Source of the DNA: Sneathiella sp. | Lineage (GTDB): Bacteria; Pseudomonadota; Alphaproteobacteria; Sneathiellales; Sneathiellaceae | DNA length: 64,000 nt | NCBI RefSeq assembly: GCF_029233945.1 | Contig: NZ_JARGOQ010000001.1 | Coordinates: 71,115 to 135,114 of the forward strand | Direction of reading: 5' to 3' | Shown: in pieces, positions 1-64,000 of the stretch | Numbering within the stretch: the stretch's first letter is position 1 | Layout: the number at the start of each line of letters is the position of its first letter | Notes under the pieces: generated by a model | The model's database searches: none | What the model was told of the DNA's origin: nothing | The model's input: the letters and a program-made list of their open reading frames with translations, nothing else | Position numbers and translations under genes: made by a program

Positions 1-977
1 ATGCCGGGGTGAAGAACCCGGTTGCGGCATTGAAGGATGGGACAATGGGATGGCACCTGGCCGGCTTGGATCTGGCGCACCGGGAAGATACGATTGCCCC
101 TCCGCCGGGTGAACAGGCTCTCGCACGCAGTCAGCAGTCGGCAGAAGAGGTTGCCGCCCGCTTCGGTGTCAAAAGAATAGATCAAACCGCGTTGCAGTCT
201 TTGCTGGCCGACACGGAAGAGCGCAGCCTTTACCTACTGGATGTGCGAAGTGAGGAAGAGTTTCTTGTCGGCCATGCTCCGGGCGCGCGTCATGCGCCGG
301 GCGGTCAGCTTGTTCAGGCAACGGATGAATATGTCGGGGTGCGTAACAGCCGGATTGTCCTCATCGATGATGACGCTGTGCGCGGGGTTATGACGGCATC
401 CTGGCTGGTTCAGATGAGCTGGCCGGAAGTGTATGTATATACTGCGACAGATGCTGAGATGATGGAAAGCGGCCCCGCACCGATGCCGGAAATTGCGAAG
501 GCGGCAGTTCTGTCCGCGCTGGAGCTGGATGCGGTGCTGGCGTCCGGAGAGGCGGTTGCCGTGATTGATTTGGCGAGTTCCCTCGAATACCGGAGCGGTC
601 ATGTTCCTGGCGCTTACTGGGCGATCCGCGCGCGACTGGCGGAGGATCATATTTTTATCCCGGCAGTGGGGCTTGTCATCCTGACGTCCCCCGATGGGGA
701 TATTGCCCATCTTGCGGCCCCGGAAGTTGAGAGGTTGCGCCCACAGACAATCATCCGCGTTCTTGACGGGGGTACCGATGCCTGGGCGGATGCGTCCCTC
801 GCCCTGGAAAGTGGTGAAACGAACTTGTTAAGTCGTACGGATGATGTCTGGTACAAACCCTATGATACGAATGATCCGGAGTCGGCCCGGCGGCGGATGC
901 AGGAGTATCTGGACTGGGAAGTTGGTCTGGTGCAGCAGATCGAGCGGGACGGACTTGCCCGATTCCGGAAATTTTGA
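1..977 (+). CDS. Rhodanese-domain protein (5' truncated by window edge)
   Basis: Frame is open to the window start (..GVKNPVAALKDGTMGWHLAGLDLA); rhodanese-like LLDVRSEEEFLVGHAPGARHAPGG and VIDLASSLEYRSGHVPGAYW repeats. Confidence 0.8.
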   Translation, partial: AGVKNPVAALKDGTMGWHLAGLDLAHREDTIAPPPGEQALARSQQSAEEVAARFGVKRIDQTALQSLLADTEERSLYLLDVRSEEEFLVGHAPGARHAPGGQLVQATDEYVGVRNSRIVLIDDDAVRGVMTASWLVQMSWPEVYVYTATDAEMMESGPAPMPEIAKAAVLSALELDAVLASGEAVAVIDLASSLEYRSGHVPGAYWAIRARLAEDHIFIPAVGLVILTSPDGDIAHLAAPEVERLRPQTIIRVLDGGTDAWADASLALESGETNLLSRTDDVWYKPYDTNDPESARRRMQEYLDWEVGLVQQIERDGLARFRKF

Positions 978-1097
978 CTATGGATCGGTTAATTATAGAG
1001 TGATTCTATTCCCGTTAACGTAAGGGAATGCTTGCCTTGCAGATAGCTGGAGGACATATTGAAAGCCGCACTTGCAATGGAGAAAAACCCGTCCTAG

Positions 1098-1130
1098 CAT
1101 GGGACATAAATGGGCCCATAGAATCCCATG
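1098..1130. promoter_or_regulatory. Nested near-concentric palindromes upstream of an acyl-CoA dehydrogenase operon
   Basis: CATGGGA..(ATGGGCCCAT)..TCCCATG, 19 nt before the ATG at 1149. Confidence 0.35.
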
Positions 1131-1148
1131 ACAAGAATGGAGAACCCG

Positions 1149-2345
1149 ATGGATTTATCATTTAGTAAAGAAGACTTGGCGTTTCGCGATGAGGTCAGGG
1201 AATTTCTCGCGGCTAACTTGCCAGCGGACGTGAAGGATCGCAGTGACCGTGGCCTGCACCCGACCAAGGAAGGACAAGTCAGATGGCAGAAAATTCTTAA
1301 CGGAAAAGGATGGATGGCACCGAACTGGCCCGTGGAATATGGTGGTACCGGCTGGACCATCACACAGAAATACATCGCTTCGCAAGAATTCGGGCATGCA
1401 TCGGCTCCAATTGCGACGCCGTTCGGGGTTAGCATGGTTGGCCCGGTTATTTACACCTTCGGCAATCAGGAGCAGAAAGATAAATATCTGCCGCGCATCC
1501 TTAACTCTGATGACTGGTGGTGCCAGGGTTATTCAGAGCCGGGCTCGGGATCGGACCTTGCTTCTCTCCAGACGAAGGCGGTTCGTGACGGGGACGATTA
1601 TATTGTCAACGGGCAGAAAATCTGGACCTCCTACGCGCAATATGCGGACATGATTTTTTGCCTTGTCCGTACCGACAGCTCGGCCAAGCAGCAGGAAGGG
1701 ATTTCCTTCCTCCTCATCGATATGAAGACCCCGGGTATCACGGTTAAGCCAATTACCGTGATTGATAAGGAACACAGCCTGAATGAAGTCTTCTTCGAAG
1801 ATGTGCGGGTACCGGTTGCCAATCGTATCGGTGAGGAAAATAAGGGTTGGACCTATGCCAAATTCCTGCTCGGGAATGAGCGGACCGGTATCGCCCGTGT
1901 CGCCCGTTCCAAGCGGCAGGTTGAACGGTTGCGGGAGATTGCAAAAGCGGAACGTTGCGGCGGAGTTACGCTTGCCGAAGATACGGATTTCATTAACAAG
2001 CTGACGCGCATTGAAGTTGACCTGATGGCGCTGGAATATACGGAGCTTCGCTATCTCTCGATGATTGCCAGTGGCAAGCAGCTTTCGGCCGAACCATCGC
2101 TCCTGAAAATCAAGGGAACGGAAATTCAGCAGCGCCTGACCGGTCTGCTGGTTGAATCTCTTGGTATGTATGGCGCGCCCTATGAGGCTGAACGTGCTTA
2201 TGAGGGCCGTAACGAAGCTCCCGTTGGGCCGGATTATGCGCATGGCCCGATGGCTGAGCATCTGTACCTGCGTGCGGCCACAATTTACGGCGGCAGCAAT
2301 GAAATTCAACGCAATATCGTCTCCAAAATGGTTCTTGGATTATAA
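1149..2345 (+). CDS. Acyl-CoA dehydrogenase family protein
   Basis: MDLSFSKEDLAFRDEVREFLAANLP start; GYSEPGSGSDLASLQTKA; C-terminal YGGSNEIQRNIVSKMVLGL. Confidence 0.95.
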   Translation: MDLSFSKEDLAFRDEVREFLAANLPADVKDRSDRGLHPTKEGQVRWQKILNGKGWMAPNWPVEYGGTGWTITQKYIASQEFGHASAPIATPFGVSMVGPVIYTFGNQEQKDKYLPRILNSDDWWCQGYSEPGSGSDLASLQTKAVRDGDDYIVNGQKIWTSYAQYADMIFCLVRTDSSAKQQEGISFLLIDMKTPGITVKPITVIDKEHSLNEVFFEDVRVPVANRIGEENKGWTYAKFLLGNERTGIARVARSKRQVERLREIAKAERCGGVTLAEDTDFINKLTRIEVDLMALEYTELRYLSMIASGKQLSAEPSLLKIKGTEIQQRLTGLLVESLGMYGAPYEAERAYEGRNEAPVGPDYAHGPMAEHLYLRAATIYGGSNEIQRNIVSKMVLGL

Positions 2346-2358
2346 GGATAACAATAAG

Positions 2359-3495
2359 ATGGATTTTGAACTTTCCGATGAGCAAAATATGCTCAAAGAC
2401 AGTGTCGAACGGTTCGTGAAGGATAACTACTCAGCCGAGGCGCGCGCGAAACTCGCGGAGACGGAACTTGGATTCAGCCAGGATCACTGGAAGAAGATGG
2501 CGGAGCTTGGCTGGCTGGGCCTACCGTTCTCCGAAGAAGTCGGCGGATTTGGCGGCACGGCCATCGAAACAGCGATCATGATGGAGAGTATGGGAAGCGG
2601 GCTGGTCCTGGAACCGTTTCTGAGCACCGTCATTCTCGGTGGCGGACTGGTTAGTGAAGCCGGAAGCTCGGCGCAGATCGAAGCAATTATTCCAGAAGTC
2701 ATCGAAGGTAACATGATGCTCGCCTTCGCCTATGCTGAACCGCAATCGCGTTTCGATTTGAATGACGTGGAAACCACGGCAACCAAGTCGGGCGATGGAT
2801 ATGTGCTGAACGGGCACAAAGCGGTTGTCTATCATGGCACGACGGCGGACAAGATTATCGTTTCCGCCCGCACCGGGGGCAACTCCCGTGATGAGAACGG
2901 CATCTCCCTCTTTATCGTCGATAATAATTCAAGCGGTGTGACTCGCCGCGATTATCGCACGATTGACGGTCAGCGCGCTGCCGATATCAAGTTCGAGGAT
3001 GTCACGGTGGGCGCAGATGCTTTGCTTGGTGAAGAAGGTGGCGCCTTTCCGGTTATCGAAAAGGTTGTCGATCAGGCCATTGCCGCGCTTTGCGCCGAAG
3101 CCGTCGGGGCGATGCAGGCCGCGAATAATATCACCAATGAGTATATGAAGGAACGCAAGCAGTTCGGAACGCCAATCGGGAAGTTTCAGGTGTTGCAGCA
3201 TCGCATGGTTGATATGTATATGGAGGCGGAACAATCCAAATCCATGTCCGATATGCTGGCGATGAAGCTGGGCCTTGATGATGAAACAGAGCGTCGCAAG
3301 GCGGTTGCCGCCGCGAAGGCGCAAGTGGGACAGGCGGCAAAATTTGTCGGCCAGCAATCAATCCAGCTGCATGGCGGCATGGGCATGACCGATGAATATT
3401 CCATCGGTCATTATTTCAAGCGCCTGACGACCCTTGAAATGCTGTTCGGCAACACCGATTATCACTTCAAGAAATACGCCGCGCTGGCCTCATAA
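2359..3495 (+). CDS. Acyl-CoA dehydrogenase family protein
   Basis: MDFELSDEQNMLKDSVERFVKDNY start 13 nt after the previous CDS; LHGGMGMTDEYSIGHYFKRL. Confidence 0.94.
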   Translation: MDFELSDEQNMLKDSVERFVKDNYSAEARAKLAETELGFSQDHWKKMAELGWLGLPFSEEVGGFGGTAIETAIMMESMGSGLVLEPFLSTVILGGGLVSEAGSSAQIEAIIPEVIEGNMMLAFAYAEPQSRFDLNDVETTATKSGDGYVLNGHKAVVYHGTTADKIIVSARTGGNSRDENGISLFIVDNNSSGVTRRDYRTIDGQRAADIKFEDVTVGADALLGEEGGAFPVIEKVVDQAIAALCAEAVGAMQAANNITNEYMKERKQFGTPIGKFQVLQHRMVDMYMEAEQSKSMSDMLAMKLGLDDETERRKAVAAAKAQVGQAAKFVGQQSIQLHGGMGMTDEYSIGHYFKRLTTLEMLFGNTDYHFKKYAALAS

Positions 3496-3519
3496 GGTTA
3501 CGCGAAACCCAGCAGATAA

Positions 3520-3552
3520 ATGCCGGAGCCTAATGGGTTCCGGCATTTTTTA
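3520..3552. terminator. Bidirectional rho-independent terminator between convergent genes
   Basis: atgccggagcc-taatg-ggttccggcat followed by TTTTTTA. Confidence 0.75.
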
Positions 3553-4128
3553 TGAGTAAACCGCCTCCTTGAAATGCAGGCGGCAGAGGGCGACGTAGCG
3601 ATCATTGCCACCGATTTCCTTTTGTGCACCTTCACGGACGGGCTGCCCCGCTTCATTCACGCGGATCACCATGGTGGCTTTTTTGCCGCAATGACAGATG
3701 GTCTTCAGCTCCCGAAGTTCATCCGCCCAGGCGAGGAGATACTGGCTCCCCTCAAAAAGATTGCCCTGAAAATCCGTGCGCAGGCCATAGGCGAGAACCG
3801 GGATCTTGAGCTTGTCCGTTATTTCGGAAAGCTGGAACACTTGATCCTTGGTCAGGAACTGGGCTTCATCCACCATCACGCAATCGATCTGTTGGATTTT
3901 AATCTCGCCCTCGATGACTTTCAGAAGGTCGGTGTCAGTCGAGAAAAGGCTCGCCTCCGCCTGCAGGCCGATGCGGGAGGCAATCTTACCGACGCCATAT
4001 CGGTCATCAAGTGCGGCGGTAAAGAGAAAGGGCCGCATTCCCCGTTCCTGATAGTTGAAACTCGACTGCAGAAGTGTGGTCGATTTACCGGCGTTCATGG
4101 TGGAGTAGTTGAAGTAAAGCTTTGCCAT
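3550..4128 (-). CDS. tdk: Thymidine kinase
   Basis: [42 protein letters not shown]; Zn-binding CHCGKKA. Confidence 0.95.
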
Positions 4129-4141
4129 GACAGTCTTGATC

Positions 4142-4639
4142 CTAAAAATCCGTCCAGGGGACGGGGTGCCGTGAATAAGGTAGATAGAGGGGGTGGCCGG
4201 GCAGTCCTTTCTGGGTGAGCGACAGGACATGCGGCGTAATCTCATGCGCCTTCAATAGGCGTTGAACCTCCTCATGACGGCCCCTATGGCTCCCATGGCC
4301 ACCCCAGGCGCAGATGACCATATCGGCGCTGCCTGCGGTTGCCAGCAAGGCGGCGTCATTCTCCGGGCCGATCGGATGCGCGTGTTTTCTAAGCTCCCTC
4401 GGGTCCGTCGCGCGGTAGGCGAAAATATTCACCACCTCCAATGCGCCGTAGCCCATATCGATGGCCCGGCGGTGGCATCGCTCGATGGTCGGGTCGTTGC
4501 GGAATTCATCGGCGGTGGAGGGATTCAGCATGATGAAGGCGACACTCGGGCCGTTATTCCAGCGTCGCCAAAGCCGGTATCTATAAGCTTTGCAGGGGCT
4601 GAAGTCCGCCCCGGACTCTCCAAAAAATTCAGCTTGCAT
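4142..4639 (-). CDS. DUF1643 domain-containing protein
   Basis: [40 protein letters not shown]...[12 protein letters not shown] typical of DUF1643. Confidence 0.85.
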
Positions 4640-5318
4640 CGGGAACTGGAAATAATTCGCCCGCCGTTCCTTGCCTCCAGATCGGCCGCTTTTTCATAAT
4701 ATAAGCGAACCGCTCTGAGGAGAGAAAACCCTCCATCCAGCGATGTAAATGAGGGTAGGGCGCCGCGTTGAACCAGGTGATGTCGGAATTTGCGAACTGC
4801 CGAACAAAGGGAAAAATCGCGATATCCGCCAAGGTGACCTTGTCAGCCATCAGGAAGGGCCGGTCTGATAATTTCTGTTCAAGCTTTCTAAGGAATGCCT
4901 CTCCTTCCTCCCGGTAATCCTCCCGTAATTTCTCTGGAAAGCGGATATGATATTTATATCGATCAAGGCTGGACTTGAACGGGCCGTCATTCTCCTCAAT
5001 CAGGGCGAAGATTTCCTTCCGCGCGGTTCTGTCCTCTGGCAGCCAGCTTTCCGGATCGTTTTGCGCAAGCGCCCAGAGCATGATATCCAGGCTTTCCTCC
5101 AGCACCTCCCCGTCCGCAAGCATGAGGACGGGAACTGTTGCCTTTGGGCTGGCGGTAATCATCTCCGCCGGTTTGTCTTTTAATAGTATGTCGCGTAGCT
5201 CCACAATCGCGCCCGAACAGGCAATCGCCATACGCGCCCGCATCGCATAGGGGCAGCGGCGGAAGCTGTATAGAACGGGCAGAGAAATTTCCTCTGGGCG
5301 ATTGGCGGGAAGGGGCAT
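4629..5318 (-). CDS. Glutathione S-transferase family protein
   Basis: LPVLYSFRRCPYAMRARMAIACSG; ASPKATVPVLMLADGEVLEESLDIM (thioredoxin-like GST N domain). Confidence 0.88.
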   Translation of the reverse strand: MPLPANRPEEISLPVLYSFRRCPYAMRARMAIACSGAIVELRDILLKDKPAEMITASPKATVPVLMLADGEVLEESLDIMLWALAQNDPESWLPEDRTARKEIFALIEENDGPFKSSLDRYKYHIRFPEKLREDYREEGEAFLRKLEQKLSDRPFLMADKVTLADIAIFPFVRQFANSDITWFNAAPYPHLHRWMEGFLSSERFAYIMKKRPIWRQGTAGELFPVPDAS

Positions 5319-5392
5319 GTGAATATTTCTGCTAATGGAGTTTCCACGAATACAATTGCAATGGCGTGGAGAATAGCGAAACTAGTCGGATT

Positions 5393-6118
5393 TTACCAGC
5401 GCAGGCGATTTACTCGTCGACGCATCGCCGCGCGCAGCGTTTCCCGGCGTTCGAAGTCGATATCGATAATCTCTTCTTCCTCCGGGAATTCAAAGGCCGG
5501 AACCTCCGATTGGCTGGAGGGGCCGGTTTCATACCATTCGGCGGCGTCGGCATTGCTGTCTTTCGCGGGATGCAGATCGACGACATCAACGGTTTCACGC
5601 TGAGCGGGTCTCTTGCGAGGGCGCTCTCGTGTTGGAGACTTCAGGATATCAATTTCTTCTGGCGCAAGCTCCGGGGAGATAAAATACTCCGAAGAGGTAT
5701 TTTCGGTCCGATGAGGCGAACTTGCCGTTGGCTTTTCCTGCCGGGGCGGAGTATTCGCGCGAAAACGCATTTGCGGGGCAGGGTCGCCAAACTCGATCGG
5801 TTCCTCGAAGGATTCATAAATCTCCATTTTAGGAGGAGAAGAATATCGATACCTCCGGGACCGTTCCCGATAGCCCCGTTCGCTCGATTTATGCTGGTTT
5901 GAGCTGCCGTTTTTGGCCCGCTCAAATGTCGTCGTGTTTTCCTTGAGATACGGCAACTGCATCTCAACCCGTTCAACGAGCGTCAGCATCGCGTTCTTCA
6001 GGCGGGCATTTCTCTCACGCAATTGCCCATTTTCGGCAAGCAGCGCGCGTTCCCGCGCCGACACGATGTCGGACTGGCTGAAGAGAGGCCTTCCACGATT
6101 GTGGCGAGCGAAACTCAT
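5393..6118 (-). CDS. Hypothetical protein, charged/coiled-coil, low complexity
   Basis: 241-aa ORF with N-terminal coiled-coil-like segment (ARERALLAENGQLRERNARLKNAMLTLVERVE) and Arg/Glu-rich remainder. Confidence 0.6.
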   Translation of the reverse strand: MSFARHNRGRPLFSQSDIVSARERALLAENGQLRERNARLKNAMLTLVERVEMQLPYLKENTTTFERAKNGSSNQHKSSERGYRERSRRYRYSSPPKMEIYESFEEPIEFGDPAPQMRFRANTPPRQEKPTASSPHRTENTSSEYFISPELAPEEIDILKSPTRERPRKRPAQRETVDVVDLHPAKDSNADAAEWYETGPSSQSEVPAFEFPEEEEIIDIDFERRETLRAAMRRRVNRLRW

Positions 6119-6429
6119 ATGATGCGCTTTTCCCGTCTCATTCTCGAATGATTGGTTGCAATCCCGGTTTTAAAAACTGACAAGGACAGTTTTGGATCAC
6201 TTTGGACATTTTAACGGGAAATTCGGTCGAAAACTACCTAAAAACTAAGATTTATGGTTAATTTCCAGTAAATTTACAAAAAATTTAATGAAAATTTCAA
6301 AAATGGTCTGAAAACGGATTGTGCATCCATCCATATTCTCTATCCAATTAGAATATTTGCCATAAAAATGCAGCTTTTTCATATGGTTATGGTTAACACG
6401 AATCGGCTTTCGAGATTGAAGAGACAGGG

Positions 6430-6789
6430 TCACTGCTGGGCGACGATATCTTCCATTCGGCAATTGCCGGTCGGATAGGTCCGTTCGATCTGACAGGATC
6501 TGTTCATATCCACAACAAAATTACCCTTACAATTATTGAAGTCGAGCCAGCCCTGGAAATTGTATGTTTCGCCAGATTCACTTTCCGATATGTAATAGGT
6601 CAGATAGTCGATCCTCGTAATTTTGCTCCGATCAATTTTCAACCTGTCAATCTGTTGCTCGACGACGGGTTCGCAATCTTCAGGTCCAAAGGCTGCAATA
6701 TTCTGTTGAAGATATCCTTCGTTGCCCGTGCAGGAGGAAATGGCAAAAACCGCTATTCCACACACTGCCAAATTTCGAATGTTCTGCAT
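6430..6789 (-). CDS. Hypothetical lipoprotein
   Basis: Signal peptide and lipobox MQNIRNLAVCGIAVFAISSC. Confidence 0.6.
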   Translation of the reverse strand: MQNIRNLAVCGIAVFAISSCTGNEGYLQQNIAAFGPEDCEPVVEQQIDRLKIDRSKITRIDYLTYYISESESGETYNFQGWLDFNNCKGNFVVDMNRSCQIERTYPTGNCRMEDIVAQQ

Positions 6790-6873
6790 TATCCACCTCT
6801 AGGAAGCTTTATTTCTCATGTATCGTGACACGCGAATTAGTCAAATACTTTTATTGAGGAAACGTCGGTTGAA

Positions 6874-7563
6874 CTATGACGTTAGCTTGACATCAATAGG
6901 AGTCAGGCCGTCGACATGGCCGGTGACGTGATCGCCCAAAAAAAGGGGACCTACGCCTGCTGGTGTGCCGGTATAGATCAAGTCGCCTGGTTTCAGGATA
7001 AAGGCTTCGGACAGGACGGCAATCACCTCTTCGATCGACCAGATCAAGTCAGCAATAGTCGCGGACTGGCGGGACTCCTCATTCACGGTCAGCCAGATTT
7101 TTGCAGTGCTAATGTTTTCAATCTCGGACCTGGGCGAAATCGCGCCGCAGGGGGCGGATTGATCAAACGCCTTGCCGCTGTCCCAAGGCCGCCCTTTTTC
7201 TTTCGCCTGCTTTTGGAGGTCCCGGCGGGTCAGATCGATCCCGACGGCGTAACCAAAGACATGATCCAGGGCCTTTTTTACAGGGATGTTCTCCCCTTCT
7301 TTTCCGATCGCGACTACCAGTTCGACTTCATGATGGAGATCATTCGTGCTTTTAGGAAAGGGGATTGTCGTGCCGCTTTCAACCACGGCATCCGCGGGCT
7401 TTGTAAAGAAAAAAGGCGGTTCGCGGTCGGGGTCACCTCCCATTTCAAGGGCATGTTCCGCATAGTTTCGTCCAACGCAGAAAATACGCCTCACCGGGAA
7501 GCGTTGATCTGTGCCCGTTACAGCAACTGATGGCGTTTCAATCGGGTCAAATACATAGGCCAT
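6874..7563 (-). CDS. Fumarylacetoacetate hydrolase family protein
   Basis: IFCVGRNYAEHALEMGG; PFFFTKPADAVV; LHHEVELVVAIGKEG; GDLIYTGTPAGVGPL. Confidence 0.93.
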   Translation of the reverse strand: MAYVFDPIETPSVAVTGTDQRFPVRRIFCVGRNYAEHALEMGGDPDREPPFFFTKPADAVVESGTTIPFPKSTNDLHHEVELVVAIGKEGENIPVKKALDHVFGYAVGIDLTRRDLQKQAKEKGRPWDSGKAFDQSAPCGAISPRSEIENISTAKIWLTVNEESRQSATIADLIWSIEEVIAVLSEAFILKPGDLIYTGTPAGVGPLFLGDHVTGHVDGLTPIDVKLTS

Positions 7564-7589
7564 AGGGGGAACTCTTTCCTGATGAAGGG

Positions 7590-8081
7590 TTATTTTTCTT
7601 CTGAATGTCGCTGCCAGCCCTCGAGATCTTTGAGCAGCGTTTTCTGGGCGGTGTCATCAAGCGTTTTAAACCAATCCTCAAACCCGCGTGTCAGCTCATC
7701 GGCGGTCAGTTCCTCATCATAGGCGTTGAACAGAATTTCCTTGTATTCATCCAGGCTGCCACATTCAAACTCATTGTCCTTCGGATCGAAACCTTTGATC
7801 TTCTCCTGAACCTCGGCCTTCGTCATGGCGGCGAAAAACGGGATATCCTCTTCCAGGTCATATCCGCCCCAGCCAAGCCACCAAGCATCACTTTTGGGAC
7901 TGCCAAGTTCCCAGGCATACATCACTTCTGCCTCGATATCCCGTGCAGCCCTTTTGGCTTCGGCTTCAAGTTTTTTTGCGTCCTTGGTTTCGTTCAACTG
8001 GACGCGACCAATTTTGAAATAGCCCGTGCCGTCCGCATCCCAAGCTGTGATAAATTGCGCAATATTGTTCTGGCGTGTCAC
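7590..8081 (-). CDS. Hypothetical protein
   Basis: 163-aa ORF in a tight minus-strand run; no family recognised. Confidence 0.6.
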   Translation of the reverse strand: MTRQNNIAQFITAWDADGTGYFKIGRVQLNETKDAKKLEAEAKRAARDIEAEVMYAWELGSPKSDAWWLGWGGYDLEEDIPFFAAMTKAEVQEKIKGFDPKDNEFECGSLDEYKEILFNAYDEELTADELTRGFEDWFKTLDDTAQKTLLKDLEGWQRHSEEK

Positions 8082-8108
8082 CGTTATTTCCTTTGCGAAG
8101 AATCTGTC

Positions 8109-8519
8109 TCATTCCTCGGGGTTTGAGCGTAATTTGTCAAGCGCCCGTCGATCCGCTTTTGTCGGTCTTCCAGCACCGCTATCCCGTTTTGCCACGGGGG
8201 CGGAAGCAGGGTCCGTATCCGGCGTTTTCTTTTCAGGCGGCGCCAGGTCCTCATAGAGGGTTTGTGCCTCCAGCGCGGGCCCTCGGCGGACACCGATATT
8301 GCGAATACGGATCACGCGAATGCTTTTTCCTTGCGCGAAGGTAAGAACATCTTCCGCCTTTACCGATGAACTCGCCTTCGTGACAACCACGCTGTTGATA
8401 CGGAGTTTTCGGGACTGAACGAGCTTTGCCGCCAAAGAGCGACTTTTGAAGAAGCGGGCAAACCACAACCATTTATCAACACGGATGCTGGCAGCTGCGG
8501 TTCCTCCGTTGTCGATCAT
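8109..8519 (-). CDS. S4-domain RNA-binding protein (Hsp15-like)
   Basis: IRVDKWLWFARFFKSRSLAAKLVQSRKLRINSVVVTKASSSVKAEDVLTF. Confidence 0.9.
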   Translation of the reverse strand: MIDNGGTAAASIRVDKWLWFARFFKSRSLAAKLVQSRKLRINSVVVTKASSSVKAEDVLTFAQGKSIRVIRIRNIGVRRGPALEAQTLYEDLAPPEKKTPDTDPASAPVAKRDSGAGRPTKADRRALDKLRSNPEE

Positions 8520-8522
8520 GCG

Positions 8523-11474
8523 TTACTTTTTACCGAGCGTCTTGAGGATCGCAAAGGGCGAATCCGGGTCGATTTCCTTAGGCTTCGGTTGCGGTCGCTT
8601 CTGTGCGGGGCGCTTGTTACCCGCCTTCTGGGCTCCTTTTTCCTGCACTTTCGGCTTGTCTTTGCGATCCTGTTTCGGGCTCTTCTTTTTCTTTTTGAAG
8701 GATTTCCGGCGATAGGTCAGGTCCTCGCCCTCGCCCTCAGCCACATAGCCAAGCTTATCGAGGATGAGCGAGAATTGCTCCCGCGTGGTTCCGACGAGTG
8801 AGAGCATCTCATGGGTCGGTTTGAAGGGGAGATTGCGTGGCAGGTCCTTTTTCTTCTGGTCCATCGTATCGACCGCGACTGGTTTTTCTTCCCGAGGCGT
8901 TTCAGGGGTGGATGTCTGTTCTTCGGCAGTGGCTTCCGCCGGAGCATCCGGCTCTGGCGCTTTACTTGGCGCTTCAGATGCTTCAGGAGCAGCTTGGGCC
9001 TCTTCTGCGGGTGGTTCCGACGCGGGAGGAGGGGATGACTCCTCAGTTGTCGTTTTCTCTATAGGTTCTTCTGTCTTGTCTGCATCGCCCTCAACTGCGA
9101 CTGTTGTTTCAGAAGGGGTACCTTCCTGCGAAGTTGGTGTCGCATTATCGCCCTCTTGGGCCTTATTCTTTGTCGGGTCGGCCTCTTCAAGCAGGCCGCG
9201 GGATGCTCGGCGCAGCAGCCCGGCAAGCCGGTCCAGCATATCCACACGAACCGCCAGCTTGTCATAAACCGCGTAGCCCGCCGTTAGATAATAGGTCCAG
9301 GGAAGCTTGCCATCGGTTTCGAATGACACGCGACCGGCGGGCGGGGCGGGCGGAATTTCGGCGCGTTCCTGATAAATCGCCCATAGAAGGCAGCGTAGTG
9401 CCGTTGGATCGGGTTTTAGCAGGATCGGCATAAAGACATGTTCATACCCCACGCGAATGCCGCCGAATTTCAATCTGCCGTAGTCTTTCTTCTCTAGCAG
9501 GCGAATCTGATCACCGAGTTTATAGCGCGGCATGGCACCCAGATTCTCGCTGACCTGGAAGGCAATCCCGCGCGCCGCACCGGTAAGCGGCAGCGTTTCA
9601 AGCTGCACAAGAGGCTTCAGTCGATTTTCGATTTGGGCCGTAATCCAGTCGCTCAGCCGCTTGGAAACCGCGTCCTGCGCGCTGCCATTCAATTGTTCAC
9701 TGGCGAGCAGTTGGACGCGCGGTTTCAACACCGTATCACCCTTGGCAAGGCTCGCGACCTGGGTCTCCTGCCAAATCAGCTTGCCATCTGGATCAAGAGT
9801 AATGTCTGCATCTTGCGCCGCGGCAAGCTGTGCGGCTCGCGCTGCAATCTCTGCTGCGACGGCCTTGTTCCCGATATTTCGGAGAGTTCTGGCTTCGGTG
9901 CTATTCAGGCTGGTATCGGCGTTAAATCTCAAACCTGAGAGGGTGCCCAGAAAATGCCCTTCAACATGGACTTCCCCGGTCTCGCTAATCTGTGCTTCCA
10001 ATTGACTTCGGTCTTTCAGTTTTCGCACCAACATCGCGGTGCGTCTGTCTACAAATCTTTGCGTCAGCCGCTCATGCAGAGCGTCCGACAATTTATCTTC
10101 AATGTTTCTCGCCGTTTCCTGCCAGTATCTATAATCGTCCATCCAATCGGAAACATGGGAAATATACGTCCAAGTGCGCGTATGAGCAATACGTGTTGCA
10201 AGTGTGTCTATATCACCATCGATTTTCTCCAGGCTTTTCAGGTGTCCGGAAACCCAGTCTGGAGGGAGTTTTCCGGTTGGCCCCTGCAAATGCAGAAATA
10301 TCTCCCGCAGGAGACGAACATGGACATCATGCATCGTCTTGCGAAAATCCGGCACCTGGCAGACCTGCCATAACTGACGGACGCCAGGCATGGATTGTGA
10401 ATGGTGTCGTACCTCCTCATCCCTGATCAGCGTCTTGAACGCATTATAATCATCCGGTTCCCGCGGCGAGACCATCCCGTCAATCCCGGGGAGCATTTCA
10501 AGCGATCTTAAAAGGTCGCGGGACGTCGTGAATTCAAGATCCAGATTGCGCCATCGTATCTGACGAACCGCGTCGAAATTATGACTTTCAATTTTTTCGA
10601 TCAGATCGTCTTCCAATGGCTCGACATTAACGGTGGTACCAAAGCTCCCGCTGTTCATATGACGCCCGGCGCGGCCGGCAATCTGGGCAAACTCCGCCGG
10701 GCGAAGGCGGCGGGACAAAGCCCCGTCATATTTGACCGTGCCTGCAAAGGCGACATGATCGATATCCATATTGAGGCCCATGCCGATGGCATCGGTTGCC
10801 ACCAGATAATCCACATCGCCCGATTGGTAGAGTTCTACTTGCGCATTGCGTGTGCGGGGCGAGAGGCTACCCATCACGACGGCGGCGCCGCCGCGCTGAC
10901 GCCGGACCATCTCGGCAATGGCGTATACATCGTTGGAGGAAAAAGCGACAATCGCGGTGCGGGGCCGCAGGCGTGATATCTTCTTCGCACCCCGGTAAAT
11001 CAGCTTCGAAAAGCGAGGTCGCGAAATATAGGACGCCTCCGGGATCAACCGCTTGATCCAGGGCCGGATTGTCTCGGCTCCCAAGAAGAGGGTTTCCTCG
11101 CGACCCCGCGCATAGAGCAGCCGGTCCGTGAAGATATGACCGCGCTCCGGATCCTCAGCGAGCTGGATCTCATCCACAGCAAGAAATTCAAAACCACGAT
11201 CAAGCGGCATGGCCTCAACGGTGCAGATAAAATAGGCGGCCTGCGGCGGGATGATCTTCTCTTCCCCGGTGACGAGAGCCACATTTGCCGCACCTTTTTG
11301 GGCGACAACTCGTTCATAAACCTCCCGTGCCAGCAATCTTAAGGGAAGGCCGATGACACCGTCCGCATGGCCCATCATCCGTTCTACCGCGAGATGCGTC
11401 TTGCCGGTATTCGTAGGGCCCAGAATGGCAGTTACCTGACCTGTTTTAAAGTTGCTGGGGGAAGTAGGGCGCAT
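8523..11474 (-). CDS. SUV3-like DEAD/DEAH helicase with long acidic linker and Lys-rich tail
   Basis: AILGPTNTGKTHLAVERMMGH; AVDEIQLAEDPERGHIFTDRLLYARG; IGMGLNMDIDHVAFAG...AEFAQIAGRAGRH. Confidence 0.9.
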   Translation of the reverse strand: MRPTSPSNFKTGQVTAILGPTNTGKTHLAVERMMGHADGVIGLPLRLLAREVYERVVAQKGAANVALVTGEEKIIPPQAAYFICTVEAMPLDRGFEFLAVDEIQLAEDPERGHIFTDRLLYARGREETLFLGAETIRPWIKRLIPEASYISRPRFSKLIYRGAKKISRLRPRTAIVAFSSNDVYAIAEMVRRQRGGAAVVMGSLSPRTRNAQVELYQSGDVDYLVATDAIGMGLNMDIDHVAFAGTVKYDGALSRRLRPAEFAQIAGRAGRHMNSGSFGTTVNVEPLEDDLIEKIESHNFDAVRQIRWRNLDLEFTTSRDLLRSLEMLPGIDGMVSPREPDDYNAFKTLIRDEEVRHHSQSMPGVRQLWQVCQVPDFRKTMHDVHVRLLREIFLHLQGPTGKLPPDWVSGHLKSLEKIDGDIDTLATRIAHTRTWTYISHVSDWMDDYRYWQETARNIEDKLSDALHERLTQRFVDRRTAMLVRKLKDRSQLEAQISETGEVHVEGHFLGTLSGLRFNADTSLNSTEARTLRNIGNKAVAAEIAARAAQLAAAQDADITLDPDGKLIWQETQVASLAKGDTVLKPRVQLLASEQLNGSAQDAVSKRLSDWITAQIENRLKPLVQLETLPLTGAARGIAFQVSENLGAMPRYKLGDQIRLLEKKDYGRLKFGGIRVGYEHVFMPILLKPDPTALRCLLWAIYQERAEIPPAPPAGRVSFETDGKLPWTYYLTAGYAVYDKLAVRVDMLDRLAGLLRRASRGLLEEADPTKNKAQEGDNATPTSQEGTPSETTVAVEGDADKTEEPIEKTTTEESSPPPASEPPAEEAQAAPEASEAPSKAPEPDAPAEATAEEQTSTPETPREEKPVAVDTMDQKKKDLPRNLPFKPTHEMLSLVGTTREQFSLILDKLGYVAEGEGEDLTYRRKSFKKKKKSPKQDRKDKPKVQEKGAQKAGNKRPAQKRPQPKPKEIDPDSPFAILKTLGKK

Positions 11475-11806
11475 TGCAAACCTGATCTTTGGGTGAGGCG
11501 GATAATGTCCTCATACTTATTTTATACGCAGCCATCCTGCCGAGGACAGGAAAATCTTTCACAGCACGGCATTTCTAAGGGCATTTTATATGTAGGCATT
11601 ATGTCAAAAATGTCTCGCCTTCCGGGCAGAAATTCGCATTATTGGGAAAAGAAAAACTTATTTCGATGCGTCATAATAAGGTTGGGTTGCACCTAAAGCT
11701 AACGCTCGTTTGGTGTTTTTATAATTCTATGATATAGCTCCCGGCCTGAATAGGCTGTCGATTGAGTGCCGGCTTATTGTGTGGCGGGATAAAAAGGATA
11801 AAAATT

Positions 11807-13957
11807 ATGGGCGATTTTCCAAAACAAACATTTCAGGACTGGGAAAAGCTGTCGGAGAAGGAACTTCGCGGCCGCAAGCTGGATGAACTGAACTGGGAAA
11901 CTCCAGAAGGCATCAAAGTAAAGCCACTTTATACGGCCGCCGATCTCGAGGGGATGGAGCTTGATGGCGCTCTTCCGGGTGTCGCGCCGTTCCAACGTGG
12001 TGTTCGCGCAACCATGTATCCCAATCGCCCTTGGACGATCCGCCAATATGCCGGCTTTTCAACCGCTGAAGAATCAAACGCCTTCTATCGCCGTAACCTT
12101 GCCGCCGGCCAGAAGGGGCTCTCCGTCGCCTTCGACCTAGCCACTCATCGCGGCTATGATTCGGATCATCCGCGCGTTGTTGGCGATGTTGGCAAGGCTG
12201 GTGTAGCCATCGACAGCGTAGAAGATATGAAAATCCTGTTCGATAGCATCCCGCTCGATCAGATGTCCGTCTCCATGACCATGAATGGTGCGGTCCTGCC
12301 GATTTTGGCGAACTATATCGTCGCTGCGGAAGAGCAGGGCGTAAAGCCGGAGCAGCTTTCCGGCACGATCCAGAATGATATCCTGAAAGAATTTATGGTT
12401 CGCAACACCTATATCTATCCGCCCGCACCAAGCATGCGGATCATCGGGGATATTATCGGCTATACTTCCGCCAAGATGCCGCGCTTTAATTCAATCTCCA
12501 TCTCCGGCTATCACATGCAGGAGGCTGGCGCGACACAGGTGCAGGAACTCGCCTTCACTCTTGCCGACGGGTCGGAGTATGCGCGGGCCGCCATGGCGTC
12601 GGGCCTTAAAATTGATGATTTCGCGCCGCGCCTCAGCTTTTTCTTCGCCATTGGCATGAATTTCTTCATGGAGATTGCCAAGCTGCGCGCGGCAAGAATG
12701 CTCTGGGCGAAAATGATCAAGGAGTTTGAACCACAGAATCAAAGCTCCCTGATGCTGCGCACCCATTGCCAGACGTCCGGTGTCAGCCTGACGGAGCAGG
12801 ACCCCTACAACAACGTTATCCGCACGGCATATGAAGCCATGGCCGCCGTTCTTGGCGGCACGCAGAGCCTGCATACAAATGCGCTTGATGAGGCGATTGC
12901 ACTTCCGACGGATTTCTCTGCCCGTATCGCTCGAAACACGCAGTTGATCCTCGCTGAAGAAACCGGCATTCCGAATGTGATCGATCCGCTTGGTGGCAGT
13001 TACTATGTGGAAAGCCTGACCAATTCCATCGCGGCGGAAGCCTGGAAGCTGATCGAGGAAGTCGAGGAAATGGGCGGCATGACCAAGGCCGTCGAAAGCG
13101 GGATGCCAAAGCTCAGGATTGAGGAATCCGCTGCTCGCCGTCAGGCCCGCATCGATCGCGGCGAAGAAGTCATCGTCGGTGTCAACAAATACCGGATCGA
13201 CAAAGACGACAGTAATATTGAAATTCTCGACGTCGATAACACAGAGGTGCTTCGTCAGCAGGTCGCCCGGCTTGAAAAAATCCGGAGTACCCGGGATGAG
13301 GCGGCTTGCACTGCTGCGCTGGAGGCTCTGACAAAAGGGGCGGAAGGCACTGAAAATTTGCTGGAGCTTTGTGTAAATGCCGCTCGGACACGAGCCACCG
13401 TTGGCGAGATTTCCGATGCCATGGAAAAGGTGTTCACTCGCCATCGCGCCGAGATCCGCTCTATCTCCGGCGTGTATGGCGCGGCTTATGAGGGAGATGA
13501 GGGCTTTATGAAAATCAGCAAGGATATCGAAGATTTCGCCCGCGAAGAGGGACGCCGCCCGCGCATGCTGGTCGTCAAGCTTGGGCAGGATGGTCATGAC
13601 CGCGGTGCCAAGGTAATCGCTACGGCCTTCGCCGATATCGGCTTTGACGTTGATGTCGGCCCGCTTTTCCAAACACCGGCGGAAGCTGCGCAAGACGCCA
13701 TCGAAAGCGATGTCCATGTCATCGGCATTTCATCTCAGGCAGCTGGGCATAAAACACTCGTCCCGCAAATCATCGACGAACTCAAGAAACAGGGTGCGGA
13801 AGATATCCTTGTCGTCTGTGGCGGGGTTATCCCGGCGCAGGATTATGACGCACTTTATAACGCGGGCGTCGCCGCCATTTATGGCCCTGGAACCAATATT
13901 CCAAAGGCCGCAGCGGAAGTGCTCGAATTGATCCGCAAAAATCGCAAGGCGGCTTGA
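11807..13957 (+). CDS. Methylmalonyl-CoA mutase
   Basis: [46 protein letters not shown]12-binding [13 protein letters not shown]. Confidence 0.97.
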
Positions 13958-13964
13958 CCTGTTT

Positions 13965-14009
13965 CCTGCCTGGTGTTGTAAGATGTAACCGCTATTACAA
14001 CAGGGCAGG
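13965..14009 (+). promoter_or_regulatory. Long imperfect hairpin in the leader of the HDAC-queF pair
   Basis: CCTGCC/GGCAGG (6 bp) plus TGTTGTAA/TTACAACA (8 bp); 3' arm overlaps the purine-rich agggcaggga before the ATG at 14019. Confidence 0.4.
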
Positions 14010-14018
14010 GAGCCATTT

Positions 14019-15053
14019 ATGAAAATCGTCTATAGCCCCGATCATGCCAAGCATGATCCGAAAACATATTTTAAGGGCGGGGCGTTTCACGAGCCGCAGG
14101 AAGTGCCGGGCCGGGCGGAAGCACTGGTCGCGGGACTGAAGAGCGCGGGGCACGAAATTGTAGCACCAGAGGATTTTGGCCCATCCCCGCGCGCGGCGGT
14201 GCATACACCGGGCTATCTCTATTTTCTCGAAACGATTCACGAGCGTTGGCATGCCGGTGGAATGGGCGGGGAGGAAGTGCTCCCCAATATTCACCCGGGG
14301 CGCTATATGTCCTCCATGCCGAAAGGGCTTATCGGTGAGGTTGGTTTCTATACAACCGATATTTCCGCGCCCGTCGGCCCGACCACATGGGAGGCCTCCG
14401 TTGCCTCCAACAATGTTGCATTGACGGCAACGGATTATGTGCTGTCCAATCTGAAAGGCAACCTCTCGGCCTATGCGCTTTGCCGTCCACCGGGGCATCA
14501 CGCCTTCAAGGATCAGGCGGGTGGTTTTTGTTTTCTCAACAATATCGCGATTGCGGCCGACTATGCCCGCCGGACGGTGAACCGTGTCGCAATTTTGGAT
14601 GTGGATGTGCATCATGGCAATGGCACGCAGGGCATTTTCTATGACCGCGCGGATGTCTTTACAATATCAATGCATTGCGACCCGACCGATTTCTATCCCT
14701 TTTTCGCTGGCTATGCGCATGAGCGCGGCACAGGCGCGGGTGAGGGGTATAACCTCAACCTGCCGCTCGCACCGGAAAGCGCCGATGATGCATTTCTTCA
14801 CCGGTTGGAGGAAGCGATGACCGCACTTCGCGCTTATGCGCCGGATGTTCTCTTTATTGCGCTGGGGCTCGATGCGTTTGAGGGGGACCCGTTGATCGGG
14901 CTTTCCATCACGACGGAGGGGTTTGGGCGCATCGCGGCGCGTATCGCGAAGCTAAACTTGCCGACGGTTCTGGTGCAGGAAGGGGGCTATAACCGCGATT
15001 TCCTTGGCGCAAATATCACAAGCTTTATCGCCGGTTTTGAAGGAGCGCGGTAA
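14019..15053 (+). CDS. Histone deacetylase/acetylpolyamine amidohydrolase family protein
   Basis: CRPPGHHAFKDQAGGFCFLNNIAIAA; ILDVDVHHGNGTQGIFYDRADV. Confidence 0.94.
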   Translation: MKIVYSPDHAKHDPKTYFKGGAFHEPQEVPGRAEALVAGLKSAGHEIVAPEDFGPSPRAAVHTPGYLYFLETIHERWHAGGMGGEEVLPNIHPGRYMSSMPKGLIGEVGFYTTDISAPVGPTTWEASVASNNVALTATDYVLSNLKGNLSAYALCRPPGHHAFKDQAGGFCFLNNIAIAADYARRTVNRVAILDVDVHHGNGTQGIFYDRADVFTISMHCDPTDFYPFFAGYAHERGTGAGEGYNLNLPLAPESADDAFLHRLEEAMTALRAYAPDVLFIALGLDAFEGDPLIGLSITTEGFGRIAARIAKLNLPTVLVQEGGYNRDFLGANITSFIAGFEGAR

Positions 15054-15518
15054 ATGACCGGAACGGATGTCAGCGGCCTCACTCAGCTAGGTAAGGATGT
15101 CGAGCAGCCACAGAGCCCGGAGGAAGCGGTGCTGGAGCGGGTTCCGAACGGACAGGCGGATGTAAACTATCTCGTCCGCTTTACCGCGCCGGAATTTACA
15201 TCCCTCTGCCCGATGACAGGGCAGCCGGATTTTGCTCATCTGGTGATCGACTATGTGCCGGATCAATGGCTGGTGGAATCGAAATCACTGAAACTTTTCC
15301 TGACGTCCTTTCGAAATCATGGCGCCTTTCATGAGGACTGCACAGTCATGATCGGGAAGCGCCTTGTCGATCTTCTTGCGCCGCGCTGGCTTCGGATCGG
15401 AGGATACTGGTATCCGCGCGGCGGCATCCCGATCGATGTTTTCTGGCAGACGGGCGCACCGCTTGCCGATGTCTGGCTTCCCGATCAAGGCGTGCCGACC
15501 TATCGCGGGCGCGGATAA
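15054..15518 (+). CDS. queF: NADPH-dependent 7-cyano-7-deazaguanine reductase QueF
   Basis: [54 protein letters not shown]; start abuts the preceding stop. Confidence 0.95.
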
Positions 15519-15519
15519 T

Positions 15520-15918
15520 TTAGAAAGTAAATCCGTCAGGGAGGAGGTCGCTCACCGATTTGGTGACGTCTCCGCTTTTGCCTGCGTAATGAACGCGGGT
15601 CTCTTGTGTTGCGAATTCGGCGATAAACTGGCGGCAGGCCCCGCAGGGAGAGCAGGGGATGGAGACGCCATTTTCATTGCGGTTGGCAACGAACACCTCG
15701 CGGAGTTTCATGCCCGGTCCCTCTTTCGCCACGGCTTGGGTAATGGCGGTGCGTTCCGCGCAGATGGTGAGACCGTAGGAGACATTTTCGACATTGCAGC
15801 CCGTATAGAGATTGCCTGATTCTGTCAGGATGGCGGCTCCGACCTTGAAGTTGGAATAGGGGGAATAGGCCTTTTCAAGTGCCTTGTCCGCCTCGGCTTT
15901 CAGATCAGCTTTATCCAT
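15520..15918 (-). CDS. cdd: Cytidine deaminase
   Basis: YSPYSNFKVGAAIL; GCNVENVSYGLTICAERTAI; CSPCGACRQFIAEF. Confidence 0.95.
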   Translation of the reverse strand: MDKADLKAEADKALEKAYSPYSNFKVGAAILTESGNLYTGCNVENVSYGLTICAERTAITQAVAKEGPGMKLREVFVANRNENGVSIPCSPCGACRQFIAEFATQETRVHYAGKSGDVTKSVSDLLPDGFTF

Positions 15919-15941
15919 AACCCTTTATTTCCTTTGCCAGA

Positions 15942-16946
15942 CTATCGAAGGAGAAACCCACCGCTGAGCGGATCGCCATCCTCGAAGGTGAACTCCGCTG
16001 TGCCAGAATAATGGGCGTGGCCCGCGACCTCAACCGTCACGGCATCATGGGGCCCCACTTTTGTCTCACTCGCGATTTTCCCGTTGAAGATGGCACCTGT
16101 CACGCTCTCGAACTGGCAGGCCTCTCCGGATTTGACTTCCTTTCGGGCGGCGGCAAGGGCCATGCGTGCCGTGACACCCGATCCGGTCGGGCTCCGGTCC
16201 ACCTGCTCATCGGCAAAGACGCAGATATTTGCGCTGGGCGTACCCGAGCGGCCAGTATTGCCATCGGTGAGAATGGTGCCATAGAGATAGCCGAGGTCTT
16301 CCTCTTCCGGATGGGGGGTCGGAATTTGTGCCTTTACTACATCGGAGATATGCGTTGCCGCCATCACCAGATCACGGGTGCGTGCCGTTCGCACATCAAG
16401 GCCAAGGGTTGCGGCATCCAGAATGGCGTAAAATGCGCCCCCATATCCGATATCGAGCTCAACCGGGCCATAGTCGCGTGTCTCGACAAATTGGCTGAGT
16501 TTATAGGCGAAGGCAGGTACACTCTCAAATCGGACGGCGCCGGTTACGCCATTTTCGGTCGCGACATAGGCGCGCACGAGGCCGCAGGGGCACTGGATAT
16601 TGACCGGCGTTTCTCCGTCTTCCTTCACGATCAGGCCATAGTCGAGCGCATAGCGGCCAAGCGCCATGATCGCATGACCGCACATGGTGCTGTATCCCTC
16701 ATTATGCATGAAGATGACGGCAAGGTCGGCCTCTGGATGATCCGGCGGCACCAGCAGTGCGCCATACATGTCCTTATGGCCGCGTGGCTCAAACATCAAA
16801 AATCGCCGGTACTGATCCGCATGGTCGCGAAGATAGGCTCGCTTTTCAAGCAGGGTATGCCCTTCGGGCACCGGTACGCCATCGGTGATGATGCGAAGAG
16901 GTTCCCCGCCGGTATGCATCTCGACTGTCTGGATACTGCTGATCAT
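15942..16946 (-). CDS. Proline racemase superfamily, probable trans-3-hydroxy-L-proline dehydratase
   Basis: MCGHAIMALGRY (first catalytic Cys) and DRSPTGSGVTARMALA (Thr in place of the second Cys). Confidence 0.85.
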   Translation of the reverse strand: MISSIQTVEMHTGGEPLRIITDGVPVPEGHTLLEKRAYLRDHADQYRRFLMFEPRGHKDMYGALLVPPDHPEADLAVIFMHNEGYSTMCGHAIMALGRYALDYGLIVKEDGETPVNIQCPCGLVRAYVATENGVTGAVRFESVPAFAYKLSQFVETRDYGPVELDIGYGGAFYAILDAATLGLDVRTARTRDLVMAATHISDVVKAQIPTPHPEEEDLGYLYGTILTDGNTGRSGTPSANICVFADEQVDRSPTGSGVTARMALAAARKEVKSGEACQFESVTGAIFNGKIASETKVGPHDAVTVEVAGHAHYSGTAEFTFEDGDPLSGGFLLR

Positions 16947-17047
16947 TCTTTCCCCACTCTTATGTCCAGAATAGGGTCTTCTGTTTAATTCCGATAGTGC
17001 TTTCAATTGACTTGACGAAGCCGCAGGATTTTCCCATACCGAAGGCT

Positions 17048-18049
17048 ATGAATGAAATGAGCAGAAAAACGTCAGCGGATGCTGAGAGAATCGCCGAGAA
17101 ACTGCGACAGGGCGATCGCCGGGCACTTGCGCGGGCCATCACGCTCGTGGAGTCGTTGCGGGATGATCACCGAGCAACTGCGCAAGCGCTCCTTAATTTG
17201 ATTCTTCCGTCCACCGGTAATTCCATTCGTGTTGGTATCTCCGGCACGCCGGGCGTCGGGAAATCCACCTTCATTGAGGCTTTCGGCAAGCTTCTGACCG
17301 GAGAAGGACATAAAGTCGCGGTGCTGACCGTCGATCCGTCTTCGCAGCGGAGCGGGGGATCCATCCTTGGGGATAAAACACGGATGGAAGAGTTAGTCCG
17401 CGACCCGAATGCTTTTATTCGCCCCTCTCCGTCCGGTGGGTCGCTCGGCGGTGTTGCACGGCGTACACGGGAGGCCATGCTGCTGACCGAAGCGGCAGGA
17501 TTTGATGTCATCCTGATCGAGACGGTTGGGGTGGGTCAATCGGAAACTACCGTGGCGGAAATGGTCGATGTGTTCCTCCTCCTTCTCGCCCCGGCGGGTG
17601 GGGATGAGCTTCAGGGCATTAAGCGTGGCGTGATGGAACTCGCGGATATCGTCGTCATCAACAAGGCGGACGGGGACCTGAAAGCGTCAGCATCAAGAGC
17701 CGCAGCGGAGTACAAGGGTGCTATTGGCCTGATGCGACCGAAAAGCGCGAACTGGAAGCCGAAGGTTCTGATGGTTTCTGCGCTCAATAAGATCGGGATC
17801 GACAAGCTCTGGGAGACAATCGCAAACTATCGAGAGGCGCGTGGCGCCAATACAGAGCTTGCTGAACAGCGCCGGGAGCAGTCCGTTGCCTGGATGTGGT
17901 CGGAACTCGGTGATTCCCTGATGGCACGTTTCAAGGGCCATAAGGCCGTGGCGGCACGCATCAAAAAGATGGAAGCGGATGTAAGGACGGCACAAATAGC
18001 GCCGACAACCGCCGCAGAGAAGCTCTTGGAAATCTTTTTAGGAAAATAG
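17048..18049 (+). CDS. meaB: Methylmalonyl-CoA mutase-associated GTPase MeaB
   Basis: RVGISGTPGVGKSTFIEAFGKLLTGEGHKVAVLTVDPSSQRSGGSILGDKTRM; VINKADGD. Confidence 0.95.
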   Translation: MNEMSRKTSADAERIAEKLRQGDRRALARAITLVESLRDDHRATAQALLNLILPSTGNSIRVGISGTPGVGKSTFIEAFGKLLTGEGHKVAVLTVDPSSQRSGGSILGDKTRMEELVRDPNAFIRPSPSGGSLGGVARRTREAMLLTEAAGFDVILIETVGVGQSETTVAEMVDVFLLLLAPAGGDELQGIKRGVMELADIVVINKADGDLKASASRAAAEYKGAIGLMRPKSANWKPKVLMVSALNKIGIDKLWETIANYREARGANTELAEQRREQSVAWMWSELGDSLMARFKGHKAVAARIKKMEADVRTAQIAPTTAAEKLLEIFLGK

Positions 18050-18160
18050 CGCGATAACCGCCTAATATGCTTGACGGATGGGCCTTCATTCCTTAAATAG
18101 CGTCCTCACGTCCGGCGTTCTGCGCCGGCACCCCTATTTATTTGGTTAAAGAGGTCCAGG

Positions 18161-18448
18161 ATGGCACGTCGTTGCGAATTGACAGGTAAAGGTGTTCAGG
18201 CCGGCAATAATGTCAGCCACGCCAAGAATAGAACCCGTCGCCGGTTTTTGCCGAATGTGCAGGAAGTCCGTTTGATGTCCGAGGCACTTGGCCGTTCCTT
18301 CAACATGAAAGTGTCGGCATCGGCGCTGCGTTCCGTTGAACATAATGGCGGTCTCGACAAATTCTTGTTGAAGGCGCGTGACACTAATCTGTCGCTGCAG
18401 GCACAGCGCGTAAAGCGCGAGATCAAGAAAGCGGCGGCTTCCGCATAA
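18161..18448 (+). CDS. rpmB: 50S ribosomal protein L28
   Basis: [34 protein letters not shown]. Confidence 0.97.
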
Positions 18449-18471
18449 ATCTGATCTGAAGATCACGGAAT

Positions 18472-18507
18472 AAAAAACGGGTGGATTTTTCCACCCGTTT
18501 TTTTTAT
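18472..18507 (+). terminator. Rho-independent terminator of rpmB
   Basis: aaaaaacgggtgg-attttt-ccacccgttttttt. Confidence 0.92.
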
Positions 18508-18585
18508 GCCAAATTTGCCTCACAATTCAAGCGTACTATCTGGTTAAGCACCGGGGCGAACTTTACTCAATTGGGGAGAATTCAG

Positions 18586-19353
18586 ATGTATGCACGACGT
18601 GATATTGTAAAAGGCGCGGCAACCTTGCCGCTGGCGGCAATCCTTGCGGACCCATTGCTTGCGCGGGCGGCTGCCGAAATGACCGAAGATGTCACGATCA
18701 AGCTTGATGGCGGACAGTCGGTAACGGCTTCCGTTATCTATCCGGAAGTAACACCGGCGCCGGCTGTTCTCCTTGTCCATGAGTGGTGGGGCCTCAATGA
18801 CCAGATCAAGGCCGTTGCGGCGGAGCTGGCCCGGGAAGGGTATGTCGCCGTTGCGGTCGACCTTTATGAAGGTAAGATTGCGGAAAATGGCGAAGAGGCC
18901 GGGCAGCATATGAAGGCGGTTAAACCGGCAGAGGCGACCGAAACCCTTGAAAAATGGGTCGCATGGACGCGCGCCAATGAGAAAACCACAGATAATCTCG
19001 GAACAATCGGCTGGTGCTTTGGCGGCGGTTGGGCGCTCAATGCCTCGATTGCGGCGCCGACGGAAGCAACCATTGTCTATTATGGTAGCGTTGACCGGTC
19101 CGCCGATCAGCTTAAACCCCTGAAAGGTCCGGTCATGGGCCATTTTGCCGAAAAGGATCAATGGATCAATAAGGCGATGGTCGATGGCTTTGTCGAGCAA
19201 ATGAAGCTCGCGGAGCAGCCTGCACCGGAGGTGTTCTGGTACGATGCGGATCATGCCTTCGCCAACCCGTCGGGCGGTCGATATGATCAGGCGGATGCAC
19301 AGCTTGCCTGGCAGCGCAGCGTCGGCTTTTTCAAAAAGACCCTGATGGGGTAG
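18586..19353 (+). CDS. Dienelactone hydrolase family protein, Tat-type signal
   Basis: MYARRDIVKGAATLPLAAILA leader; LLVHEWWGLNDQIKAVAAELAREGYVAVAVDLY; TIGWCFGGGWAL; DADHAF. Confidence 0.92.
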   Translation: MYARRDIVKGAATLPLAAILADPLLARAAAEMTEDVTIKLDGGQSVTASVIYPEVTPAPAVLLVHEWWGLNDQIKAVAAELAREGYVAVAVDLYEGKIAENGEEAGQHMKAVKPAEATETLEKWVAWTRANEKTTDNLGTIGWCFGGGWALNASIAAPTEATIVYYGSVDRSADQLKPLKGPVMGHFAEKDQWINKAMVDGFVEQMKLAEQPAPEVFWYDADHAFANPSGGRYDQADAQLAWQRSVGFFKKTLMG

Positions 19354-19359
19354 GGGAGG

Positions 19360-21228
19360 TTACCAGCGGTCGGATTTTTTCCGTTTCGCGGGTTTCTGTT
19401 CATCAAAAAGATCGGCAAGCTGTTCCATCATGACCCCGCCAAGTTGCTCGGCGTCGATGATCGTGACGGCTTGCTGATAATAACGCGTGACGTCATGACC
19501 AATGCCGATGGCAATCAGCTCGACAGGGGAGCGTGTTTCGATCCACTTGATAACCTCGCGCAAGTGTTTGTCGAGGTAATTGCCCGGATTGACGGACAGT
19601 GTGCTGTCATCCACCGGCGCGCCATCGGAGATTACCATCAGGATGCGCCGCTGCTCCGGTCGGCCCAGCAGCCGGTTATGCGCCCAGAGCAACCCTTCGC
19701 CATCAATATTTTCCTTCAGTAGCCCTTCGCGCAGCATCAGGCCAAGTGATTGGCGGGCGCGGCGATAGGGATAATCCGCAGATTTATAGACGATATGGCG
19801 GAGGTCGTTGAGACGGCCGGGATTTGGCTCTTTCCCCTGTTCCAGCCATTTTTCACGCGACTGTCCGCCTTTCCAGGCGCGGGTCGTGAAGCCAAGGATC
19901 TCAACCTTGACGGAGCAACGCTCCAGCGTCCGGGCGAGGACGTCGGCGCACATGGCGGCGACGGAAATCGGCCGACCTCGCATGGAACCGGAGTTATCGA
20001 TCAATAGCGTTACCACCGTATCGCGGAAGTTCGTGTCCTGCTCCACCTTGAAAGAGAGCGGGAGCTGCGGATCAACAACCACGCGGGAAAGCCGGGCGGC
20101 ATCCAGAATACCTTCTTCCAGATCGAATTCCCAAGAGCGGTTCTGCTGTGCAAGAAGTTTGCGTTGAAGGCGGTTGGCCAGTTTGCTGACCAGGCTATGC
20201 ATATTGGTCAGCTGCTGATCGAGCTGCTGGCGAAGCCGGGCAAGCTCTCCGGGCTCACATAAGTCGCCGGCCTGAATGACTTCATCATACTCAGTGGTAT
20301 AGGCTTTATAAGCGGCGGCCTCCGGCGAATTGCGGAAGTCCTCCGGATAGACCGGGCGGCGATCGCGGCCCGCTTCATCGCCGGTGCTGGTGGCCTCCAT
20401 ATCGGCGCTCTCGCCTGCTTCGGTATCGGTGCCGTCTTCCCCGGCGCCTTCTTGCGTGTCGGCATCCTCGGCGGCGCTGGCTTCCTGTGCCTCATCATCG
20501 CTTTCGGAGCCGCTGCTCTCGGCATCCGGTTGCTGTTCGCCTTCATCGCTGTCGCCGCTATCGTCCTCGTCGGAAAATTCGCCTTCGGCATCATCTATCA
20601 GATCGAGATCTTTAAGCAGTTTCCGCGCAGCGCTTGCAAATTCCTTCTGGCTTGAGATGGTCTTGAGCATCTCGGCGAAATCATCGCCGCTTTTTTCTTC
20701 AATCTCGGCGCGCCAGAGATCGACCATGCTTTGTGCACTCTCCGGCACGGGAATATTGGCCAGCTTTTCGCGCGCGAGAAGCCCAAGAACTTCCGCAATC
20801 GGCGCTTCCGCCTTGTCGTAAATACGATCGAAACCGCATTCCTTGCAATGGCTATCCCACCGGTTAAAAAGATTGTCGGCTACGCCTTTCATCCGGCCCG
20901 CGCCGATGGCCTCTACTCGTGCCTGTTCGATTGCATCAAACACAGCCTTCGCGTCACCCCCTTCCGGGGCGTAACGGGCATGCATTCCGTCGTCGTGATA
21001 GCGCTTGCGAAGGGCGATGCTGTCAGCGAGCCCGCGCACGAGGCGGACATCCTCCACCGGCAGGTCTTTTGCGGGGTTTGGCAGGCGCGCGCGATCCCCG
21101 CTCATCCCCGGCGCATCGTTCCCATAGACAACTTCAAGCTCCTTCTCATGCGACATCGCCCGCATGGCGGCGGTGACGGCGCGCTTAAAGGGTTCGGCCG
21201 CAGGCTCCTTATTTTTGATAAAGGCCAT
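19360..21228 (-). CDS. cobT: Cobaltochelatase subunit CobT
   Basis: [27 protein letters not shown]; acidic middle; vWA domain [32 protein letters not shown]. Confidence 0.96.
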
Positions 21229-21236
21229 CGGAGCGC

Positions 21237-22238
21237 TTACGCGACGATATTGGCTGCGGATTCAGGGAGCTCTTCGCCAAAACTGCGCTGATAATATTCG
21301 GCAACCAGAGGCCGTTCCATCTCGTCGCACTTATTGAGGAAGGTGACGCGGAAGGCGAACCCGATCTCGCCAAAAATCTGCGTATTTTCCGCCCATGTAA
21401 TCACCGTCCGGGGGCTCATAACGGTGGAGATGTCGCCGGCGATAAATCCGGCCCGGCTCAGCTCAGCGCAGGCAATCATGGCGCGGACGGTCTTGCGGCC
21501 CTCTTCATTGTCGTAGCCCGGCAACTTCGCAAGAACAATTTCGTTCTCGGTTTCCTCCGGCAGGTAATTCAATGTCGTCACAATGTTCCAGCGGTCCATC
21601 TGGCCCTGATTCAATTGCTGTGTGCCATGATAGAGACCGGTTGTGTCGCCAAGTCCCACGGTGTTCGTCGTCGAAAACATCCGAAAGGCCGGGTGCGGGC
21701 GGATAACCCGGTTCTGGTCGAGCAATGTCAGCTTGCCTTCAACTTCGAGAACGCGCTGGATCACGAACATCACATCCGGACGCCCGGCATCATACTCATC
21801 GAAGACGATCGCTGTCGGTGACTGCAGCGCCCAGGGGAGGATGCCTTCGCGAAACTCGGTTACCTGTTTGCCGTCGCGCAGGACGATGGCGTCCTTGCCA
21901 ACAAGATCGATACGTGAAATATGGCTGTCGAGATTAACCCGGACACAGGGCCAGTTGAGGCGCGCGGCGACCTGCTCGATATGGGTGGATTTGCCGGTAC
22001 CGTGATACCCCTGCACCATAACCCGGCGGTTAAAGGCAAAACCGGCCAAAATCGCGAGTGTTGTATCATGATCGAAGACATAGGCCGGATCGAGGTCCGG
22101 CACGCGATCGGTCGATACGCTGAAGGCAGGGACTTCAAGATCACTGTCAATTTTAAAAACTTCCCGGACGGAAACCTTCGTATCGGGCAAATCAATTTTC
22201 ATTTCCGGCGTTTCGCCGGCAAGTTCTAAGGACGTCAT
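21237..22238 (-). CDS. cobS: Cobaltochelatase subunit CobS
   Basis: AAA+ [46 protein letters not shown]. Confidence 0.96.
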
Positions 22239-22287
22239 AAATAGCAGTTCCGTGTCACAATTTGTGGTGTTTCTTTTACGGGCAAGC

Positions 22288-22878
22288 TTACGAGTTAGCG
22301 CAAGATCGCAAATGTGTATAGGCCTGATTGATGTTTTTTAGTATTTCTTCGGCCTTTTTATCTCCACCACGGATATCAGGGTGGTATTTTTTTGCAAGTT
22401 CCTTATGGCGCCGCTTGATCTGCTCAAGGCTGCTGCCGGGCTGTAAATTCAGGACGGCGAGGGCCTCCCGCTCCTTCGGATCCATTTCCGGGTGGCCGTT
22501 TGCGCGGGATTTTTCAGACGTCTTATCCGAAGTTCCCATATCGTCGCGAAAATTGAAGGGATCATGATATCGGTATTCGTCGCGCGGGCTTGCTGTGCGG
22601 CTTCCCAGTTTCCACGTCGGGCGGTGGCCTGTGATATCCTCGTCCTTATAACGGAGGACTTCTTCATCCGACATGCCATCAAAGAAATTCCACGATTTAT
22701 TGAACTCGCGGATATGCGCGAGGCAGAACCACTGGTAATCGGCCGGATTTCCCCGATCGAGCAGCCGGGCTTTTGGCGCCCGAAATTCCCCCACCTCGAA
22801 ACAATCCACATGATCGCATTGCCTGTGGAGTGGTTCGGGCGTGTCATCGCCAAGCGGTATTTCTCTGTTCTTCGACAT
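22288..22878 (-). CDS. J-domain-containing protein
   Basis: [50 protein letters not shown]. Confidence 0.9.
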
Positions 22879-23101
22879 TAAATTATTATGGGCGCTGCCC
22901 GCTCCCATAGCAAGGCTGGGGCAGAAAAAGAGGTGTTTTTTAAACTCACGACGACGGTAATTGGGCAACATCTATCTACAGTGTTGGCATGACGCTAAGG
23001 ACTCAGAAAAATTGTGATATTCAGTCGATGCGCAATGGAAATATCTGCTATAAACCTATCAGTAAGACAGGTGAGCAAGATAGGTAAGGAAAGCAGGCAT
23101 A

Positions 23102-23359
23102 ATGTCAGTCGCAGCAACCATAGAGAATAAGCTCAACAAAGCGTTTTCCCCAACCCGCCTTGTCGTTGTCGACGAATCGCATATGCATGCAGGCCATGCA
23201 GGCGCCCGTCCCGAAGGGGAAAGCCATTTTCGGGTGGAAATAACTGCGGAGAAGTTCAAAGGAATGTCCCGCGTTGCTAGCCAACGGGCCGTGTATGAGG
23301 TTCTCTCGGAGGAGCTTAGCTCGGATATCCACGCGCTCGCGCTCAACGTGCGATCGTAA
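23102..23359 (+). CDS. BolA family protein
   Basis: SVAATIENKLNKAFSPTRLVVVDESHMHAGHAGARPEGESHFRVEI. Confidence 0.94.
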   Translation: MSVAATIENKLNKAFSPTRLVVVDESHMHAGHAGARPEGESHFRVEITAEKFKGMSRVASQRAVYEVLSEELSSDIHALALNVRS

Positions 23360-23490
23360 CTTCGCTGTTCTTGATCCGATAAAAACATCAGAAAAAACTG
23401 TTGAACGAATTTATCACGCGCCTATATGCTCCTTTTGAGAGTTTAGTAAAAAATATGGCAACTTATAAGAGCAGCGACAGGAGCCCTAAC

Positions 23491-23757
23491 ATGACCCAGG
23501 TAAGCCAATCCCTCATTAACCGCAATATTTCAGTCATAGATCCAACCTCAGGCCAGCCCCATCGGACCAGCATCCGGCTGGAGGAAATCGAATGGGAGGC
23601 CCTGCGCGACATTTGCGCGCGGGAAAATATGTCGATCAATGATTTCTGCTGTAGGGCGGACAGCGATGAGAGGCGCCAAGAGCATTCCCGCACTTCCCGC
23701 ATACGGTCTGCCATCCTTGATCACTATCGCAACCAGAACAGAAACCTTGATTCCTGA
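23491..23757 (+). CDS. Ribbon-helix-helix domain protein
   Basis: HRTSIRLEEIEWEALRDICARENMSINDFCC...RTSRIRSAILDHYR; ATG at 23491 has aggagc upstream (TTG at 23401 also open). Confidence 0.8.
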   Translation: MTQVSQSLINRNISVIDPTSGQPHRTSIRLEEIEWEALRDICARENMSINDFCCRADSDERRQEHSRTSRIRSAILDHYRNQNRNLDS

Positions 23758-23762
23758 CCGCC

Positions 23763-24638
23763 TTAAAGTAGATAGAAGAGCAATGCGGGGAGGGTGATGA
23801 AGGAGAGCAGTGTTGATATGAGCACCATCCCTGCAACATGGCTATGGGCGCGGTCATAGCGAAGCGAGAACAGATAGTTGAATACGGCGACGGGCATGCT
23901 GCATTCAAGGATCAGAACTCCGCGCTCGACCCCTTCCAGTCCGAACAGGGCGGCAAGGCCGTATCCGACGGCAAATCCCATGGCAAGCCGAAGAACTGAC
24001 AGACCGGTTGCAAGACGGATGTGATTTACAGAAAGGCTCGCAAGGCTGACACCCAGGGCAAGGATCATCAAGGGAATGGTCAGGCTGCCGATAAGCTCGG
24101 TCGTATTTATGATCCAAAGCGGGACGGGAAAAGCAAGTGCCTTCAACCCAAGTCCGATAATCACGGCATAGATAAGGGGCGTGCGAAGCAGTTGACCGGG
24201 AGAACTAGCGCCGGAAGAAAGCCAAATGCCGAAGGTGAACTGTAAGGTGGAAAAGACGGTAAAGACGGCGATGGCAAGCGCGAGACCGGCTTCCCCGAAA
24301 GCGAAGAAACAAAGCGGCAGGCCCATATTTCCCGTATTCGGAAACATCAGGCCGGGCAGGTAATTGCGGATATTGAGGCTACTGAGTTTCAATGCCGTGA
24401 CGCCAATCAAGCAAAAGGCCAAGGCGGAAACTGCGGCGAACATTGCAAACTCAAGGAAGGCGCCTAGTTCCATATCGAGTTTGACAAGCGTCGAGAAAAT
24501 CAGCATCGGGGAGCCAACATTCGTTACCAACCCGGTCACTGTTTCCGTATGAAAGGCGCGGCCTGTCTTGGCCCAGAAAAAACCAATCCCGGCGGTGATA
24601 ACGACCGGCGCAATAATGTTGAGGAGAATTTCAAACAT
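23763..24638 (-). CDS. AEC family transporter
   Basis: Hydrophobic throughout; GLVTNVGSPMLIFSTLVK; PNTGNMGLPLCFFAFGEAGLA. Confidence 0.9.
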   Translation of the reverse strand: MFEILLNIIAPVVITAGIGFFWAKTGRAFHTETVTGLVTNVGSPMLIFSTLVKLDMELGAFLEFAMFAAVSALAFCLIGVTALKLSSLNIRNYLPGLMFPNTGNMGLPLCFFAFGEAGLALAIAVFTVFSTLQFTFGIWLSSGASSPGQLLRTPLIYAVIIGLGLKALAFPVPLWIINTTELIGSLTIPLMILALGVSLASLSVNHIRLATGLSVLRLAMGFAVGYGLAALFGLEGVERGVLILECSMPVAVFNYLFSLRYDRAHSHVAGMVLISTLLSFITLPALLFYLL

Positions 24639-24676
24639 ATGGGCGGAGTTTCCAGTTGGCTTGTCCGGTTGAAATT

Positions 24677-25969
24677 CTATAGCTCAAGCGAGGTGATACG
24701 AAGTTCCGTAATCTGGTTAAGATCTTTTTTGAGAATGTCAAATTTATATCCATGAAATATAAAGGCTTGCCCAATGTCCGGGATAATCTGGGCTTCATGG
24801 ATGACCAATCCGGCAACCGTCGCGGCCTCTTCATCAGGAAGCGCCCAATTGAACTGCCGGTTCAGATCACGGATGGTAACATCGCCTTTTGTGACAATGC
24901 TGCCATCCTTCATCAATCGGACATCGCTTACGGCAAGGTCATGTTCGTCCGCGATATCGCCGACGATTTCCTCAAGAATATCTTCGAGCGTGACCAACCC
25001 CATGAGTGCACCATATTCATCGACGACAAGGGCGAAGTGGCTCTTTCGTTCCAGAAATGCGTTGAGCTGGCTGCGCAGCGTTGTGGTTTCCGGAACGAAC
25101 CATGCTTCGAGAGCGATTGATTCGATATCCAGATTCTCATAATCGCCGCCCAAGGGGATCAGGGCACGGAGCATATCCTTCGCGTGGATGATGCCAATAA
25201 TATTCTCGGGGTTTTTCTTCCAGAGAGGCAATCTTGTATAGGGGCTACCAAGTACCTGATCGATAATTTCGCGGACTGGTTTTTCCGCATCGACCATTTC
25301 CACATTCTTGCGATGAACCATGATCTCTTCAAGGTCCACCTCGTCCATATCGAGGATCGTGTCCAGCATGTAGCGTTCATGCATGATAACGCCGGCATCT
25401 TCCGAATGCAGCTCGATCGCTCCGCGCAATTCATCCTGCGCGGCATCCGTTAATGTATCACTGTCGCCGTCGCCTCCCTTAATCCCCATCAGGCTCAAGG
25501 TTACATCGACGATATAGTTGATACCCATAACCACGGGCGAGAGGAGGAAGACCGCCGGTCGCAGTACGGGCGCGACGAAGAGTGCGACGGGGATTGTCCG
25601 CCGGAGTGCAATGGTTTTTGGCAGAACCTCCGCAAAGACCAGCACAAGAACGGTCATGATAAGGGTCGCATAGGCAACGCCAATATCTCCGAACAGGGAA
25701 ATGAAAATGCTGGTCGCAAGGGCGGAAGCCAGGATATTGACCAGGTTATTGCCAAGTAGAATGGCGCTGATAAGCTTCGTGTGCTTGTCGCGGAGCCGGT
25801 TTACAAGCCCGGCTCTGTGGTCGCCGGATTGCTCCATCTGATGCAGGCGGGCGCGGGATGCCCCCGTCAGCGCAGTTTCCGAGCCCGAAAAGAAAGCGGA
25901 AAGCACTAAAAGCAGAAAAATTGCGAGCGGGAGGAGGATCAATTCCAAATTTATTTCACCCGTGTCCAT
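24677..25969 (-). CDS. HlyC/CorC family protein (DUF21 + CBS + CorC_HlyC)
   Basis: FFSGSETALTGASRARLHQMEQSGD; ESHFALVVDEYGALMGLVTLEDILEEIVGDIADEHD-like segment; C-terminal RDLNRQFNWALPDEEAATVAGLVIHEA. Confidence 0.94.
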   Translation of the reverse strand: MDTGEINLELILLPLAIFLLLVLSAFFSGSETALTGASRARLHQMEQSGDHRAGLVNRLRDKHTKLISAILLGNNLVNILASALATSIFISLFGDIGVAYATLIMTVLVLVFAEVLPKTIALRRTIPVALFVAPVLRPAVFLLSPVVMGINYIVDVTLSLMGIKGGDGDSDTLTDAAQDELRGAIELHSEDAGVIMHERYMLDTILDMDEVDLEEIMVHRKNVEMVDAEKPVREIIDQVLGSPYTRLPLWKKNPENIIGIIHAKDMLRALIPLGGDYENLDIESIALEAWFVPETTTLRSQLNAFLERKSHFALVVDEYGALMGLVTLEDILEEIVGDIADEHDLAVSDVRLMKDGSIVTKGDVTIRDLNRQFNWALPDEEAATVAGLVIHEAQIIPDIGQAFIFHGYKFDILKKDLNQITELRITSLEL

Positions 25970-25978
25970 TTCCTTGTT

Positions 25979-27118
25979 CTATTCCTGTAGTTCCTGTCGA
26001 AGGAGCGACAGGATATCCGATTCATCAATTGTTTTTGTGCTGAAAGCGTCGCCAATGGCGTTCATGAGGATAAGTGTGATTTTGCCGCCACTGATTTTCT
26101 TATCCTGCCGCATATGAGCGAGCAGTTTTTCTGCCGTCCAGGTAATGCCATCAATTTTCGGGACTGCAACAGGCAGCCCGATAGAAATAAAATGCGCACG
26201 AATTCGTCCGCAGTCCTGACGATTGAGCAGCCCGAGGCTCACGGATAGTTCCGCCGCCATGATCATGCCAGTTGCGACGGCCTCCCCATGATTGAGGTGC
26301 GGGCCATAGCCGGTTTCCGCCTCTAACGCATGCCCGAATGTATGGCCAAGGTTTAGGAGTGCCCTTACACCGCCTTCACGTTCGTCCAAAGCCACGATGC
26401 GGGCCTTGGCTTTCACGCTTTGCTCTACGGCATAAATGCGCGCGGCGGTATCGCCCTCAATCACCTTCCGACCATTCGCTTCGAGCCATTCGAAAAATGC
26501 ATAGTCGCCGAGCAGGCCATATTTCACGACCTCGGCATAACCCGCCAAAACCTCGCGATGTGGCAGGCTGTCCAATGTTGAGATATCAGCGAGCACCAGA
26601 CGCGGTTGGTAAAAGGCACCGATGAGATTCTTGCCCTGAGGTGCATTAACACCGGTCTTGCCTCCGACTGAGCTGTCAACCTGGGACAGCAAGGTCGTTG
26701 GTATCTGGATAAAATCCACACCCCGGCGTAAAGTGGCCGCAGCAAAACCCGTGAGGTCGCCGATGACGCCGCCGCCAAGAGCGATCAAAGCCTCGTCCCT
26801 TTGAATGCGGCTATCCAGAAGGCGGCTCATTAAATCGCTATAGGTCGCGATACTCTTGCTCCCTTCACCGGCTGGAAAGACAAGAGCGCTATGCTCGATC
26901 CCGGTATCGGTCAAGGAAGTTTGCAGGCTTTCCAGGTGAACCGCTGCGACATTTTCATCCGTGACAACGGCGACGCGTGGATTTTTCAGGATATTCCGCA
27001 ACGTCGCGCCAGCGCCGCCAATCAGATCAGTGCCGATGAGAATGTTATAGGAGCGCGCGCCCAGTGCAACCTGTACTTCTGCGAATGTCGAGGCGGATTC
27101 TGCGGGTAAGGATGTCAT
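25979..27118 (-). CDS. aroB: 3-dehydroquinate synthase
   Basis: ALGGGVIGDLTGFAAATLRRGVDFIQIPTTLLSQVDSSVGGKTGVN. Confidence 0.97.
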   Translation of the reverse strand: MTSLPAESASTFAEVQVALGARSYNILIGTDLIGGAGATLRNILKNPRVAVVTDENVAAVHLESLQTSLTDTGIEHSALVFPAGEGSKSIATYSDLMSRLLDSRIQRDEALIALGGGVIGDLTGFAAATLRRGVDFIQIPTTLLSQVDSSVGGKTGVNAPQGKNLIGAFYQPRLVLADISTLDSLPHREVLAGYAEVVKYGLLGDYAFFEWLEANGRKVIEGDTAARIYAVEQSVKAKARIVALDEREGGVRALLNLGHTFGHALEAETGYGPHLNHGEAVATGMIMAAELSVSLGLLNRQDCGRIRAHFISIGLPVAVPKIDGITWTAEKLLAHMRQDKKISGGKITLILMNAIGDAFSTKTIDESDILSLLRQELQE

Positions 27119-27708
27119 TTGCTACCTGAAGTGTCTTGGGCCGATGATAGGCTTTTCAGCGCGGCGATGATCTTGTCGACCACAATTTCATGCGGGCCAT
27201 CGTCACTGTCGACCGTGATATCCGCCTCGGCATAGACCGGATACCGCGTGTCCATCAGATCCTTTAAAATAGTTTTTGGATCGCCTGTTTTTAAAAGTGG
27301 GCGATTGTTGCGTTTCATGCAGCGCTTATAAATGACATCAAGCTCCGCACGCAACCAGATTGAACAGCCTTTTTGGACAATAAGGGCGCGCGTCTTCGGG
27401 TCCATGAACGCTCCGCCGCCAGTTGCCAGAACATGCCGAGGCTCTTTAAGCAGGCGAGCGATGACCTTCCGTTCGCCATCACGAAAAGACGCCTCCCCAT
27501 GAATATCGAAGAATTCCGATACAGACAGATTGGATGCGGTTTCAATCTCCGTATCCGCGTCTTTAAACGCTAATCCGAGTTGGGTCGCGAGACGCCGCCC
27601 GACAGAACTCTTCCCGGCACCCATCAGGCCGACCAACACGATGGGCCTGGTTTCAAAATCATCAACCGGAGCGGCAGAACCGGCTTCGGCAACTTGTATC
27701 TTATTCAT
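27115..27708 (-). CDS. aroK: Shikimate kinase
   Basis: IVLVGLMGAGKSSVGRRLATQLGLAFKDADTEIE; LATGGGAFMDP. Confidence 0.95.
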   Translation of the reverse strand: MNKIQVAEAGSAAPVDDFETRPIVLVGLMGAGKSSVGRRLATQLGLAFKDADTEIETASNLSVSEFFDIHGEASFRDGERKVIARLLKEPRHVLATGGGAFMDPKTRALIVQKGCSIWLRAELDVIYKRCMKRNNRPLLKTGDPKTILKDLMDTRYPVYAEADITVDSDDGPHEIVVDKIIAALKSLSSAQDTSGSK

Positions 27709-27917
27709 CCTATCACTTTTTTTCAGCGGTCAGGCGATCCCTCCGCTTAATCCCAGCGGCACAATATCTTTGCTAAGGTTATTGATGTAATTCGCCGAAC
27801 CGTGCTAATCAATAAAGCCAATTTTTACCATAATCGCAGCTTAGTGCTTTAAATAGCAACAGTTTGCCTAACATGCACTCATTTTTGGTGCTCTGATTTC
27901 GGAAATAGTGATCGAAT

Positions 27918-28058
27918 ATGTCTAAGTTTTCCCTTTTCCTGCTATTTTTGGTGGCTGCTGCGGTTATTGGCGGCGGTGTGTTCCTCTCCGCCTGGGATAT
28001 TCCTGCGCCGACGGTAAAAGTTGAGAAGGTTATTCCGAATGACCAGTTCCCGAAATAG
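27918..28058 (+). CDS. 46-aa putative membrane-anchored small protein
   Basis: Own translation: MSKFSLFLLFLVAAAVIGGGVFLSAWDIPAPTVKVEKVIPNDQFPK*; below the ORF-track cutoff; one TM, overlaps the next CDS by 20 nt. Confidence 0.65.
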   Translation: MSKFSLFLLFLVAAAVIGGGVFLSAWDIPAPTVKVEKVIPNDQFPK

Positions 28059-29841
28059 ATTCAGGCTTTTATTCGGCACTGGCCTGTTAATTGCGGGCCT
28101 GACGGCTATGGCGCCGATAGCAGCGGCGCAGGATAAGCCGCTTAATCTGGTGCCGTCGCTTGGAAAAGCTACACCGGCAACGAATACTGACAAGGCTCCT
28201 GTGAGTTCAGCCCCAATAACGTCGGCGCCACAAAAAAATGTGCTGGAGGGGAACCGTATCAAGGGGGCTGTTGTTGTGCAGTCACTCGGCGGGTTGAACC
28301 CGGCCTCTATTGGCACTTTGAGCGCGACAAATGGCGGGTTGGGATCGGATATGTGGCAGGGATCATCCCAGGGCCGCATCCAGACCTTGCTTGAGTATTT
28401 GCCGGTTCCGCATGAATCTCCTGAATTACAGAAACTCTATCGCCGCCTGCTGCTTACGTCAGCCGCAATTCCACAGGGGCAGGGCCAGCCGACGGAACTG
28501 ATTAGATTGCGGCTTGAAAAACTGCTGGCTGCCGGTCTGGTGACGGATGCGTCGGATCTGGTGAGCCGGGTCCCTGCCTCCAGCATGACACCTGAGCTTA
28601 ACCGTATTGCAACCGAAGTTCTGCTGCTTCAGGGGCAGAATGAACAGGCCTGCAAAGTCGTTGATCGCACCAAAGCCGCAACTGTCGATAATTTTTGGAC
28701 CAAGGCGGATGTTTTCTGCAATATCGTTGCAGGCAATATGCCTCGGGCGGAGATTGGCATCACGCTGCTGGACGAAACAGCGGGCGAAGATGCGCTGTTC
28801 TTCGCGCTCTATGACCGGCTGGCCGGCGGCAATGCCGACCTCCCTGAAACGGCCCAACCCCTCACCGCGCTGCATTTCGCGATGATAAGCCTTGCCAAGG
28901 CTGCACCATCTGTCGCGGTGCTTGAGAGGGCGGGAAATGCGTTCCTCTGGGCGCTCGCGATGGATAAGACGGCGGATGTCAACGCGAGATTTACCGCAGC
29001 CTATAAATCGCTTTCCATTGGAAGTATTCCGGCTCTCCTGTCCCGGCGCCTTATCAATGAAGGCGCCTTTCTGTTAGAGACGGAAGAAAACCCCAGCCTC
29101 GGCCAGATTGCGGCGCTCTATCGGGACGCATTAGGGGCCTCTGCCGATGCTGAAAAAACTCGCCTGCTTGGGGACCTTTGGGCAGCTGGTGAGCGGGATG
29201 GCTCTTATCTGGCGGCCGCTGATCTGTCCATGCCACTCCTGTCCGGGATGACGGCTGCGGAATATGGCGATGTGTTCGAACTGGACGCCTTGCGTCTCTC
29301 TCTCGTCGGAAAGGAAGAGGCGACCGCAGCACTATGGGAGCGTGCCGTTCGCCGCGGCGCGCTTCGGGGTGATTTCGCGGAGCGGGAAACAGCGCGGAAA
29401 TTTATCGCCCGCGCGGACGCCTATATGCTCATCTCCGGTACGACAGGCATTGCACGCTGGAACGCCGTCAATTTCGACGCTGAGGATTTTGATCATAGTG
29501 GCGCTGCCGCGCCCGGTGATAATGCCGGGCTGTATCTTGCTATTCTCGATGTGATGGGTGAGCCGGTTCCGGATGATCTCTGGGCCGCCGCACTTGGCGC
29601 AGCCCAGACCTCAAGGCCGGGTTTTTCCAACATTGTGATCGAGCGGAACCTGCAATCTGCCGCCGGGGCGGGGCTGATCGGGGAAACCGTGGCCCTCTCT
29701 ATTGCGGCAATTGGATCGGAAGGGCCCGGCAAGACGTCAAGTGAGACTTTGGTTGCGGTTATCCGCGCGCTGAAGGCTATCGGGCTCGAAGCCGAGGCTC
29801 GTCAACTCGCATTAGAGGCCGCCGTTTCGCGGAACCTTTAA
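28039..29841 (+). CDS. Secreted hypothetical protein, helical-repeat-like
   Basis: ATG at 28039 gives signal peptide MTSSRNRFRLLFGTGLLIAGLTAMAPIAAAQ; 600 aa, Ala/Leu-rich. Confidence 0.8.
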   Translation: MTSSRNRFRLLFGTGLLIAGLTAMAPIAAAQDKPLNLVPSLGKATPATNTDKAPVSSAPITSAPQKNVLEGNRIKGAVVVQSLGGLNPASIGTLSATNGGLGSDMWQGSSQGRIQTLLEYLPVPHESPELQKLYRRLLLTSAAIPQGQGQPTELIRLRLEKLLAAGLVTDASDLVSRVPASSMTPELNRIATEVLLLQGQNEQACKVVDRTKAATVDNFWTKADVFCNIVAGNMPRAEIGITLLDETAGEDALFFALYDRLAGGNADLPETAQPLTALHFAMISLAKAAPSVAVLERAGNAFLWALAMDKTADVNARFTAAYKSLSIGSIPALLSRRLINEGAFLLETEENPSLGQIAALYRDALGASADAEKTRLLGDLWAAGERDGSYLAAADLSMPLLSGMTAAEYGDVFELDALRLSLVGKEEATAALWERAVRRGALRGDFAERETARKFIARADAYMLISGTTGIARWNAVNFDAEDFDHSGAAAPGDNAGLYLAILDVMGEPVPDDLWAAALGAAQTSRPGFSNIVIERNLQSAAGAGLIGETVALSIAAIGSEGPGKTSSETLVAVIRALKAIGLEAEARQLALEAAVSRNL

Positions 29842-29842
29842 G

Positions 29843-30736
29843 GTGACCCGCCATTATATCGAGGGTTTCCTTGAAATGCTCCTCACCGAGCGGGGAGCCG
29901 CGGAAAACACCCTGTCCGGATATCGTCGGGACCTCAATGATTTCGAGAGCTTCGCCCTTCGGTGCGGAAAGAACCTCTCGGTCGTATCATCAAAGGATAT
30001 TCAGGCCTATCTCAAGCTTCTGGATGACAGCGGTCTGAAAGCATCCACCCAGGCACGACGCTTGAGTGCGATACGTCAGCTTTTCTCTTATCTATTGGGG
30101 GAGGATATTCGCCATGATGATCCCGCGCTGAACATTGATAGCCCGCGCGCGGGACGTCGTTTGCCGAAGTATCTGACGGAAGCTGAGGTGGACGGCCTGC
30201 TGGCGGCGGCAGAAGGGGATACGCCGGAAAAAAGGCGGCTCCTGTCTCTGCTTCATCTGTTGTATGCGACCGGCCTCCGCGTGACGGAGCTTGTATCCCT
30301 GCCGTTTCCGGCGCTGCGGGAGCAGGATCGGTTTCTCATTGTCCGAGGTAAGGGCAATAAGGAACGGCTGGTGCCGGTGAATGATACCTCCAAACAGGCG
30401 CTGGGTCGATATCTTGAAGTGCGGGACGTTTTCTGCCCGGATGGCGCTCATTCAAAATGGCTCTATCCGTCACGGGGCGGGCAGGGGTTTCTCACGCGCC
30501 AACGACTGGGCCAGCTTCTAAAAGAATTGGCGATTGAGGCAAATATTGATTCCGCCAAAGTTTCCCCGCATGTTTTGCGGCACGCTTTTGCGAGCCATTT
30601 GCTCGCCCATGGGGCCGATCTTCGAAGCCTTCAGAAGATGCTGGGGCATTCCGATATTTCGACGACCCAGATCTACACCCATGTTCTGCAGGAACGGCTG
30701 AAGGAAATTGTTACAACCCACCATCCCCTTGCATGA
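29843..30736 (+). CDS. xerD: Tyrosine recombinase XerD
   Basis: ATGLRVTELVSLP; HVLRHAFASHLLAHGADLRSLQKMLGHSDISTTQIYTHV; GTG start. Confidence 0.94.
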   Translation: MTRHYIEGFLEMLLTERGAAENTLSGYRRDLNDFESFALRCGKNLSVVSSKDIQAYLKLLDDSGLKASTQARRLSAIRQLFSYLLGEDIRHDDPALNIDSPRAGRRLPKYLTEAEVDGLLAAAEGDTPEKRRLLSLLHLLYATGLRVTELVSLPFPALREQDRFLIVRGKGNKERLVPVNDTSKQALGRYLEVRDVFCPDGAHSKWLYPSRGGQGFLTRQRLGQLLKELAIEANIDSAKVSPHVLRHAFASHLLAHGADLRSLQKMLGHSDISTTQIYTHVLQERLKEIVTTHHPLA

Positions 30737-30834
30737 TGAAAATTTATTTGGGGGAAAACTTGACTCTGTCTTCCGGCTAACGCAATTTCCTCCCAACTAA
30801 TTCACAAACTCATATTGAAGAAAGTGTAAAACTC

Positions 30835-31815
30835 ATGAGCTTTACTGTTCCGGAACCTTGCGTCTCGCGCCTGAACCGTTGTGAACTTGCCGTTCCCGGT
30901 TCCAGCCCGCATATGTTTGAAAAGGCCGCTAAGTCCGATGCGGATGCTATTTTCCTCGATCTGGAGGATGCGGTTGCACCGAATGATAAGGCGCAGGCGC
31001 GCAAGAATATCATCGAAGCCCTGCATGATATCGATTGGGGCGATAAGGTCATGTCTGTCCGGATCAACGGTCTTGATACGCATTACATGTATCGCGACAT
31101 TGTGGATGTGGTTGAGCAGGGCGGGGAGCGCCTCGACCTGATCATGATCCCGAAGGTCGGCACGGCTTCCGACGTATATGCCGTTGATATGATGGTAACT
31201 CAGATTGAGACAGCAACGGGCCGAAAAAAGAAAATCGGGTTTGAGCATATTATTGAAACCGCTCTCGGGATGCAGAATATCCATGAAATCGCTGCGGCAA
31301 GTAAGCGCAACGAGAGCCTGCATTTTGGTGTGGCGGACTATGCCGCCTCGACAAAGGCGCGGACAACCTCCATCGGCGGACCGAACCCGCTTTATGGCGT
31401 GCTGACGGATCCGGCAGAAGACGGAAGCCGTGATTTTCATTGGGGCGATATGTGGCATTATGCGATTGCCCGCATGGTTGTGGCCGCGCGCGCCAACGGC
31501 CTTCGCCCGATTGATGGCCCGTTCGGTGATTTCTCTGATCCGGATGGGTATGTCGCCCATGGTAATCGCGCGGCCATTCTTGGCTGTGAAGGGAAATGGG
31601 CCATTCACCCGAAACAGATCCCGCTTGCCAATGACATCTTCACGCCAGCGAAGGAAGAAGTCGCGAAGGCACGCCGTATTCTGGAAGCCATGGAAAAGGC
31701 GCAAGCCGAAGGCGCGGGCGCCGTCGCTCTCGATGGTCGGCTGATCGATATCGCCTCGATCAAGCAGGCGGAAGCTTTGGTAAATCAGGCTGATATCATC
31801 GCGGCCCGCGGATAA
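30835..31815 (+). CDS. HpcH/HpaI (CitE-like) CoA ester lyase, probable L-malyl-CoA/beta-methylmalyl-CoA lyase
   Basis: SRLNRCELAVPGSSPHMFEKAAKSDADAIFLDLEDAVAPNDKAQAR; GFEHIIETALGMQNIHEIA. Confidence 0.88.
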   Translation: MSFTVPEPCVSRLNRCELAVPGSSPHMFEKAAKSDADAIFLDLEDAVAPNDKAQARKNIIEALHDIDWGDKVMSVRINGLDTHYMYRDIVDVVEQGGERLDLIMIPKVGTASDVYAVDMMVTQIETATGRKKKIGFEHIIETALGMQNIHEIAAASKRNESLHFGVADYAASTKARTTSIGGPNPLYGVLTDPAEDGSRDFHWGDMWHYAIARMVVAARANGLRPIDGPFGDFSDPDGYVAHGNRAAILGCEGKWAIHPKQIPLANDIFTPAKEEVAKARRILEAMEKAQAEGAGAVALDGRLIDIASIKQAEALVNQADIIAARG

Positions 31816-31851
31816 TTTTTCGCGTCATATAGCTGTCATTATTTTAAATGC

Positions 31852-31892
31852 TGGCGGAACGGTTGATTGACGTAACCGTTCCGCCAATTTAT
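31852..31892 (+). terminator. Rho-independent-type terminator/hairpin
   Basis: 13-bp perfect stem tggcggaacggtt-gattgacgt-aaccgttccgcca followed by atttatt. Confidence 0.75.
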
Positions 31893-31930
31893 TAATCAGA
31901 CCGTCGATAACTGTGGAGTTTGGACATTTA

Positions 31931-32887
31931 ATGAATAATTTCCTTGATTTTGAGAAGCCGATTGCTGACCTCGAAGGCAAAATTCGCGAGCTTGAGGGGC
32001 TGGAAGACGGCAGTGATATCGAGATCAAGGAGGATATTGCCAAACTCCGCCAGAAGGCCCTTCACCAGTTGGAACAAACCTACTCGAAACTGACGCCCTG
32101 GCAGAAAACGCAGGTTGCCCGTCATGTCGATCGGCCAAAGCTGAGCGATATCACGGCGCAGCTGATCGAAGAATTCACGCCCCTTGCAGGCGACAGGGCC
32201 TTCGCGGACGACAAGGCCATAATCGGTGGTATGGGACGTTTTCGGGGTCGTAGCGTTGTCGTGATCGGAACCGAGAAGGGCAAGGATACAGAAACCCGCC
32301 TCAAGCATAATTTTGGTATGGCCCGACCGGAGGGATATCGTAAGGCGCAGCGGCTTATGCAGCTTGCCGATCATTTTTCCCTTCCCATTCTGACCTTCAT
32401 CGATACATCCGGCGCTTATCCGGGTATCGGCGCAGAGGAGCGCGGTCAGGCGGAGGCGATTGCCCGCTCTATCGAGGTTAGCCTCGATGTACGCGTGCCC
32501 ATGATCGCCTCAATCGTCGGGGAAGGGGGCAGTGGCGGCGCGGTGGCGCTGGCGAGCGCAAATCGGGTCTTGATGTTTGCCCATGCCATCTATTCGGTGA
32601 TCTCACCGGAGGGCTGCGCAGCGATCCTGTGGAAAACACGTGATAAAGCGCAGGAAGCGGCGACTGCCATGAAAGTCACCGCGCAGGATCTTCTAAAGCT
32701 AAAAGTGATCGACCGGATAGTCGATGAACCTGTTGGCGGTGCCCAGCGTGATGTGCCCGCTGCGATTTCCGCGCTTGGGGATGCGATAGAGGAAGAACTC
32801 GCCTCCCTCACGGGCAAGGAGCCGGGCGAGCTCCGTGAAGAGCGCCGCCGCAAATTCCTTGCGATTGGCCGCTTCGACGAAGGCTGA
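31931..32887 (+). CDS. accA: Acetyl-CoA carboxylase carboxyltransferase subunit alpha
   Basis: NNFLDFEKPIADLEGKIREL; IDTSGAYPGIGAEERGQAEAIARS; GEGGSGGAVAL. Confidence 0.97.
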   Translation: MNNFLDFEKPIADLEGKIRELEGLEDGSDIEIKEDIAKLRQKALHQLEQTYSKLTPWQKTQVARHVDRPKLSDITAQLIEEFTPLAGDRAFADDKAIIGGMGRFRGRSVVVIGTEKGKDTETRLKHNFGMARPEGYRKAQRLMQLADHFSLPILTFIDTSGAYPGIGAEERGQAEAIARSIEVSLDVRVPMIASIVGEGGSGGAVALASANRVLMFAHAIYSVISPEGCAAILWKTRDKAQEAATAMKVTAQDLLKLKVIDRIVDEPVGGAQRDVPAAISALGDAIEEELASLTGKEPGELREERRRKFLAIGRFDEG

Positions 32888-32890
32888 TCG

Positions 32891-33730
32891 TCAGCCGGTA
32901 AAAGCCTTTCCAAGATTACGAACGCTTTCCTGATGGACGGACCAGTGACGCCCGCCAATCATACCGCCGTCCACAAGAATGTCGGCGGCATTGACAAAGG
33001 TGGAATCGTCCGATGCCAGGAAAAGTGCTGCCTTGGCAATGTCATCGGGAAGGCCCGCCCTGCGAATGGGTTGCGCCTGCGAGAGCACTTCCCCCGCGAC
33101 CTTCGCTGTATCTTCTGCGGCTTGACCTTTAAGGCCTAGGGCCTTGCCGAAAATACCGGTTGCAATCGCACCGGGGGAGATAGAGTTGACCCGGACATTG
33201 CTCTCACCCAGCTCCATAGCGGCGCTGCGGGTTAGCTGCAAGACCGCCGCTTTCGCGCTGCTGTAGACCATTGAGGTCGAGTAGCCCGCGAGATGACCGG
33301 CGATACTACCGTTGTTGATGATGCTGCCAAAGCCCTGCTTTTTCATGATCGGTGCTGCGTGCTTTATCCCGAGAAGGACACCGCCGAACAGCAGCGCCAT
33401 AGCTTCCATCGACTTTTCAAAATCGACGGTTTCAATACTCCCGACGGGAGCCGGCCCGCCCGCGTTATTGAAGATGCAGTCGAGTTTGCCGAATTTTTCT
33501 GCTGTTCCCTTGATGAGAGCCGCCATATCGGCCTCAACACTCGCGTCGGCGCGGACAAAATGCACACCGTCGCCCAACCTGTCGGCAATTGCTTTGCCTT
33601 CTGTCTCCCGTCGGCCGGAGAAAACGACGGTCGCGCCTTCTTCCGCGAAAATTTCCACGGTGCGCAGACCAATCCCGCTGGTTCCGCCCGTTATAATGGT
33701 TACTTTATCCTGTAGTCGGTTCATTTTCAT
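32891..33730 (-). CDS. SDR family oxidoreductase
   Basis: VTIITGGTSGIGLRTVEIFAEEGATVVFSGRRE; YSSAKAAVLQLTRSAA. Confidence 0.94.
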   Translation of the reverse strand: MKMNRLQDKVTIITGGTSGIGLRTVEIFAEEGATVVFSGRRETEGKAIADRLGDGVHFVRADASVEADMAALIKGTAEKFGKLDCIFNNAGGPAPVGSIETVDFEKSMEAMALLFGGVLLGIKHAAPIMKKQGFGSIINNGSIAGHLAGYSTSMVYSSAKAAVLQLTRSAAMELGESNVRVNSISPGAIATGIFGKALGLKGQAAEDTAKVAGEVLSQAQPIRRAGLPDDIAKAALFLASDDSTFVNAADILVDGGMIGGRHWSVHQESVRNLGKAFTG

Positions 33731-33887
33731 TCTTCTTTGCTTGAGCTTCTGATTAGGGAATATTGGACTATATCAATACATGGAGCGCCGAGAATAGATG
33801 TTTTTTGGCCTTCCGGCAGAGATGGCTTCCCAATTTGTAATTTTTGACTAAACTGGCGCCTTGTAACTTACGGGGGATTATCATCGC

Positions 33888-35114
33888 GTGCTCTACCATA
33901 GCGTAATTATTATTGCCTATGCCTTGACGGCAGTTGTTATCGCTGTGCAAACGCCGATCTATGTCGAGGGGATTGATCCGGTCGTCGGCTATTGGGCGGG
34001 GGGCGTTTTTTTCCTTATTTGTGCGTTGGTCCATGATTTTATCATGCGGCATGTGGAGCGCGCGCGGTTTCAGCGTGATCTGATCAAAATGCGTAGCGAT
34101 CTCGATATGGCGGAAACCGGCCTTGATCGTTTCGATAATATTCTCGGCCGTCTCGCGGGAAAAGACGGCAACATGGACAGCTTTGCCTCCGAAATGCAGA
34201 TATTACGCAAATTGTTGAAACAGCTCTCAACGGATCAGGCGCCTGAAAAAGAAGAGGATGAGGAAGAGGAAATCATCCTCTCCGCAGATGAGGAGCTGGT
34301 GGAGGCGCCGGAAGAGCCGCCTGAGCCGCAACGAAACAGTAACGGCCCGGACGAGGAAATCCTCCCTCAGGATGCGGCGATACTGGAGATTGTGCGTTCC
34401 GGGCTGCAGGAAAACAAGGTTGATCTTTATCTGCAGCCGATTGTTCGGCTACCACAGAGACGTACCCTTTTCTACGAGGCATTTTCTCGCATTCGCGGAC
34501 CCCAGGGTGAAGTAATTACGCCAGGGCAGTATCTTGCCGTCGCGGAAAACGCGGGTCTGATCGGAACGATCGATAATCTGCTACTCATCCGTTGCGTCCA
34601 GCTGATCCGGCGTGTCCGCCAGCGCAATGCCGATATCGGCTTTTTCGTAAATGTGTCTGCCCGGACACTGAACGACACCGCCTTTTTCCGGCAGTTCGTT
34701 GAATTCCTAGATCAGAACAAGGATTTGAGTGAGAGCCTGATCCTGGAATTTGCTCAGGACGATGTCGAGAATGCGTCGGAGGCCGTCCAGAAGGGGCTGT
34801 CCACGTTAGCGAAAATGGGTTTTTCATTTTCTGTTGACCATGTACAGCGCCTTGATTTCGACTTCGGCGAACTCGGGAAGCGACATTTCAGGTATTTGAA
34901 GGTTGCCGCCGCAGAACTTCTTCCCGGTCGCCCCGGCCTGCCGATGGATATTCATCCTGATGATCTGCGCGAAGCCCTGCTGCGTGAGAATATCGAGCTG
35001 ATTGCCAGCATGGTTGAAGATGAGGATACCGTGATCGGGCTGCTTGATGTGGAAGTCGGCTTCGGTCAGGGATATCTTTTTGGCGTGCCGCGCCCGCCGC
35101 AATCGGTAAATTAA
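33888..35114 (+). CDS. Membrane-anchored degenerate EAL-domain protein, TipF-like
   Basis: Two N-terminal TM segments, helical linker, EAL-like domain (LQPIVRL..FYEAFSRIRG..FVNVSARTL..VGFGQGYLFGVP); DDFGTG motif replaced by VDHVQRLDFDF. Confidence 0.85.
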   Translation: MLYHSVIIIAYALTAVVIAVQTPIYVEGIDPVVGYWAGGVFFLICALVHDFIMRHVERARFQRDLIKMRSDLDMAETGLDRFDNILGRLAGKDGNMDSFASEMQILRKLLKQLSTDQAPEKEEDEEEEIILSADEELVEAPEEPPEPQRNSNGPDEEILPQDAAILEIVRSGLQENKVDLYLQPIVRLPQRRTLFYEAFSRIRGPQGEVITPGQYLAVAENAGLIGTIDNLLLIRCVQLIRRVRQRNADIGFFVNVSARTLNDTAFFRQFVEFLDQNKDLSESLILEFAQDDVENASEAVQKGLSTLAKMGFSFSVDHVQRLDFDFGELGKRHFRYLKVAAAELLPGRPGLPMDIHPDDLREALLRENIELIASMVEDEDTVIGLLDVEVGFGQGYLFGVPRPPQSVN

Positions 35115-35127
35115 CAGGTTATTCTTT

Positions 35128-36003
35128 ATGTCCTTCAAGATTATTTCCGGCCTTGCCGGAGTGGCACCGAGCTATGATGCCTTCATTCTGGATCTTTGGG
35201 GCGTGGTGCATAACGGCCATCATCCCTATCCCGGCGTGCTGGAGTGCATGGACAGGCTGCGGAGCCAGGGTAAGCCGATACTCCTTCTCTCCAATGCCCC
35301 GCGTACGAACGGCTATGTGATCGAGTTTCTGGAAAACATCGGGGTGGCGAGGAAGCGTTATGACCATATTCTAACCTCGGGCGATATAACGCGCGAGGTG
35401 CTGATGCGCCGCGATCATCCCTTTTTAAAGAACAGCGGCGGCGCCTTTTACCAGATCGGCGCAGTTCGCGACAAAGGGTTGGAGGATGGCCTTGACTATC
35501 GACGGGTTTCTTCCGTTGGAGAGGCTGATTTTCTGATTTGTACCGGTCTCGTGGATGACCAGACGGAAACGCCGGAGAACTATCGTGAATTATTGCTGGG
35601 TGCCCTTAAACATAGCCTTCCGATGCTTTGCGCCAATCCGGATCTGACTGTGATGCGGGGGACGACATCCCATTATTGCGCAGGTGCCATTGCGGCTCTC
35701 TATGAGGAGCTTGGCGGGCAGGTTGAGCTTTTCGGGAAGCCGTATCCAGAAGTATATCGGCAGGCGATAAAGAAATTGCAGTTCCTTGAGCCGTCAAGGA
35801 TTCTCGCCATCGGTGACAGCATGCGAACCGATATCAAGGGTGCCAACGCCAATGGTATTGACAGCGTGTTAGTGAGTGGCGGGATACATGCCGATGAGTG
35901 GGGGTTAAAGGATGGGCAATTGCCCACAGCGGCGCAAATCGAGAAAATCACTGAGTTGCATCAGTTTTCACCAAACTATGTGATGGGACATATGGTCTGG
36001 TAG
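35128..36003 (+). CDS. TIGR01459-type HAD-IIA hydrolase
   Basis: YDAFILDLWGVVHNGHHPYPGVLECMDRLRSQGKPILLLSNAPR; ILAIGDSMRTDIKGANANGIDSVLV. Confidence 0.93.
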   Translation: MSFKIISGLAGVAPSYDAFILDLWGVVHNGHHPYPGVLECMDRLRSQGKPILLLSNAPRTNGYVIEFLENIGVARKRYDHILTSGDITREVLMRRDHPFLKNSGGAFYQIGAVRDKGLEDGLDYRRVSSVGEADFLICTGLVDDQTETPENYRELLLGALKHSLPMLCANPDLTVMRGTTSHYCAGAIAALYEELGGQVELFGKPYPEVYRQAIKKLQFLEPSRILAIGDSMRTDIKGANANGIDSVLVSGGIHADEWGLKDGQLPTAAQIEKITELHQFSPNYVMGHMVW

Positions 36004-36020
36004 GAAGTGCTGGAGCCCTG

Positions 36021-36641
36021 TCAATCGAACAGAGCGTCGATCTCATCTTGTGCTTTATTGCCCGAGCCCTTGTCCTCGTCCGTAGGGGCCATGTTTTTCT
36101 TTTGTAGCCCGTCGTTCTCTTCGTCGAAAAGCGTGTCAATGTCGCCCTGATTGACACCCTCTCCCTCCAGCGCGGGGCCGTTCAAGAGCGCGCTTTCATC
36201 ATCATCGCTGACCACCGCAGCCTCTGCTTCGGCGACATTATCCATGTGATGCCCCCAGGCTTTGGTGAGGCGCGCGAGATATTCCTCAATATAGTTGAGG
36301 GTTGAGACAACCTTGCTGATCCGCTGGCCGGTAATGTCCTGAAAGGAGCAAGCTTCAAAAATCTCCATGCAGGCGTCATTGACGACGTCAGCGTCCGTTA
36401 CTTTCGCAGACATAATCTTTTCGGTCGCGCTCATGATCTGGTTGGTTGCGTTTTCCGTGGCTTCCACGATCGCATCCAGTTCCTTACCTGCCCGTGGAAG
36501 CTTTTCCTGCTTTAGGTCATTTGGCCGGATTTCGGCAATTTCCGATCTGGCCGCCATAATGAAACCGGCAAGATCCTGACAATCCTGGTGAAGAGAGGCG
36601 ATCGCCTTCCTCAGCTGAATGACCTCTTCCGTATCGGACAT
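36021..36641 (-). CDS. cheZ: Protein phosphatase CheZ family
   Basis: IFEACSFQDITGQRISKVVSTLNYIE (CheZ signature); adjacent to cheY. Confidence 0.9.
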   Translation of the reverse strand: MSDTEEVIQLRKAIASLHQDCQDLAGFIMAARSEIAEIRPNDLKQEKLPRAGKELDAIVEATENATNQIMSATEKIMSAKVTDADVVNDACMEIFEACSFQDITGQRISKVVSTLNYIEEYLARLTKAWGHHMDNVAEAEAAVVSDDDESALLNGPALEGEGVNQGDIDTLFDEENDGLQKKNMAPTDEDKGSGNKAQDEIDALFD

Positions 36642-37027
36642 TAGAAATCACCAAGAACCGAAGAAATTTTTGTCTTCAAGGTGGCTGCATTAAACGGCTT
36701 GACGATGTAGTTGTTAACCCCAGCCTTTTTTGCGGCGACTACGTTATCCGTCTTGGATTCTGCCGTAATCATAATGAAGGGTGTGCTTTTCAGGGTTTCG
36801 TCAGCGCGGACTTCCTTCAGCAGCTGATAGCCGGTCATCGGCTCCATGTTCCAGTCGGAAATAACCAGGCCATAGTTCTTCGTCCGCATTTTCGCAAGCG
36901 CGGCGGATCCGTCTGCTGCTTCATCGACTGCATTAAAGCCGAGCTGTTTGAGAAGGTTGCGGATAATGCGCAACATCGTTTTGTAATCATCTACGATAAG
37001 GATCGACATGTTCATATCGACTGCCAT
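36641..37027 (-). CDS. cheY: CheY-like response regulator
   Basis: ILIVDDYKTMLRIIRNLLKQLGFNAVDEAADGSAAL; LVISDWNMEPMTG; NNYIVKPFNAATLKTKI. Confidence 0.92.
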   Translation of the reverse strand: MAVDMNMSILIVDDYKTMLRIIRNLLKQLGFNAVDEAADGSAALAKMRTKNYGLVISDWNMEPMTGYQLLKEVRADETLKSTPFIMITAESKTDNVVAAKKAGVNNYIVKPFNAATLKTKISSVLGDF

Positions 37028-37273
37028 GGAAATGCCCTCTTATTTTCCTAAAAATCTGTCTTTGTCACGGTATAGTTCGAAACTCCACCTTAACCATTCC
37101 ACAGGAGATTAAGATCGGAACCTTAAAAAAATGGTTAATTTGGATATAGTTTTATAAAAACTGGCGACATCGGCTACATCCAGGCGGCTGTTTTCGTCAC
37201 AATGCTTGCGACAATGCAGTTTTTCCTTCTATATAGCTCGACGTATGCGGGATTAAGAGCGAGTGGGAACCCA

Positions 37274-37705
37274 ATGTCAGTTTATGAAGACTTACACGGC
37301 TACTTCCTTGAGGATCTGGAAGTAGGCATGACCGAGCTTTATGCCAAAACGATTTCCGAAGCAGATATCGTCATGTATGCAGGTATCTCAGGCGATACAA
37401 ATCCGGTTCATCTCAATGCTGAATTCGCTGAAAAGACGATTTTCAAGGAGCGTATAGCTCATGGCATGTTGTCCGCCGGTCTTCTTTCGACAGTGTTTGG
37501 GACCAAACTACCCGGTCCCGGGGCGATTTACATGAACCAGAACCTGAATTTTAAGGCGCCGGTCTGCATTGGTGATACAGTGGTAGCGCGAGTGACGCTG
37601 CGCGAGATGAATGGCAAACGGGTTACTTTTGACTGTGTTTGCACGATCGGCGAGACTGTTGTGCTGGATGGTGAGGCAACTTTAATGGTCTCAAAACGCC
37701 AATAA
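37274..37705 (+). CDS. MaoC family dehydratase ((R)-specific enoyl-CoA hydratase-like)
   Basis: YAGISGDTNPVHLNAEFAEKTIFKERIAHGMLSAGLLS. Confidence 0.93.
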   Translation: MSVYEDLHGYFLEDLEVGMTELYAKTISEADIVMYAGISGDTNPVHLNAEFAEKTIFKERIAHGMLSAGLLSTVFGTKLPGPGAIYMNQNLNFKAPVCIGDTVVARVTLREMNGKRVTFDCVCTIGETVVLDGEATLMVSKRQ

Positions 37706-37735
37706 GATAAACGAGAGAATTACGGATTTCAGTCG

Positions 37736-38716
37736 ATGCGCATCTTACGCGATTATCAAAATGTTCCGGAAGAATGCCGCGGCCTCGTGCTGGCCATCGG
37801 GAATTTTGATGGTGTTCACCGTGGCCATCAGGCCGTTATCGCGGAAGCCCAGGAAATAGCGGACAGGCTGGGCCTTGCCGCCGGGGTGTTGACGTTTGAG
37901 CCGCACTCGCGGGAATTTTTCGCGCCCGATGCGCCGCCATTCCGCCTTTCAACCCTTGATACGAAGGCGGCGCATCTGAAATGGCTTGGCCTTGATGTCA
38001 TGGTGGCCCTAGAGTTCAATCTGGCTTTTTCCCAGAAATCGGCCGAGGGTTTTGTCCGCGATGTGCTCGTCGATGGATATAACGTCGCGCATGTGGTTGT
38101 CGGCTATGATTTTATTTTCGGCCACAAACGGCAGGGAACAACCGTTGTTCTTGCAGAGCTAGGCAAGAAGTATGGGTTTGAAGTCACAGTGGTGGAACCG
38201 GTTGGGGAAGGCACCGTCATTTTTTCCTCCACGGCGATCCGTGAATGTTTGAAAGCGGGCGATCCCGGCAAAGCGGCCCTGCTTCTCGGCCATTGGTGGG
38301 AGATCGAGGGGTCCGTCATCGAAGGGGACAAGCGCGGGCGCACCATCGGGTTCCCGACCGCGAATATTCCGCTGGTCGGTTATCATCATCCGAAACTGGG
38401 TGTTTATGCTGTCCGGGTCGGGCTGCATCGGGGAACCCATGTCGACTGGATAGATGGTGTCGCAAATTTTGGTATGCGACCGACTTTCGATAAGAAGGAT
38501 GTCCTGCTGGAGGTTCATCTACTCGATTGGTCCGGCGATCTTTATGATCAGAGCCTGCGTGTTGCCTTTGTTGACTATATCCGCCCGGAAATGAAGTTTG
38601 CCGGGATAGAAGAATTAACCGCGCAGATATCGGAGGATGTCAAAAAGGCGCGGGAGATTCTCGCCAATCATAATAATCGGCAAACCAAATATGCGGACAA
38701 GAAAGTCCATAGCTAG
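37736..38716 (+). CDS. ribF: Bifunctional riboflavin kinase/FAD synthetase
   Basis: LAIGNFDGVHRGHQAVI; IFSSTAIRECLKAGD; KRGRTIGFPTANI. Confidence 0.96.
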   Translation: MRILRDYQNVPEECRGLVLAIGNFDGVHRGHQAVIAEAQEIADRLGLAAGVLTFEPHSREFFAPDAPPFRLSTLDTKAAHLKWLGLDVMVALEFNLAFSQKSAEGFVRDVLVDGYNVAHVVVGYDFIFGHKRQGTTVVLAELGKKYGFEVTVVEPVGEGTVIFSSTAIRECLKAGDPGKAALLLGHWWEIEGSVIEGDKRGRTIGFPTANIPLVGYHHPKLGVYAVRVGLHRGTHVDWIDGVANFGMRPTFDKKDVLLEVHLLDWSGDLYDQSLRVAFVDYIRPEMKFAGIEELTAQISEDVKKAREILANHNNRQTKYADKKVHS

Positions 38717-38864
38717 GCAAGTCTACTTTCTGCTTTGCAGCATCCTCCTTTTTCTAGCTGCCGCGTTGCCAGCACATGCTTATGACATTGTTTATTTCCC
38801 CAGTCTCGACGGAAAGACCCGGCTCACCGCCTGTCTTGCGAAACCGGAAGGGGCGGGCCCGTAA
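38691..38864 (+). pseudogene. Possible N-terminal remnant of a secreted dienelactone hydrolase-type protein
   Basis: MRTRKSIARQVYFLLCSILLFLAAALPAHAYDIVYFPSLDGKTRLTACLAKPEGAGP* - signal peptide plus the start of an alpha/beta-hydrolase-like N-terminus, then a stop. Confidence 0.5.
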
Positions 38865-39075
38865 AAGGTTGCCTGAATATCTTCAAAAGTATCTTTTGTT
38901 GGGAAACGCGGATTAACGGAACGGGATGGCGCATAAAACTGCTAATTTTTGCTCCTTTCCGTCTATGATTTCTCGACAGCAGAGCACGGAGTTGATAAAA
39001 CACCTGCCATGACAGAATTACGGATACATATAGCTTGTTTCCTTGGGCGGAGTGTCGCCTATGATCGAATTATAA

Positions 39076-39103
39076 ACCCGGCCTTTGCTGTATAGGGCCG
39101 GGT
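39076..39103 (+). other. Hairpin in the long ileS upstream region
   Basis: ACCCGGCC-N12-GGCCGGGT perfect 8-bp stem; smaller GGCG/CGCC hairpins at about 39046-39059 and 39150-39160. Confidence 0.4.
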
Positions 39104-39208
39104 AATAAAGGTTCACACCTGATGATCAGGGTAAAACCAGAAAAATGCGGCGAACCGCCGCGCATGATTTACCGATAAATTGAGATACTGTTAGGATCAG
39201 TTCGCCCG

Positions 39209-42028
39209 ATGAGCACTGACTATAAATCGACGCTATTTTTACCTCGTACCGATTTCCCTATGAAGGCCGGCCTTCCTGCGAAAGAGCCCGGATTGCTGGA
39301 CCGCTGGGAGGAAATGGACCTGTTCGGCCGCCAGCGGGAACAGTCTAAGGATCGCGAAAAATTCATTCTTCATGATGGCCCGCCTTATGCGAACGGTAAT
39401 CTGCATATCGGCCATGCGATGAACAAGATCCTGAAAGACGTGATCAGCCGCTCGCAGCAGATGATGGGCAAGAACGCGCATTATGTGCCTGGCTGGGACT
39501 GTCATGGCCTTCCCATCGAATGGAAGATCGAGGAAAAATACCGCAAGGCCGGTAAGGACAAGGATCAGGTGCCGGTTGTCGAGTTTCGCAAAGAGTGCCG
39601 CGACTTTGCGACCCACTGGGTCGGCGTTCAGAAGGAAGAGTTCAAGCGCCTTGGCGTGATCGGAGATTGGGAGCGCCCCTACACCACTATGAGCTTCGAT
39701 GCCGAAGCCCAGATCGTCCGCGAGCTGCACAAGTTCCTGATGAATGGCGGGCTCTATCGTGGATCGAAGCCGGTCATGTGGTCGCCGGTCGAAAAAACGG
39801 CACTCGCTGAAGCTGAGCTTGAATATCACGATCATACGTCGACTACGATCCATGTTCGTTTCCCTGTGAAGTCTGGCCCGGAAGAATTTATGGGCGCGTC
39901 CATTGTTATCTGGACGACAACCCCTTGGACGATGCCGGGCAACCGCGCAATCTCCTATGGTACGGACATGGAATATGTCGGGATAGAAGTGAAAGAGGTG
40001 TTGGAGGGATCGCTTGCTGTGGTGGGCGAGAAGATGTTCGTTGCCACCGAGCTTCTGGAAGAGGTCCAGAAAGAAGCGGGGATCGCTGCTGCTGAGGTGA
40101 TCTGGCGCGGCAAGGGCGATGCCTTCAAGGGTGTCATCTGCCTGCATCCTTTCCATGGCAAAGGATATGATTTCGATGTGCCGTTGATTGATGGCGATCA
40201 CGTCACGGTGGATGCGGGTACGGGCTTCGTTCATACCGCCCCGGGCCACGGTCAGGAAGACTATGAAGTCGGTATGATCCATGGCATTGAGGTGCCGCAT
40301 ACGGTGGATGAGGACGGCACTTTTTACGATCACGTGCCGATGTTCGCCGGGCAGCATGTGTATAAATGCAACGAGGGTGTAGCGGACGAGCTTGAAAAAG
40401 TCGGCGCGTTGCTGAAACGCGGTAAGCTCGTCCATTCCTATCCACACTCATGGCGGTCGAAGGCGCCGCTTATTTTCCGCAATACCAGCCAGTGGTTCAT
40501 CTCGATGGAGACGAATGATCTGAGGGCCAAGGCGCTCAAGGCAATCGACGATACGAAATGGTTTCCGGCCTCCGGTCGTAATCGTATACATGCGATGATC
40601 TCGGGTCGCCCTGACTGGGTTCTTTCGCGGCAGCGAGCCTGGGGCGTGCCGATCACGGTCTTTACCCATAAGGAAACGGGTGAACTCTTGCGTGATGACA
40701 AGGTCAACGCGCGTATCGAACAAATCACGGAAGAGGAAGGATCTGACGCCTGGTTTGATTCGCCGCCTCAGCGCTTTCTTGGCAACGACTATAACGCCGA
40801 TGATTATGACATGGCGCAAGACATTCTCGATGTCTGGTTTGATTCCGGTTGTACCCATGCGTTCACGCTCGAGGCGCGGCCGGAATTGCAGTGGCCCGCC
40901 TCACTCTATCTGGAAGGCACGGATCAGCATCGCGGCTGGTTCCATTCTTCGTTGCTCGAATCCTGCGGCACAAGAGGCCGCGCACCGTATGAGGCCGTTC
41001 TGACCCATGGCTTCGTGATGGACGGTCAAGGGCGAAAAATGTCGAAATCCCTCGGCAATGTCGTTGCGCCGCAAAAAATCATTGAGCAGAATGGCGCGGA
41101 CATCCTGCGTCTTTGGGTCGTGGCGTCGGACTACTCCGAAGATATGCGCATCGGTAATGAAATCGTGAAGGGGCAGGTCGACAGCTATCGCCGTCTCCGC
41201 AATACTTTGCGCTTCATCCTCGGTAATCTTGAGGGTTGGGATGAGAGTGAGCGGCTGGAAGTTAGCGAAATGCCGGAGCTTGAGCAATGGGTGCTGCATC
41301 GGCTTTTTGAGCTGGATAAGATGATCCGTACGAACTGCAATATCTATGAATTCAGCCGTGTTTTCACCACGATCCACAATTTCTGCACACTGGAACTATC
41401 GGCCTTTTACTTCGATATACGCAAAGACGCGCTTTATTGCGACGGGGCGAATGACACGCGTCGCCGCGCCGCGCGGACAGTCCTTGATCAGCTGTTCCAT
41501 TGCCTGACGGCATGGCTCGCGCCGATGCTGGTTTTCACGGCGGAGGAAACCTGGCTGACACGTTATCCCGGTGAGGACAGCAGTGTCCACCTACGCCAGT
41601 TCCCGGACATTCCGGCAGAGTGGGAAAATGGCGCACTTATGGATCGCTGGTTCAGCGTGCGAGCTTTCCGCCGTGTGGTAACGGGCGCGCTGGAAATTGA
41701 ACGGCGAGAGAAGCGGATTGGCTCTAGCCTGCAGGCCTCCCCCACCGTCTATGTGAGTGAGAAATATAAGGCGCTGCTCGACCAGTTCGATCTTGCGGAT
41801 ATCTGCATCACATCCGGAGTCACGCTCTCAACCGATCCCGCGCCGGAGGGTGCCTTCACCCTTGAGGAAGTATCAGATGTTGCTGTCGTCCCGGCCCTCG
41901 CCGAAGGCGAGAAATGCCAGCGCTGCTGGAAAATCCTCGACGAGGTGGGAACGCATGATGTCTATGATGACTTGTGCCGCCGTTGCGCCGATGTTGTGGG
42001 TTCCTTACCCGTGGAAATCGAGGCATGA
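39209..42028 (+). CDS. ileS: Isoleucyl-tRNA synthetase
   Basis: LHDGPPYANGNLHIGHAMNKILKD; GRKMSKSLGNVV; C-terminal Zn motif CQRCWKILDEVG..CRRC. Confidence 0.98.
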   Translation: MSTDYKSTLFLPRTDFPMKAGLPAKEPGLLDRWEEMDLFGRQREQSKDREKFILHDGPPYANGNLHIGHAMNKILKDVISRSQQMMGKNAHYVPGWDCHGLPIEWKIEEKYRKAGKDKDQVPVVEFRKECRDFATHWVGVQKEEFKRLGVIGDWERPYTTMSFDAEAQIVRELHKFLMNGGLYRGSKPVMWSPVEKTALAEAELEYHDHTSTTIHVRFPVKSGPEEFMGASIVIWTTTPWTMPGNRAISYGTDMEYVGIEVKEVLEGSLAVVGEKMFVATELLEEVQKEAGIAAAEVIWRGKGDAFKGVICLHPFHGKGYDFDVPLIDGDHVTVDAGTGFVHTAPGHGQEDYEVGMIHGIEVPHTVDEDGTFYDHVPMFAGQHVYKCNEGVADELEKVGALLKRGKLVHSYPHSWRSKAPLIFRNTSQWFISMETNDLRAKALKAIDDTKWFPASGRNRIHAMISGRPDWVLSRQRAWGVPITVFTHKETGELLRDDKVNARIEQITEEEGSDAWFDSPPQRFLGNDYNADDYDMAQDILDVWFDSGCTHAFTLEARPELQWPASLYLEGTDQHRGWFHSSLLESCGTRGRAPYEAVLTHGFVMDGQGRKMSKSLGNVVAPQKIIEQNGADILRLWVVASDYSEDMRIGNEIVKGQVDSYRRLRNTLRFILGNLEGWDESERLEVSEMPELEQWVLHRLFELDKMIRTNCNIYEFSRVFTTIHNFCTLELSAFYFDIRKDALYCDGANDTRRRAARTVLDQLFHCLTAWLAPMLVFTAEETWLTRYPGEDSSVHLRQFPDIPAEWENGALMDRWFSVRAFRRVVTGALEIERREKRIGSSLQASPTVYVSEKYKALLDQFDLADICITSGVTLSTDPAPEGAFTLEEVSDVAVVPALAEGEKCQRCWKILDEVGTHDVYDDLCRRCADVVGSLPVEIEA

Positions 42029-42507
42029 ACAACATGCTCCGTCTCGGGCTGATTATTGCTGCGGTGATCATTGCGGTCGACCAGATCAGCAAAGTGTATT
42101 TGATCGACCTCATGGCGCGCTATCCATCTGGGATTGAGGTGACAAGCTTCTTCAATCTTGTGATGGTCTGGAACAGAGGGGTCAGCTTCGGCATGTTCGC
42201 CGGGGACAATATGCGGTGGATCTTGGTTGCTGTTGCTGCCGTGATTTCCGTTGTCGTCGTCTTCTGGCTCAGAAAAGCCACAAACAGGATGCTATCTATC
42301 GGGCTCGGGCTGGTGCTTGGTGGCGCCATCGGAAATATCATCGATCGTGTCAGATTTGGGGCGGTCGCGGACTTCTTCGATTTTGACCTGATCTTTATGC
42401 GCTGGCCCGCCTTTAACGTTGCGGATATGGCCATTGTTGTCGGTGTGATCGTAATTTTGCTTGAAAACTTGTTTCAGGGGCGTAAATCCGATAAATTATC
42501 GGCATGA
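42025..42507 (+). CDS. lspA: Signal peptidase II
   Basis: VDQISKVYLID; FFNLVMVWNRGVSFGMF; GGAIGNIIDRVRFGAVADFFDF; ATGA overlap with ileS stop. Confidence 0.96.
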   Translation: MNNMLRLGLIIAAVIIAVDQISKVYLIDLMARYPSGIEVTSFFNLVMVWNRGVSFGMFAGDNMRWILVAVAAVISVVVVFWLRKATNRMLSIGLGLVLGGAIGNIIDRVRFGAVADFFDFDLIFMRWPAFNVADMAIVVGVIVILLENLFQGRKSDKLSA

Positions 42508-42524
42508 GGGAAGGGTACAACATA

Positions 42525-43109
42525 ATGCGTAGTGGGCGAATTTTAACCGGGCTGGTCCTGTTGTTCGCGGTCTTTCTGACGGGCTGCGAGGGCACGAAGC
42601 AGGCGCTTGGCATCGGCAAGAAGGAAGGACCGGACGAATTTACGGTCATTACCAAGGCGCCCCTGATCATCCCGCCGGACTTTTCACTTCGCCCTCCTGC
42701 GCCCGGACAAAAGGGACCGCAGGACATTCTTGCCGAGAACAGCGCGAAAGCGGCTCTACTCGGGAATCAGCCCAATACAGCCCCCGTCACTCATAGTGAT
42801 GCGGTCGCTGCGGGCGTTTCCACCGGAGAACTCGCGCTTCTGCGTCAGGCCGGTGCGGAAAATATTGATCCGAGCATTCGGGAAATAGTCGATACGGAAA
42901 CCGCTGTCCTTGCAGAGAATGACGAAACCTTCATGGAGAAGATCATGTTCTGGCAGGATCAGCCTCCCTTCGGTACCGTTGTTGATCCTGTGCAGGAGAA
43001 AAAGCGGCTGCAGGAAAATGCGGCACTTGGCGATAACCCTGCGGCCGGCCCGGAAACCCCGATTATCGAGCGGCGCAAGCGTGCCCTGCTGGAAGGGTTG
43101 TTTAACTAG
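42525..43109 (+). CDS. DUF3035 domain-containing lipoprotein
   Basis: Lipobox VFLTGC; PDEFTVITKAPLIIPPDFSLRPP. Confidence 0.88.
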   Translation: MRSGRILTGLVLLFAVFLTGCEGTKQALGIGKKEGPDEFTVITKAPLIIPPDFSLRPPAPGQKGPQDILAENSAKAALLGNQPNTAPVTHSDAVAAGVSTGELALLRQAGAENIDPSIREIVDTETAVLAENDETFMEKIMFWQDQPPFGTVVDPVQEKKRLQENAALGDNPAAGPETPIIERRKRALLEGLFN

Positions 43110-43230
43110 GCGGGCGTCAATCAGGCTTTCGCGGCGAAATCGTCATAAATAATGGCTGCATAGTCTTGTAAATTCGGGCGTCTCCCCCATTATTCAAGGG
43201 TACCAGTTTTTACGCGACCGGAGGCTATCC

Positions 43231-44598
43231 ATGAGCCCGATGCGACCGCTATTTGTTTTTGTCCTGACTTTTGGCCTGATTTTCGGCGGTAGCCCGGAAA
43301 AGCTTTTTGCCGAAGAGAGTATTCCAACCCTGTTTGATCCGAAGGTCACGACGCTCGATAACGGGTTGCAGGTTGTCGTGTTGGAAGATCATCGCGCGCC
43401 GGTGGTGACGCATATGGTCTGGTACAAGGCGGGCGCCGCAGACGAAAAGCCGCTTAAATCCGGGATCGCTCATTTCCTTGAACATCTGATGTTTAAGGGA
43501 ACCAAGACGTTGCAGCTCGGTGAATTTTCCGAGGTTGTTGCCGAAAATGGCGGGCAGGAAAATGCCTTCACCTCTCAGGACTACACCGCCTATTTCCAGA
43601 ATGTCAGTGTGGACAAGCTGCCGCTCTTCATGGAGATGGAAGCGGATCGGATGGCAAACCTTGTGCTGACCGATGAGGTTGTCGCGCCGGAGCTGAAAGT
43701 AGTGCTGGAGGAACGCTCCCAACGGACAGATAATGATCCCGCTGCCCTGTTCGGGGAGCAGTTCGAGGCGGCGCAGTTTCTGGCCCATCCATACGGCGCG
43801 CCGGTCATTGGCTGGCGTCACGAAATCGAAAGCCTGACAACCCAGGACGCGCTCGATTGGTATAACACTTATTATGCGCCGAATAATGCCATCCTGATCG
43901 TTGCGGGTGACGTCGAGGCGGATGAAGTGTTCGCGCTGGCGGAAAAATACTACGGGCCAATCGCGTCAAAGAAAATTCCGGTGCGCGAGCGGGTACAGGA
44001 ACCCCCGCAACTTGCCAAACGGGTTCTTGAGATGAGCGACAAGCGGGTGCGGCAGCCGTCCTGGCGGCAGAGCTATCTCGCGCCGTCAGCAAGGGGTGAG
44101 GACCAAGTCAATGTCCGGGCGCTTGAAGTTTTGAGCCAGATCCTGGGTAGTGGAGTGACCAGCCGGATTTATGACGGTCTGGTCGTCGATAAGAAAATAG
44201 CCACCAGTGCAGGCGCCTACTATCGATCTGGCTCCTATGACAAATCCACTTTCGTTCTATACGGCAGCCCGACACCGGATCATAATCTTGACGATGTGGA
44301 GACGGCCATCCATGCCATTATCGAGGATGTGATCGAGAACGGCGTGACGGACAAGGAGCTTACGCGCGCGAAGAAGAAGCTTCTTGCCGATGCGATCTAC
44401 GCGCGAGACAGCATTCGCGGGGCGGCGAATATATTGGGCTCCTCACTTGCCAGTGGTGAGACCATTGACCAGATTGTCAACTGGCCGAGAAATATCGCAA
44501 AGGTGACCGCAGAAGACGTTCAAAACGCCGCGAAGGCGGTTTTTGATGAGCGTCAATCCGTTGTCGGGCGTCTCCTGCCCGAACAGGTAAAGAGCTGA
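43231..44598 (+). CDS. M16 family metallopeptidase (catalytic type)
   Basis: GIAHFLEHLMFKGT (HxxEH) with downstream Glu region. Confidence 0.95.
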   Translation: MSPMRPLFVFVLTFGLIFGGSPEKLFAEESIPTLFDPKVTTLDNGLQVVVLEDHRAPVVTHMVWYKAGAADEKPLKSGIAHFLEHLMFKGTKTLQLGEFSEVVAENGGQENAFTSQDYTAYFQNVSVDKLPLFMEMEADRMANLVLTDEVVAPELKVVLEERSQRTDNDPAALFGEQFEAAQFLAHPYGAPVIGWRHEIESLTTQDALDWYNTYYAPNNAILIVAGDVEADEVFALAEKYYGPIASKKIPVRERVQEPPQLAKRVLEMSDKRVRQPSWRQSYLAPSARGEDQVNVRALEVLSQILGSGVTSRIYDGLVVDKKIATSAGAYYRSGSYDKSTFVLYGSPTPDHNLDDVETAIHAIIEDVIENGVTDKELTRAKKKLLADAIYARDSIRGAANILGSSLASGETIDQIVNWPRNIAKVTAEDVQNAAKAVFDERQSVVGRLLPEQVKS

Positions 44599-44608
44599 GG
44601 GAAGAGTA

Positions 44609-45958
44609 ATGTTGATTGCATATCGTTCAATTGCAGCGGGCCTTGCCGTTATTTTCTTCCTTTTGATCAGCTTGCCTGCAAAAGCGGTTGAGGTGAAAGA
44701 AGTCACCAGCCCAGGCGGAATCAAAGCCTGGCTGGTGGAAGAGCCCTCGATCCCCATCGTCAGCATGAATGTTGCCTGGCGGGGCGGGGCGAGCCTTGAT
44801 CCCGCAGACAAGGCGGGGCTCGCCTATCTCGCCTCCTCCACCATGGATGAGGGAGCCGGAGATCTCGACAGCAAGGCATTTCAGGAGCGTCTTTCCGATC
44901 TTGCGATCAAGCTTAGCTTCGATGCAAGCAAGGACAGCTTTTCCGGAAGCCTCAAGACATTAAGTGAAAATACCGAGGAGGCGTTTCGTCTCTTCGGACT
45001 TGCCATAACGGATCCGCGTTTCGATGAGGAACCGGTAGAGCGTATCCGGGGGCAGATTCTCGCCTCCCTCAACCGGAAACTCTCCGATCCGAACAGTCTT
45101 GCCGGACGGGCCTGGTTTGAACTTGCCTTCGAAGATCACCCCTATGCTCAGCCGTCGGAGGGAACGATTGAGACGATGACAGCGGTTACCCGGGACGATC
45201 TTGCAAAATTCGCGAGAACGCGGCTCGGCAAGAATAACATGCTGATCGGCGTTGTAGGCGATATCTCGGCGGAGGAGCTGGGCCTGCTTCTCGATAAAAC
45301 ATTTGGCGCACTGCCTGAGAAAGCGGAAAATTCCATCGTCCCGCAAACCGTGCCGTTATCCGAGGCCGCCGTCAAGATCATCCCGCAGGATATCCCGCAA
45401 AGCGTCGTTGTCTTTGGCGGACAGGGCGTGAAAAGGGAAGATCCGGATTATTACGCGGCTTACGTACTGAATTACATTCTGGGCGGGGGAAGCTTTCAAT
45501 CCCGCTTGACCGAAGAAATTCGCGAGAAGCGGGGCCTTGTCTATTCCGTCTACAGCTATCTCTATCCCATGAAGGCAGCCGGGCTGCAGATGGGCGGCTT
45601 CGGGACCAGCAATGCCTCCGTGAGGGAGGCCCTTGATCTGGTGGAGGCTGAACTTGGTCGCGTCCGCGCCGACGGCGTGACAACGGAGGAGTTGGCGGCG
45701 GCAAAGACCTATCTCAATGGTTCCTTCCCGCTGAGCCTGTCGTCCAATGATCGTATCGCCGACATCCTTGTTGCCATGCAATTTAGCAACCTTCCGATTG
45801 ACTATTTGAATGATCGGTCAGATCTGATCAATGCGGTCAGTGAAGACGATATCAGGCGTGTTGCGCAAAAACTGCTCGATCCTGATAAGCTGATCGTCGT
45901 CGTCGCCGGCAAGCCCGAAAATCTGGAAGCCAAAGGCAAGGGCGTAGAAAAGAATTAG
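44609..45958 (+). CDS. M16 family protein lacking HxxEH
   Basis: M16 fold sequence; equivalent motif reads GLAYLASSTMDEGAG; GGGSFQSRLTEEIREKRGLVYSVYSY. Confidence 0.93.
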   Translation: MLIAYRSIAAGLAVIFFLLISLPAKAVEVKEVTSPGGIKAWLVEEPSIPIVSMNVAWRGGASLDPADKAGLAYLASSTMDEGAGDLDSKAFQERLSDLAIKLSFDASKDSFSGSLKTLSENTEEAFRLFGLAITDPRFDEEPVERIRGQILASLNRKLSDPNSLAGRAWFELAFEDHPYAQPSEGTIETMTAVTRDDLAKFARTRLGKNNMLIGVVGDISAEELGLLLDKTFGALPEKAENSIVPQTVPLSEAAVKIIPQDIPQSVVVFGGQGVKREDPDYYAAYVLNYILGGGSFQSRLTEEIREKRGLVYSVYSYLYPMKAAGLQMGGFGTSNASVREALDLVEAELGRVRADGVTTEELAAAKTYLNGSFPLSLSSNDRIADILVAMQFSNLPIDYLNDRSDLINAVSEDDIRRVAQKLLDPDKLIVVVAGKPENLEAKGKGVEKN

Positions 45959-46025
45959 GTCTGCTCCCCTAGGCCGGACAACTCAATTTTGCTAAGCTCA
46001 TTTGGAATTTCCCGATGGATGGATC

Positions 46026-47861
46026 ATGCCGTTAAGACGCCTGCCTGAAAATATTGTCAACCAGATTGCCGCCGGTGAGGTTGTTGAACGGCCTGCCTCC
46101 GCCGTCAAGGAACTGGTGGAAAATGCGATTGACGCCGGTGCGACCCGGATTGATGTTGTTATGCGCGATGGCGGGCGCTCCTTGATCACGGTCACAGATA
46201 ACGGCTCCGGGATGAGTGCGGAAGAGCTGGAGCTCTGTTTCGAACGGCACGCCACGTCCAAACTGCCCGATGATGATCTTGTCTTTATTCAGAATCTGGG
46301 GTTTCGCGGGGAAGCTATCCCCTCCATCGCGTCGGTCAGTCGCATGTCCATCACCACCCGGCGGGAGGGAGAAGATACCGCCTGGAAAATGTCGGTTGAG
46401 GGCGGAAAGAAGGCAGCGCCGGAGCCCGGTAGCGGGCAGAAGGGAACGCGGGTCGAGGTTCGGGATATCTTCTTCGCGACGCCGGCACGGCTCAAGTTTC
46501 TGAAGACTGAACGGTCGGAATTTGGCGCAGCGCTTGATGTCGTCCGCCGCCTTGCCATGGCTTTCCCCGCCATTTCCTTTTCCTTGGGGGATGAAAACCG
46601 TGTGGCCCTTCGTGTCGCCGGATCGGAGGGCGATCTGTTCGATGCCTGGCTGGATCGGCTTGGCGCGGTTATGGGGCGGGAATTCGCAGAGAACGCCATC
46701 CGGATCGAGGCCGAGCGTGATGGCGTCAAGCTGGCGGGCTATGCTGGTGTGCCGACGTTTAATCGGGGCAACGCCACAATGCAGTTTATGTTCGTCAATG
46801 GCCGTCCGGTGCGTGACAAGCTTTTTACCGGCGCGGTGCGCGGGGCCTATATGGACCTGCTGGCACGCAACCGCCACCCCTTGCTTGCGCTATTTCTGGA
46901 GCTGCCAGCGGATCAGGTGGATGTCAATGTACACCCGGCAAAAGCCGAAGTCCGCTTTCGCGATTCTGGCGGGGTGCGCGGGCTGATTGTCGGGTCCTTG
47001 CGTCATGCGCTGGCGGAGCATGGGCATCGTGCGTCCTCCACCATATCCGGTCAGGCGCTCGGGGCGTTCCGTCCACAAAGCGCGCCTCTTCCTTTGCAGT
47101 CGTCGAGCCGCCCGGCAGCAAGTTGGGGGCGCTGGAACGGGGATCAGGCGGCAACCATGTCGCCTGGACTAGCGGAGGCAAGCGCGGAGTATCAGGCGCC
47201 GCTCACGGCAGAAAGTCCTCCTCGCGCGTGGGGAGTTGATGAAACGCCTCAACAGCAGGAAAAGTCGCAGGCACTGGAGCAGTTCCCTTTGGGCGCCGCA
47301 AGAAGCCAGCTTCATGAAACCTATATTGTTGCTCAGACCACGCATGGTCTCATTCTTGTGGATCAGCATGCGGCGCATGAACGGCTGGTGATGGAACGAA
47401 TGAAGAAGCAACTGGCAGAGAAAGCTGTGGCGCGGCAAATGCTTCTCTTGCCAGAGGTCGTTGAGCTTGACGAGGTGTCGGCAAACCGCGTTACTGAACG
47501 GGCGGAGGAACTTGCGGAGATGGGTCTGATGTTGGAGCCATTCGGCGTTGGCGCCATTGTGGTGCGGGAAACGCCTGCCATGCTCGGTGAATGCAATATA
47601 AAGGGGCTGGTTCAGGATCTGGCTGATGACCTCGCGGAACTCGATACGGCGTTATCGCTGAAGGATCGGATGGATGATGTCTGCGCGACAATGGCCTGTC
47701 ACGGGTCCGTCCGGGCGGGCCGGAGGCTTTCCATTGACGAGATGAACGCCCTCCTGCGGGAAATGGAGGTCACGCCCCACAGCGGTCAGTGTAACCATGG
47801 CCGCCCGACCTATGTAGAACTGCAGCTCGGCGATATTGAAAAATTATTCGGCCGCCGCTAA
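46026..47861 (+). CDS. mutL: DNA mismatch repair endonuclease/ATPase MutL
   Basis: [61 protein letters not shown]. Confidence 0.97.
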
Positions 47862-47897
47862 AACCCGACCCTGACAATAATCTGAAAAAATAACCCG

Positions 47898-49091
47898 ATG
47901 AGCTCTGCGCGCGCGCTGAAATTTGATGTGGTGGTGGTTGGCGCAGGCGCCGCCGGGATGATGTGCGCGATCGAGGCGGGAAAGCGCGGCCGAAAAGTTC
48001 TCCTTCTCGAAAAAGCCGAGAAATGTGGGCAGAAAATCCTTATCTCCGGTGGTGGCCGGTGTAATTTCACCAACCTCCTTGCGGCGCCCGAAAAATTTAT
48101 CTCGAATAATCCGCATTTCTGCAAATCTGCACTTCGCCAGTATACCCAGACGGACTTTATCGCCCTTGTCGAAAAACACGGCATCGCCTATCACGAGAAG
48201 AAGTTGGGGCAGCTATTTTGTGATGAAAGCGCGAAGCAGATTGTCGCGATGCTGGAGGCGGAATGCACCGAGGCTGATGTCACGATATGGCGTGGAACCG
48301 GGGTGGATCAGATTAAGCGGGTGAAGGACGCGTTTCTGATTTTTGCCGGAGAGCAAACGGTTGAGGCAGAAAGTGCTGTCCTGGCAACTGGCGGTCTCTC
48401 CATCCCGAAGCTTGGCGCGAATGATTTTGCCTATCGCATGGCAAAGGACTTTGACCTCTCCCTTGTGCCGCCGAAGCCCGGACTGGTACCCTTTACCTTT
48501 GAGCCTGCAGATAAGGAGCGGTTTGCGGGTCTCACTGGTGTTTCCGCCGATGTTGTTATCCGCATCGGCAAAGTTCAGTTTCGGGAAAATCTCCTTTTTA
48601 CGCACAAGGGCCTCAGTGGACCGGCAATCCTGCAGATATCGTCATTCTGGCAAGCAAGAGAGGCGATCCAGATTGACTTTCTCCCAGATATCGACCTTGC
48701 AAGTCTGCTTAAAGAGAAGCGGCAAAGTCAGCCAAAGCTGAAAGTGGAAAACCTGCTCAAGGACTTCCTTGCAAACCGGTTGGCAGTCTCTCTTATGCAA
48801 GAGGTAGAGGAACTTCCCGAACTTGGTAATCTATCGGACACGAAAATCCAGGAATTGGTAAGTAAAATTAAACTGGTTAAAATAGTTCCAAATGGAACAG
48901 AAGGATATGCCAAGGCGGAAGTAACCGTTGGCGGGGTCAGCACGGCGGTGCTCAACTCAAAAACGATGGAGGTGAAATCCGTGTCCGGTCTTTTCTTCAT
49001 TGGGGAAGCTGTCGACGTGACCGGATTCCTTGGTGGGTATAATTTTCAATGGGCCTGGTCCTCGGGCTTTGTTGCGGGGCAATATGCGTAA
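47898..49091 (+). CDS. NAD(P)/FAD-dependent oxidoreductase, HI0933/YhiN type
   Basis: VVVVGAGAAGMMCAIEAGKRGRKVLLLEKAEKCGQKILISGGGRCNFTN. Confidence 0.94.
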   Translation: MSSARALKFDVVVVGAGAAGMMCAIEAGKRGRKVLLLEKAEKCGQKILISGGGRCNFTNLLAAPEKFISNNPHFCKSALRQYTQTDFIALVEKHGIAYHEKKLGQLFCDESAKQIVAMLEAECTEADVTIWRGTGVDQIKRVKDAFLIFAGEQTVEAESAVLATGGLSIPKLGANDFAYRMAKDFDLSLVPPKPGLVPFTFEPADKERFAGLTGVSADVVIRIGKVQFRENLLFTHKGLSGPAILQISSFWQAREAIQIDFLPDIDLASLLKEKRQSQPKLKVENLLKDFLANRLAVSLMQEVEELPELGNLSDTKIQELVSKIKLVKIVPNGTEGYAKAEVTVGGVSTAVLNSKTMEVKSVSGLFFIGEAVDVTGFLGGYNFQWAWSSGFVAGQYA

Positions 49092-49893
49092 GCCTCGGGG
49101 AAAAGAGGATTGGCTGGCCTTGGCCTCGGGGCTCAGTATCGGGGCTGATGCATTCATTGACGAACTGCCCTTCTCGCCATCCAGACTAAGGGAGATTTCG
49201 GGCTCATTCTGGGAGGAGGGGTATCTCTCCCTCCCGCCCCTGTTTGGTGAAGATGAGTTGGTCCCAATCCGGGATGCGATATACGCTCTGTCAGAACAGG
49301 ATATCCCGCCGGTTTATATCTATCTTTTTGATCAGCCCTGGTGGCTCTTTGCGCGCCTTGGCGTCTTGCTTCGACATTTTGCCGGAGAGAAATTTGGCGT
49401 TCTTCCCAACCTTTGGGCCTGGCATCTTGATCGGGAAGGTGCACGCGGCTGGCCGCCGCATCGTGATTGCGATGCCGAGACCGTCTTCGGGGAAGGAGAG
49501 GACGCTGTCCTGATGAGCCTTTCTCTCTGGCTCCCGCTGACGGATGCGGATGAGAGTAATGGCTGTATGTATGTCGTGCCCCAATCGCGTCATGCGGCAA
49601 AGGGTACGGCTCAAAAAGCCGATCTTTTGGGAGCACGACCGCTTCCCGTAAAGGCGGGATCCCTTCTCGGCTGGCCGCAGGATTTATACCACTGGGGCGG
49701 TGAATATACGCCGATGGCAAAGAACCCGAGGGTTAGTCTATCGCTCGAATTTCAGAACGGAGCGTTTGATCCGCTTGCCGAGCCTTTGATGGATATGGAT
49801 AAACTTCCACCATTCGAGACACGGCGCAGACTTATTCAGGATCAGTTTGCGAAGTATCGCCATATTGATCCGGGTTTTGGCGCAGGAAAATAA
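49084..49893 (+). CDS. Phytanoyl-CoA dioxygenase (PhyH)-like protein
   Basis: HRD motif in WPPHRDCDAE, distal His in LYHWGG, Arg in NPRVSLSLEF; SNGCMYVVPQSR. Confidence 0.82.
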   Translation: MRKPRGKEDWLALASGLSIGADAFIDELPFSPSRLREISGSFWEEGYLSLPPLFGEDELVPIRDAIYALSEQDIPPVYIYLFDQPWWLFARLGVLLRHFAGEKFGVLPNLWAWHLDREGARGWPPHRDCDAETVFGEGEDAVLMSLSLWLPLTDADESNGCMYVVPQSRHAAKGTAQKADLLGARPLPVKAGSLLGWPQDLYHWGGEYTPMAKNPRVSLSLEFQNGAFDPLAEPLMDMDKLPPFETRRRLIQDQFAKYRHIDPGFGAGK

Positions 49894-50437
49894 GCCGCGC
49901 CGCGCCGTATTTACGGTCTTTCAGAAGCCTGAATTCTGATGGGATATCGACATTTTCCTTCGCGGCAACTTCGATCACGACGATGGCCTCGGGTTTGATC
50001 CAGCCATTTTTTTCGAGTGCCGAGAGAGCTGGCGCGGAGAGATTCTCACCGTAAGGCGGGTCCATGAGGATAAGGTCGTATGGCCTTCCCGGTTTTCCCG
50101 GATTAGCGGCATCTCGACGGAGAATATCCGTAGAACTGCGCGCGTTCATGTTTTTCACGTTCTGCTCGACAAGTTTCAGGCTTTCCGCGCGATTATCGAG
50201 AAAGGTAATATGCTCCGCCCCGCGTGAAAGTGCCTCCAGCCCAAGCGCACCGGTCCCCGCAAAAGCATCCAGCACTATGGCATCGCGGGGAAGAGGGCCA
50301 TTTTCGCCGCGCAGCTCCGGATCATGGCCGAGAATATTAAAAAGGGCCTCCCGCGCACGATCGGACGTTGGACGAACCTGCGTGTCCTCCGGCATGACGA
50401 GTTTCTTGCCCCTAAATTTGCCGCCAACGATGCGCAT
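49832..50437 (-). CDS. rsmD: 16S rRNA (guanine(966)-N(2))-methyltransferase RsmD
   Basis: MRIVGGKFRGKKLVMPEDTQVRPTSDRAREALFNIL; ILMDPPYGEN. Confidence 0.95.
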   Translation of the reverse strand: MRIVGGKFRGKKLVMPEDTQVRPTSDRAREALFNILGHDPELRGENGPLPRDAIVLDAFAGTGALGLEALSRGAEHITFLDNRAESLKLVEQNVKNMNARSSTDILRRDAANPGKPGRPYDLILMDPPYGENLSAPALSALEKNGWIKPEAIVVIEVAAKENVDIPSEFRLLKDRKYGAARLIFLRQNPDQYGDTSQTDPE

Positions 50438-51327
50438 CAGTTTGATTTTTTAGGGGAAGGGCGGGCTTTCAAGGTTCCTTGCTTGCGCGGCGCAGTTGTT
50501 GGGCGGGGGGAGTTGGCCTTGGGCTTTAGAGCCCCTTGCCGTTTGCCGCGCGGTGCGCGTTGTCCCGTATTCGCCGTGGCGGCCTGATCTTCGAATTTTT
50601 CGACACCCATCTGTTCCCGCAGGATCTTGGATCTCACTTCATCTACGGCACCGGCGGGCAGATCGCCGAGCGACATAGGCCCGTAAGATGTCCGGATCAG
50701 CCGGGATACGGAATAGCCAAGATATTCCATCACTTTCCGGATTTCTCGGTTTTTTCCTTCCCGGAGAGCAATGGTTAGCCAGCTATTGGCGCCCTTGGCG
50801 CTGTCGATGGTGCCATCAATCGATCCATAGCGGACGCCCTCTACGGTGATGCCTTTTGCAAGTTTTTGCATGTCGGATTCTCTAGGGTGCCCATGGACAC
50901 GGACGCGGTATTTCCGTTTCCAGCCTGTCGCCGGCAATTCCAGCTTACGGGCAAGTTCCCCATCATTGGTGAGCAGCAACAATCCTTCGGAGTTCAGATC
51001 AAGACGACCCACGGATATCACGCGCGGTAATTCCTCGGGCAGTTTGTCGAAGACGGTATCGCGCCCTTTTTCATCCTTGTGGCTCGTTACCAGACCCGGT
51101 GGCTTATGATAACGCCAGAGGCGCGGACGCTCGAGTGCGGGGATCGCCTTGCCATCCACCGTTATTTTGTCCTCTGGCGCCACCGTAAAGGCGGCACTTT
51201 CCAGAAGCATCCCGTTGACGGTGACGCGCCCAGCCTCGATCCAGCGTTCAGCTTCGCGGCGGGAACAGAGGCCGGCACGTGCCATGCGCTTTGCGATCCG
51301 CTCTTTTTGTGGGGGTTCTGTTGTCAT
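50437..51327 (-). CDS. Pseudouridine synthase (RluB/RsuA type) with basic C-terminal tail
   Basis: S4 domain; SVGRLDLNSEGLLLLTNDGELARKLELPATGWKRKYRVRVHG; Lys/Pro-rich tail. Confidence 0.94.
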   Translation of the reverse strand: MTTEPPQKERIAKRMARAGLCSRREAERWIEAGRVTVNGMLLESAAFTVAPEDKITVDGKAIPALERPRLWRYHKPPGLVTSHKDEKGRDTVFDKLPEELPRVISVGRLDLNSEGLLLLTNDGELARKLELPATGWKRKYRVRVHGHPRESDMQKLAKGITVEGVRYGSIDGTIDSAKGANSWLTIALREGKNREIRKVMEYLGYSVSRLIRTSYGPMSLGDLPAGAVDEVRSKILREQMGVEKFEDQAATANTGQRAPRGKRQGALKPKANSPRPTTAPRKQGTLKARPSPKKSN

Positions 51328-51330
51328 GGG

Positions 51331-52044
51331 TCAGGCAGCAGATGCATTGACAAAGGCGTCGATAATTTGCCGATCACCGTTTGAGATCAGATACTCCGGA
51401 TGCCACTGAACACCCAGACAGAAGCGATAACGGCTATCCTCGATCCCTTCGATCACGCCGTCCTCGGCAAGCGCATTGACGATGATGTTCTCGCTGATGT
51501 CCTTTGCCGCCTGATGGTGGGCACTGTTGACGGCAAGCGTGTCGGTTCCGACAATCCGGTGCAGCAAGGTGCCGGACGTGACTTTGACGGTATGTCCGGC
51601 CTCCGTCCGCGGATTTGGCTGTTCATGGGCGAGGGGGTTTTCCACTTCATCGGGGATATGCTGAATTAAGGTCCCGCCGAGAATAACGTGTAGAAGCTGT
51701 TGTCCCCCGCAAATACCGAGCACCGGCTTGTTCGCGGCCAGCATAGCCTCCGTGATATTCTTCTCGAACAGGGTGCGTCGGTCCTTGGTCACGACCGTAT
51801 CATGTCGGCTTGTCGCACCAAACAGGCTGGGGTCCACATCGAAGGCTCCGCCTGTCACAACAAGCCCGTCCAACTTCTTCACATACTCTTCGACATGATC
51901 GGGCTCGTGGGGCAGGGCAAGCGGCAGTCCGCCACTTGCGACAACGACATCGGCATAGTTCTGCCGAAGCGCGTACCAGGGCATATTCGAATAGCCGCCG
52001 GGATCCTCTGAATCGAGGGTTATGCCAATTACAGGAATACTCAT
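51331..52044 (-). CDS. Gamma-glutamyl-gamma-aminobutyrate hydrolase family protein
   Basis: KPVLGICGGQQLLHVILGGTLIQHI; LGVQWHPEYL. Confidence 0.93.
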   Translation of the reverse strand: MSIPVIGITLDSEDPGGYSNMPWYALRQNYADVVVASGGLPLALPHEPDHVEEYVKKLDGLVVTGGAFDVDPSLFGATSRHDTVVTKDRRTLFEKNITEAMLAANKPVLGICGGQQLLHVILGGTLIQHIPDEVENPLAHEQPNPRTEAGHTVKVTSGTLLHRIVGTDTLAVNSAHHQAAKDISENIIVNALAEDGVIEGIEDSRYRFCLGVQWHPEYLISNGDRQIIDAFVNASAA

Positions 52045-52160
52045 GCTTTCTTTTAGTCCTCTCTTGACGACAACTCAACTCGCCTCTTTGAATATTGTCA
52101 CACAAATTCTCTAAATTTCTATTGCTTGACGGCGACGGTGCGAATTGCGAGTCTCCGAAC

Positions 52161-52619
52161 ATGGATCATGAAATTGCCGATTATATGGAAATGGCGCTCA
52201 GCACTGCGGGGATTGCCGGAAATCGGGGCGAAGTGCCCGTCGGAGCGATTATCGTCGATACAGCATCCGGGCGCATCGTCGCGAACAGCGGAAACCAAAT
52301 GGTCGGCAGAAGCGATCCGACCGCACATGCGGAGATGCTGGCGCTCCGGGCGGCGGGCAACATGATAGGCAGTCAGCGGCTTATCGATTGCGATATGTAT
52401 GTCACCCTTGAGCCCTGTCCGATGTGCGCGGCGGCAATTTCACTTGCGCGGATAAGGCGACTCTATTTTGGCGCCTACGATCCGAAGGGTGGCGGTGTCG
52501 AATATGGTGCCCGTATCTTTGATCAGACCAGCTGCCATCATCGTCCGGAAATATATGGCGGCCTTCAGGAAAGCAAATCGGCCGCTCTTTTAAAGAATTT
52601 CTTTGAAACGCGACGCTAA
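52161..52619 (+). CDS. tadA: tRNA-specific adenosine deaminase
   Basis: GEVPVGAIIVD; DPTAHAEMLALRAA; MYVTLEPCPMCAAAISLARIRRLYFGAYD. Confidence 0.95.
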   Translation: MDHEIADYMEMALSTAGIAGNRGEVPVGAIIVDTASGRIVANSGNQMVGRSDPTAHAEMLALRAAGNMIGSQRLIDCDMYVTLEPCPMCAAAISLARIRRLYFGAYDPKGGGVEYGARIFDQTSCHHRPEIYGGLQESKSAALLKNFFETRR

Positions 52620-52684
52620 ATATAGAAAGATAGCGTCACAATTAATCATAACAAAAATCTGAATAACAAAAAAGGGAACAGCGG

Positions 52685-53887
52685 ATGATCTTCGAATATT
52701 CGGACAAGGTAAAGGAACTGCAAGCCAGGGTGCAGGCCTTTATGGATGAGCATGTCTATCCTAATGAACAGCTATTTTACGATCAGGTGGATGAGGGCGA
52801 CCGCTGGCAACCGACAGCCATTGTCGAGGAACTGAAGGCAAAGGCCAAAGCGGCGGGACTTTGGAACCTGTTCTTGCCCGAAAGTGATCGGGGAGCAGGC
52901 CTCACCAATCTTGAATATGCGCCGCTTTGTGAAATTATGGGGCGTGTCAGCTTTGCGCCGGAAGTCTTCAACTGTTCGGCGCCGGACACTGGTAATATGG
53001 AAGTGTTCGAGCGCTATGCGAATGAGGAGCTGAAAGAGCGCTGGTTGAAACCGCTGCTTGAGGGAGAAATCCGGTCGGCTTTCGCCATGACGGAACCTGC
53101 CGTTGCGTCATCGGATGCGACAAATATCGAATCCGAGATTACCCGCGATGGCGATGAATATGTCATCAATGGCACCAAATGGTGGACGTCCGGCGCCTAT
53201 GACCCGCGCTGTAAGGTTCTGATCTTCATGGGGAAGACAGACAAGACCGCTTCGCTTTATCAGCAACAATCCATGATCATAGTTCCCATGGAAACACCTG
53301 GCATCAATGTGAAGCGCTTTCTTCCGGTGTTCGGTTATGACGATGCGCCGCATGGTCATGCAGAGGTGGAGTTCAAGGACGTGCGGGTTCCGGCGGATCA
53401 TATGCTGCTGGGTGAAGGGCGTGGCTTCGAAATTGCGCAAGGGCGCCTCGGCCCGGGACGTATTCATCATTGCATGCGGCAGGTTGGCGTTGCCGAGCGG
53501 GCGCTGGAGAAAATGTGCAAGCGCGTAAAGTCCCGCGTTGCCTTCGGCAAGCCCATCGCGGAGCAAACGGTTACACTGGAGCGTATTGCCGAATCCCGTG
53601 CGATGATTGAGCAGGCACGGCTATTGACCCTGAAGGCGGCCTATATGATGGACACCGTTGGCAACAAGGAAGCGAAAGCGGAAATCGCCATGATCAAGGT
53701 GGTCGCCCCGAATATTACCGGGAAGATCATTGACTGGGCGATCCAGGCCCATGGCGCGGGTGGTGTAAGTGATGACTTCGGTCTTGCCTTTGCCTATGCC
53801 CATTCACGGACCTTGCGTCTTGCCGACGGTCCTGATGAAGTGCATCGGAACCAGATTGGCCGACTGGAACTTAAAAAGTATAATTGA
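52685..53887 (+). CDS. ACAD10/11-FadE2-type acyl-CoA dehydrogenase
   Basis: [93 protein letters not shown]. Confidence 0.92.
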
Positions 53888-53915
53888 TCTGACATCTGCA
53901 CGGATCAATGGACAG

Positions 53916-53943
53916 GAAAAGCTTCCCTTCGGGGAAGCTTTTC
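53916..53943 (+). terminator. Rho-independent terminator
   Basis: gaaaagcttccc-ttcg-gggaagcttttc then tttat. Confidence 0.88.
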
Positions 53944-54041
53944 TTTATCTATCGCGTATAGTTTTCAATAGCATGACGTTCCGCTTTTCCTATATACAGG
54001 CTTGTTCCTGTTTTTAAAAAAAGTACTTTTGGATCTCTCGA

Positions 54042-54272
54042 ATGATCAAGTTTCTGGGTTGGGTAATGTTGGGCATCATTGTGATTGTTGCTGGCTTTTT
54101 GTATCGCTATGAAAGCCTTGACCCCTGCGAATGGCTGACCCAGGATTTAGCAGCACATGCGGGATTACAACCGGTCTCCGGCCTTGGTGAAGCTGCCGGT
54201 CTCGTGATGGAGCCGATAGAATGTGTCCAGCGCTGGGCCAATTTGAGAATTGAAGACGCTGAAAACCACTAG
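54042..54272 (+). CDS. Small hypothetical protein with one N-terminal TM segment
   Basis: MIKFLGWVMLGIIVIVAGFLYRYESLDPCEWL...; stop overlaps the convergent dddP stop. Confidence 0.6.
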   Translation: MIKFLGWVMLGIIVIVAGFLYRYESLDPCEWLTQDLAAHAGLQPVSGLGEAAGLVMEPIECVQRWANLRIEDAENH

Positions 54273-55597
54273 GAGAGCAGGATTTTCTCGAACGGATAAG
54301 AGGTCATATTCTCATAACCGGTATCTGTGATTACAACCTGCTCCTCCAGCTTGACGCCTTCCTGCCCCCCTTCCGCGCCGATATAGGCCTCGACGCAAAT
54401 CACCATCCCCGGCACCAGTTCATATTCAAATGCCCCTTCGTGATAGTCTTCCGGATAGGCAATATGCGGCCATTCATCGCAAAGCCCGACGCCGTGCATC
54501 TTCACGGAGTAGCGGGAATTCACGAATTCCTCCGCAAGTAGATGCCCGCCAAAGACAATCTCCTTAAACGGAACACCGGGTGCCAGAAGCTCCATATTTT
54601 GCTGAATATGCTCATAGGCATATTGATAGAGCCTTTTTTGCTCCGCTGTGGGGGACCCATCGCCGATAAACCAGGTACGTGAAATATCCGCGCACATACC
54701 AAAGCAACCGACCAGATCCGTATCGAAAGCCAGTAGTTCGTTATTCCCGATCACCCGTGGGCCGCATTCCTGAAACCACGGGTTGGTCCGAGGGCCTGAA
54801 GCAAGAATTCGGGTCTCGATCCATTCGCCACCACGCTTGATATTTTCTGCATGCAGGACGGCCCAAACATCATTCTCAGTCAGGCCGGGACAAGCAATAC
54901 GTTGCATTTCATACATTGAAATTTCCGTTGCATGAACAGCGCATCGAAGGGCCTTGATTTCTTCCGACTGTTTGACGGCGCGGGTCTTTTCCGTCACTTC
55001 TTCCCCGTCAAAAAGATGAAAACCCAGCCCTTCAAGGGCCCGTAGGCCATGTATCTGGATTTTATCTACGGCAAGACGGCGGTTGCTGCCTGCATGCTCC
55101 CGCATCAGGCTATCGATCTGCGCGGCGAACCGTTCCGCGTTCTCAACGGACTTATCCCCGCTCGTAAAATAGAAGAAGGAGGCGCCGGACCGCGTCTCGC
55201 GTACCAACGGATTGAAAGCGGTCAGCAGATCATTGGCGCCGAAGTCCCAGATAACCATATATCCATCCGCCAGGACGAGGCAGGCGCGGAAAGGGTTATG
55301 CGCCGCCCAGAGCTGCATATTCGTGGTGTCGGAGGCAAAGCGGATGTTGAGCGGATCATACATCAGAATGCCGCCATAGCCCCGCACATGCAGCGCCTGT
55401 ACCAGACGGTCGAGACGCTGCGCACGCATGAGTTTGAGGTCGGGAACATCCAGTCCAGCTGCGGCCCACTCATCAAACGCGAGCTGTGTCGGACCGATCT
55501 CGACACGGTCATTATCCAGCGGCGTGCCGTCTGGTTTTTTTGCAGGAGCAGTTTGGCCGCCAGTGATTTCGCGGCCCGAAAAGATATTGCGCTTCAT
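54269..55597 (-). CDS. dddP: DddP-type DMSP lyase (M24 metallopeptidase fold)
   Basis: LDNDRVEIGPTQLAFDEWAAAGL; NPWFQECGPRVIGNNELLAFDTDLVGCFGMCADISRTWFIGDG; MHGVGLCDEWPHIAYPEDYHEG; VCVEAYIGAEGGQEGVKLEEQVVIT - metal ligands and Asp at His+6 retained. Confidence 0.85.
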   Translation of the reverse strand: MKRNIFSGREITGGQTAPAKKPDGTPLDNDRVEIGPTQLAFDEWAAAGLDVPDLKLMRAQRLDRLVQALHVRGYGGILMYDPLNIRFASDTTNMQLWAAHNPFRACLVLADGYMVIWDFGANDLLTAFNPLVRETRSGASFFYFTSGDKSVENAERFAAQIDSLMREHAGSNRRLAVDKIQIHGLRALEGLGFHLFDGEEVTEKTRAVKQSEEIKALRCAVHATEISMYEMQRIACPGLTENDVWAVLHAENIKRGGEWIETRILASGPRTNPWFQECGPRVIGNNELLAFDTDLVGCFGMCADISRTWFIGDGSPTAEQKRLYQYAYEHIQQNMELLAPGVPFKEIVFGGHLLAEEFVNSRYSVKMHGVGLCDEWPHIAYPEDYHEGAFEYELVPGMVICVEAYIGAEGGQEGVKLEEQVVITDTGYENMTSYPFEKILLS

Positions 55598-55651
55598 TTG
55601 CCAACCCCCAAAGCCACGGCAAGTGCCGAAAGCTCAAAAAGTGGTAACCGA

Positions 55652-55671
55652 AATCACGATATCAGGTGATT
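55652..55671. promoter_or_regulatory. Inverted repeat upstream of dddP, candidate operator
   Basis: AATCAC-N8(gatatcag)-GTGATT in the 103-bp gap before dddP. Confidence 0.35.
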
Positions 55672-55700
55672 ATAATATACAGCAACCTGCCAGCGACAGC

Positions 55701-56750
55701 TTATAGCTGGCTTTCGACCTTCTGCCAGCCGAGGGTGGCTAGCATTTTGGTGAATTCCGCATACTCTTCGCCGACCTTTGAACTCGAATTGCCATCAAGA
55801 CCACGCTTATACACGCCCTGCACGATGGCCGTGGTACGGAAGAGAGAGAAGGCCAGGTAAAATCCCCAGTTTTCAATGCCATCACGCCCCGTGCGCTTGC
55901 AGTAGGCGTCAATATAGGCTTGCTCCGTCGGGATGCCCGTTGCACCGAAATCGGTCCCGACAAGACCACCATTGCGTGGATGCATATAATGATAGTTCAT
56001 GCAGTTATAGGCAAGGTCGGAAAGCGGATGCCCGATGGTGGAAAGCTCCCAATCAAGCACCGCAACCACCTCAGGCTTTGTCGGATGCACGATCATATTT
56101 CCAAGCCGGTAATCCCCATGAACAATGGTGCTTTCATCTTTTTCCGGCAAATTTTCCGGCAGCCATTTGATCAGGTTTTCCATCGCCTCCAGATCATGAG
56201 TTTGAGAGGCTCGGTACTGCTTCGTCCAGCGGCTGATCTGCCGCTCGATATAGTTTCCTCTTTTGCCAAAATCCGACAGGCCGACTGCATCGATATCTAC
56301 ATTATGAAGTTTGGCGAGCGAGTCATTCATCGCGTCACATATTGCGGCGCGCAAATGCGGCTCTTCGCCCGGAATATCAGGGGATAGAATAATGCGGCCT
56401 TCCACCTTTTCCATGATGTAAAAGGCGGTTCCGATAATATTGTCATCCTCACACAGGCAAAAGGTGCGGGGGACCGGAACGTCAGTATTCTGAAGCGCGG
56501 AAATAACCCGATACTCCCGATCGACCGCGTGGGCCGAGGGGAGGAGATTTCCCGGAGGCTTTTTCCGCATCACATAGTCCCGCTCAGGCGTGTGCAGTAA
56601 AAATGTCGGATTAGACTGCCCGCCCTGGAACTGGCTGATCTGGAGCGGGCCCTTAAAGCCGTCTACATTTTCGGTCAAATAATCGAACAGCGCCCCTTCA
56701 TTGAACTTGTGCATTTCCCGAACCGGGATGATCTCCACTCCGTCACTCAT
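55701..56750 (-). CDS. Phosphotransferase (APH) family protein, ACAD10/11 N-terminal kinase type (copy 1)
   Basis: GGQSNPTFLLHTPERDYVMRKKPPGNLLPSAHAVDREYRVI; VHGDYRLGNMIV; VAVLDWELSTIGHPLSDLAY. Confidence 0.92.
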   Translation of the reverse strand: MSDGVEIIPVREMHKFNEGALFDYLTENVDGFKGPLQISQFQGGQSNPTFLLHTPERDYVMRKKPPGNLLPSAHAVDREYRVISALQNTDVPVPRTFCLCEDDNIIGTAFYIMEKVEGRIILSPDIPGEEPHLRAAICDAMNDSLAKLHNVDIDAVGLSDFGKRGNYIERQISRWTKQYRASQTHDLEAMENLIKWLPENLPEKDESTIVHGDYRLGNMIVHPTKPEVVAVLDWELSTIGHPLSDLAYNCMNYHYMHPRNGGLVGTDFGATGIPTEQAYIDAYCKRTGRDGIENWGFYLAFSLFRTTAIVQGVYKRGLDGNSSSKVGEEYAEFTKMLATLGWQKVESQL

Positions 56751-56794
56751 AAATGTCCCTTTTTCTTTTTTGTTTTTTGGGAGATAGAGCCGCC

Positions 56795-57865
56795 TTATGC
56801 GCCCTTGATAATTTTCTCGGCCTGTTCCCAACCGCGGATAGCCAGCGGTTTGACGCGAACGGCGACATCCGCTGCGTTCTTGTTCGCGGCCGTACCGTCT
56901 TTTACACGTCCGACAATACCCTGCAGGATCGCGGCAAGGCGGAACATGTTATAGGCGGCATAAAAATCCCAGTTATCGATCCCCTCTCGCCCGGTTCTCT
57001 CGCAGTAAGCGGCAACATATTGCTCTTCTGTTGGGATGCCGAGCGCGGGAAGATCCAGACCGTTTAGGCCCCGAAACAGTTCGGGTTCCAGCCGCCAGGT
57101 CATGCAGTGATACGAAAAATCGGCAATCGGATGGCCAAGTGTTGCCAATTCCCAATCAAGTATGCCCATGACCCGGTGGGATTCCTTATCGAGCACCGTA
57201 TTATCAAGGCGGTAATCCCCATGAACAACCGCCGTTTCATCGCCCGGCGGAATATTATCCGGTAGCCAGGCCATCAGATTATCCATCGCCTCAATGGTTT
57301 CCGTCTCCGATGCCCGGTATTGTTTCGTCCAGCGATTAATCTGCCGCGCGAGGTAGTCCGTCGGCTTGCCGAAACTTTCAAGGCCAACGGTCTTGTAGTC
57401 GACCTGATGCAGCGCGGCCATGGCGGCGTTCATGCTATCGAAAACCGCAACCCGAGCGGCCTTTGAATATCCCGGCAGGGAGGGGTCCCATTCGATATCG
57501 CCGTTCAGGAATTCCATGACATAGAACATGGTGCCGATGATGGATTCATCTTCGCACAGGCAATAGGTTTTTGGGACAGGCACGTCGGTATTGGCAAGGG
57601 CTGTCAGAACCCTGTATTCGCGGTCAACCGCATGTGCGGAGGGGAGAAGCTTGCCGGGTGGCTTGCGCCTGAGCACATATCTGCGGTCCGGTGTCACCAA
57701 CATGTAACTTGGGTTGGATTGCCCGCCCTTAAATTGCGAAACCTCAAGCGGTCCCTTAAAGCCAACAACATTCTTTTTAAGGTAATCTTCCAATGGTGCA
57801 ACGTCGAACTTGTGGCGCTCGCGCACTTCCATTGTTCCCGAAAACTGAGTTGAATCGTCGGACAT
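56795..57865 (-). CDS. Phosphotransferase (APH) family protein, ACAD10/11 N-terminal kinase type (copy 2)
   Basis: GGQSNPSYMLVTPDRRYVLRRKPPGKLLPSAHAVDREYRVL; VHGDYRLDNTVL; MGILDWELATLGHPIADFSY. Confidence 0.92.
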   Translation of the reverse strand: MSDDSTQFSGTMEVRERHKFDVAPLEDYLKKNVVGFKGPLEVSQFKGGQSNPSYMLVTPDRRYVLRRKPPGKLLPSAHAVDREYRVLTALANTDVPVPKTYCLCEDESIIGTMFYVMEFLNGDIEWDPSLPGYSKAARVAVFDSMNAAMAALHQVDYKTVGLESFGKPTDYLARQINRWTKQYRASETETIEAMDNLMAWLPDNIPPGDETAVVHGDYRLDNTVLDKESHRVMGILDWELATLGHPIADFSYHCMTWRLEPELFRGLNGLDLPALGIPTEEQYVAAYCERTGREGIDNWDFYAAYNMFRLAAILQGIVGRVKDGTAANKNAADVAVRVKPLAIRGWEQAEKIIKGA

Positions 57866-57885
57866 TGATGCCCTTTCTTGTTATT

Positions 57886-59169
57886 TTATTGTCCCTGTTC
57901 CTCACGCTTAACCGCCCGCCATCCGATATCTGATCGGCAAAAACCTTGCGGCCAGTCAATCGCGTCGACGCCACTATACGCCTTTTTTTGTGCTTGTTTA
58001 ACGGTTTTTCCCAAACCAGTGATCCCCAGCACACGGCCTCCCGTCGCCAGAACCGTATCGCCTTCGCGTTTGGTGCCAGCGTGGAAGGCAAGAACGTCGT
58101 CGATCGCAGCGGCCGCACCAAGGCCTTTAATGGTGGTATTCTTCTCATATGCTCCTGGATATCCGTGGGCTGCCATGACGACGACAAGAGCCGTTTCATC
58201 CCGCCATTGCAATTTAACGTCGGCAAGGCTCTCGTTTGTCGTCGCCACTAGAGCGGGGAGCAAGTCACTGCCCATGCGCGCGCAAAGTACCTGGCACTCC
58301 GGATCGCCGAAACGGACGTTATATTCGATTAGCTTCGGCCCATCTTTCGTGATCATCAGGCCCGCATAGAGAACGCCGGTAAAGGGGATGCCCTGCTTTT
58401 TCATAGCGGCAATCGTTGGTTTTATGATCCTGTCGATTGTTGCGTCGATCATCTCCGGTGTCATGACGGGCGCGGGGGAGTAGGCACCCATGCCGCCGGT
58501 GTTGGGCCCGGTATCGCCGTCACCAACAGCCTTGTGATCCTGCGCCGTGGCAAGGGGAAGAATGTTCTCCCCGTCGGTGAGGACGAAGAAGCTGGCCTCT
58601 TCGCCTTCCATAAATTCCTCGATCACAATCTCTGCGCCAGCGCCACCAAAAAGGCCGCCAAAAATCTCATCGATCGTTTCATTGGCCTCGCTTAGACTGC
58701 CCGCAATAATCACGCCCTTGCCCGCGGCGAGCCCGTCCGCCTTAATCACAATCGGAAATGTATTGCGCGCCACATAAGCTTTTGCCTCATCCGGGTTATC
58801 AAAGCGCTGATAGGCGGCTGTCGGGATATTATTTTTGCGGCAGAGATCTTTCATAAAGCCTTTTGAGCCTTCCAACGCGGCGGCGGCGGCGCTTGGGCCG
58901 AAGCTTCTAATCCCCGCCTCGGAAAGCTTGTCGGCAAGTCCCATAACAAGCGGTACTTCTGGGCCGATGACAACAAAATCAATGGCTTCCATCTTGCTGA
59001 AATCGACAATTTTTTCGATATCCTCCGCGCCGATATCAACGCAGTCCGCAACCTCTTCAATGCCGCCATTGCCTGGAGCGCAGAAAAGCCGTTCAATCAG
59101 GGGAGATTTTTTGAGTGTCCAACAGAGCGCGTGTTCACGACCACCGGAGCCAATAACGAGTACTTTCAT
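57886..59169 (-). CDS. purD: Phosphoribosylamine--glycine ligase
   Basis: [52 protein letters not shown]. Confidence 0.97.
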
Positions 59170-59255
59170 AATATTTCGAACTAATTTCCTTTGAACGACA
59201 GTGGAGAGTTTGTAGCATACTGTGACGGCAGGCCAAACAATCTTGAAGGAAAATC

Positions 59256-60695
59256 GTGTCAGATAATCGGAATACAGGATCCTCCAATATCCATGAATAT
59301 ACTGTTTCGGAGTTGAGCGGCGCGCTCAAGCGTACAGTTGAGGACGTATTTGGCCATGTCCGCGTTCGTGCAGAAATTTCAGGAATTACTCGCGCGAACT
59401 CAGGTCATGTCTACTTGACATTGAAGGATGAAAAAGCAGTCATCGACGGTATCATATGGAAGGGGGCTGCTCAGAAACTTAGTTTTCGACCGGAGGAAGG
59501 CCTTGAAGTAGTTTGCACCGGTAAACTAACAACTTATCCTGCTCGTTCTAAGTATCAAATTGTAATCGAAATAATGGAACCGGCGGGCGTTGGCGCCTTG
59601 ATGGCCCTGCTGGAGGAGCGGAAGAAAAAGCTCGCGGCGGAAGGCCTGTTCGATCCATCGCGCAAAAAGGAACTTCCTTATCTTCCACAGGTAATTGGTG
59701 TTGTTACCTCCCCGACCGGGGCGGTTATCCGTGATATCCTTCATCGTCTTCGCGACAGGTTCCCGACCCATGTATTGCTCTGGCCGGTGCTGGTGCAGGG
59801 GGAGACAGCGGCGGGTCAGATTGCAAGCGCCATTCGGGGCTTCAATGCCCTTCCTGCAGAGGGGGACATCCCGCGTCCTGATCTTCTGATTGTTGCGCGC
59901 GGCGGCGGCAGTCTGGAGGACTTATGGGCCTTCAATGAGGAAGAGGTGGTGCGCGCGGCCGCCGAAAGTGTCATTCCGCTTATCTCTGCTGTGGGGCATG
60001 AGACAGATACAACCCTGATTGATTTTGCCTCCGACAAGCGCGCGCCGACGCCAACAGCGGCAGCGGAGATTGCCGTCCCGGTTCGGTCCGAACTGATTAC
60101 CTATGTGGAGGATCAGGAGCGCCGTATCAAGAGGAGCCTGAACCGATCGATCACGGACAAGCGTGAACGGCTTGTAGGACTCTCGCGCGGCTTGCGCGAT
60201 CCTGCATCGCTGATCGCCGAGAAAGTCCAGCATCTCGACCATCTGGAAAGTCGCCTTCGGCAGTCAGTTTCGAGCAACCTGAACTTCAAGGGACAGCAAT
60301 TCAGTGGCGCAGCCGCAAAGCTTCGCCCGCAGCTTCTGGAACGGTCCTTGACGCAATATGGTGAGAAGCTGACCCTGATCGATCGCCAGATGGCGCGGAA
60401 TATTGCCATAAAGCGGGAGCGCGCCGAAGAGCGGCTGGGCGCAACAACTCGGTTGCTGGAAAGCCTTTCCTTCCGGCGGGTGTTGAAACGCGGATACAGC
60501 ATCGTCTGGGACGAGGCGGGCAAGCCGATTTCCTCAGTTGAGGGGGCAACACCAGGCCGCGCTGTAGAGGTCGAGTTTGCGGACGGCAAGGCAACGGCGG
60601 CATTTTCCGGGGCAGGGGGAGGCACATCGCCGGGCCGGGCATCCAAAAAGGTTCAAAAGAAAAAAAGTGAGCCAAAACAGGGAAGCCTTCTATGA
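59256..60695 (+). CDS. xseA: Exodeoxyribonuclease VII large subunit
   Basis: [76 protein letters not shown] start. Confidence 0.96.
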
Positions 60696-61507
60696 GGTGT
60701 GTGTTTATATTTTTCGCCGTTTTTTTACTTTCCGTAAACGCATATGCGGACAGGACCAGCTTGCAAGGCAACTTCACTCAGGGCGGCCTTATTATAGGGA
60801 TGACGGAACCAGACGCGGTGGTTTTGTTCGATGATAAGCGGGTGGCAGTCGCACCCTCCGGACGTTTCCTGTTTGGTTTTGGGCGTGATTTCAAATCAAC
60901 GGCGATACTCAAAATTCGTTATTCGGATGAGAGCGAGGAAGAGAGGCCGCTCAATATCGCGAAGCGGGAGTATAAGATCGAGCGGATTAATGGTTTGCCA
61001 CCGTCCAAGGTGACGCCAAGCGCCGAGTTTTTGGCTCGTATCATGAAGGAGAATGGCGAAATTGCTCGCATTCGATCTGTTGAGACAAAGAATGAATGGT
61101 TTCTTTCCGGGTGGCAATGGCCAGCGCTAGGCCGGGTGAGTGGCGTCTATGGAAGCCAGCGGGTTTTAAACGATATCCCCAAGCGTCCCCATTTTGGCGT
61201 GGATATCGCTGCCCCGGAAGGCACAGCGGTGGTTGCGTCCACTGACGGGCTGGTTCAGATGGCGGAGGAGGATTTATACTACACCGGCGGCACCGTCATG
61301 ATTGATCATGGGTACGGACTGGTGTCGGTCTATTCCCATCTCAGTAAGCTCAATGTAATATCCGGGCAGTTCGTTCGGCAGGGAGAAAAGATCGGTGAAA
61401 TCGGCGCGACGGGTCGGGCGACTGGCCCGCATCTCGATTGGCGGCTTAACTGGTTTTCCGAGCGGCTTGATCCTGAGTTACTGCTGGGTGCCATGCCACA
61501 AAACTAG
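60692..61507 (+). CDS. M23 family metallopeptidase
   Basis: Signal peptide; [66 protein letters not shown]. Confidence 0.94.
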
Positions 61508-62004
61508 GCTGCAAACGTCCCTTTTCTGGCGACCTTGGCGCGCCTTTTTAGCCAGCCAAGAAGTAGGATACCCCCAAGGCCACCGATAAAGAGAAAGAAG
61601 CCAGCCGGTAGCGGAATTACGGATGTTGATTGAGCAGAGATCGGGATAGGGTTGCCTTCCTCCTCAACGTCAAGAGAGTAGATGCCAAACAGGAACCCGA
61701 CCCATTTTTTGTAAAACTGGTCGCCGGTGCCAAAAGGACCCGATGAAAACAGGCCGAGGGGGTCGCCGTCTTCTTTACTGAAGGAAAGAGATACAGTTTT
61801 CCCTTGCGAAATACTGCGAAATTTCTCGCTTGCGAATGCTGTCGGGATTTCTACATTCTGCTGTTGATATAATTCTGAAAACCATTTCGCGCCTCTTTGC
61901 TGCGGCTCTGGTCCGTAGTCCCCGTGGAGCGGTGCCGCTTCAATAGTCGACGCGTACAGAAGAACACCCACAGCGCAAAAAAGAGTTTTAACCCACGATT
62001 TCAT
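61504..62004 (-). CDS. VPLPA-CTERM/PEP-CTERM-type sorting-domain protein
   Basis: N-terminal signal peptide; C-terminal SVIPLPAGFFLFIGGLGGILLLGWLKRRAKVARK tripartite sorting signal. Confidence 0.8.
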   Translation of the reverse strand: MKSWVKTLFCAVGVLLYASTIEAAPLHGDYGPEPQQRGAKWFSELYQQQNVEIPTAFASEKFRSISQGKTVSLSFSKEDGDPLGLFSSGPFGTGDQFYKKWVGFLFGIYSLDVEEEGNPIPISAQSTSVIPLPAGFFLFIGGLGGILLLGWLKRRAKVARKGTFAA

Positions 62005-62465
62005 ATTTTCCTCTATCGGAGATCGATATCTCTCAGGGATCGTGAAATCAGTACTTTTTGTGAAAGAAATCGCCCCAGAATATGCCCCTAGTCCGGCGAT
62101 GGCTAAATTGTAGTGAAGCAGACCTTATTCCGTCAATTAATGAGAAATCAGGGATGTCATGGCAAAAGCATGGCCAATTTGTGGCGAAAACAGGTAAAAA
62201 TATAACAAAATTAAAGAGTTAGACGCCCTTTCCTCTGGTGATGAAGGCCAGACTATTCACGAAAATGTCAAGAGCGTGCGGCTCTTTTCAGGGAGGCATG
62301 GTTAATAAATATGGTTAATTCGATCCGAATTCAGCTTATTTTTTGTGCAGTGCGGCAATGTCGTAAAATTTATGCGAATCAGACGATTGCCTGATGCGGA
62401 AAATTAGTAGAGGCCTTGCAATGAACATCACGCAACTCATCAAACCGGTGATGCTGAAAATCCAA

Positions 62466-62633
62466 TTATTCAGACTTTATCTTCTCGCCCGCCTTAATGA
62501 CGGCATCGCCCGCTTTGTTCATATTCTTGCTTGTGTCCTCTTTTACGCCTTGCCAGGTATCGCTGCAGCCACTGACCATCAGAGACGCAGACAAAAGGAT
62601 TACAGTCAAAATTGCACGCGAAAAGAAAGTCAT
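62466..62633 (-). CDS. 55-aa entericidin-like lipoprotein
   Basis: Own translation of the minus strand: MTFFSRAILTVILLSASLMVSGCSDTWQGVKEDTSKNMNKAGDAVIKAGEKIKSE*; lipobox MVSGC; below the ORF-track cutoff. Confidence 0.75.
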   Translation of the reverse strand: MTFFSRAILTVILLSASLMVSGCSDTWQGVKEDTSKNMNKAGDAVIKAGEKIKSE

Positions 62634-62739
62634 TGCGGATCACCCCGATTTGTCAAATTGATAAACGTAAATTAGTCAGCGCAATCTGAATTTGCAACCG
62701 TTTCTCGATTTCCACTAAGTTGAATAGTATGATCACACG

Positions 62740-63543
62740 TCAAAATGATTTGGCGGTCCCGAAGGTTTCCAACAGCGTCATAAGCTTCGGATGGAAATGG
62801 AGGCCCGATGAGATGACGTTCCGTTGATTGACAGATTTCCTGTTATAGACAAGCTTGTCTCCGGTTGTGGTGGTTGTAATCCCGCCGGCTTCGGAAAGGA
62901 TGATATCTGCGGCGGCAATATCCCAGTCGCTTTTTTGCGTCAGGGACAGGGACGCATGTACTTCCTTTGAGGCAACCTTCACCATCCGGTAGGCAATGGA
63001 ATTCACATGGCTGAATGTCGCGCCCTTGACCGTATCGAGCCAGCCGTGCCATTCGAAGGATTTGCGGCTTGCGATTAGCTTGGCGTTCAGCAGATCGGAT
63101 TTCTTACTGCAGGTAATGGTTTCGCCATTCAGCTTGGCACCTTCGCCGCGCACCGCCTCATAAAGCTCCTCCAATATGGGATTGTAAACAATCCCGAGAA
63201 CCGGCTTTCCGTCTTCCACAAGGGCGGCGCAGATCGTAAATTCCGGTTTTCCGGCAATGAACGAGCGTGTGCCGTCAATCGGATCGACGATCCACACTCT
63301 CGATTTTTCAAGACGCGCGCGATCATCCGCTGTCTCTTCGGAGAGCCAGCCATAATCCGGTCGCGCGGCCAGCAGCTTCTCCTTAAAATGGGTATCGAGG
63401 GCGAGATCCGCCTCACTCACCGGATCACCCGGCTTTTTCTCCCAGCTTTTCAGAGTATTCTTGAAATATCGTCGGGCAATATTTCCTGCCTCCTGCATGG
63501 TGTGGGAGAGCAGAGCGAAATCAGTGTCAAATTCAGTCGTCAT
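62740..63543 (-). CDS. cysQ: 3'(2'),5'-bisphosphate nucleotidase CysQ / inositol monophosphatase family
   Basis: WIVDPIDGTRSFIAGKPEFTICAALV; SDWDIAAADIILSEAGGITTT. Confidence 0.88.
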   Translation of the reverse strand: MTTEFDTDFALLSHTMQEAGNIARRYFKNTLKSWEKKPGDPVSEADLALDTHFKEKLLAARPDYGWLSEETADDRARLEKSRVWIVDPIDGTRSFIAGKPEFTICAALVEDGKPVLGIVYNPILEELYEAVRGEGAKLNGETITCSKKSDLLNAKLIASRKSFEWHGWLDTVKGATFSHVNSIAYRMVKVASKEVHASLSLTQKSDWDIAAADIILSEAGGITTTTTGDKLVYNRKSVNQRNVISSGLHFHPKLMTLLETFGTAKSF

Positions 63544-64000
63544 GTACCCGCAACCATCATCCCGTCAATACGCAGGCTCGGGGCGTTAGTGCCTTGACGG
63601 AACTCCAGATCATCTGCGGGCGTGAGGTTCAGGAACATATCCTTCAGATTGCCCGCAATGGTGAGTTCGGAAACCGGGAAGGCGATCTTGCCGTCCTCAA
63701 TCCAGAAGCCCGACGCCCCACGGCTGTAGTCTCCCGTGATGCCATTCACCCCGAAACCGATAAGGCTGGTGACATAAAGGCCCGACTTAATGTCAGAGAT
63801 TATTTCTTCAAGGGAACTTGCCCCGGCCTCCATATAAAGGTTGGTTGTCCCGGAACCCGGCGGGGAGGCTGTGCCGCGCGTTGCCCTGCCATTCGTTTCA
63901 AGGCCGAGTTGCTTAGCGGACGCACTGTTGAGGATCCAGCACTGCAACATGCCTTCCTGGATCAAATCCAGCCGGCGGTTTGCGACGCCTTCGCCATCGA
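63540..64000 (-). CDS. pmbA: TldD/PmbA family protein, C-terminal part (5' end beyond window)
   Basis: Frame open to the window end (DGEGVANRRLDLIQEGMLQCWILNSASAKQLGLETNGRATRG; GFGVNGITGDYSRGASGFWIEDG). Confidence 0.88.
   Translation of the reverse strand, partial: DGEGVANRRLDLIQEGMLQCWILNSASAKQLGLETNGRATRGTASPPGSGTTNLYMEAGASSLEEIISDIKSGLYVTSLIGFGVNGITGDYSRGASGFWIEDGKIAFPVSELTIAGNLKDMFLNLTPADDLEFRQGTNAPSLRIDGMMVAGT

Follow-up and report, generated by a model that had tools for sequence, protein, structure and literature searches.

Genomic locus

The window, a stretch of 64,000 nucleotides from a Sneathiella sp. contig (NZ_JARGOQ010000001.1), carries at 54269-55597 an open reading frame of 442 amino acids that starts with ATG on the minus strand; the plus strand across the same interval contains several in-frame stops. 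The initial annotation had placed the gene at exactly these coordinates without naming a strand. The gene and its neighbours are as follows:

52685-53887, plus strand: acyl-CoA dehydrogenase (ACAD), resembling the dehydrogenase domain of ACAD11, convergent with dddP
54042-54272, plus strand: small open reading frame of 76 amino acids, convergent, overlapping the dddP stop by 4 bp
54269-55597, minus strand: dddP, predicted DMSP lyase DddP, 442 amino acids, assigned by homology, residues and tree
55701-56831, minus strand: APH1, kinase-like protein (PF01636) resembling the kinase domain of ACAD11, 103 bp upstream of dddP
56795-57865, minus strand: APH2, second PF01636 kinase-like protein, a paralogue of APH1 (about 55%)

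Where the surroundings were examined, the gene order reads xseA, purD, APH2, APH1, dddP, convergent ACAD, tadA, PuuD and rluB. The APH match to the kinase domain of ACAD11 reaches 288 bits, and that of ACAD to the dehydrogenase domain 472 bits. In mammalian ACAD11, the two domains jointly feed 4-hydroxy fatty acids to beta-oxidation (PMC11342911), and by analogy APH1, APH2 and ACAD probably represent a split bacterial version of this module. The neighbourhood had earlier been described as otherwise housekeeping, which holds roughly, but the genes directly beside dddP would belong to this ACAD11-like lipid-catabolism module and not to core housekeeping. As the APH/ACAD module also occurs in Sneathiella genomes without dddP, it is not a DMSP operon. 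No DMSP operon was found around dddP and no DMSP gene adjoins it, so that operon context gives no support; a sigma-70 promoter scan returned no match.

Two further observations concern the surrounding sequence. The 76-amino-acid open reading frame has a hydrophobic N-terminus, and a close copy of it can be read in a sister species that lost dddP. The interval 49030-49893 (plus strand) encodes a dioxygenase-like protein of the PhyH family (PF05721), for which NCBIfam gave no match.

Family membership and active-site residues

The protein was compared with NF043017, the curated NCBI equivalog model for DddP (cut-off 600 bits), which it passes with 688.5 bits over residues 18-440. The second-best NCBIfam family, prolidase, scored 48.1 bits against a cut-off of 630 (PepQ), and the Xaa-Pro aminopeptidase model PRK10879 scored 35 bits against a cut-off of 465, both far below threshold; the Pfam match is Peptidase_M24 (PF00557). 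The best four PDB matches (563-591 bits) are all DddP structures, namely 4rzy, 4s01 and 4s00 from Ruegeria lacuscaerulensis, two of which are point variants, and 4b28 from Roseobacter denitrificans, whereas true prolidases and aminopeptidases in the PDB reach at most 55 bits. The top match, a crystal structure of R. lacuscaerulensis DddP (RlDddP), scores 591 bits (E 1e-176), and this score, together with a dN/dS of 0.055-0.09 among the Sneathiella orthologues, places the match far beyond chance. The sequence evidence identifies the open reading frame as an ordinary member of the known enzyme family DddP. Such a name is not new for proteins of this kind: the NCBI pipeline calls plasmid-borne homologues with 55-59% identity ‘dimethylsulfonioproprionate lyase DddP’ and would be expected to apply it here as well.

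The motifs quoted in the initial annotation, DNDRVEIGPTQLAFDEWAAAGL, GPRTNPWFQECGPRVI, FDTDLVG, ADIS, MHGVGLCDEW, CVEA and LEEQV, were all found in the open reading frame. We aligned the protein with 95 relatives, comprising 88 classed as DddP and seven DddP-like proteins from Sneathiella genomes. In this alignment the metal ligands of RdDddP from R. denitrificans (D295, D297, D307, H371, E406 and E421; PMC4108388) correspond to D292, D294, D304, H368, E403 and E418. The metal-binding residues listed earlier are thus present, but their count of five was too low, since FDTDLVG supplies two of them (D292 and D294), which makes six. Tyr366 and Asp377, which do not vary among DddP lyases, align with Y363 and D374, and the alignment with relatives bears out the proposed catalytic Asp six residues past the His (D374 and H368), so that D374 is a candidate catalytic base. 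W97 aligns with position 95 of RlDddP, which we take to be the sulfonium-contacting Trp of DddP (Trp95); it is Trp in 88/88 DddPs and in 2/7 DddP-like proteins. Both Trp and Tyr contact the DMSP sulfur (review, PMC5395565). The equivalents of the ligands, Tyr366, Asp377 and Trp95 are kept in every one of the 88 relatives classed as DddP.

Phylogeny and DddP-like relatives

A quick maximum-likelihood tree was built from 90 proteins, 83 DddP rows and seven DddP-like rows as outgroup, a set that leaves aside the fungal and Oceanimonas proteins. The branch separating the two sets has an SH-aLRT support of 99, and the DddPs of Roseovarius nubinhibens (RnDddP) and R. lacuscaerulensis (RlDddP) fall inside the DddP clade. 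The window protein belongs to a group of nine Sneathiella proteins (support 100) that branches outside the Roseobacter group with RnDddP and RlDddP, and the deepest branching order within DddP is unreliable, with some long branches meeting there. A tree position outside the DddP clade had been named in advance as the outcome that would speak against a lyase, and it did not occur. Clade, equivalog score and PDB matches all agree with the original assignment to DddP rather than to a generic Xaa-Pro peptidase.

The seven DddP-like M24 proteins come from other Sneathiella genomes (L090, L091, L092, L095, L096, L098 and L099). They have the M24 fold and the six metal ligands in common with the window protein, but share only 37-39% identity with it and score 299-327 bits on NF043017, below the cut-off. 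The catalytic Asp is replaced by Gly in six of the seven and by Asn in the other; the Trp of CDEW is replaced by Tyr, and in 5/7 that of MQLW by Phe. Because the ligands are common to both groups and the catalytic Asp is found only in DddP, the two can be separated without relying on the overall score. Metagenome surveys that use loose thresholds could count proteins of this type as dddP by mistake. Lacking the catalytic Asp, these proteins offer natural negative controls both for assays and for counting dddP in metagenomes.

At one locus (L167), a DddP-like gene adjoins genes that read as a TauD-like dioxygenase, a glyoxalase-like protein and an MDR-like oxidoreductase. A further relative, 47% identical, is encoded in a sister genus (G025; L181:4122-5285, minus strand) and scores 418.8 bits, under the DddP cut-off. 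It keeps the catalytic Asp (HGVGLCDE), every ligand and the Trp of MQxW, and its sequence suggests an intermediate form, possibly but not certainly a lyase.

Distribution and history of dddP in Sneathiella

Among 25 genomes of the genus, nine carry a dddP over the cut-off, at the same site in every case with surroundings examined. The proteins flanking the gene in the window are 92% identical to those of Sneathiella sp. HT1-7. An unrooted tree of eight flanking genes places all dddP carriers in one clade of 11 rows (split support 100/100), and within this clade G011, G012 and G014 have no dddP at the site; G014 is about 70% complete, with the site fully sequenced. In G020, a relic remains between APH1 and ACAD (G020:C39, L161:3495-3620), consisting of only the last 42 codons with 74% identity. 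The simplest reading is that dddP was present at this site in the common ancestor and was then lost repeatedly; as the tree is unrooted, the direction of change is argued from the relic and from the site being common to the carriers.

Among the carriers, dN/dS of dddP is 0.055-0.09 (about 0.07) where unsaturated, similar to the neighbouring genes. The GC content of dddP (54.5%) is close to that of the window (54.2%), GC and GC3 match the neighbours and the codon composition is native. The low dN/dS and the native codon composition together indicate that dddP has been selected for function; the gene is old in the lineage and under purifying selection. A recent transfer of dddP was also considered for the host species and rejected, given that GC and GC3 match the neighbours and that the site is common to the clade. 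Family, residues, clade, locus and selection of dddP were all established directly in this analysis.

Our literature search found no paper pairing Sneathiella with DddP, and the enzyme seems to have gone undiscussed in this genus so far. Sneathiella joins the hosts of dddP, the most abundant bacterial DMSP lyase gene, with a fixed chromosomal site and clear loss events. The substrate, DMSP, is an algal sulfur compound, and DMS is a climate-active gas.

Predicted pathway and mechanism

The genome search for DMSP genes covered BCCT transporters, AcuI/YhdH, PrpE, cupin DMSP lyases and DmdA. It revealed two BCCT transporters and one AcuI/YhdH-family reductase over the cut-off (TIGR02823, at C29). 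AcuI/YhdH occurs in 25/25 Sneathiella genomes, with or without dddP, and is therefore not specific evidence for DMSP use. The best PrpE match (TIGR02316) reached 701 bits, below the cut-off of 827, and this propionyl-CoA synthetase-like protein is a candidate acrylate-CoA ligase. No cupin DMSP lyases (PF16867) were found in the genome, and none of the six proteins scanned among its 11 GCV_T matches scored as DmdA in NCBIfam, which may lack a DmdA model. The only free-standing full-length GCV_T protein was considered as DmdA and proved to be GcvT itself (545.9 bits, cut-off 459); five other GCV_T proteins were scanned, four of which match sarcosine-oxidase/GcvT-type models below the cut-off and one of which has no assignment. 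This predicted gene set would fit a DMSP-cleaving, non-demethylating bacterium.

We infer the activity, mechanism and pathway of the window protein from its homology to characterised DddPs. Given 60% identity to a crystallised DddP, it would be a homodimer whose two-iron centre is coordinated by three Asp, two Glu and one His. The iron would bind the DMSP carboxylate, the sulfonium would be kept in place by Tyr and Trp, and the alpha proton would pass to Asp374 (Asp377 in RlDddP) (PMC4108388, PMC5395565). Beta-elimination would then break the C-S bond and yield DMS and acrylate. DMSOP is probably cleaved too, less efficiently, in keeping with the rule for DddPs, which convert it to DMSO and acrylate less efficiently than they cleave DMSP (PMC10686828). 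Uptake of the substrate probably relies on the BCCT transporters. An acyl-CoA ligase and the AcuI/YhdH reductase, whose genes lie elsewhere in the genome, probably deal with the acrylate.

Alternative explanations

On the basis of these sequence features, the gene very probably encodes a functional DddP. Among the points that weigh against this is the position of the Sneathiella branch outside the Roseobacter group, which holds the characterised enzymes of the tree. It might be supposed that the protein belongs to the M24 peptidases, or is some other C-N hydrolase, and merely resembles DddP, since it has the M24 domain (PF00557) and the genus contains DddP-like M24 proteins at 37-39% identity. 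We consider this highly improbable: the prolidase model gives 48 bits where the DddP model gives 688, the DddP-like group without the catalytic Asp stands apart in the tree, and D374 and F275, the latter placed by motif, occupy the positions of the two substrate-binding His of M24 peptidases (PMC5395565). Equally little credence is due to the idea that dddP serves its ACAD11-like neighbours (4-hydroxyacyl-CoA kinase and dehydrogenase) instead of DMSP breakdown. Two kinase-like genes on its strand do lie upstream of dddP, the nearer one 103 bp away, and no DMSP genes are near, but the module is conserved in genomes with dddP, without it or with its relic and so does not need it, and no feature of the DddP family suggests acyl-CoA chemistry.

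The question of substrate deserves separate weighing. The enzyme could be a DddP that acts in nature mainly on DMSOP, or on another sulfonium or a betaine, and only secondarily on DMSP. Every known DMSP lyase also cleaves DMSOP, and in Escherichia coli the DddP of R. nubinhibens slightly favoured it (PMC10686828); the millimolar Km for DMSP (PMC5395565) would likewise leave room for another compound. Most tested DddPs, however, favour DMSP, and a set of enzymes that included purified DddP proved 3-13-fold more efficient with it (PMC10686828), which makes a different main substrate unlikely. A shift of preference particular to the Sneathiella branch, for example from DMSP to DMSOP, which individual species of the genus would have kept or lost, seems to us quite unlikely. 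The preferred reading remains a functional DddP that would act on DMSP.

Comparison with characterised DddPs

Active DddPs diverge widely, RdDddP sharing 50% identity with the Aspergillus enzyme and 32% with the Fusarium enzyme (PMC4108388); the 60% identity of the window protein to a proven DddP is well within this range. RnDddP and RlDddP are biochemically proven (PMC4108388, PMC5395565), and two loci of our set, L049 and L074, come from the same strains as these enzymes. The Km of characterised DddPs for DMSP is high, at 14-17 mM (PMC5395565). Compared with RdDddP (PDB 4b28), the window protein, a lyase by prediction, matches with 563 bits over residues 19-441 and has one loop that is 5 residues shorter. 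The same loop difference separates this predicted enzyme from RlDddP of Ruegeria (Silicibacter) lacuscaerulensis ITI-1157 (4rzy, 4rzz, 4s00 and 4s01; L074), with which it shares 60% identity and identical key residues.

The original DddP, that of R. nubinhibens ISM (L049), converts DMSP to DMS and acrylate, and its knockout cuts DMS production about eightfold (PMC4108388). The two proteins differ in lineage, Sneathiellaceae as opposed to Roseobacteraceae, the Sneathiella proteins forming a separate branch outside the Roseobacter group. They nevertheless share 61% identity over 424 residues, are equal in length save for the N-terminus, which varies, and an indel of 5 residues, and have every ligand and catalytic residue in common.
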